Source of the DNA: Candidatus Ectomicrobium neotermitis
Lineage (GTDB): Bacteria > Elusimicrobiota > Endomicrobiia > Endomicrobiales > Endomicrobiaceae
Assembly (NCBI GenBank): GCA_031283745.1
Contig: JAITBH010000119.1
Coordinates: 1 to 33,647, forward strand
DNA: 33,647 bases
Direction: 5' to 3'
In this document: positions 1 to 33,647 of the stretch, in pieces
Layout of the letters: each line of letters starts with the position of its first letter
Numbering within the stretch: the stretch's first letter is position 1
The notes under the pieces: model-generated
The model's database searches: none
What the model saw: only the letters and a program-made list of their open reading frames with translations
What the model was told of the DNA's origin: nothing
Position numbers and translations under genes: made by a program

Positions 1-130
1 ACCAGTAAAAAGACTCAAAGTTGCTGACAATTCCTGCACAGGCAATGATTTTTTCATTCAAAAGGTGCTTGATTATGACATTTGCTACTTTTCTGTTTGG
101 AACCGTTACAAAAACATCAATAAATTTCAT
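1..130 (-). CDS. cutA: CutA-like divalent-cation tolerance protein, N-terminal part (gene runs off the left edge)
   Basis: Reading leftwards from an ATG at 130 gives 43 residues before the window edge, beginning MKFIDVFVTVPNRKVANVII and ending ...SNFESFYW. This matches the CutA1 family N-terminus: a first beta strand (FVTVP), a helix with K/A/I residues, the strand IACAGIV and an aromatic end SFYW. CutA proteins are small trimeric ferredoxin-like-fold proteins linked to metal tolerance or signalling, with unclear biochemical role. A Shine-Dalgarno AGGAGA lies 6-11 nt upstream of the start on the minus strand. The gene is co-directional with pyrG but separated from it by the 793-bp repeat gap. 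The C-terminal ~60% is outside the window. The family call is from pattern recognition. Confidence 0.82.
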   Translation of the reverse strand, partial: MKFIDVFVTVPNRKVANVIIKHLLNEKIIACAGIVSNFESFYW

Positions 131-923
131 TGTTTAGTCTCCTCGCACTACTTTGCAGGCGTTCCACCTGAGTGATCAGTGGTTAGTGGTTAGTGGTTAG
201 TCAACGACCTTAACGACCAGTGATCAGTGATTAGTGGTTAGTGGTTAGTCAACGACCTTAACGACTTTGCAGGCGTTCCACCTGAGTGATCAGTGGTTAG
301 TGGTTAGTCAACGACCACAACGGCTTTGCAGGCGTTCCACCTGAGTGATCAGTGATTAGTGGTTAGTCAACGACCACAACCACGACAACATCAACGGCGA
401 ACACCTTGTCGTTGTAGTGTCGTTGCCGTTCCCTTTCGTTCCCTAATCCCTGCCGTCAACAACACCGGCATCGACCCGCCAAAAGGAATCGACGGGCGGG
501 AGGGTTTGAAACCCTCCCCTACATTGGTCGGTTGCCATCGGTGCCGTTGTCGTGGCAGTTCCCTGTCGTTCCCTTCCGTTCCCTTTTGTTCCCTTTCTTT
601 CCCTGACCCCTGTCGTCAACAACAACGGCATCGACCCGCCAAAAGGAATCGGCGGGTGGGAGGGTTTGAAACCCTCCCCTACATTGGTCGGTTGCCATCG
701 GTGCCGTTTGTCGTTTTTGTTGTGGTCGTGTCGTGGTCTTTCCCTTTCTTTCCCTGTTGTTCCCTGACACCTGGCCCCTGCCGTCAACAACAACGGCATT
801 GACCCGCCAAAAGGAATCGGCGGGCGGGAGGGTTTGAAACCCTCCCCTACATTGCTCGGTTGCCATCGGTGCCGTTCGTCGTTTTTGTTGTGGTCGTGTC
901 GTGGTCGTTCCCTGTCGTTCCCT
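131..923. other. Long non-coding gap between cutA and pyrG filled by repeats
   Basis: This 793-bp stretch is the only gene-free interval over 300 bp in the window. Positions 131-150 hold the cutA ribosome-binding region, 151-378 the heptad repeats, 379-450 a TTCCCT/CGTTG-rich transition, and 451-923 the palindromic units. No RNA gene, transposase or recognisable promoter was found in it. Its C-rich, low-complexity composition differs strongly from the surrounding AT-richer coding DNA. Confidence 0.85.
151..378. repeat. Direct-repeat block with GTTAGTG heptads
   Basis: Four consecutive units begin near 151, 218, 265 and 324. Three of them (151, 265, 324) start with a shared 20-base piece, CTTTGCAGGCGTTCCACCTG. 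It is followed by AGTGATCAGTG, one to three GTTAGTG-type heptads and TCAACGACC. The unit at 218 lacks the 20-base leader. Units differ mainly by the number of heptads and G/A changes (GTGATTAG versus GTGGTTAG), which suggests expansion by slippage. No convincing coding potential is seen. Function unknown. Confidence 0.9.
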
Positions 924-950
924 TCAGTTCCCCTTTCTTTCCCTGTTGTT
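451..950. repeat. Three ~160-168 bp tandem units with palindromic core and TTCCCT-rich spacer
   Basis: A conserved ~98-bp core starts at 451, 611 and 779. It contains CCCGCC AAAAGGAATC GGCGGG (a 6-bp stem in copies 2 and 3), then a near-perfect palindrome with 10-base arms GGGAGGGTTT and AAACCCTCCC around a single G (498-518, 658-678, 826-846), then GGTCGGTTGCCATCGGTGCCG. Each core is followed by a variable spacer made mostly of TTCCCT and GTTCCCT words. The spacer of the third unit continues to about 953 and overlaps the 3' end of pyrG. The palindromes could fold as RNA or DNA hairpins. The open frames across this block in several registers are byproducts of the repeat and have no protein similarity that I recognise. 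Confidence 0.88.
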
Positions 951-2537
951 CCCTGCCGTTTGCGGCAAAGCCGCCTTTACAAATCCCTCAAACAGCGGGT
1001 GGGGTTTCATGGGTCGGGAGGCGAACTCGGGGTGGAACTGGGCGGCGATGAAAAATGGGTGCCCTTTTAGTTCCATAATTTCGGGCAGTATGTTTTTGTG
1101 ATAGGCGCTGACATCAAAGCCGACTTTTGCAAGGTTTGGGATAAATTCGGGATTTACCTCATATCTGTGGCGGTGTCTTTCCTCAACTCTTGCCCTCTTG
1201 TAGAGGCTGCGGGCAAGGGTGTCCTTTTTTATGTCTGCAACATAGTTGCCTAACCTCATCGTTGCCCCGCGGTATTTGACATTCTTTTGCTCGTCAAGAA
1301 TTGTAACCACAGGATAAGGGGTTTGGGGGTCAAATTCGGTGGAATTTGCACCCTTTAAGCCCGCTAAATTCCTCGATATTTCTACAACAGCACACTGCAA
1401 GCCCAAACATATGCCAAAAAATGGAACATTATTTTCCCGAGCATAGGTAATAGCCTTGATTTTTCCCTCAACTCCCCTCAAGCCAAAACCACCCGGCACC
1501 AAAATCCCATCATAATTTTTAAGCTTTTCAATCAAACCGGCGTCCTCAGCGCCCAAATAATCAATCTTTATCTTGGCTCTATGTTCTGTGGCTGCTATCT
1601 GCAAAGACTCGTGTATGGATTTGTAAGCATCTTTTAAGTCCGCATATTTGCCCACAACGGCTATCGACACATTTTTGTCTAAGCGGGCTAAATCCGACTT
1701 TATCCTCTTTATCCAAGAGGAGTTAAAAGTGCGGGGCGGTTTAATTTGTAAGCCCTCCATTATCAACTTGTCGACATTTTGGTTTTTGAGCATCTCGGGT
1801 ATGTAATAAATGGAAGGGCTGTCCTTTGCCTCAATGACGCACTTTGTTTTGACATTGCAAAAAAGAGCAATCTTGTTTTTTAGTGCCTGCTCTATATCCC
1901 TCTCAGACCTACAAATAATCATATCGGGCATAATGCCAATCTCACGCAACTTGTTTACGGAGTGCTGGGTGGGCTTGGTTTTTAGCTCATGGGCTGCTGC
2001 GATATAGGGGACATAAGAAACATGAATGCTGAAAACATCTTCTTTTTTGTTTTCTATCTGAAATTGTCTGGCTGCCTCCATAAAAGGAAGCCCCTCAATA
2101 TCCCCAACAGTCCCCCCGATCTCTATTATCGTGATGTCGTAATCATTTTTTAATGCACCGAAACGTCTTTTTATCTCATCGGTTATATGCGGAATAACCT
2201 GAACAGTATCCCCGTCATAATCCCCGCGGCGCTCTCTGTCGATAACAGTCCGATAAACTGCACCAGCGGTATTGGTGTTGGCTTTGCTCGTATAAATATC
2301 AAGGAAACGTTCATAAGTTCCCAAATCAAGATCGGTCTCCGCACCGTCTATCGTCACAAAAACCTCGCCGTGCTGATATGGGTTCATCGTGCCGGGGTCA
2401 ACATTTATATACGGGTCAAACTTGATCATATTCACCTTAAACCCATAAAGTTGCAAAAGTTTGCCTATGCTTGCCCCAGAAATTCCCTTTCCAAGTGAAC
2501 TTATAACCCCGCCAGTGATAAAAATAAACTTTGCCAT
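924..2537 (-). CDS. pyrG: CTP synthase (glutamine-hydrolysing)
   Basis: PyrG converts UTP to CTP with ATP and glutamine-derived ammonia, the last step of pyrimidine nucleotide synthesis in the cytoplasm. The 537-residue product has the synthase domain first (start MAKFIFITGGVISSLGKGI, with the P-loop-like GGVISSLGKG and the DPYINVDPGTM motif). The class I glutamine amidotransferase domain follows, with nucleophile Cys in GICLGLQCA and the catalytic His/Glu in QFHPEF. A GAGGG ribosome-binding site precedes the ATG, 12 nt after the purF stop. The family core ends at ...GFVKAAL. The last 14 residues (PQTAG NNRERKGN and the stop) are low-complexity and encoded by the TTCCCT repeat spacer, so the native C-terminus appears to have been replaced by repeat DNA. 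Enzyme assignment is secure. Confidence 0.97.
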   Translation of the reverse strand: MAKFIFITGGVISSLGKGISGASIGKLLQLYGFKVNMIKFDPYINVDPGTMNPYQHGEVFVTIDGAETDLDLGTYERFLDIYTSKANTNTAGAVYRTVIDRERRGDYDGDTVQVIPHITDEIKRRFGALKNDYDITIIEIGGTVGDIEGLPFMEAARQFQIENKKEDVFSIHVSYVPYIAAAHELKTKPTQHSVNKLREIGIMPDMIICRSERDIEQALKNKIALFCNVKTKCVIEAKDSPSIYYIPEMLKNQNVDKLIMEGLQIKPPRTFNSSWIKRIKSDLARLDKNVSIAVVGKYADLKDAYKSIHESLQIAATEHRAKIKIDYLGAEDAGLIEKLKNYDGILVPGGFGLRGVEGKIKAITYARENNVPFFGICLGLQCAVVEISRNLAGLKGANSTEFDPQTPYPVVTILDEQKNVKYRGATMRLGNYVADIKKDTLARSLYKRARVEERHRHRYEVNPEFIPNLAKVGFDVSAYHKNILPEIMELKGHPFFIAAQFHPEFASRPMKPHPLFEGFVKAALPQTAGNNRERKGN

Positions 2538-2549
2538 TTTTCCCTCTTT

Positions 2550-3968
2550 TTAATTGTCTTTTGTGATCTTTACATTGTTAAAACGCACTGCCTTTTTCTT
2601 AAACGACAGATGGGATATTTTCGTCGGATACTTGTCGGTAAAACAAGCCTTGCAGAAAATATCTTTGCCCTGATTGTTGACTGAGCAAGCCTTAATTAAA
2701 TTCTCCAAAGTCAGAAAAGTTAGAGATGCAACCCCAAGATAATCCCTCATCTCGTCCATAGACATCTTAGCAGCTATGAGATTGTCTTTCATCGGGGTGT
2801 CTATGCCGTAATAACAAGGTGCAAATATTGGCGGGCAGGAGAGTGCAAAATGAATTTTTTTAGCCCCAGCCTTTTTAAGGGAGCTTATTATTCTCTTTGA
2901 GGTAGTGCCTCTGACTATTGAATCGTCTACAAGAAGTATCTCTTTGCCTTTGACAACCTCTCTTATCGGAAAGAGCTTGAGCTGGGCGGTCAGCTCCCTC
3001 AACTTTTGTGAGGGCTTAATAAAAGATCTGCCGACATAATGGTTACGCATAAAACCCATTTCAAACATAACCCCCGAAGTTCTTGAAACCCCTTGTGCAG
3101 CATAAAAGCCCGAGTCAGGCACGGGCATAACAATATCTACACTTTTGAGTTTATCGCTCATCTGCTCAGCCAAAAGTTCACCCATCTTTATGCGGGCTTC
3201 TTTGACCGTTTTGCCAAAAGCTATGCTGTCAGCCCTTGAAAAATACACTTGCTCAAAAATGCAGGTGTTTTGCTTTCTTGTCTTGGTATAGAAAAAGGAC
3301 TTTTTTATCTTTCCGTTTTCAATTTCAACAACCTCGCCCGGCTCGATGTCCCGAATATAATGTCCCCCGATGACCTCAATAGCAGCACTTTCTGATGAGA
3401 TGATATAAGACGAGCCGATTTTTCCCAAAGTCAAAGGTCGAAAACCGTTTTTATCCCTTGCACCGATGAGGGTTTTGTCCCTCAAAATGACCAAAGAAAA
3501 TGCACCGTCGAGCTTTTTCATCGAGTCGGCAGTGATTTTTGCAAGGTCCCCTTTAGCCATAGCCAGCAGGTGGAGCAAAATTTCAGTGTCTGATGTATGG
3601 CTAAAAATAGCGCCCCGCTTTAATAGTATTTCCTTTATCTGCGTGAAATTCGTGATATTTCCATTGTGCGCCACAGAAATGCGGCCGTGAATGCAGCTGA
3701 TTTGGAAGGGCTGTGCATTGACAAGAGTGCTTTTTGCCGAAGTTGTATATCGGACATGGCCTATTGCGGCAGTCCCTTTCATCTTTTGCAGCAGCTCCTC
3801 ATCAAAGATTTTCGACACCAAACCCATCGAGCTGACTGTTCTCATCTTATCCATCCCGCTTATCGATATGCCCGCAGACTCCTCACCCCTGTGCTGGAGG
3901 CTTACAAGACCCGCCGCCGCTAAAACCGCAGCGTTTTTGGTGTTCTCAATTCCGATAATTCCGCACAT
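2550..3968 (-). CDS. purF: Amidophosphoribosyltransferase, Fe-S type
   Basis: PurF makes 5-phosphoribosylamine from PRPP and glutamine, the committing step of purine synthesis. The 472-residue protein starts MCGIIGIE, so the Ntn nucleophile Cys2 is exposed after Met removal and there is no propeptide. The N-terminal glutaminase shows RGEESAGI, HVRYTT and SDTE motifs. The phosphoribosyltransferase half shows the PRPP loop ILLVDDSIVRGTTS at 344-357. Four cysteines sit where the Bacillus-type enzyme binds a 4Fe-4S cluster: C236 (TCIFEQVYF), C385 (APCYYGID), C439 and C442 (FCKACF). A GGGGG-rich ribosome site precedes the start, 15 nt after carB. It lies between carB and pyrG in the operon. The cluster assignment rests on matching these motifs by eye. 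Confidence 0.96.
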   Translation of the reverse strand: MCGIIGIENTKNAAVLAAAGLVSLQHRGEESAGISISGMDKMRTVSSMGLVSKIFDEELLQKMKGTAAIGHVRYTTSAKSTLVNAQPFQISCIHGRISVAHNGNITNFTQIKEILLKRGAIFSHTSDTEILLHLLAMAKGDLAKITADSMKKLDGAFSLVILRDKTLIGARDKNGFRPLTLGKIGSSYIISSESAAIEVIGGHYIRDIEPGEVVEIENGKIKKSFFYTKTRKQNTCIFEQVYFSRADSIAFGKTVKEARIKMGELLAEQMSDKLKSVDIVMPVPDSGFYAAQGVSRTSGVMFEMGFMRNHYVGRSFIKPSQKLRELTAQLKLFPIREVVKGKEILLVDDSIVRGTTSKRIISSLKKAGAKKIHFALSCPPIFAPCYYGIDTPMKDNLIAAKMSMDEMRDYLGVASLTFLTLENLIKACSVNNQGKDIFCKACFTDKYPTKISHLSFKKKAVRFNNVKITKDN

Positions 3969-3983
3969 ATTGCCCCCTTTTTT

Positions 3984-6900
3984 CTACAAACTTATGCACT
4001 CATCAGACTTTTGCAGCTCTTCATATGAATCATAAGCCCGAAAATAAGCAATGGCTTTCTCTAAGTTCGTAAGTATAGAGCAACCCCGCTTGACCGCCGT
4101 TTTCCTTATATGGGCATTGTTTTGAAATTCGTCCATCTCAAAACTCTTTTTTATGTTGATTATCAGGTCGACCTTGCCGTCGATAATGGCATCAACTGCC
4201 TTTGGGCTTTCATTGCTTGATGACCAGTGAACTGTGTTTACCTCATAGCCCCTATCCTGCAAGTATTTGGCGGTTCCCGATGTGGCATAAACAGGAACTT
4301 TGAGTTTATAGACATTGTCGATAACAGACATAAATTTCACCTTATCCTTCTCCCTGCCCGTGCTTAACAAAATGCCTTTCTTTGGCTTTTTTATCTGAGT
4401 GCTTTCCATCGATAGGAGCAAAGCCGCATTAAAAGTTTTGCCAAGACAGCCAACCTCGCCGGTTGATGCCATCTCCACCCCGCTGACCGGATCCGCCCCG
4501 TCTAATCTTTGAAAGCTAAACATAGAAGCTTTTACCCCGACAAAGGGAATTTCGCTCTCGTCTAAAAGAATTTTGCCGATCTTTTCATTGTTCATCACCT
4601 TGCAAGATATGTCGGCAAGGTTTATTCCTGAAACTTTTGAGATGAACGGAAATGATCTGGAAGCTCTGGCATTGCACTCGATAACCTTAACATCATTGTC
4701 CTTAGCGATGAACTGAATATTGAAAGGTCCGTTTAAGTTCAAGCCCTTTACAATTTTTCGAACTATCGTTTTGATGACATTTACGGTTTGACCATAAATT
4801 TTTTGAGCGGGAAAAGCCATCGTGGCATCTCCAGAATGAACTCCAGCATTTTCTATATGCTCGCTTATCAAAGAAAGTATCACCTCTCCGTTTTTAGCAA
4901 CACCGTCGCACTCAATTTCTTTTGCATCCTGAATGAACTTTGAGATGACAACAGGGAAATCTGCCGAAATGTCTTTAGTCAAAGAGAGGAAATAGTCCAA
5001 ACTCTGCTTATCGTTAGCGACATTCATAAGCGTTCCCGATAGAACAAAGCTAGGTCTAATGAGTGCAGGAAAACCATTCTTTTGTATGAAATTGTCTATC
5101 TCTTGCCTCGATGTTGCAGCAGTCCAAGCGGGCTGATCTATGCCCAGCTTATCAAGCATCGCCGAAAACTTGCCTCTATCCTCCGCATCCTCAACGCTTT
5201 TTTGGCTATGACCGAGAATATTGACCTTCGCCTCGCTCAAAGGGGCTATTAAATTGTTCGGATTTTGTCCTCCCATGCAGGCTATCACGCCGAGCGGGTT
5301 TTCTATATCGATAATATCAAGCACCCTCTCAAAGGACAGTTCCTCAAAATAGAGCCTGTCTGAGGCGCTGAAGTCCGTCGAAACTGTTTCGGGATTGCAA
5401 TTTATGATGACGCTGTCGTTTTTCTTGCTCTTAAAGTATGCACTTGCCATAACAGAACACCAATCAAACTCTATGCTGCTGCCGATGCGGTAGCTTCCGC
5501 TTCCTAAAGTGATGATGCTGTTGTTTTTCTTTTTGACGGCTATGTCATCGCAAATGCCTTCATAGGTGAGGTAAAGGTAATTAGACTTTGTGGGGTATTC
5601 TGAGGAGGTAGTGTCTATTCTTTTGACCACCGGCAGGACTTTCAACTTTTTGCGGGCATTCCTGACTGCAAGCGATAAAGCCCGAATTTCTTTGACGCTC
5701 ATCTTGAAATCTGTTCCGCAAAAAGCCTCAAGAAATATCTTTGTTATTTGGAAATCGGAAAAACCCATATATTTGAGCCTGCGTAGATACTCTTTTGATA
5801 TGCGTTCAACGGCTTTCTTGACATCGCTTTTAGAGACGGAGGGCATCTTTTGAGGGCAGGAAAAAAACTCAAGCAGCTCCTTTTCCGACTCGGCTATTGA
5901 GCGAATGTGCGACAAAAACCAGCTGTCGATTTTTGTCTTTTGGGCAATATCCTCAATGGTTTTTGACCGCCTAAAGCTCTCATAGATAGCAAAAAGCCTC
6001 AAATTTGTGGGGGAAATCAGCTCTTTTTGAAGGGCATCGTCTGTAGCGTTGCGAAAAATTTTAGCGGTTATACCGTCCTCATTTTCATTGACCATTCTGA
6101 CAGCCTTTTGCAAAACCCCGCAGAAATTCCTGCCTATAGCCATCACCTCCCCAACGCTTTTCATCTGTGTTCCCAGCAGTTTTGATACCCCTGTGAACTT
6201 ATTTAAGTCCCAGCGGGGTATTTTTAATGTCACATAATCCAAAGAAGGCTCATAAAAAGCACTCGTTGTTGCGGTGACGGGGTTTTTTAACTCAAGCAGG
6301 TCAAATCCAACCACGATTTTTGCAGCAATATAAGCGATTGGATAGCCCGTCGCCTTGCTTGCTAAAGCCGATGAACGGGATAAGCGGGCATTTATCTCGA
6401 TAACATAAAAAGCATATTCCTGCGGGTTTAAGGCAAACTGCACATTGCACTCACCCACAATTCCGATACTATGGGCTATCTTTATGGCTGCATCCCTCAT
6501 CATATTGTTTTCAACATTGTTGATTGTCTGGCAGGGGGCAATCACGATCGAGTCCCCGGTGTGAATGCCCATCGGGTCAAAATTTTCCATATTGCAAATA
6601 GTGATGGTATTGCCTGTTTTATCCCTCATCGTCTCGTATTCAATTTCTTTCCAGCCATAAAGGGATTTCTCAATGAGTATTTGCGGGGTATTTGTTAAGG
6701 CTGATGAGGACAAATTTTGAAGCTCATCGGGGTTATTTGCCAGCCCGCTCCCCAGACCCCCCAAAGCAAAAGCTGAACGAATGATCACGGGATAGCCAAT
6801 TTGTTGGGCTTTTTTAAGCGCCTCATCTACTGAGTTGACAGCAAAACTTGGTGCGATAGATATACCTATCTCCTCCATCTTATTTGCAAAAAGCTCTCTA

Positions 6901-7304
6901 TCCTCAGAAATTTCAAGCGAGGCGGGCGGTGTCCCCAAAACTTTCACACCGTATTTATCTAAAACACCTGATTTGTGGAGTTCGATGACGCAGTTGAGGG
7001 AGGTCTGACCGCCGAAACTCGAGATTATGGCTGCCGGTTTTTCAATTTTGATGATCTTTTCCACCCAAAACGGTGTGATGGGGTAAAGGTAGACCTTTTT
7101 GTTTTCACCTTTATTGGTCTGAACTGAGGCGATATTTGGATTTATGACTATAACCTCAAGCCCTTCCTCCTGCAGTGCTTTGACTGCCTGCGAGCCTGAA
7201 TAGTCAAATTCACCCGCCTGGCCGATGGATAAAGCACCAGAGCCAAGCAAAAGAACTTTCTGTTTTTTATTGTTTTTGGGTTTTAGAAACTCTAAGAGAG
7301 GCAT
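3984..7304 (-). CDS. carB: Carbamoyl-phosphate synthase large subunit, CAD/CPS1-like type
   Basis: CarB joins bicarbonate, ATP and ammonia delivered from CarA into carbamoyl phosphate for pyrimidines and arginine. The 1106-residue protein has two ATP-grasp halves (KVLLLGSGALSIGQAGEFDY near the N-terminus; ITLGSGSYRIGSSIEFDW near 615) and a C-terminal MGS-like regulatory domain. Motifs such as PVVISKFI, ISEHIENAGVHSGDAT, GPFNIQFIAKD and SRSFPFISK are closer to eukaryotic CAD/CPS1 and Bacteroidetes CarB than to E. coli CarB. I chose the ATG at 7304 (MPLLEFLK), which has AAAGGA upstream. The frame stays open further upstream to 7361, but that would add 19 unmatched residues overlapping carA. It lies 13 nt after carA. 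Confidence 0.97.
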   Translation of the reverse strand: MPLLEFLKPKNNKKQKVLLLGSGALSIGQAGEFDYSGSQAVKALQEEGLEVIVINPNIASVQTNKGENKKVYLYPITPFWVEKIIKIEKPAAIISSFGGQTSLNCVIELHKSGVLDKYGVKVLGTPPASLEISEDRELFANKMEEIGISIAPSFAVNSVDEALKKAQQIGYPVIIRSAFALGGLGSGLANNPDELQNLSSSALTNTPQILIEKSLYGWKEIEYETMRDKTGNTITICNMENFDPMGIHTGDSIVIAPCQTINNVENNMMRDAAIKIAHSIGIVGECNVQFALNPQEYAFYVIEINARLSRSSALASKATGYPIAYIAAKIVVGFDLLELKNPVTATTSAFYEPSLDYVTLKIPRWDLNKFTGVSKLLGTQMKSVGEVMAIGRNFCGVLQKAVRMVNENEDGITAKIFRNATDDALQKELISPTNLRLFAIYESFRRSKTIEDIAQKTKIDSWFLSHIRSIAESEKELLEFFSCPQKMPSVSKSDVKKAVERISKEYLRRLKYMGFSDFQITKIFLEAFCGTDFKMSVKEIRALSLAVRNARKKLKVLPVVKRIDTTSSEYPTKSNYLYLTYEGICDDIAVKKKNNSIITLGSGSYRIGSSIEFDWCSVMASAYFKSKKNDSVIINCNPETVSTDFSASDRLYFEELSFERVLDIIDIENPLGVIACMGGQNPNNLIAPLSEAKVNILGHSQKSVEDAEDRGKFSAMLDKLGIDQPAWTAATSRQEIDNFIQKNGFPALIRPSFVLSGTLMNVANDKQSLDYFLSLTKDISADFPVVISKFIQDAKEIECDGVAKNGEVILSLISEHIENAGVHSGDATMAFPAQKIYGQTVNVIKTIVRKIVKGLNLNGPFNIQFIAKDNDVKVIECNARASRSFPFISKVSGINLADISCKVMNNEKIGKILLDESEIPFVGVKASMFSFQRLDGADPVSGVEMASTGEVGCLGKTFNAALLLSMESTQIKKPKKGILLSTGREKDKVKFMSVIDNVYKLKVPVYATSGTAKYLQDRGYEVNTVHWSSSNESPKAVDAIIDGKVDLIINIKKSFEMDEFQNNAHIRKTAVKRGCSILTNLEKAIAYFRAYDSYEELQKSDECISL

Positions 7305-7317
7305 TTTGTTTTCCTTT

Positions 7318-8460
7318 TTACAGCAGCGATATGAAATTATCCATGATCCACCCCGTATCATTGGGCCCGCTTGAGGCTTCGGGGTGAAATTGAACCGACA
7401 TAAAAGGTTTGCTTTTGTGTATCAAACCCTCCACCGAGTCATCATTTGCATTTACAAACCACAGCCTCCAACCTTTGGCTATGGAGTTTTTGTCAACTGC
7501 ATATCGATGATTTTGGCTGGTCATATATGCGGATTTTTGAGGGAGGGAGTAAACGGGCTGATTGTGGCTGCGATGTCCATGATTTAGCCTTTTTGTGGCT
7601 GAGCCGCTTGCTAAAGCAAGAAGCTGATGGCCAAGGCAGATTCCTAAAATTGGCTTATTTTGAGGCAGCACTCCTTTTTTTATCCGCTCAACAAGGCCGC
7701 CGGTGTTAGCAGGGTCGCCCGGACCGTTTGAAATAAGCCAGCCGTCGCACTGAACTTTGGAAAAATCGCTATCCCAAGGCAAAAGTTCAACCCTGCAGCC
7801 CTTTTGCAAGAGCATTCTGATGATATTCCACTTGACCCCGCAGTCAATGACAGCAACGGCTTTGCCTGCTTTGCCGAAATGTTTGACCTCTTTGATTGAT
7901 ACGGAAGGCATAAGGTTATATTTGGAAGGATCTGCATACTGGGCATTTGAGAAGTTTTTGAGGAAGTCAAAACGGTCAATACGTGGACTTTTAGCCCCCT
8001 GCGGGACAATTTTCCCAAAAAGACCGCCGTTTTCCCTGATAGTTTGCACCAAAAATCGGGTATCTATCCCTGCTATTCCGGGAACGTTCTGGCTTTTCAT
8101 CCAATCCTCAAGCGAAATCGTGGAGTTATGATGATAAAAACCGTCAAAAATGTCTGAAACAATGATGCCCTGCGTCTTGATTGATGAGCTTTCATGGCCT
8201 AAAGACATAAAAAAATCCCCGTCTTTGTAAGCGGGGACTCCATAATTGCCGATTAAACAGAAACTGAAAGTTAAAATTTGCCCTAAATACGATGGATCCG
8301 TCATCGCTTCGCTATAACCCAGCATTCCAGTATTAAAAACCATCTCACCGCTTGTTGAAACATCTGCTCCAATCAAAAAACCTTCAAGAACAATGCCGTT
8401 TGAGAGTTCCAACCGAGCTTTTTTCCGCTCCTTACGCAACTTCTGGGCTTCTTTTGCCAT
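7318..8460 (-). CDS. carA: Carbamoyl-phosphate synthase small subunit
   Basis: CarA hydrolyses glutamine and passes ammonia to CarB. The 380-residue protein has the N-terminal CarA-specific domain (LELSNGIVLEGFLIGAD, FNTGMLGYSEAMTDPSYLGQ, IAGIDTR). A class I glutamine amidotransferase domain follows, with nucleophile Cys in GICLGHQLLALA and the His/Glu pair in QFHPEAS. The first ~15 residues are lysine/arginine-rich (MAKEAQKLRKERKKAR) and look like a short lineage-specific extension. The ATG at 8460 has AAGGAAA just upstream. It is the first gene of the leftward carA-carB-purF-pyrG operon and diverges from pfkA. Confidence 0.97.
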   Translation of the reverse strand: MAKEAQKLRKERKKARLELSNGIVLEGFLIGADVSTSGEMVFNTGMLGYSEAMTDPSYLGQILTFSFCLIGNYGVPAYKDGDFFMSLGHESSSIKTQGIIVSDIFDGFYHHNSTISLEDWMKSQNVPGIAGIDTRFLVQTIRENGGLFGKIVPQGAKSPRIDRFDFLKNFSNAQYADPSKYNLMPSVSIKEVKHFGKAGKAVAVIDCGVKWNIIRMLLQKGCRVELLPWDSDFSKVQCDGWLISNGPGDPANTGGLVERIKKGVLPQNKPILGICLGHQLLALASGSATKRLNHGHRSHNQPVYSLPQKSAYMTSQNHRYAVDKNSIAKGWRLWFVNANDDSVEGLIHKSKPFMSVQFHPEASSGPNDTGWIMDNFISLL

Positions 8461-8503
8461 TTTTTCCTTTTTCCGCCTTTGTCTATTGTGAAATCTTTCA
8501 AAA

Positions 8504-8532
8504 ATTCTACATTTTTCTTGGTTTTATCACAA
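8504..8532 (-). promoter_or_regulatory. Candidate sigma-70 promoter for carA-carB-purF-pyrG
   Basis: On the minus strand, TTGTGA (8532-8527) and TAGAAT (8509-8504) are separated by 17 bp, and the -10 lies about 44 nt upstream of the carA start. The hexamers match the consensus at 4/6 and 5/6. No pyrimidine attenuator or PyrR-type site was recognised in the short leader. Assignment is by motif only. Confidence 0.55.
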
Positions 8533-8602
8533 AAACGGCACCGATCCCCCTTGACTGCTTTTTCGGGCCAAAAAGAGGGGGGGTGTAGGGCATTCTGTTC
8601 AA

Positions 8603-8631
8603 TTGTCAATAGAGGAATAAAGGTGTATAAT
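8603..8631 (+). promoter_or_regulatory. Strong candidate sigma-70 promoter for pfkA and the following gene run
   Basis: TTGTCA (8603-8608) and TATAAT (8626-8631) are separated by exactly 17 bp, and the start of pfkA is 40 nt further on. This is the best promoter match on the plus strand before a run of co-directional genes ending at 28049. Confidence 0.72.
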
Positions 8632-8670
8632 CGCCCCCGTTGTTCAATTTTAAGGATTCAGGAGACAAAA

Positions 8671-9633
8671 ATGGTCAAAAAAATAGGCGTAATCACATCA
8701 GGTGGGGATGCGCCGGGTATGACTCCAGCCGTCAGAGCGATAGTCAGGAGAGGCATAGGGCTTGGGTATCAAATGATAGGCATAAGAAGGGGTTTTCGGG
8801 GTTTATTAGAGGATGATTTCACCACTTTGACATCAAGGTCGGTCAGCAGAACGATAAATTTAGGCGGGACGATACTCCATACAGGCAGATGTCCCGAAAC
8901 AAGGACTGCAGCAGGAATGAATAAAGCCGTAAAAACTATAAAAGAGCTGGATTTGAAGGGCATAATCATAATCGGGGGCGACGGGTCGCTTGCAGCAGGG
9001 GCTGAACTCTCTAAAAAAGGCGTAAAAGTTATCAATATCCCAGCATCTATCGACAATGATATATATGGAACCGATGAAACTATAGGTTATGATACAGCTC
9101 TAAACACAGCAGTTGACGCTATCGACAAAATTAGGGACACAGCCACAAGCCATGAGAGAATTTTCGTGGTTGAAATTATGGGCAGAGAACACGGGTTTTT
9201 GGCTATGGATGTCGGAATTGCCTCAGGTTGCGAGCATATCATCGTCCCCGAGGTGAGAACCAATATGACTGCACTTGCTAATGACTTAAAGCACGGCAAG
9301 GAAAAAGGAAAAACCTCACAGATAATCGCTTTTGCTGAAGGAGCAGGCTCATCTTGGGAATTTGCCAAGAAAATTGAGGAACTTACGAGCTTAGAGGTGA
9401 GGGTCAGCATACTCGGCTATATACAAAGAGGGGGAAGACCCACCGCCAGAACCAGAATTTTGGCATCGCAGTTTGGAAATCGGGCTGTTGAACTCATACA
9501 CGGGGGCTATTCAAACCTGCTCGTCGGGCTTAAAGACGGAAAAATCTATGAGATTCCTGTAGCAAAAGCTATTTCGAAAGAGAAAAAATTCGACAAAGAA
9601 AAGTATGCATTGTTAAAACACTTGTCAATATAA
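8671..9633 (+). CDS. pfkA: ATP-dependent 6-phosphofructokinase
   Basis: PfkA phosphorylates fructose 6-phosphate in glycolysis. The 320-residue product starts MVKKIGVITSGGDAPGM and has the length of a standard bacterial PfkA. Seen motifs: GGDGS (glycine rather than the Asp of PPi-dependent enzymes), PASIDNDIYGTD (catalytic Asp in SIDND; Ser replaces the usual Thr), MGREHGFLA and IQRGGRPTA. The residue before SIDND is Ala, not the Lys typical of PPi enzymes, so ATP is the expected donor. The frame is open upstream to 8479. The ATG at 8671 is chosen because AGGAGA lies 5-10 nt before it, the promoter lies inside the upstream part, and the family begins here. Confidence 0.95.
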   Translation: MVKKIGVITSGGDAPGMTPAVRAIVRRGIGLGYQMIGIRRGFRGLLEDDFTTLTSRSVSRTINLGGTILHTGRCPETRTAAGMNKAVKTIKELDLKGIIIIGGDGSLAAGAELSKKGVKVINIPASIDNDIYGTDETIGYDTALNTAVDAIDKIRDTATSHERIFVVEIMGREHGFLAMDVGIASGCEHIIVPEVRTNMTALANDLKHGKEKGKTSQIIAFAEGAGSSWEFAKKIEELTSLEVRVSILGYIQRGGRPTARTRILASQFGNRAVELIHGGYSNLLVGLKDGKIYEIPVAKAISKEKKFDKEKYALLKHLSI

Positions 9634-9656
9634 AAGAGACGGAAAGGAAAAGTTTA

Positions 9657-10832
9657 ATGGCAGGAGATACAAAAAAGGCAATAGAGCATATTAAACGCGG
9701 AACGGTTGAACTGATTTCACAACAAGAACTGTCTGACAGGCTATGTACTGGTAAGCCGTTAAGAGTAAAACTCGGAGTTGACCCCACTGCCCCAGACCTT
9801 CACTTAGGACACACCGTAATAATCAACAAATTAAAAACCTTCCAAGACTTAGGCCACCAAATCATCTTCCTCATCGGAGATTTCACTGCAAAAATCGGAG
9901 ACCCATCCGGGAGATCCGACACCCGCCCAACCATGACCCCAGAGCAAATCGCTCAAAACACCAAAACTTATACCGATCAGGTTTTCAAAATTTTAGACCG
10001 CAAAAAAACCATCATTGAATACAATAGCAAGTGGCTTGAGCCTTTAGGCATAGACGGGCTGCTCAAACTTGCCTCAAAAACCACAGTCGCACAGATGTTA
10101 GTTAGAGATGATTTTGAAAAGAGATACAAAAGCGACAAACCCATCAGCATTGTCGAGTTCCTTTACCCCCTTTTGCAGGGATATGACTCGGTAGCCTTGA
10201 AAGCCGATGTCGAACTTGGGGGAAATGACCAGAAGTTCAACTTGCTTTTGGGCAGATCAATTCAAAAAGATCATGGTTTAGCACCCCAAATTGTTCTAAC
10301 CATGCCGCTTTTAGAGGGAACTGACGGCGTAAAGAAAATGTCCAAATCTTATGGGAACTATATAGCCTTAAATGACAGCCCCGATGATATGTTTGGAAAA
10401 ATTATGTCTATCTCAGATGAGCTGATGTATAAGTATTATGAACTGCTTACCCAAGCTGATCTAAAAACTCTCAAAGCCGCCCACCCAAAGCAAGCAAAAG
10501 TGGATCTCGCCTTTGAGATAGTCAAAAGATATTGGGGGCTTGAGAATGCGGAGAGTGCAAAAGAGGGTTTTGAGAGGGTTTTTGCCAAAAAGGGTATACC
10601 AGAACATGTCAAAACCTTTGAATGTCCCTCAAGCATAAAAATTTCCGACTTTCTTGTGAAAGCCAATTTAGTTTCCAGCAAAAACGAGGCACGTCGGCTT
10701 ATAGAGCAGGGCGGGGTGAAAATAAATTCCAACAAAGTTTCGGCTGATACGGAGATAAAGGGTGTTTGGGACGGTTTAGTTTTGCAGGCAGGAAAGTGGA
10801 AGTTCGTCAAAATTAAAATTAAAAGTAAGTAG
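9657..10832 (+). CDS. tyrS: Tyrosyl-tRNA synthetase
   Basis: TyrS charges tRNA-Tyr. The 391-residue protein contains the class I signatures HLGH (49-52) and KMSKS (227-231), the TyrRS motif VKLGVDPTAPDLHLGH and GGNDQKFNLLLGR. A C-terminal S4 RNA-binding domain follows (SDFLVKANLVSSKNEARRLI, QGGVKINSNKV). The sequence resembles the TyrZ-like bacterial subtype (FQDLGHQIIFLIGDFTAKIGDPSGR) rather than the E. coli form. An AAAGGAAA site precedes the ATG; the gap to pfkA is 23 nt and to lpoB 31 nt. Confidence 0.96.
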   Translation: MAGDTKKAIEHIKRGTVELISQQELSDRLCTGKPLRVKLGVDPTAPDLHLGHTVIINKLKTFQDLGHQIIFLIGDFTAKIGDPSGRSDTRPTMTPEQIAQNTKTYTDQVFKILDRKKTIIEYNSKWLEPLGIDGLLKLASKTTVAQMLVRDDFEKRYKSDKPISIVEFLYPLLQGYDSVALKADVELGGNDQKFNLLLGRSIQKDHGLAPQIVLTMPLLEGTDGVKKMSKSYGNYIALNDSPDDMFGKIMSISDELMYKYYELLTQADLKTLKAAHPKQAKVDLAFEIVKRYWGLENAESAKEGFERVFAKKGIPEHVKTFECPSSIKISDFLVKANLVSSKNEARRLIEQGGVKINSNKVSADTEIKGVWDGLVLQAGKWKFVKIKIKSK

Positions 10833-10863
10833 ATGGCTGTAAAAAAATACAAAGGAGAGAAAA

Positions 10864-11469
10864 ATGAAAACAAACAGATTGGTTTTGGGCATTTTTGTTG
10901 GATTGTTTGGATTGATTTTATCGTCATGCAGCAGTTCGCCTGTCATCACAAGGGTTGATACGGACACACAAATTGACCTCAGCGGAGATTGGAATGACAC
11001 AGATTCCCAGCTTACCGCACAGGCTATGGTTCAAGATGCTTTGGGTTTGCCTTGGTTAGTGAAGTTTACGGCGGCAGAAAGAAGGGAACCTAAAATTATC
11101 GTTGGCACTGTGGTAAATCAGTCGCAAGAGCATATCAACACTGATACCTTTATAAAGGAGCTGCAGCGGGCAATCACAAATAGCGGGCAGGCTCAATTTG
11201 TCGCATCTGCAAATCAGAGGAATGAAATTCGTGCAGAACGGGCAGATCAAGCCGCAAACTCAGCAGAAGCCAAGAGACAGGGTCAAGAGGCAGCGGCAGA
11301 TTTTATGTTGCAGGGAACGGTCAACACGATTTTTGACAAAGAGGGGAGCAGGGAGGTTAAGTATTACCAAGTCGACCTTCAGATGTTAAATATCGAGACC
11401 AATGTTTTGGTTTGGCAGGGGGAAAAGAAAATAAAGAAGTATGTTGCAAAGCAAAAGTATAAAGCGTAG
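10864..11469 (+). CDS. lpoB: LpoB-like lipoprotein activator of a class A penicillin-binding protein
   Basis: The 201-residue product has a lipoprotein signal (MKTNRLVLGIF..., lipobox LSSC, modified Cys22). A mature domain typical of LpoB/COG3417 follows: TDTQIDLSGDWNDTDSQL, an interrupted beta domain with PKIIVGTV, a DTFIKELQRAI helix and QAAADFMLQGTVNTI. In gammaproteobacteria LpoB sits on the outer membrane and reaches through peptidoglycan to stimulate PBP1b; homologues with the same domain occur in many diderms. An AAAGGAGAG site precedes the ATG. It is followed 8 nt later by a COG3014-type lipoprotein gene, a pairing known from other diderm bacteria. The role in cell-wall synthesis is inferred from the family. 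Confidence 0.85.
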   Translation: MKTNRLVLGIFVGLFGLILSSCSSSPVITRVDTDTQIDLSGDWNDTDSQLTAQAMVQDALGLPWLVKFTAAERREPKIIVGTVVNQSQEHINTDTFIKELQRAITNSGQAQFVASANQRNEIRAERADQAANSAEAKRQGQEAAADFMLQGTVNTIFDKEGSREVKYYQVDLQMLNIETNVLVWQGEKKIKKYVAKQKYKA

Positions 11470-11477
11470 GTCATACA

Positions 11478-12896
11478 ATGAAAAAAGTTATTCATTTTTT
11501 TATTCATAAGAAGGTAAATTTAATAGGGCTGTCGCTTGCGGCAGCCCTATTTTTTATGGCTGGCTGCTCTTTTAATATGACCTCTTACTATGAGAAGTTA
11601 AATGGGAAGCTCGAGAGCGAGGACTATCAAGGTGCAGCGGATTATGTAGCCAAAAACCAGAGCAAATACGGCGACCGCAATGCCCTGATGTTTTCCTTAG
11701 ATGCAGGTATAGTCAACCACTATGCCTTCATTTACGATGTCAGTGAAAACAATTTTGAGGATGCAAAAAATCTCTTTAGCGATTACTACACCAAAAGCGT
11801 CAGTGCAGCAGCTCTATCTATGATCTACAACGATTCGTCTATGCCCTACTATGGAGAGGATTTTGAAAGCATTCACATCACAATTTTCAACTCTCTAAAT
11901 TACATTCTAAGCGGGCAAGATAATGAGGCGGTAGTAGAGGCAAGGCAGGCTGACTACCTTTTTAAGGGCAATTACAGGAAATTTTATAAGGACGACGGCT
12001 TTGTGAGATATTTTATGGGGTTAGTTTATGAAAACGGGGGCTATCTAAACGATGCTTATGTCTCATATAGTTTGGCTATCAATGCCTATGAAAAGGGGAT
12101 AACGGGCATAAAACCGCCCGCCGACTTAATAAATGATGCTTATACATCAGCCGTTCAACTTGGCATAAGCGGTTATGCTGCTCAGCTCAAGTCAAAATAC
12201 CCGCAGGCACAGGTCAAAAATATACCGAAAGGTTATGGGGAGTGCATTGTGATGGACTATAACGGCATAATTCCTAAGAAGGTCGAAAGAGTGATCAATA
12301 TCGCTTTTTCAAGAGCTTGGGCTTATGCCAGTGCAGACAATGTTGATAGTTCGGATATGGAGGATTTTCAGACAGCCCAATCCGTTGCACTTGCAGTGCT
12401 TTCAGACGACTATATAAGTGTGGCTTTCCCTGCTTATCAAAGCATACCCCACAGCATTTACTCTTTTTCGGTCAGGGGAGATTCGGGTCTGCTGGGGAGA
12501 TCATATGAAGCACAAGATTTAGGCACGATAGCCGAGAAAGTTCTCAATGACAGAATCGCCTTAATTTATGCAAAAACCATAGCAAGGGCAGCCATCAAGT
12601 ATGCAGCAGGAAAGGCAGCCTCTAACTATGCAAAGGAGCAGCACGGAGACGGCATTGGACTTCTTGCCGAACTTAGCACCAAACTCTATTCGTCTCTATC
12701 AGAAAGAGCAGACACGAGGGGCTGGCATACCCTCCCAGAAAACATTCTGATGTCAAGGTTTTATCTGCCCGCTGGGGAAAACAAGATAACCGTAGACCTC
12801 ATCGGCAGCAACGGGACTGTGCTAAGGTCCCGCGAGATAACAGTAAATGTCAAAGAAGGAAAGAAAAATTTCATAGTTTTAAGCAGCCCCAAGTAG
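11478..12896 (+). CDS. COG3014-like predicted lipoprotein
   Basis: The 472-residue protein has a basic N-terminus and a lipoprotein signal ending SLAAALFFMAGC (Cys30). The mature part looks helical and repeat-like (for example AFIYDVSENNFEDAKNLFSDYYTKS, GQDNEAVVEARQADYLF, YLNDAYVSYSLAINAYEKG). A C-terminal beta-rich tail follows (SRFYLPAGENKITVDLIGSNG). This matches the uncharacterised COG3014 family commonly encoded next to lpoB, so a cell-envelope role is inferred; no activity is known. The ribosome site is weak (only AGG 10 nt before the ATG), suggesting coupling to lpoB translation. A terminator-like hairpin lies inside codons 15-25. A later start at 11556 would delete the signal peptide and is rejected. 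Confidence 0.78.
   Translation: MKKVIHFFIHKKVNLIGLSLAAALFFMAGCSFNMTSYYEKLNGKLESEDYQGAADYVAKNQSKYGDRNALMFSLDAGIVNHYAFIYDVSENNFEDAKNLFSDYYTKSVSAAALSMIYNDSSMPYYGEDFESIHITIFNSLNYILSGQDNEAVVEARQADYLFKGNYRKFYKDDGFVRYFMGLVYENGGYLNDAYVSYSLAINAYEKGITGIKPPADLINDAYTSAVQLGISGYAAQLKSKYPQAQVKNIPKGYGECIVMDYNGIIPKKVERVINIAFSRAWAYASADNVDSSDMEDFQTAQSVALAVLSDDYISVAFPAYQSIPHSIYSFSVRGDSGLLGRSYEAQDLGTIAEKVLNDRIALIYAKTIARAAIKYAAGKAASNYAKEQHGDGIGLLAELSTKLYSSLSERADTRGWHTLPENILMSRFYLPAGENKITVDLIGSNGTVLRSREITVNVKEGKKNFIVLSSPK
11522..11555 (+). terminator. Terminator-shaped hairpin inside the COG3014 signal-peptide codons
   Basis: A 13-bp stem (11522-11534 with 11539-11551; one G-T pair, the rest Watson-Crick, with GGGCTG/CAGCCC core) closes a CTTG loop. 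It is followed by T's, giving six T's at 11550-11555. This has all features of an intrinsic terminator but lies 45-78 nt after the translation start. It may let RNA polymerase terminate when the leading ribosome is absent, lowering downstream expression relative to lpoB. Structure is seen; function is inferred. Confidence 0.6.
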
Positions 12897-12926
12897 GAAA
12901 TAAAAACAAGGAGAGTGGAGCAAACC

Positions 12927-13769
12927 ATGTATAAAATCATTTCAAAAGAAAAGTTAGCGTCTAACATCACGAGCTTTTGGCTGGAGGCCCCAGACATTGC
13001 AAAAAACGCCAAAGCTGGTCAGTTCATCATCTTTAGAATTGACGACAATGGCGAGAGAGTTCCTTTAACCATCGCTGGTGTCGACTCTAAACAAGGTTTA
13101 ATCAGGATTATTTTTCAACATGCAGGCAAAACCACGACTGAGCTTTCTCAAATAGAGGAAGGGCAGTCAATTAGAGATTTATTAGGCCCTTTAGGCCAGC
13201 CTACCGAGATTGAAAAATACGGAACGGTCTGCATCGTCTCGGGCGGAGTAGGAACTGCCGAGATTTTGCCCGTTATAGACGCACTTAAATCTGCCGGCAA
13301 CCACGTCATCTCGATAGTCGGTGCAAGGACAAAGGAGCTTCTTTTGCTTGAGGATGACATCAGGAAAGCCAGTTCAGAGCTGATAGTTGCCACTGATGAC
13401 GGCTCATACGGCATAAAAGGTTTTGTTACAGAAGTGCTAGCCAATGTTATCGAGAAGGAAAAGGTGGATATTGTTTATGCTATCGGGCCCGTTCCGATGA
13501 TGAAAGCCGTCGCAAACCTCACTCGCCAAAAAAATCTCAAAACGCTCGCTTCTCTTAACCCCATCATGGTAGACGGCACAGGTATGTGCGGCGCTTGCAG
13601 AGTAACAGTAGACGGCAAAACCAAGTTTGCTTGCGTTGACGGTCCTGAATTTGATGCCCACAAAGTCAACTGGGATGAACTTATTTCAAGGCTGGGAGCT
13701 TTTAAGGATTTAGAAAAAGTCTCTTTAGACGAATTTAATAAGGGAGGTTGCAAATGCCACAAAGAATGA
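12927..13769 (+). CDS. nfnA: NfnA-like subunit: ferredoxin-NADP reductase / electron-bifurcating transhydrogenase small subunit
   Basis: The 280-residue protein has an FAD-binding barrel (AKAGQFIIFRID, RVPLTIAG), an NAD-binding half (VSGGVGTAEILPVIDALK, VGARTKELLLLEDD, YAIGPVPMMKAV) and a C-terminal 2Fe-2S site (D216 and C221, C224, C236 in DGTGMCGACRV...FACVDGPEFDAHKV). In NfnAB it transfers electrons between NADH, ferredoxin and NADPH. The ATG at 12927 follows AAGGAGAG by 12 nt; a GTG at 12915 would lie directly on that site and is rejected. It overlaps nfnB, with which it must function. A lone SudB/PyrK-like role is less likely because of the partner gene. Annotators may also call it sulfide dehydrogenase alpha subunit. 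Confidence 0.88.
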   Translation: MYKIISKEKLASNITSFWLEAPDIAKNAKAGQFIIFRIDDNGERVPLTIAGVDSKQGLIRIIFQHAGKTTTELSQIEEGQSIRDLLGPLGQPTEIEKYGTVCIVSGGVGTAEILPVIDALKSAGNHVISIVGARTKELLLLEDDIRKASSELIVATDDGSYGIKGFVTEVLANVIEKEKVDIVYAIGPVPMMKAVANLTRQKNLKTLASLNPIMVDGTGMCGACRVTVDGKTKFACVDGPEFDAHKVNWDELISRLGAFKDLEKVSLDEFNKGGCKCHKE

Positions 13770-15121
13770 GAATGCCCCAAAGGGATGGAGATGTCAGGAA
13801 TAAAGATTTCAATGAGGTCAATACTGGTTATAGTGCAGAGCAGGCAATAGAGGAGTCTAAGCGGTGCTTAAAGTGCAAAATTCCACGTTGTGTAAAAGGC
13901 TGCCCTGTGGAGGTAGATATACCGGGGTTCATAAAACCTTTGAGCGAAAACAATCCGCTTGAGGCGATAAAAGTCCTCAAAGAAAAAAGCAATCTCCCCG
14001 CTGTTTGCGGAAGAGTTTGCCCTCAAGAAAAGCAGTGCGAGCAGCTATGCATTTTAGGGATAAAAGGTGAGTCGGTGGCGATAGGCAACCTTGAAAGGTA
14101 TTCGGCAGATTGGGGCAATGAAAATGTTAAAGAAACAATAGCACCGGCTAAAAACGGCGTAAAAATTGCCATTGTCGGCTCGGGGCCTGCTGGTCTTACT
14201 TGTGGCGGAGACTTGGCAAAACTGGGTTATGAGGTGGATATTTATGAGTCACTCCACGACAGCGGCGGGGTTTTAAGATACGGCATTCCTGAGTTCAGAT
14301 TGCCAAAAGCGGTTTTAGATAAAGAGGTCAACTCCCTAAAAGATCTGGGAATTAAGTTCTTTTTTAACTCGCTCATCGGTAGAACGATAACGATAGACGA
14401 GCTTTTTGAGGCAGGGTATAAGGCAATTTTTGTAGGAACGGGTGCAGGTTTGCCCACTTTTTTGGGTATTGAGGGCGAAAATCTCAAGAATATCTATTCA
14501 GCCAATGAGTTTCTTGTCCGCGTCAACCTTATGAAAGGCTATCAGTTCCCCAAATATGACACCCCAGTAAACGGGGTAAACAATGTGATAGTGGTTGGAG
14601 GGGGAAATACCGCCATGGACTCGGTTAGAACAGCAAAACGTCTGGGTGCTAAGAATGTCAAACTCGTGTATCGCCGTGATGAGGCTGAGATGCCTGCAAG
14701 GCTTGAGGAAAAAATTCACGCTAAAGAGGAAGGTGTGGAGTTTGCTACCCTAACTAACCCTATCAAGTTCATCGGCGATGACAAAAATTTCGTCAAACAA
14801 GTCGAGTGCGTCAAGATGGAGCTTGGCGAACCTGACGATTCTGGCCGCCGCCGTCCTAAAACATTGGCAGGGTCTAACTTTATTATTGAGGCAGACACTG
14901 TGATCTTGGCTTTAGGCTTAAACCCCAACCCGATTTTGACTTCGCTAACTAAGGGCTTAAATACGGATAAACATGGCCGTATCTTGGTTGACGAGAGCTT
15001 GATGTCATCTATTCCGGGTGTTTTTGCAGGGGGGGATATAGCAGGCGGGTCGACTGTCATCGAGGCGATGGGTATGGGCAAACAAGCCGCAAAATCCATC
15101 GTCAAGTATCTCAAGCAATAA
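13754..15121 (+). CDS. nfnB: NfnB-like subunit (glutamate synthase small-subunit family flavoprotein)
   Basis: The 455-residue protein begins with a Fe-S domain carrying cysteines C38, C41, C46, C50 and C85, C89, C95, C99, positioned for two 4Fe-4S clusters. Two nucleotide-binding folds follow (IAIVGSGPAGLTCGGDLAKLGY for FAD; VIVVGGGNTAMDSVRTAKRLGA for NADPH) and a C-terminal FAD motif (PGVFAGGDIAGGSTVIEAMGMGKQAA). On its own it would be called GltD/GltA, but the overlapping nfnA identifies it as NfnB of the bifurcating NADH-dependent ferredoxin:NADP+ oxidoreductase. There is no large GOGAT subunit nearby. The ATG at 13754 follows AGGGAGG by 6 nt; it overlaps nfnA by 16 nt. Confidence 0.9.
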   Translation: MPQRMRMPQRDGDVRNKDFNEVNTGYSAEQAIEESKRCLKCKIPRCVKGCPVEVDIPGFIKPLSENNPLEAIKVLKEKSNLPAVCGRVCPQEKQCEQLCILGIKGESVAIGNLERYSADWGNENVKETIAPAKNGVKIAIVGSGPAGLTCGGDLAKLGYEVDIYESLHDSGGVLRYGIPEFRLPKAVLDKEVNSLKDLGIKFFFNSLIGRTITIDELFEAGYKAIFVGTGAGLPTFLGIEGENLKNIYSANEFLVRVNLMKGYQFPKYDTPVNGVNNVIVVGGGNTAMDSVRTAKRLGAKNVKLVYRRDEAEMPARLEEKIHAKEEGVEFATLTNPIKFIGDDKNFVKQVECVKMELGEPDDSGRRRPKTLAGSNFIIEADTVILALGLNPNPILTSLTKGLNTDKHGRILVDESLMSSIPGVFAGGDIAGGSTVIEAMGMGKQAAKSIVKYLKQ

Positions 15122-15180
15122 ACAAAAAGTTGCGAGTCGTTTGGAAAATGTAGTCAAAATATAAAAAAGGGAGGCATCAA

Positions 15181-15933
15181 ATGAGAAAACCCATTATGGC
15201 GGGAAACTGGAAAATGAACAAAACAATATCGGAGGCAGTAGATTTCTGCAAAACCTTAAAGAAATCAGTTGAAGGGGTATCTGATGTTGAAATTTTAATA
15301 TGCCCTGCTTTTACAGCATTGGCTGCTGCATATAATGAAGTGAAGGGCAGCAATATAAATGTAGGTGCACAGAACCTTTTTTGGGAATCAAAAGGGGCGT
15401 TCACGGGAGAGGTTTCCCCTTTGATGATAAAGGATAGCGGCTGCTCTTATGTTCTTGTAGGCCATTCAGAACGTAGGCAGTTTTTCGGCGAAACTGACAG
15501 CAGTGTCAACAAAAAGACAAAAGCAGCTTTTGCGGCAGGTTTAATTCCTGTTGTCTGTATAGGCGAGACGCTTGCACAACGGGAAAACAATGAAACCTTG
15601 AAAGTCATCGAGACCCAAATTAAAGGCGGCTTAGCCAATTTAACTCCGCAAGAGGCTGACACTGTGGTCATAGCTTATGAACCAGTTTGGGCTATAGGCA
15701 CTGGGAAAACTGCAACGCCTGAGCAAGCACAGGGAGTCCACGCTTTTGCCCGCAAAATTTATGCTCAGATCTATCAAGACGCAGCCGACAAAGTCAGAAT
15801 ACTTTATGGCGGTTCGGTTAAGCCCGACAATGTCTCGGCGCTTATGCAAAAGCCGGATATTGATGGGGGGTTAGTAGGTGGAGCAAGCCTTGAGGCGGAT
15901 TCTTTTGCCAAGTTAGTCAAATATTCCAAATAA
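15181..15933 (+). CDS. tpiA: Triosephosphate isomerase
   Basis: TpiA interconverts dihydroxyacetone phosphate and glyceraldehyde 3-phosphate. The 250-residue product has the family start RKPIMAGNWKMNKT (catalytic Asn and Lys in GNWKMN), the catalytic His in VLVGHSERR, the catalytic Glu in AYEPVWAIGTG and the phosphate loop YGGSVKPDN. GGGAGG lies upstream of the ATG. It sits between nfnB (59-nt gap) and rpiB (11-nt gap), at the head of the pentose/nucleoside genes whose product, glyceraldehyde 3-phosphate, it uses. Confidence 0.97.
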   Translation: MRKPIMAGNWKMNKTISEAVDFCKTLKKSVEGVSDVEILICPAFTALAAAYNEVKGSNINVGAQNLFWESKGAFTGEVSPLMIKDSGCSYVLVGHSERRQFFGETDSSVNKKTKAAFAAGLIPVVCIGETLAQRENNETLKVIETQIKGGLANLTPQEADTVVIAYEPVWAIGTGKTATPEQAQGVHAFARKIYAQIYQDAADKVRILYGGSVKPDNVSALMQKPDIDGGLVGGASLEADSFAKLVKYSK

Positions 15934-15944
15934 AGGGGTCAACG

Positions 15945-16403
15945 ATGAATAACAAAATTAAGAAAGTAGCTTTTGGAACTGACCACGCCGCAGCAGAAGT
16001 TAGAGACAAAGTTAAGAACTATCTCAAAGAGAGAGGCTATGAGGTAGAAGATTTTGGCTATAGTGGAGAAGGGAGTTGCGATTATCCCGATTATGCAGAG
16101 AAGGTTGCTTCCGCAATTTTGGAAAAGAAAGCCCAGAAAGGAATTTTGATATGCGGGACAGGTATCGGTATGTCTATTGCGGCAAACAAAATCAGGGGCA
16201 TCATTGCAGCTACAGCTTGGAATGAGGATACAGCCAAATTGGCAGCCCAGCACAATAAAGCCGACATTTTGTGTCTTGGCTCAAGAACTGCGACTTACAG
16301 AGATATTTGTATTATGGCTAAGGTTTTCCTTGAGACCGCTTTTGAGGAAAGGCATCAGCCCAGAATCACAAAAATTAAACATCTTGAGGAACAGCAACTC
16401 TAA
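15945..16403 (+). CDS. rpiB: Ribose-5-phosphate isomerase B
   Basis: RpiB interconverts ribose 5-phosphate and ribulose 5-phosphate. The 152-residue protein has the family pattern FGTDHAAAEVRDKVKNYL, YPDYAEKVA, the anion-binding and catalytic Cys segment ILICGTGIGMSIAANKI, and CLGSRTATYRDI. An AAAGGGG-type site precedes the ATG. Adjacent tpiA and deoC place it at the junction between nucleoside-derived pentose phosphates and glycolysis. RpiB-family members can also act on allose or galactose phosphates; the neighbourhood favours ribose 5-phosphate. Confidence 0.93.
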   Translation: MNNKIKKVAFGTDHAAAEVRDKVKNYLKERGYEVEDFGYSGEGSCDYPDYAEKVASAILEKKAQKGILICGTGIGMSIAANKIRGIIAATAWNEDTAKLAAQHNKADILCLGSRTATYRDICIMAKVFLETAFEERHQPRITKIKHLEEQQL

Positions 16404-16415
16404 AAGGAGGGGGGA

Positions 16416-17063
16416 ATGATTGCAAACATAGCGTCATACATAGATTTCACACTCTTAAAACCCAATGCAAAGGTCGCAGACTATACAAAGCTGTGCAGTG
16501 ATGCAGCGGCTAATAAGTTTTATTCGGTCTGCGTTCCGCCGTTTATGGTCAAAAGTTGCAAGGAAATGCTGGATAGCTCAGAAGTAAAAATAACCACAGT
16601 GATAGGTTTTCCTTTGGGATATTCTACCCCTGAGATCAAAGCCAGCGAAGCGGCGTTTGCCATAAAACAGGGGGCTGACGATATAGATATGGTCATAAAC
16701 ATTTCGGAGGCAAAATCGGGCAACTTTGACTATCTAAAAAAGGAACTCGTGATGGTTAGAGAGGCAACACAAAACAAAACATTGAAAGTGATAATTGAAA
16801 CCTGCTACCTGAGCAAAGAGGAAATAGCCAAAATCAGCCGCTTAGTTTCAGATTGCAAGGCTGATTTCGTTAAAACCTCAACAGGTTTTGGTCCTGCGGG
16901 TGCATTGCTTGAAGATATTGCGATTATAAAATCTGCCATCAGACCCGAAACAAAAATTAAAGCCGCCGGAGGCATAAGAACATATGCCGATGCGGAGGCT
17001 TTTGTTAATGCAGGGGCATCAAGAATCGGCAGTTCGGCAATTATTGTTTCGCCGAAAGCTTAA
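16416..17063 (+). CDS. deoC: Deoxyribose-phosphate aldolase
   Basis: DeoC splits 2-deoxyribose 5-phosphate into glyceraldehyde 3-phosphate and acetaldehyde. The 215-residue protein shows IDFTLLKPNA, VCVPPFMV, VIGFPLGYSTPEIKASEA, the active-site Asp region DDIDMVINI, the Schiff-base Lys in FVKTSTGF and the second lysine in IKAAGGIRT. The strong AAAGGAGG site lies just before the ATG. It is followed by deoB (17-nt gap) and deoA, so the three steps of deoxynucleoside breakdown are contiguous. Acetaldehyde would need to be removed by an enzyme outside the window. Confidence 0.96.
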   Translation: MIANIASYIDFTLLKPNAKVADYTKLCSDAAANKFYSVCVPPFMVKSCKEMLDSSEVKITTVIGFPLGYSTPEIKASEAAFAIKQGADDIDMVINISEAKSGNFDYLKKELVMVREATQNKTLKVIIETCYLSKEEIAKISRLVSDCKADFVKTSTGFGPAGALLEDIAIIKSAIRPETKIKAAGGIRTYADAEAFVNAGASRIGSSAIIVSPKA

Positions 17064-17080
17064 AGAGAGAGGGAGGAAAA

Positions 17081-18280
17081 ATGAAAGCAAATGAAATGGA
17101 AAGGATATTTCTTATAGTTTTAGACAGCGTTGGGGCAGGCGAAATGCCCGATGCTGATAAATATGGAGATAAGGGCGCCAACACTTTGGGGCATATCTTG
17201 GAGGCAAAAGGGAGCGGCTTTTCTCTGCCGAATATGGAAAAACTGGGCTTACATCATTTGTTAAACCTCAATTCCTCCCTCAAGCAATCTGACTTATTGG
17301 GCAATTACGGAAAAATGGCATCTCTTTCGCCCGCAAAAGATACTACGGCAGGTCACTGGGAGATGACGGGCATAGTCTTAAAGAAGCCTTTTCCTGTTTT
17401 CCTTCATGGTTTTCCCAAAGATTTGATTGACGAATTTGAAAACTTGATAGGCACAAAAATTCTCGGCAACTGTGCGGCATCAGGAACCGAGATAATCAAC
17501 CGTTTAGGCGATGAACATGTCCGCACCGGCTACCCCATCGTCTATACCTCGGCAGATTCCGTTTTCCAAATAGCAGCCCACGAGCAGAAGTTTGGTCTGG
17601 ATAATCTCTACAAGATCTCAAAAATTGCAAGGAAAATGCTCACTGGGGATTATGCAGTAGGCAGGGTGATTGCAAGACCCTTCTTAGGTGAAAACGGTAA
17701 CTACACCAGAACCAAAAACAGGGAAGATTTTTCCATTGATCCTATCGGCGAGACAATTTTAGATGTATTAAAAGCCAATGGGCAGAATGTTACTGCGGTA
17801 GGCAAAATTGAGGATATTTTCAATTTTAGGGGCATAACCAAGTCCATTCATTCAAGAAGCAATGAAGAGGGTATGGATGTAACCCTAAAAGAGGCACAGC
17901 TCCCCGTCAAAGACGACAAGAAAAACCTTGTTTTTGTAAACCTTGTCGACTTCGATATGCTTTGGGGGCATAGGCGGGATGTAGATTCTTATGCAGCGGG
18001 CTTGAAAGCTTTTGACGACTTTTTGCCTAAACTCACCGCCGCCCTGACGGACAAAGATATGCTCATAATCACCGCTGATCACGGTTGCGACCCTACCTAT
18101 AAAGCCCACACAGATCACACTCGTGAGTATGTTCCGCTTTTGGTTTTTGGGAAATCGCTCAAGAAAGGCGTAAACCTCGGCATAAGGAAAACTCTTGCCG
18201 ATATAGGTCAAACCACTGCCGACATTTTTGGTATGCCGCAAATAGAAAACGGAACATCTTTTAAGGGAGAGATAATATGA
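17081..18280 (+). CDS. deoB: Phosphopentomutase
   Basis: DeoB moves phosphate between C1 and C5 of ribose or deoxyribose. The 399-residue product belongs to the alkaline-phosphatase-fold mutases: metal-site start RIFLIVLDSVGAGEMPDA, the phosphothreonine loop SPAKDTTAGHWEMTG, and metal ligands in NLVDFDMLWGHRRD and IITADHGCDPT, then THTREY-like HTDHTREYVP. AGGGAGG precedes the ATG. The stop overlaps the deoA start by 4 nt (ATGA), indicating translational coupling. Confidence 0.96.
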   Translation: MKANEMERIFLIVLDSVGAGEMPDADKYGDKGANTLGHILEAKGSGFSLPNMEKLGLHHLLNLNSSLKQSDLLGNYGKMASLSPAKDTTAGHWEMTGIVLKKPFPVFLHGFPKDLIDEFENLIGTKILGNCAASGTEIINRLGDEHVRTGYPIVYTSADSVFQIAAHEQKFGLDNLYKISKIARKMLTGDYAVGRVIARPFLGENGNYTRTKNREDFSIDPIGETILDVLKANGQNVTAVGKIEDIFNFRGITKSIHSRSNEEGMDVTLKEAQLPVKDDKKNLVFVNLVDFDMLWGHRRDVDSYAAGLKAFDDFLPKLTAALTDKDMLIITADHGCDPTYKAHTDHTREYVPLLVFGKSLKKGVNLGIRKTLADIGQTTADIFGMPQIENGTSFKGEII

Positions 18281-19587
18281 GAGCTTATGATGTGATTTAT
18301 AAAAAGAGGAATGGCGAAACGCTTACAAGGAAGGAAATTGAGTTTATGGTCATACGTTATAGCAATGGCGACATTCCCGACTATCAAATGGCAGCCTTTG
18401 TGATGGCTGTTTTTATTAAAGGTATGTCAGATGATGAAATTTATAATTTGACAGATGTTATGGCTCACTCAGGGGAGATTTTGGATTGGTCCTCACTTTC
18501 AGGCTTAACCGCAGACAAGCACTCAACAGGCGGAGTCGGCGATGGAACTTCTTTAATTATCGCCCCAATAGTTGCCGCAGCCGGTGTTTATGTTCCGATG
18601 ATCTCGGGCAGAGCTTTAGGTCACACGGGCGGAACACTCGACAAGCTTGAGTCCATACGGGGCTTTAGGACGAATTTAGACAATAAAGAGTTTTTTCAAA
18701 CCCTTGAGACTGCAGGTTTTGCCTTGATAGGGCAGACGCAGGATATTGCCCCAGCAGACAAGAAAATTTATGCCCTGCGGGATTCCATTGCAGCAGTCGA
18801 ATCCATACCGCTTATTTGTGCAAGCATAATGTCTAAAAAGATTGCTGAAGGGACGAAAACCTTGATCCTTGATGTCAAAACGGGCAGCGGGGCTTTTATG
18901 AGCAGCTATGATCAGGCAAAACAGTTAGCCCAAAAGTTAGTTGAAACAGCCAAGTCTGCAAAAATGAACTCGACGGCTTTCATCACCGATATGGACGAGC
19001 CTTTAGGTTATTGTGCAGGCAATGCTAATGAGGTTAAGCAAGCAATAGAAATACTTAAAAACGATCTAAAAAACGACCTGTCTTTTCTGTCTATCGAACT
19101 CTCAGCAGCAATGATCTTTGGTGCAAAAAAGGCCGCCTCAATAGATGAGGGACGCAAGATAGCGATCAAGATGTTAGAAAGCGGAAAAGCTATAGAGAAA
19201 CTTAAAGAGGTGATAAGGCTGCAGGGTGGAAGCCCATCCGTTGTAGACAAGCCCGACCTTTTGCTCCCGCTTAAAACCAAAGAACACTATCAGGTCAAAG
19301 CGGACAAAAGCGGTTATATTTTCAAGATGAAAACACGTGATATAGGTATAGCTTCCGCCATCAGCGGGGCAGGCAGGGAAAAAATCAGCGATAAAATAGA
19401 TTTTGCGGCAGGAATATATTTCTACAAGAAAACGGGGGACAGGGTTAGGTCAGGCGAAGTGATATCCCGCATAGAATCAAATAGCAAAGACCTCATAGCT
19501 CAGGCAGCGATGATTATCAATAACGCCTACATAATTTCAGACGAAAAGCCACCTGAAAGAACTTTGATCAAAGAAACGGTAAACTAA
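18277..19587 (+). CDS. deoA: Pyrimidine-nucleoside (thymidine) phosphorylase
   Basis: DeoA cleaves thymidine/uridine with phosphate to the free base and (deoxy)ribose 1-phosphate, the substrate of DeoB. The 436-residue product shows the signature DKHSTGGVGDGTSLIIAP, SGRALGHTGGTLDKLESI, the substrate-binding YALRDSIAAVESIPLI and KTGSGAFM. It ends with the C-terminal alpha/beta domain (KADKSGYIFKMKTRDIGIA). Length matches the bacterial Pdp/DeoA family. A GGGAGAG site lies in the 3' end of deoB. Exact preference for thymidine versus uridine cannot be read from the sequence. Confidence 0.94.
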   Translation: MRAYDVIYKKRNGETLTRKEIEFMVIRYSNGDIPDYQMAAFVMAVFIKGMSDDEIYNLTDVMAHSGEILDWSSLSGLTADKHSTGGVGDGTSLIIAPIVAAAGVYVPMISGRALGHTGGTLDKLESIRGFRTNLDNKEFFQTLETAGFALIGQTQDIAPADKKIYALRDSIAAVESIPLICASIMSKKIAEGTKTLILDVKTGSGAFMSSYDQAKQLAQKLVETAKSAKMNSTAFITDMDEPLGYCAGNANEVKQAIEILKNDLKNDLSFLSIELSAAMIFGAKKAASIDEGRKIAIKMLESGKAIEKLKEVIRLQGGSPSVVDKPDLLLPLKTKEHYQVKADKSGYIFKMKTRDIGIASAISGAGREKISDKIDFAAGIYFYKKTGDRVRSGEVISRIESNSKDLIAQAAMIINNAYIISDEKPPERTLIKETVN

Positions 19588-19616
19588 AAAAAATAAAGAT
19601 AAAAGGAATACTCACA

Positions 19617-21644
19617 TTGATGGAGATTAGCGACAAAAAATGGAAATACATGGATCCGCTTCCTAAAAACTTGCCTCAGCAACTGATTGATACGGTAAAA
19701 AACCTTAAAATTTTAGCCATATTGATGTCGAGAGGAATAGACACAACCAAGAAAATAGAGAAATTTTTACGGGGCGGTGCAGAATACCTGCACAGCCCTT
19801 TTTTATTTGAGGATATGCAGAAAGCTGTAGACAGAATAAGGAAAGCGATAGCCTTAAAAGAGCTTATCTTGATTTATGGCGACCGAGATGTTGATGGGGT
19901 TACAGCGGTTAATATCATCTTTGATGTGATAAGAAATTATGGCGGAGAGGTTGAGTATTATGTGCCTTTTGATGAGGGCTATGGAATCCATAAAGACATC
20001 ATTTCAAAATACGCTCAGGAGAATGCGAAAGTTTTAATCACCGTTGATTGCGGAATTTCAGCAAAAGAGGAAGTTGCATACGCTAAGACTTTAGGCATTG
20101 ATGTCATCTTGACCGACCATCATGAGCCTGTTACAGAAACCTTTCCAACACCTTACGCTATCATCAATCCAAAAATACGAGACACAAAGTATCCTTTCAA
20201 AGACATTGCTGGCTGCACTGTATCTTTGAAGCTTGCCTTAGGGCTTATCATGACCTATAGCAGGCAATACAATAAAAACAATCTTTTGTTTGCGCTTGAA
20301 AGCGGGGAAGGGTTTGCGGGGGATATTTCTTGGATCTGCAATAATGTTGAAATAGCCCGAAAGACTTTTAACTCGATTGAGGAGCTGAGCAAAGAGATCA
20401 AAGAGGCATACCGCATCTATACTTTTAATGCTGAGGCAGCGGAGGCTTTGATAAAAAAAGATGTGCTGCTGAGAGAAAAAATCATAGTTCTTGAGACAAA
20501 ATGCGGCGACAATCTTGATGACCTGCTGATAGCTAAAACCAAGATGGACTATGAAGACGAGAGAATTAAAGATTTTTTTGAGTCCTCTCTTGATATTTGT
20601 GCTTTAGGAACCATTGCCGACTCGATGCCTTTAGTCGATGAAAACAAAATTATCGTTTACTACGGGCTTAGATTTATCTCCGAAAATCCCCACTCAAGGC
20701 CGGGACTTGGGCTTTTGATAGAGGACACATTGAAAACAAAAGATTCTTACAACATAAGCACTCATTCAATTTCGTGGAATGTTACCCCCGTATTAAACAG
20801 TGCAGGCCGTATGGGCCGCGGAGCACTTTCAGCCCAGCTGCTTTTGACTCGGGACAAGTTTCAAGCCCAAGCGCTTTATACAGACATCATCAAGCTAAAT
20901 ACCGAACGTCGCGAACTTCAGTTTGAAAATATCGGGCAGTTCAAGAATCTCTTAAAAGAGCAGTGCAACCCCGACAAAGACAAAGTCATAATCGTCAATG
21001 CCACAAATCTCGAACACGGAGTTACGGGGATAATTGCAGCAGGTATGGTTAAAACTTATTCAAAGCCGGTTTTTTTGTTGATAAATGACGGCAAGACAGC
21101 AGTGGGGACAGCCCGTTCAGTAGAGGGCTTTAACATCATCGATGCACTCGACAATGTCAAAGATATTTTGATCAAGTATGGAGGGCATAATCAGGCTGCG
21201 GGCTTTATGATTGACAACTCAAACATTGAGGAGTTTAGACGCAGAATTACAGACTATGCCCAAGCAAATCTGATTTCTGTGGATTCTATAGACACGATAA
21301 TTATTGAAGGCGAGCTAAAAATCTCAGACATAAATCTTGATTTTTACAATCAGGTAGAAACATTAAGCCCCTTTGGATTGGGCAACCCCAAACCGATATT
21401 TTGCATCAATGGGGTCAATGTTACGGAGGTTTATGTGTTTGGAGCCCGCAAAGAACACTTGAAATTTAAGATTTCTCAAAAAGGCAGCCGCAATGTTCAG
21501 GCTGTGTTTTGGAACAAATCCCGCTATGAGGAAATTATTAACAAAGATGAGATTTTTGATATGGCTTTTTACTTAGATGTTATGGACAAAAATGACGGAA
21601 AAATCGCTCAACTATCTATTGTGGATATAAAACCATCTTTTTGA
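19617..21644 (+). CDS. recJ: Single-stranded-DNA exonuclease RecJ (DHH family)
   Basis: RecJ degrades single-stranded DNA 5'-3' in repair and recombination. The protein (675 residues from TTG 19617; 674 from ATG 19620) carries the DHH phosphoesterase motifs: GDRDVDGVTA (87-96), ITVDCGIS (141-148), TDHHEP (166-171), LGTIADSMPLVDE and SAGRMGR. The DHHA1 motif KYGGHNQAAGF and a C-terminal OB-like domain (NPKPIFCINGVNVTEVY) follow. About 100 residues (roughly 213-320) lie between the DHH core and the LGTIADSMPL motif; this is longer than in compact RecJ proteins. AAGGA sits 9 nt before the TTG and 12 nt before the ATG, so the start is uncertain by one codon. Confidence 0.9.
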   Translation: MMEISDKKWKYMDPLPKNLPQQLIDTVKNLKILAILMSRGIDTTKKIEKFLRGGAEYLHSPFLFEDMQKAVDRIRKAIALKELILIYGDRDVDGVTAVNIIFDVIRNYGGEVEYYVPFDEGYGIHKDIISKYAQENAKVLITVDCGISAKEEVAYAKTLGIDVILTDHHEPVTETFPTPYAIINPKIRDTKYPFKDIAGCTVSLKLALGLIMTYSRQYNKNNLLFALESGEGFAGDISWICNNVEIARKTFNSIEELSKEIKEAYRIYTFNAEAAEALIKKDVLLREKIIVLETKCGDNLDDLLIAKTKMDYEDERIKDFFESSLDICALGTIADSMPLVDENKIIVYYGLRFISENPHSRPGLGLLIEDTLKTKDSYNISTHSISWNVTPVLNSAGRMGRGALSAQLLLTRDKFQAQALYTDIIKLNTERRELQFENIGQFKNLLKEQCNPDKDKVIIVNATNLEHGVTGIIAAGMVKTYSKPVFLLINDGKTAVGTARSVEGFNIIDALDNVKDILIKYGGHNQAAGFMIDNSNIEEFRRRITDYAQANLISVDSIDTIIIEGELKISDINLDFYNQVETLSPFGLGNPKPIFCINGVNVTEVYVFGARKEHLKFKISQKGSRNVQAVFWNKSRYEEIINKDEIFDMAFYLDVMDKNDGKIAQLSIVDIKPSF

Positions 21645-21671
21645 TTTGAGCAAAAAATAAAGGAGGAAAAA

Positions 21672-22550
21672 ATGAACAAAGAAGAAGCAGTAAAAATTGC
21701 ATTTATCGGCGGAAGCGGACTTTATGAAATTGAGGGTTTCGAAGATGTCGTCGAGAAAGATATAGACACTCCATTTGGAAAACCTTCTGACAAAATTATC
21801 GTGGGTCATATCAAAGGGGTTCGGTGTGCTTTTTTAGCACGTCACGCCAGATCCCATGTGTTTACCCCCGCTGAAATAAATCAGAGAGCCAATATGTGGG
21901 CGCTGAAATCTTTAGGGGTAGAGCAGATAGTCGCTTTTACGGCATGCGGTTCTCTAAAGGATAACTATTACCCAAAAGACTTGGTCATTCCTGATCAGAT
22001 TTTTGACAGAACAAAAGACAGACCGGGCAGTTTTTTTAGTGATGGTATAGTTGCTCATATTTCAGCGGCACATCCGTTTTGTGAGGGTTTAAGAAACATA
22101 ATTCATAAGACTGTCGCCGATGCGGGCTTAAAACATCATTTCGGCGGAACTTATGTCTGCATTGAGGGAAACCGCTTTTCAACAAAGGCGGAGTCATTAG
22201 TAAACAAGAGTTTGGGTTTTTCTATCGTAGGTATGACTGCTGTTCCTGAGGCGCAGTTAGCCCGGGAGGCGGAGATGTGTTATGCCAATATATCCCTTGT
22301 GACGGACTTTGATTCTTGGAAAGAGGGTGAAGAGGTTACAAACGATAAGGTTCTTGAGGCGGCAGCGGTCAACATTTCAAACTCAAGAAAGATCATCAAA
22401 GACATCGTTTCAAAAATCGCAGCAAGGACGGAGGATTGTGGATGCCGTCATTCTTTGGCGCCATCTATTATGACAGCAAAGGATAAAGCAATTCAAAGCC
22501 CCCACTACAAGAAGATTGCTTTGTTTGTCGATAAATATTTCAAGAAATAA
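21672..22550 (+). CDS. mtnP: S-methyl-5'-thioadenosine phosphorylase family protein
   Basis: The 292-residue product belongs to the trimeric purine nucleoside/MTA phosphorylases: IAFIGGSGLYEIEGF, FLARHARSHVFTPAEINQRANMWALKSLGV, FTACGSLKDNYYPKDLVIPDQ, IEGNRFSTKAES, VGMTAVPEAQLAREAEMCYANISLVTDFDSW. The TDFD pair after the strand is the 6-aminopurine-type signature, so adenine-containing substrates (MTA, adenosine) are expected. EGNRFST replaces the usual EGPRFST, a change near the active site. AAAGGAGG precedes the ATG. With DeoB upstream, an adenosine/deoxyadenosine phosphorylase role is also possible. Confidence 0.87.
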   Translation: MNKEEAVKIAFIGGSGLYEIEGFEDVVEKDIDTPFGKPSDKIIVGHIKGVRCAFLARHARSHVFTPAEINQRANMWALKSLGVEQIVAFTACGSLKDNYYPKDLVIPDQIFDRTKDRPGSFFSDGIVAHISAAHPFCEGLRNIIHKTVADAGLKHHFGGTYVCIEGNRFSTKAESLVNKSLGFSIVGMTAVPEAQLAREAEMCYANISLVTDFDSWKEGEEVTNDKVLEAAAVNISNSRKIIKDIVSKIAARTEDCGCRHSLAPSIMTAKDKAIQSPHYKKIALFVDKYFKK

Positions 22551-22573
22551 GTTGGTAGATACTGAAGGAAAAG

Positions 22574-24382
22574 ATGATTGAAAATTTAAGGTTGCACATC
22601 GACAATATGACTTGCGTCAATTGCCAAAACAAAATCGAAAGAAAGCTCAAAGAAACGCAAGGCATAAAAAAGGCAGGGGTGAGTTTTAATTTAGCCTCTT
22701 GCGACATAGATTATGATTCATCGATTATCTCCGCTGATACTCTCAAAAAGCTTATAACCGAGCTTGGATATAGCGTCAGCGGAGTTGACGAAAGCGGGAA
22801 AGGGCAGGGTTCGGGCATAAAAACTGCCCTCAAAGCGGTAGTTGGTTTTGTGCTTTTGTTTGTTTTTCTTGGGCACTTGAGCAAAATGCCCATTTTTAAT
22901 TTCTTTCCCACTGCCCAAGCGGAAATGCGTATCGGGGCATTATTTTTGATCGGCTTAATCACCTCTTTTCATTGCGTTTTTATGTGCGGCGGAATTAACC
23001 TCTCCCAATGCCTCCCTCTCAAAAATCAAAGTAGCGCACCTAAAAAGCTTTCCACCCTAAAACCCTCTCTCCTCTACAATCTCGGGAGGGTATTTTCTTA
23101 TACCCTTGTTGGCGGAGTGCTTGGCGGGATAGGTTCTTTTGTCGCTTTTGATGAGCAAATTAAGGGGATTATTCAGATAGCAGCAGGCATTTTTATGATT
23201 GCGATGGCGCTAAATATGATGGGTGCTTTCGTTTTCCTAAGAAAGTTTATTCCCAAAGCCCCAAGTTTTGTTCTTAAAAAACTTAATAGCTCAAAGCTCC
23301 CTAAAACCCCTCTGATTGTCGGCATATTAAACGGGCTGATGCCTTGCGGCCCCTTGCAGGCAATGCAGCTTTATGCTTTTTCTACGGGCAGTGTGTTTTT
23401 TGGCGCCTTATCGATGTTTGTTTTTAGTGCGGGAACAGTGCCGCTGATGTTTATTTTCGGCACAGCCGCCTCTTTTTTGAGCAAAAAGTGGACAGACAAA
23501 GTCATGAAAATCGGCGCCGTTATAATAGCTGCATTAGGTTTGTCGATGATCTCTTATGGAATAAACACTGCGGGGCTTAGAAACTTTATGGCATCCGCCC
23601 CCTCTTTTTCACAGTCTAAGTATTCAAAAAGCGAGATTGAGGGCGGTGTTCAGGTAGTCAGATCAGAGCTTTTGCCGGGCAAATATCCATCGATAGCTGT
23701 TGAGGAAGGTGTTCCCGTCAGGTGGATAATTGAGGCAGCACCAGAAAATATTAATGGCTGCAACTATAAAATGTCTATCAAAGAATACGGCATCAAACAC
23801 ACTTGGAAACCGGGGACAAATGTCATCGAGTTTACCCCCCAAAAAGCGGGCAGGTTTTTTTACAGCTGCTGGATGGGCATGATAAGCGGAGAAATTTCTG
23901 TGTTTTCTAAAGAGGAGTTTGGCGGGCTTGAGGCTGCTGCCCTAACTGACGTTTCGGATCTATCGCCCGAGCCGGCATATTTTCTAATTCCTTACGGGGA
24001 CAGCGACATCAAAATAGCTCAAAAGAAAAACGATATTCAGTCCGCCGAAATTGAAATTACAGATGAGGGGATAAGCCCTGCTGTCATCATCGTTGAAAAA
24101 GGCATCGAGCTTAACTTGATCATCAACAATAAGTCGTCTTCAGAGGCAAACAAAAATCTGCTGTTTAATTTATACCGCACCAAGCTCGACCTCAAGCGGG
24201 GCAAAAATGAGGTTAAGGTTTTTCCGATGGAGAGTTTTGACTTTTCAAATGCAAACAATTCGGCTTATGGATATATAAAAGCCGTTGAGGACATAAAGTT
24301 TTTTGACATTGAAGATGTTAAAAAAGAGGTTTCGTCGCATGAGACCCTGATTTATCCGATAGGGTTTTATAGTGTAAAGTGA
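22574..24382 (+). CDS. HMA-TauE/SafE-cupredoxin fusion membrane protein
   Basis: The 602-residue protein begins with a heavy-metal-associated domain (CVNC, C14/C17). A multi-span membrane region of the TauE/SafE (UreH/DsbD_2-like) type follows, with motifs FHCVFMCGG and NGLMPCGPLQAMQLYAFSTG. About 250 residues of predicted extracytoplasmic beta-rich sequence close the protein. The first segment there (GVQVVRSELLPGKYPSIAVEEGV...NINGCNYKM...FFYSCWMGMISGEISVF) has Cys and Met residues placed as in cupredoxin-like copper domains. The second, similar-looking segment (about 475-590) contains no Cys. The copZ and copA neighbours point to copper handling. Export, import or redox relay cannot be decided. 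GAAGGAAAAG precedes the ATG. Confidence 0.8.
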   Translation: MIENLRLHIDNMTCVNCQNKIERKLKETQGIKKAGVSFNLASCDIDYDSSIISADTLKKLITELGYSVSGVDESGKGQGSGIKTALKAVVGFVLLFVFLGHLSKMPIFNFFPTAQAEMRIGALFLIGLITSFHCVFMCGGINLSQCLPLKNQSSAPKKLSTLKPSLLYNLGRVFSYTLVGGVLGGIGSFVAFDEQIKGIIQIAAGIFMIAMALNMMGAFVFLRKFIPKAPSFVLKKLNSSKLPKTPLIVGILNGLMPCGPLQAMQLYAFSTGSVFFGALSMFVFSAGTVPLMFIFGTAASFLSKKWTDKVMKIGAVIIAALGLSMISYGINTAGLRNFMASAPSFSQSKYSKSEIEGGVQVVRSELLPGKYPSIAVEEGVPVRWIIEAAPENINGCNYKMSIKEYGIKHTWKPGTNVIEFTPQKAGRFFYSCWMGMISGEISVFSKEEFGGLEAAALTDVSDLSPEPAYFLIPYGDSDIKIAQKKNDIQSAEIEITDEGISPAVIIVEKGIELNLIINNKSSSEANKNLLFNLYRTKLDLKRGKNEVKVFPMESFDFSNANNSAYGYIKAVEDIKFFDIEDVKKEVSSHETLIYPIGFYSVK

Positions 24383-24424
24383 GATTAAATTTTAGAAACA
24401 ACAGATAAAAAAGGAGGCAGTAAA

Positions 24425-24637
24425 ATGGAAAAGAAAGTATTTGCAGTTGATGGTATGTCTTGCCAGCATTGTGTTGATGCCATAACAAAAGCAGTCAAGA
24501 GTTTAGACGGAGTTAAAAGTGTAGAGGTGAGCTTGAAAGCTAAAAAAGCTGATGTTGAGTTTGACCCATCAAAAACCTCCCCGTCAGCAATAATAACCGC
24601 TATCGAGGATCAAGGTTTTGACGCTAAGTCGGCTTAA
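24425..24637 (+). CDS. copZ: CopZ-like copper chaperone
   Basis: The 70-residue protein is a single HMA domain with the copper-binding motif MSCQHC near residue 10 and the fold's conserved ends (GVKSVEVSLKAKKADVEFDP, AIEDQGFDAK). CopZ proteins carry Cu(I) in the cytoplasm and deliver it to CopA or a regulator. AAAGGAGG precedes the ATG. It lies between the membrane fusion protein and the DUF2318 gene, whose ribosome site overlaps the copZ stop, so the four genes look like one unit. Confidence 0.9.
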   Translation: MEKKVFAVDGMSCQHCVDAITKAVKSLDGVKSVEVSLKAKKADVEFDPSKTSPSAIITAIEDQGFDAKSA

Positions 24638-24650
24638 AAGGAGGCAGCAA

Positions 24651-25079
24651 GTGTCTAAGGTTTTTGCTTTTTTGATTTTTAGCCTTTTCTTAGTTTCGTC
24701 GGCATTTGCAGCACAAGGGGACATCATTATTTCCGCAAGTGATATTTCCCCTACAGCAAAGTTTTATTCATCAGATATTGACGGAATTTCCGTCGAGGTC
24801 TTAGCCGTCAAAGCTTCCGATGGCTCCATAAGAACAGCCTTCAATGCTTGCCAAGTGTGTTATGGCTCAGGTGCAGGATATTACAGGCAGTCGGGCGCTG
24901 TTTTGATTTGCCAAAACTGCGGAAACCGTTTTAGGACAGACCAGATCGAGAAGTTTAAGGGAGGGTGCAATCCGATACCGATCACGGCAAAGGATAAACT
25001 TTCTAAAGATGGACAGATTATTATCTCAAGAGAGTTTTTGAGCCAGTCAAAAAAATACTTCTCTTATAGACGCAGATAA
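24651..25079 (+). CDS. Secreted DUF2318 (FtrD-like C-terminal domain) protein
   Basis: I choose the GTG at 24651, 6-7 nt after AAAAGGAGG, instead of the upstream TTG at 24618. This gives 142 residues beginning [20 protein letters not shown], a signal peptide. The mature part holds five cysteines, C67, C70, C87, C90 and C106, in the DUF2318 pattern [12 protein letters not shown]...[10 protein letters not shown]...GGCNPIPI. The family is described as the Fe-S/metal domain of FtrD-like membrane proteins; here it stands alone without membrane spans other than the signal. A periplasmic or surface metal-binding role beside copper transport is inferred. Confidence 0.8.
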
Positions 25080-25107
25080 GCCGCCCAATGGGCATAAAGG
25101 AAACAAA

Positions 25108-27360
25108 ATGACAAACCAGATATTAACAGTAGGAGGTATGACCTGTGCAGCTTGCTCTCAAAGGATAGAACGTGTTGTAAAAAAGCAGGCAGGCATAAAA
25201 CAGGCAGCCGTAAATTTGGCAAGTGAGAAACTTCTTGTGGAGTTTGACGAGCAGGTTATTTCTTTAGACGCAATAAAGAGCGCCGTGATAAAAATTGGAT
25301 ACACGATTATTGAAAAGTCTGAGGATTCTTTGGCTGATGAGAGGATAAGGAAACAAAAAGAAATTAAGACCCTTTGGACAAAATTTATTGTTACGGCAAT
25401 TTTTGCAATCCCGCTTTTATACATAGCTATGGTTCCGATGTTGATGTTAGATTGGCTCCACCTGCCTTTTCCTTCCTTCATTTCTCCGATGGAACACCCG
25501 CTTGCTTATGCAATAGCCGAGCTGCTTTTTGTCATACCAATAGTTGGTGTGGGCTATAAATTTTACACGGTAGGCTATAAGCTTTTGATAGCAAGGAGTC
25601 CGAATATGGATTCGCTCATCGCTTTAGGCACTTCCGCTGCTGTCCTTTATAGCGTCTATAACACTATAAACATCGCAATGGGGGATATTGAGGCGGTAGA
25701 TTCTCTTTATTTTGAAAGTGCGGGGGTTATCATTTGTTTGATTTTGCTTGGCAAGTCTCTGGAAGCACTTTCAAAGGGGAGAATGAACGATGCGATAAGA
25801 AAGCTCATGGGGCTTGCCCCAAAAACTGCAATCGTTTTTAGAGATTCCCAAGAAATAGAGGTCTCGATAAAAGATGTTTTAGTAGACGATATTGTTGTGG
25901 TTAAACCGGGCATGAAAATTCCTGTAGACGGAGAAATTGTCGAAGGTCAAACAGCCATAGACGAGTCGATGTTGACGGGAGAAAGTTTGCCTGTAGACAA
26001 AAAAGCGGGGGACAAGGTTTTTGGAGGGTCGATAAATGCCAATGGATACATAAAGTTCCGTGCTCAAAAAATTGGCTCAGCCACTGTGCTTGCCCAAATA
26101 ATCAAGCTTGTTGAGGAAGCACAAGGCTCAAAAGCCCCGATAGCTAAACTTGCCGACATCATTTCGGGCTATTTTGTCCCCATCGTTTGCTGTATCGCTT
26201 TGTTTTCAGGAGCGGCTTGGTATATCGCTGACAGGGATCTCAGCTTTTCGCTGACAATTTTTATATCCATTTTGGTTATTGCTTGCCCTTGTGCTTTGGG
26301 CTTAGCGACCCCTACCGCCATTATGGCTGCCTCGGGCAGAGGTGCTCAGCTGGGTATCTTGATAAAGGGCGGGGAAGCACTTGAGATGGCTCATAAAATC
26401 AATATCGCTGTATTCGATAAAACAGGAACCATCACTGAGGGCAAACCATCTTTAACCGATATAATTTGCGTCCCTCAAATATCCCGTCAATACCTTTTGC
26501 AAATGGCTGCATCAGCTGAAAAAGTTTCCCAACACCCTCTTGGCGAGGCAATCGTGGCAGCTGCCGCAAAAGAAAATATCGAGCTTTTTAATGTTGAAAG
26601 TTTTGAGTCGCTAAATGGGCTTGGCATAAAAGTTCGGATAAACTCAACGGATGTTTTTGTGGGCAATCGTAAGTTTATGGACGAGCTAAATGTGGACTTA
26701 AAGGATATGCAGGAGGCAGTAGATAGGTTGGCTACAGAAGGGAAAACTCCAATGTTTGCATCATTTAATAAAGAGCTTGCTGGGATAATTGCTGTTGCCG
26801 ACACAATAAAAAAGAGTGCCGCTGAGGCAGTAAAAAAGCTCAGCAAAATGGGAATTGAATCCGTGATGCTTACGGGAGACAATAAAAAAACCGCTGCAGC
26901 CATTGCGGCTCAAGCGGGTATCAATAAAGTGTTAGCTGAGATAATGCCTCAGGACAAATCTAATGAGATAAAAAAGTTGCAAAAAGAGGGCTACAAAACC
27001 GCTATGGTTGGAGACGGAATAAATGACGCGCCCGCACTTGCTCAAGCAGACATCGGAATTGCCATCGGCACGGGGACAGACATTGCTATGGAAACTGCAG
27101 ATATTGTGCTGATGAAAGGCGACCTGCGGGATGTTCCGATCGCAATAGAGCTAAGCAAAAAGATGATTCGCAATATAAAGCAAAACTTGTGCTGGGCTTT
27201 TGGATACAACATCGTCGGAATTCCTATTGCAGCAGGAGTTTTATACTTGTTTGGAGGGCCTTTGCTAAACCCTATCTTTGCCGCCGCTGCCATGAGTTTA
27301 AGCTCTGTGTCAGTTTTAACGAATGCTTTGAGGTTAAAGAGATTTAAGGGCAGCAAATGA
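25108..27360 (+). CDS. copA: Cu(I)-exporting P1B-type ATPase
   Basis: CopA pumps Cu(I) from the cytoplasm. The 750-residue protein has one N-terminal HMA domain (MTCAAC, C13/C16), the actuator TGES motif ([12 protein letters not shown]) and the transmembrane metal site CPC ([14 protein letters not shown]). Downstream are the phosphorylation site DKTGTITEG, the nucleotide-binding HPLGEA, and the hinge [12 protein letters not shown]. It ends with YN and MSLSS motifs that mark the Cu(I) subclass. GGAAAC is the upstream ribosome site. Its stop overlaps the next gene by 4 nt. Usually such pumps have two or one HMA; one is common. Confidence 0.96.
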
Positions 27361-28049
27361 AGGATGTGATCTCAATTGATTTCATTAAAACCCCGACAGC
27401 CGACATAAAAAATCTTGCGGAACTAAAAAGGTATTGGGCAAAGATCAAAAATTTACTTGTGCAAAGGGAGCAGCATTTTGACAATGTCTGGAAAAACTCA
27501 AATGAAAAACAAATTTTTGCCGAACTTGCCTTCTGTCTTTTTACCCCTCAAAGCAAAGCAGTGTCATGCTGGGCGGTAGTTTTAGAGTTAGCACGTCAAA
27601 AAATGCTGTTTAGCTCATCGGCAGAGACAATTTCAGCAACAATTAAAAATGTCAGATTTCACCGCAACAAAGCAGCTTATCTCATCAAAGCAAGAGAGCT
27701 GTTTAGCGATAGCGGAAAGATAAAAATCAAAAGCCGACTGTCTGCTTTTAGCGATATTTACGAGCTTAGGGCTTGGCTGATAAAGAATGTTAAAGGAATT
27801 GGTTATAAAGAAGCGGGCCATTTTTTAAGAAATATCGGGCTTGGCAAAGATTTAGCGATACTTGACAGGCATATACTCAAAAACCTTGTGTTTTTTGGAG
27901 CCATAGACCAAATTCCCAAAAACCTTTCACCAAAAGAGTATGAAAAGATAGAAAAAAAGATGTTGGGTTTTGCCGCCGCGGCAAAAATCCCGATGTCCCA
28001 TATGGATATGATTTTATGGTGCAAAGAAAGCGGAGGAATTTTTAAGTAG
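27357..28049 (+). CDS. ogg: Ogg2-type N-glycosylase/DNA lyase
   Basis: The 230-residue protein fits the compact Ogg2 branch of the HhH-GPD superfamily, which removes 8-oxoguanine and nicks the abasic site. Seen are the helical core ([17 protein letters not shown]), [16 protein letters not shown], the helix-hairpin-helix with catalytic Lys in [16 protein letters not shown], the catalytic Asp in AILDRHIL and the C-terminal GGIFK tail. Ogg2 is mainly archaeal with scattered bacteria such as Thermotoga. The start overlaps the copA stop (ATGA), so it is co-translated with the copper pump, which is compatible with repair of metal-driven oxidative damage; that link is inference. Confidence 0.87.
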
Positions 28050-28071
28050 AGCAATGTTTAGACGATAGCCT

Positions 28072-28102
28072 TTGTTAATATCGATGATCTTTTTTGTATA
28101 AT
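28072..28102 (+). promoter_or_regulatory. Candidate glnA promoter
   Basis: TATAAT at 28097-28102 is a perfect -10 element. The best -35 is TTGTTA at 28072-28077 with a 19-bp spacer, longer than ideal, so an activator may help. Transcription would start near 28107-28110, giving a leader of about 130 nt before the glnA ATG. No sigma-54 element was seen. Confidence 0.6.
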
Positions 28103-28106
28103 CGGC

Positions 28107-28183
28107 ACAGCTTAACAACACCAACTATTCTTTGAGCAAAGGCGCTCATTAAAGACAAAATCTTTGATGAGCGTCTTTTTTTT
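28107..28183 (+). promoter_or_regulatory. glnA leader: alternative hairpins, candidate ANTAR-controlled attenuator
   Basis: The leader can fold in exclusive ways. Segment GCTTAA (28110-28115) can pair with TTGAGC (28132-28137). TGAGC (28133-28137) can instead pair with GCTCA (28144-28148), leaving the hexaloop AAAGGC with A at position 1 and G at position 4, the ANTAR recognition pattern. That same GCTCA is the 5' arm of the downstream terminator, so the hexaloop hairpin and the terminator cannot coexist. The usual second upstream A1/G4 hexaloop hairpin was not found. The ANTAR gene lies immediately after glnA. Confidence 0.55.
28141..28183 (+). terminator. Intrinsic terminator inside the glnA leader
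   Basis: Fifteen contiguous pairs (28141-28155 with 28161-28175, two G-T) around the loop CAAAA are followed by eight T's (28176-28183). It lies between the glnA promoter and the glnA start, not after a gene, so it acts as an attenuator rather than an end-of-operon terminator. Confidence 0.88.
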
Positions 28184-28191
28184 ACATATTA

Positions 28192-28220
28192 CAGGTTCAA
28201 AAAAGTTCATATGAAACCTG
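28192..28220 (+). promoter_or_regulatory. Second leader hairpin just before the glnA ribosome site
   Basis: CAGGTTCA (28192-28199) pairs with TGAAACCTG (28212-28220) with one bulged A and a 12-nt loop; AAGGAG (28226-28231) follows 5 nt later. It could modulate translation or simply protect the message. It includes a spurious in-frame ATG at 28211. Confidence 0.45.
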
Positions 28221-28237
28221 ATAAAAAGGAGAGAAAA

Positions 28238-29572
28238 ATGAGTTACACAAAAGAACAAATTGTCCAGTTAGTTAAGGACAACGACGTAAAATTCATCAGA
28301 TTGCAGTTTACCGACATAGTCGGAACATTGAAGAATGTCGCCGTAACAGCAAGCCAGATTGAAAAAGCACTTAGCAACAAATGTATGTTTGACGGCTCGT
28401 CAATTGAGGGTTTTGTCCGCATCGAAGAGAGCGATATGTATCTCTATCCCGACTTAGATACATTCACAATTTTCCCTTGGAGGCCCCAGGAAGGCAAAGT
28501 TGCAAGACTTATTTGCGACATTTATACCCCAGACGGAAAACCTTTTGAGGGCTGTCCGCGCAATGCTCTAAAGAAAGTTATCAAGAGTGCTGCGGATTTG
28601 GGATTTTCATTAAATGTTGGACCCGAGTGCGAATTTTTCTTGTTCTTGCTTGACGATAATGGCAACCCGACAACCATCACTCACGATGATGCGGGATATT
28701 TTGACTTAGCACCCGTCGATATGGGCGAAAATGCAAGAAGAGATATTTGTTTGACGCTTGAAAGTATGGGCTTTGAAATAGAAGCTTCTCACCATGAGGT
28801 AGCACAGGGTCAGCACGAAATCGATTTTAAGTATAGCGACGCGCTAAGAACTGCCGACAATATCAACACTTTCAAGATGGTTGTAAAAATCATTGCTAAA
28901 AAGCACGGCTTGCACGCCACATTTATGCCAAAGCCTATAGCGGGGATAAATGGGTCAGGTATGCACACCAATATGTCTTTGTTTGACATTAAAGCGGGCA
29001 AAAATGCTTTTGATGATCCAAATGGCGAATACGGTATTTCTGAAACTGCATTCCATTATATTGGCGGATTGATAAAGAATATGAGGTCAATTGCTGCCGT
29101 AACAAATCCGACTGTCAATTCCTATAAAAGGTTAGTGCCGGGATATGAGGCGCCTGTGTATATCGCATGGTCTCCTCGTAACCGCAGCCCGCTTATAAGA
29201 ATTCCAGCAGCCAGAGGATCAAGCACAAGAACTGAACTCCGTTGCCCCGATCCTTCAGCAAATCCTTATTTGGCTTTAGCTGCATGTTTGTCGGCGGGTC
29301 TTGAAGGCATCAAAAACAAAATAAAGCCGCCGAAAGCTGTAGATCAGAATTTGTTCAAGATGTCTGCTGAGCAAAAGAAGGCGCTTGGAATAGGCGACTT
29401 GCCCGGAACTTTAAACGAAGCTCTGACAGAATTTCAAAACAGTGCTTTGATGAAAGCGACTTTTGGAACCCATGTTTTTGAACGTTATCTTGAGGCAAAA
29501 TATAAGGAATGGAATTCTTATAAAGCCACAGTTCATCAGTGGGAGCTTGACCAGTATTTGTCATTGTATTGA
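28238..29572 (+). CDS. glnA: Glutamine synthetase type I (GSI-alpha-like)
   Basis: GlnA makes glutamine from glutamate, ammonia and ATP, the main entry of nitrogen. The product from ATG 28238 is 444 residues ([20 protein letters not shown]), the short GSI-alpha length. Motifs seen: [77 protein letters not shown] and the glutamate-binding R in [11 protein letters not shown]. The adenylylation tyrosine region of GSI-beta enzymes is not apparent, so control by feedback and RNA leader is more likely. AAGGAGAG lies 5 nt before this ATG; the in-frame ATG at 28211 lies in the leader hairpin and is rejected. Confidence 0.97.
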
Positions 29573-29583
29573 TTGATTTTTAT

Positions 29584-29627
29584 CCGCCTCTCTTTGCAAA
29601 AAGCGGGGAGGGGCGGAAAAATTTTTT
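29584..29627 (+). terminator. Terminator-like hairpin between glnA and the ANTAR gene
   Basis: Fourteen contiguous pairs (29584-29597 with 29603-29616, four or so of them G-T; CCGCC/GGCGG base) close an AAAAA loop and are followed by AAAAA and TTTTTT (29622-29627). The T-run starts 5 nt after the stem, so it may be a leaky terminator that lets a fraction of glnA transcripts reach the ANTAR gene, or an mRNA-stabilising 3' hairpin. Confidence 0.7.
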
Positions 29628-29639
29628 CAAGGAGAGAAA

Positions 29640-30224
29640 ATGTCGAAAGGAAAAATTATCTTAGCAGCGTCTAAAGAAATGGCAGCCTCATTAAAAAAGA
29701 AAATTGAGCCGATAAGTTTTCTGTTGCTTGACTGGTCATTTTCAGGAAATGAAACGATAAGAAAAACAACAACGCTTTTTCCCGACTTAGTTATTAGCGA
29801 TTACAGTTTGTCTGATATGACGGGCTTAGAACTTGCAAGATCAATAGAGGATCTGCGGATATGTCCCGTGATAATTCTTGCCTCACCAGAACAGACCGAA
29901 TACATTAACGACCTCAAAACCTCCAGCCTTGATATTTTCTGCGTTTCAAAACCAATAAATCCAATTGTCTTAAACCACACAATATCGCTCGCCATAAAAC
30001 TCACAAAAAGAATCCACGAATACGAGTATCAGATTAACAATCTCAAAAAGCAGCTTGACGACAGAAAAATTATCGAGAAAGCCAAAGGGATCCTTATGAA
30101 AAAGTTTAATCTGAGCGAAGAAGAGGCTTATAAAGAGATGAGATCAAAGTCTATGAACTCGTCAAAACCCATCGAAGAAATAGCAAAAACCATAATTGAT
30201 ATGTTCAAACTTTTCTCAAGTTAA
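29640..30224 (+). CDS. ANTAR-domain RNA-binding antiterminator with degenerate receiver
   Basis: The 194-residue protein has an N-terminal receiver-like domain with phospho-acceptor candidate D54 (LVISDYSLSDMTGLEL) and conserved K104 (FCVSKPINP). It lacks the acidic pair normally near residue 10 (the sequence there is KIILAASKE), so phosphorylation may be weak or absent. A coiled linker (HEYEYQINNLKKQLDDRK) leads to the ANTAR domain at 138-190, with the signature IIEKAKGILMKKFNLSEEEAYKEMRSKSM. ANTAR domains bind hexaloop RNA hairpins and block termination. The glnA leader just upstream contains such a loop. The gene has AAGGAGAG before the ATG and a 15-nt gap to the next gene. Confidence 0.85.
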   Translation: MSKGKIILAASKEMAASLKKKIEPISFLLLDWSFSGNETIRKTTTLFPDLVISDYSLSDMTGLELARSIEDLRICPVIILASPEQTEYINDLKTSSLDIFCVSKPINPIVLNHTISLAIKLTKRIHEYEYQINNLKKQLDDRKIIEKAKGILMKKFNLSEEEAYKEMRSKSMNSSKPIEEIAKTIIDMFKLFSS

Positions 30225-30245
30225 ATTCAAAAAAGCGGGGTGCAT

Positions 30246-31607
30246 ATGGTTTCCTTAAAAAATCAAACAATTCCAGTCGATGCCGAAAAGATAGTGTTCC
30301 CGGGCCGCAGTCTGTGCAGATGTGAAGATGGGATAGCTTTGTTTACCGAAGGTTTGCTTGCAGGGGAGAAAGCAAAAGTTTTGGTGATAAAAGATAAAAA
30401 AAGTTTCAGGGAAGGAATTGTTAAAGAAATAACTAAAAGCTCAGATGAAAGAATTGAACCTGCCTGCCCTCTGTTTGGCAAATGCGGAGGATGTTCTTTT
30501 CAAAACACAAGCTATGCAAATCAAGCAAAACTCAAATATGAATATGTCTCTGAAGTCCTGCAAAACGTAGGCACACCGATAAAACCACTTTTAGAAAGCC
30601 CGCAAATTTGGCGATACAGAAACAAAATGGAGTTTAGTTTCTTTGAAAATGAGGGCAAGGTTGATATTGGGCTGCACCGCAAAGGGAGTTTTGACAGGTA
30701 TGTTTCGATAAATGACTGCCTGATAAGCGGGGAGCTTTTTTCAAAGGCAGTTAATGCGGTTAGAGATTATGCAAACCAAAAAGGGTTGAGTGCTTATAAC
30801 AATAAAACCCATGAAGGATTTTTGAGGCATTTAGTTTTACGGCAAGCACAAAACAACAATCAGTTTCTTATAAACATATCCACCGCACCAAGTTTGCCCG
30901 CCTATGACGATGTTGAGGGGATAATGAACGGGCTTGCCGATTGCCTAAAAGGTTTTGCGGACGGCATTTGCTGGACAAAAAACGGCAAAAAAGGCGATGC
31001 GGTTTCTAATGACGACATTTCCATTCTTTACGGTAAAGACGAGATCAGAGAAAAATTAAATATCGATGGGAAAGATTATTTTTTCAAAATATCTCCCGCC
31101 TCTTTTTTTCAAACTAACTCCAAAGGAACCGAGCTTCTTTACAATAGTGCATTGACATTGCTATCACCTAAGCAAAGCGATGTCTTGCTTGATTTATATT
31201 GCGGCACCGGCACAATATCCATATCGATGTCGCCTAAAGTAAAAAAAGTTATCGGTGTTGAAATAAGCCATCAGGCAGTAGACGATGCAAATGGGAATGC
31301 TGCTATAAACTCAATTTCTAACATTGATTTTGTCAGTGCATCAGCCCAAGATTGGGTGAAAGGCTTCAAGGAAAAGTTTGATGATGTTGTCCTCGACCCG
31401 CCCCGAGCAGGCTTAACAAATGAGGTAATAAGGTTTTTATTAACAACCCTTCCCGCCCAAATTCTCTATATTTCATGCAATCCATCAACTCTCTCAAGGG
31501 ACTTAATTTTGCTCAAAGATAGCTATGAAATAGAGACAATTATCCCAATCGATATGTTTCCTCAAACCTATCACATAGAAACCATCACCCTTTTAAAAAT
31601 CCGCTAA
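30246..31607 (+). CDS. rlmD: 23S rRNA (uracil-1939-C5)-methyltransferase
   Basis: RlmD/RumA methylates U1939 of 23S rRNA with S-adenosylmethionine. The 453-residue protein starts with a TRAM RNA-binding domain (PVDAEKIVFPGRSLCRCEDGIALFTEGLL). A 4Fe-4S site follows, formed by cysteines in CPLFGKCGGC and one near residue 158 (INDC), then the methyltransferase with DLYCGTGTISISM, VLDPPRAGL and the catalytic Cys in YISCNPSTLSRDL. A GTG at 30240 (MHMVSLK) is an alternative start; neither start has a textbook ribosome site (GCGGGGTG is nearest). Paralogues act on tRNA or other 23S sites (RlmCD, TrmA), so the exact target is less sure than the family. Confidence 0.88.
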   Translation: MVSLKNQTIPVDAEKIVFPGRSLCRCEDGIALFTEGLLAGEKAKVLVIKDKKSFREGIVKEITKSSDERIEPACPLFGKCGGCSFQNTSYANQAKLKYEYVSEVLQNVGTPIKPLLESPQIWRYRNKMEFSFFENEGKVDIGLHRKGSFDRYVSINDCLISGELFSKAVNAVRDYANQKGLSAYNNKTHEGFLRHLVLRQAQNNNQFLINISTAPSLPAYDDVEGIMNGLADCLKGFADGICWTKNGKKGDAVSNDDISILYGKDEIREKLNIDGKDYFFKISPASFFQTNSKGTELLYNSALTLLSPKQSDVLLDLYCGTGTISISMSPKVKKVIGVEISHQAVDDANGNAAINSISNIDFVSASAQDWVKGFKEKFDDVVLDPPRAGLTNEVIRFLLTTLPAQILYISCNPSTLSRDLILLKDSYEIETIIPIDMFPQTYHIETITLLKIR

Positions 31608-31710
31608 AAACCTGTTTGGAAAGTTCTCTCTTTTTAAGTAGTATTCAAATTCAAAAAGCTGTTTGAGATAGTATATGAACAGCAAACAAAACAGCAAAAA
31701 GGAGGAAATT

Positions 31711-31953
31711 ATGCCAGCTGAAATCAAGTATGAAATTATCAAGAAAATTGGTGTCCTTTCTGAAACAAAAAGTGGGTGGAGAAAGGAAGTTAATGTTATT
31801 AAGTGGTTTGGTAACAACAGGGAAAATGAACCAAAGTTTGATATTCGCGACTGGGCTCCCGACGGATTGAAAATGGGAAAAGGTATCACTCTAAACAAAA
31901 ATGAGGCAGCTAAGCTTGCAGAAATGTTGATCAAAGCAAAAGAGGAACTTTAA
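31711..31953 (+). CDS. YdbC/PC4-like single-stranded-nucleic-acid-binding protein
   Basis: The 80-residue protein (MPAEIKYEIIKKIGVLSETK at the ATG 31711, after AAAGGAGG) matches the YdbC family: a KKIGVLSE strand start, a WRKEVNVIKWFG segment, PKFDIRDWAPDGLKMGKGITL, and a C-terminal helix rich in Glu/Lys. YdbC resembles the eukaryotic coactivator PC4 and binds single-stranded DNA or RNA; its bacterial role is unsettled. The frame is open upstream to 31675, but those 12 residues have no family match. The upstream gap carries an inverted repeat GCTGTT...AACAGC (31658-31683). Confidence 0.83.
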   Translation: MPAEIKYEIIKKIGVLSETKSGWRKEVNVIKWFGNNRENEPKFDIRDWAPDGLKMGKGITLNKNEAAKLAEMLIKAKEEL

Positions 31954-31992
31954 GCCGCCGTGATAAATGCAAAACTAAAAAAGGGAGGAAGA

Positions 31993-32397
31993 ATGAAAAA
32001 AAATTTATTAGTCTTGTTCTTGTTAGCATTTGCAGTGTCAGGGGTGTCAGAGGTTTTTGCGGCAGGTTTAGTTGAGGCAGCTACTGTAACGGAGCAGTTT
32101 CATTTGAGGGCAGATAAAACTCCGCTTGTCCGCAAAGCCATAGTTAAGGCGTGCGAAAAAAGAGGGTGGGTTGTGTCTAAAGAGACAGACAATGAAATTG
32201 AGGCAATTTTGCAAAAACGTAGCTATTCTTTGACTGTGAGCATAAGCTATAGCAATGACGGATATTCGATAGCTTATAAAGACAGCACGGGCTTAAAGTA
32301 TGACCCTGAGAAAAATCGGATCCATTCAAGCTATGCAAGATGGCTAAAAAACCTCAACATAGACATAAATGCCGACATAAACCTTCTCAACGGTTAG
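31993..32397 (+). CDS. Secreted small protein, uncharacterised family
   Basis: From the ATG at 31993 (after GGGAGGAAG) the product is 134 residues with a clear signal peptide (MKKNLLVLFLLAFAVSGVS, likely cleaved after EVFA). The mature part resembles a common proteobacterial periplasmic family: PLVRKAIVKACEKRGWVVS (a helix), EIEAILQKRSYSLTVSISYSNDGYSIAYKDSTGL (strands) and IHSSYARWLKNLNIDINADI (a helix). No catalytic residue is apparent. The frame is open upstream to 31960, but that would mask the signal peptide. It lies 16 nt before the ApeP-like gene and may belong with it or with ydbC. Confidence 0.72.
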   Translation: MKKNLLVLFLLAFAVSGVSEVFAAGLVEAATVTEQFHLRADKTPLVRKAIVKACEKRGWVVSKETDNEIEAILQKRSYSLTVSISYSNDGYSIAYKDSTGLKYDPEKNRIHSSYARWLKNLNIDINADINLLNG

Positions 32398-32413
32398 CTT
32401 TGGATACATTTTG

Positions 32414-32845
32414 ATGAAAAATTGTAAGGATTTTGATCTAAGTAAAAATATGATTCACCGTTCTCCGATGTTGATGGTCGACAAGATTTTAGAGGAGAGC
32501 GAGTTAAACGGAAAAACTTTTTTTAAGGTTACAGATGACTGTATTTTTCTTACTTTTGACGGTGTTCTACAAAGAGCGGCTATGATAGAAATAGCCGCTC
32601 AATCTTTTGCCGCAATTGACATCTTCCACAAGAGGCAAAAAAATCTTGAACCTAAAAAAGGTTTTGTTGTTAGCGTCCGAGACTTTAAGTTTTTTTGTGA
32701 TGCAAAGATTGATGACGAGATTGTCTGCGAGCTTAAAAAAGTTGATGAGTTGGGTCTTATACACATTGCAGTTGCAAGGCTGATAGACAATAAAAACGGC
32801 AGGTTGTTTGCCGACGGAGAATTTAGAATTTATGAACTTCCTTAA
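32414..32845 (+). CDS. apeP: ApeP/FabZ-like 3-hydroxyacyl-ACP dehydratase (hotdog fold)
   Basis: The 143-residue protein (from ATG 32414; a TTG at 32411 adds one Met) fits the ApeP-like branch of the thioesterase/dehydratase hotdog superfamily: IHRSPMLMVDKILE with H15, FDGVLQRAAMIEIAAQSFAA with E59, and a beta-rich C-terminal half ending FADGEFRIYEL. Such enzymes dehydrate 3-hydroxyacyl-ACP intermediates during aryl polyene or related polyene/fatty-acid assembly. The ribosome site is weak. It overlaps the LolA-like gene by 14 nt, and that gene overlaps an MMPL exporter gene, reproducing the neighbourhood of aryl polyene clusters. A generic FabZ paralogue cannot be excluded. Confidence 0.72.
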   Translation: MKNCKDFDLSKNMIHRSPMLMVDKILEESELNGKTFFKVTDDCIFLTFDGVLQRAAMIEIAAQSFAAIDIFHKRQKNLEPKKGFVVSVRDFKFFCDAKIDDEIVCELKKVDELGLIHIAVARLIDNKNGRLFADGEFRIYELP

Positions 32846-33431
32846 AAAAACCCTTCTCTTTATTTCCTTCATATTTATCCCGCCTCTTTGTTTTTCCCAG
32901 GACTACAATCCAAGCAAGATAGCTGAGGTTGAAACGATAGAAAGCACTTTTAGGCAAGAGATCTCGTATACATTTTCCACTGCTCCTTTTGTCTGCGGCG
33001 GGAAAATGGTTTTTCAAAAACCCGACAAAATAAGATGGGAGTATTTGTATCCCGACACTGCTAAAAGCGGGTTCCTCTTTGAAAAAGACAAATTCATTTA
33101 TTGGAAAACTAACGCTAAAGGCGAAAAAGCAATTGCGGATTTATCAAAGAGAAGGTTTGCAAAAAACATATTTTTTGCCATCAGCAGTTTCCTTAATATG
33201 GATATGCCCGCTTTAGAAACAATTTATGACATCGAGCTTCTAAACAATATGATGGTTTTTTATTCAAAACAAAAAGCTGGGAGGATAGAGAGGATTGAGG
33301 TTTATTTCAAGAAAGATATTCCTGCTGTTAGCCAAATAATTATTTTTCACAAAAACGGAGACAAAACAACCATTTCTTTTGATGATGTAAAAATTAACGA
33401 GGTCTTGCCGGAAAATGCTTTCAATATTTAA
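32832..33431 (+). CDS. LolA-like outer-membrane lipoprotein/lipid carrier
   Basis: The ATG at 32832, inside the end of the previous gene, gives 199 residues with a signal peptide (MNFLKKTLLFISFIFIPPLC). The mature protein has a LolA fold-type pattern: VETIESTFRQEISYTFSTAPF, a GKMVFQKPDKIRWEYLYP strand pair (typical of LolA), FEKDKFIYW, and a C-terminal GDKTTISFDDVKINEVLPENAF. Canonical LolA moves lipoproteins to the outer membrane. Stand-alone LolA-like carriers encoded beside MMPL exporters in polyene clusters are proposed to carry the product or a lipid across the periplasm. It overlaps the exporter start by 17 nt. An upstream extended start at 32808 would hide the signal and is rejected. 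Confidence 0.78.
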   Translation: MNFLKKTLLFISFIFIPPLCFSQDYNPSKIAEVETIESTFRQEISYTFSTAPFVCGGKMVFQKPDKIRWEYLYPDTAKSGFLFEKDKFIYWKTNAKGEKAIADLSKRRFAKNIFFAISSFLNMDMPALETIYDIELLNNMMVFYSKQKAGRIERIEVYFKKDIPAVSQIIIFHKNGDKTTISFDDVKINEVLPENAFNI

Positions 33432-33647
33432 CTTTCTATCAAAACATAAAAAGCTCTATCTGGGTTTTTTGTGTTTTGTTTTTTTTTGTTTGGTGTGGTC
33501 TTTTGCACAAATCAAATACAGCTCTGATGTTTCTCAAATACTGCCCTCCGTCTTAGATAGGGAAATGAAGTTGTTTCAAAACTCGCCTTTATCAAACAAA
33601 CTATTTGTCGTAGTTGACGCTAAATCCTACCAAGATGCCCAAATATC
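33415..33647 (+). CDS. MMPL/RND-family exporter, N-terminal part (runs off the right edge)
   Basis: From ATG 33415, 77 residues fit in the window: MLSIFNFLSKHKKLYLGFLC, then FVFFCLVWSF as the first membrane span, then IKYSSDVSQILPSVLDREMKLFQNSPLSNKLFVVVDA. The pattern of a basic N-terminus, one span, ILP and a LFVVVDA-type strand at the start of the first periplasmic porter domain is typical of MMPL/RND exporters. MMPL exporters of aryl polyene clusters move the lipid-like pigment toward the outer leaflet or outer membrane. Overlaps the LolA-like gene by 17 nt. The family is clear, but the remaining ~700 residues are outside the window. Confidence 0.75.
   Translation, partial: MLSIFNFLSKHKKLYLGFLCFVFFCLVWSFAQIKYSSDVSQILPSVLDREMKLFQNSPLSNKLFVVVDAKSYQDAQI

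Follow-up and report, generated by a model that had tools for sequence, protein, structure and literature searches.

A putative aryl polyene lipid pathway split over three loci in an Endomicrobiaceae draft genome

The 33,647 nt stretch of DNA analysed here (the window) is the whole of one contig (C134) of an 84% complete draft Candidatus Ectomicrobium neotermitis genome of 1.25 Mb in 159 contigs. Judged from sequence, the genes at its right end very probably serve the export and finishing steps of a pathway for aryl polyene (APE) lipids. An earlier note had read this end as part of an APE-like cluster, which proved essentially right: of the 18 E. coli CFT073 Ape proteins, 16 were matched and the parts of the pathway were found in the same genome. 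The pathway would be of a known kind, with its split into three loci and a fused ApeC-ApeH protein as apparent variant traits. A literature search found no paper on APE clusters in Endomicrobiaceae, though such an absence is no proof.

Four plus-strand genes occupy the right end of the window, the last of which runs off the contig (Table 1). Three of these, overlapping and co-directional, had been described before as dehydratase, LolA-like carrier and MMPL exporter; their open-reading frames, overlaps (14 nt between the hotdog and LolA genes, 17 nt between LolA and the third frame) and family matches were all confirmed, and the ApeP-LolA-MMPL order, which had been described as seen in such clusters, is kept in several relatives. 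The left edge had been placed at 32411, a TTG one codon upstream of the ATG start of the hotdog gene (32414), and lies in fact one gene earlier, an ApeA homologue having been missed. This homologue, whose longest open-reading frame starts from a GTG at 31960, shares 35% identity over 89 aa with E. coli ApeA (BLASTP, 2e-15), and its family profile scored 97.7 bits to E. coli ApeA and below 0 bits to the remaining Ape proteins. The group has the same upstream neighbours here as in the sole other genome of the genus (G001): a glutamine synthetase (assigned from its sequence), an ANTAR response regulator, an RNA methyltransferase and a PC4-like gene. A promoter scan returned a site count no higher than in shuffled sequences, whilst a terminator scan showed a hairpin with a 10-pair stem within the apeP coding sequence (window 32574-32600). 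Elsewhere in the window, a row of proteins with heavy-metal (CxxC) domains spans 22574-27360, in which 25108-27360 looks like a copper-type P-type ATPase.

Table 1. Features at the right end of the window, in window coordinates.
Feature	Position	Strand	Basis
apeA homologue, small protein with signal-like N-terminus	31993..32397	+	BLASTP and family profile
apeP-like dehydratase subunit, hotdog fold	32414..32845	+	Family profile, residues and model
apeL, LolA-like periplasmic lipid carrier	32832..33431	+	PF03548, NF053544, profile match to E. coli ApeL
apeM, MMPL/RND exporter, first 77 codons	33415..33647	+	Frame continues on contig C33
Exact 119-nt match to the end of contig C33	33529..33647	no strand	Locus continues through the overlap

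Catalysis in FabZ depends on a histidine (in the motif GHFP) and a glutamate. The hotdog protein in the window is without the GHFP histidine and keeps the helix glutamate (IEIAAQ), E. coli ApeP shows the same loss of the histidine and retention of the glutamate, and the histidine is present both in E. coli ApeI and in an ApeI-like partner encoded on contig C33. With the glutamate in ApeP and the histidine in ApeI, the dehydratase active site is probably formed jointly and shared by an ApeI:ApeP pair. The single hotdog sequence matched the ApeP-like family PF22817 weakly (14.5 bits, cutoff 27), reached 19 bits against FabZ models with cutoffs of 113 and 155, and was uninformative in a PDB search. 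The family profile was more discriminating: its best PDB match was 6QSR chain B (ApeP, 3.1e-6; best FabZ, 2.5e-3), ApeP was its sole match among the 18 E. coli Ape proteins (21.5 bits), and HHalign gave 94% to E. coli ApeP. The structure predicted for the window protein (pLDDT 89.8) had its highest TM-score among the matches listed to 6QSR_B (0.86, rmsd 1.9), but in the same Foldseek comparison the E-values of FabZ entries were slightly ahead of ApeP, and only TM-score and rmsd favoured the latter. The dehydratase thus groups with ApeP by profile, and not with the generic FabZ proteins or thioesterases that the earlier note had weighed, with the structure comparison consistent and less decisive.

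Both the LolA-like carrier and the MMPL/RND exporter of an APE cluster are present. By itself, the LolA-like protein matched PF03548 (2.5e-13) and NF053544 (LolA2_flexi; 3e-18, 65.9 bits, below its cutoff of 125), and its family profile found E. coli ApeL (37 bits). The 77 aa MMPL fragment in the window gave no MMPL match of its own in a Pfam search. The end of the window shares exactly 119 nt with C33, a 119-mer that occurs once in each contig; this length would suit adjacent contigs from an assembly with k=119. Joining the two yields an uninterrupted frame for a 761 aa MMPL protein, the C33 part of which (L066) lies on the minus strand and matches PF03176 (8.5e-13). The joined protein shares 59% identity over 756 aa with its same-genus counterpart, and the MMPL profile matched E. 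coli ApeM at 124.8 bits.

After apeM, C33 continues to joined coordinate 38843 with the ApeI-like dehydratase, apeK (a 4HBT thioesterase), a GT2 gene assigned as the N-terminal half of apeJ, an HtrB-type acyltransferase assigned as its C-terminal half, and an apeE-like ACP, followed by a DUF3089 gene. Contig C139 carries a methyltransferase (OMT), a ketoreductase (KR), a CrtD-like FAD enzyme, a ketosynthase (KS1), ACP1 and PlsC, then a hairpin with a T-run, and contig C153 carries a second ketosynthase (KS2) and a fused half-KS/AMP-ligase gene (chain-length factor, CLF, plus acyl-ligase), which adjoin genes resembling aroB and aroQ (names read from sequence). The genome therefore holds two KS plus the CLF. 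The expectation that KS, ACP and KR genes would follow within ~15 kb held in part: an ACP, ApeI, the thioesterase, GT2 and acyltransferase are directly downstream, whilst KS, KR and the second ACP are on two other contigs. As the window and C153 loci are flanked on both sides by unrelated genes, the window genome has at least three separate loci and not a single cluster. One cluster is the usual arrangement of APE genes, and is not required for function. Tetranucleotide correlations of the window with C33, C139 and C153 are 0.975-0.982 (0.84-0.85 to related genomes), all parts lie in one genome bin, and all core enzymes have intact frames and catalytic residues. Since the genes are spread over three loci, the case for their cooperation rests on homology and on relatives in which they are contiguous, namely the sister genome E. 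proavitum (G011) and rumen Ruminimicrobiellum, each with the APE set in one cluster. The FAD enzyme (CrtD/CrtI-like, L067:5125-6519) belongs consistently to the core operon, and isomerase or desaturase of the polyene are its candidate roles.

When family profiles derived from relatives were compared with the 18-protein Ape set of E. coli CFT073, the expected partner came first for each protein matched. In addition to the scores given above, these were ApeB 381, ApeD 50, ApeE 44, ApeF 54, ApeI 46, ApeK 72, ApeO 196, ApeQ 228 and ApeR 286 bits; ApeJ was matched in two pieces (GT2, 140 bits; acyltransferase, 46 bits) and the fused protein profile matched both ApeH (51.7 bits) and ApeC (12.8 bits). 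ApeG and ApeN had no counterpart among the family profiles, whilst the FAD enzyme and, in a number of relatives, a DUF4823 protein go beyond the E. coli set. The C-terminal lipoprotein-like tail of the MMPL protein of relatives was considered as ApeN, a weak link which we regard as unsupported. Solved structures gave the same assignments: the profile of the ApeI-like partner had ApeI as its best PDB match (6QSR_A, 3.9e-11; the entry title of 6QSR names an ApeI:P complex), KS1 had ApeR (7F27), KS2 matched ApeO (6QSP/7F28) among many KS entries, and the half-KS matched ApeC (7F28_A), the identities of 6QSP, 7F27 and 7F28 being taken from PMC8358021. The active-site cysteine is present in KS1 and KS2 and absent in the half-KS, as in ApeC. 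The genome thus encodes an ApeO:ApeC-type KS-CLF pair with a Cys-less, single-domain CLF (on C153, not in the window), an ApeI:ApeP dehydratase pair divided between C33 and the window, a KR (ApeQ), an ApeR-type KS, two dedicated ACPs and, by the AMP-binding domain match of the fused protein, an aryl acid-activating enzyme (ApeH), whose substrate assignment is putative. The fusion of Cys-less half-KS and AMP-ligase (L068:10471-12231 and homologues) is seen in all Endomicrobiaceae members aligned.

A tyrosine/histidine ammonia-lyase-type gene, which the earlier note had listed among those to look for, was not found: aromatic ammonia-lyase (PF00221) was absent in 13 genomes in a search whose control gave signal, and the starter is therefore probably a benzoate-type acid. 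The E. coli APE is likewise predicted to start from 4-hydroxybenzoate without an ammonia-lyase (PMC8253772). The window genome, at 84% completeness, yielded no ammonia-lyase, UbiC or Rv2949c-type chorismate lyase as starter-making enzyme. The Rv2949c-type lyase (PF01947) occurs in five cluster-bearing genomes (G025, at L106:1348-1956, G029, G014, G002 and G015), is confined to cluster-bearing genomes among those searched, and is absent from the window genome and E. proavitum; in those five genomes it might supply the aryl starter. UbiC itself gave weak matches only, which were traced to this family.

Applied here, the stepwise APE route proposed for E. coli (PMC8253772) would begin with the fused ApeC-ApeH protein, whose AMP-ligase half would load a benzoate-type acid onto an ACP, after which ApeR and the pair of ApeO and the ApeC domain would extend the starter with malonyl units. 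Each cycle would include reduction by ApeQ and dehydration by the ApeI:ApeP heterodimer, giving a conjugated polyene, and the ApeB-like enzyme may methylate the ring. Transfer of the chain to a membrane lipid would fall to ApeK, the PlsC-type enzyme and the GT2/acyltransferase pair, after which ApeM would flip the product out and ApeL, with ApeA, would carry it to the outer membrane. Joint action of these parts is what homology, gene order and the pattern of kept and lost catalytic residues point to, and the nature of the product, its location and any protective role are predicted on the same grounds.

The earlier note had left the choice between an aryl polyene and a flexirubin-type pigment, in which a dialkylresorcinol, and not a phospholipid-like anchor, carries the polyene acid as an ester. 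The LolA and KR proteins do resemble those of flexirubin clusters of Bacteroidota, as LolA matches NF053544 (LolA2) and the best NCBIfam model for KR is NF053542 (FlxB), yet neither passes its curated cutoff (65.9 of 125 bits and 291.8 of 340 bits, respectively), and homologues of ApeA, ApeB, ApeD, ApeJ and ApeK match the E. coli APE set. The aryl polyene half of that proposal is the better fit, and we consider a flexirubin-type pathway improbable.

Two further explanations dispense with an active polyene pathway altogether. Ordinary fatty-acid and lipoprotein genes (a FabZ, a LolA and a hopanoid-type RND exporter) might be neighbours by chance, as the weak FabZ matches of the single hotdog sequence, the failure of Foldseek E-values to separate ApeP from FabZ and a weak PDB match of the MMPL protein to HpnN would allow, but the hotdog protein is far below both FabZ cutoffs, is missing the active-site histidine and is favoured as ApeP by profile and TM-score. 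Moreover, many genomes share the gene order and have KS, ACP and KR genes next to it, and these neighbouring genes largely refute a chance association, which we hold to be extremely unlikely. Alternatively, the genus of the window may keep a decayed remnant, the export half only, with the polyene no longer made. The same-genus genome G001 shows just the locus from apeA to ACP and neither KS1 nor the FAD enzyme, but it is 59% complete and the window genome has every core enzyme with frames and catalytic residues intact, so the chance of this being a remnant is very small. An APE lipid pathway remains our preferred reading.

A full-length relative of the cluster GT2 is present in 19 genomes of the family and in many of family f13. 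None of the genomes listed for genus g8 has one; their size (0.6-1.4 Mb) would fit flagellate endosymbionts. A scan of named genomes returned 20 Elusimicrobiota loci and four termite-gut Verrucomicrobiales loci. The latter (L092-L095, all in MAGs) have a GT2 54-57% identical to the cluster GT2, by transfer or misbinning, and form one group among Elusimicrobiota rows in the GT2 tree. Besides the family, other Elusimicrobiota loci (L099 and L102) and one Verrucomicrobiales locus (L093) have the fused ApeC-ApeH, and in L103 and L104, both from uncultured Elusimicrobium sp., ApeC and ApeH are separate, adjacent genes. Searches of G003, a further genome of the family, gave two ApeR-like KS genes (C54:34238-35449 and C52:80656-81882, 55-56% identity) and neither an MMPL nor a CrtD-like partner. 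Aryl polyenes are thought to be antioxidant outer-membrane lipids, and are mostly discussed for bacteria that meet oxygen. Endomicrobiaceae inhabit termite and ruminant guts. All members are reported to be strict anaerobes (Mies et al., PMC11257099), in line with the earlier note's supposition of an anaerobic host, and the question of an antioxidant in an anaerobe therefore stands. We tentatively entertain, as a possible but doubtful extension, a dispersed, anaerobe-adapted APE variant, with a fusion of loading enzyme and CLF, a CrtD-like FAD enzyme acting on the polyene, a starter acid possibly derived from lignin breakdown in the gut, and loss of the trait in Endomicrobia that turn intracellular within flagellates. 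As E. proavitum (chromosome CP009498, PMC4505116) is in culture, the product and its role in gut-oxygen protection or at the cell surface are directly testable.

Compared with the ape cluster of E. coli CFT073 (c1186-c1204; PMC8253772), the set described here has the same two ACPs, two dehydratases and three KS-type proteins, together with LolA and MMPL export, a thioesterase, a methyltransferase and acyltransferases. It differs in occupying three loci instead of one, in the fusion of ApeC to ApeH, in the division of ApeJ into two genes, in having no match found for ApeG or ApeN and in the added CrtD-like FAD enzyme. The APE enzymes of Xenorhabdus doucetiae and Acinetobacter baumannii (6QSP, 6QSR, 7F27, 7F28) share with it the ApeI:ApeP pair, ApeR and the ApeO:ApeC KS-CLF pair, in which the CLF is single-domain and Cys-less, whereas in Endomicrobiaceae this CLF makes up the N-terminal half of a protein that also contains the acyl-ligase.
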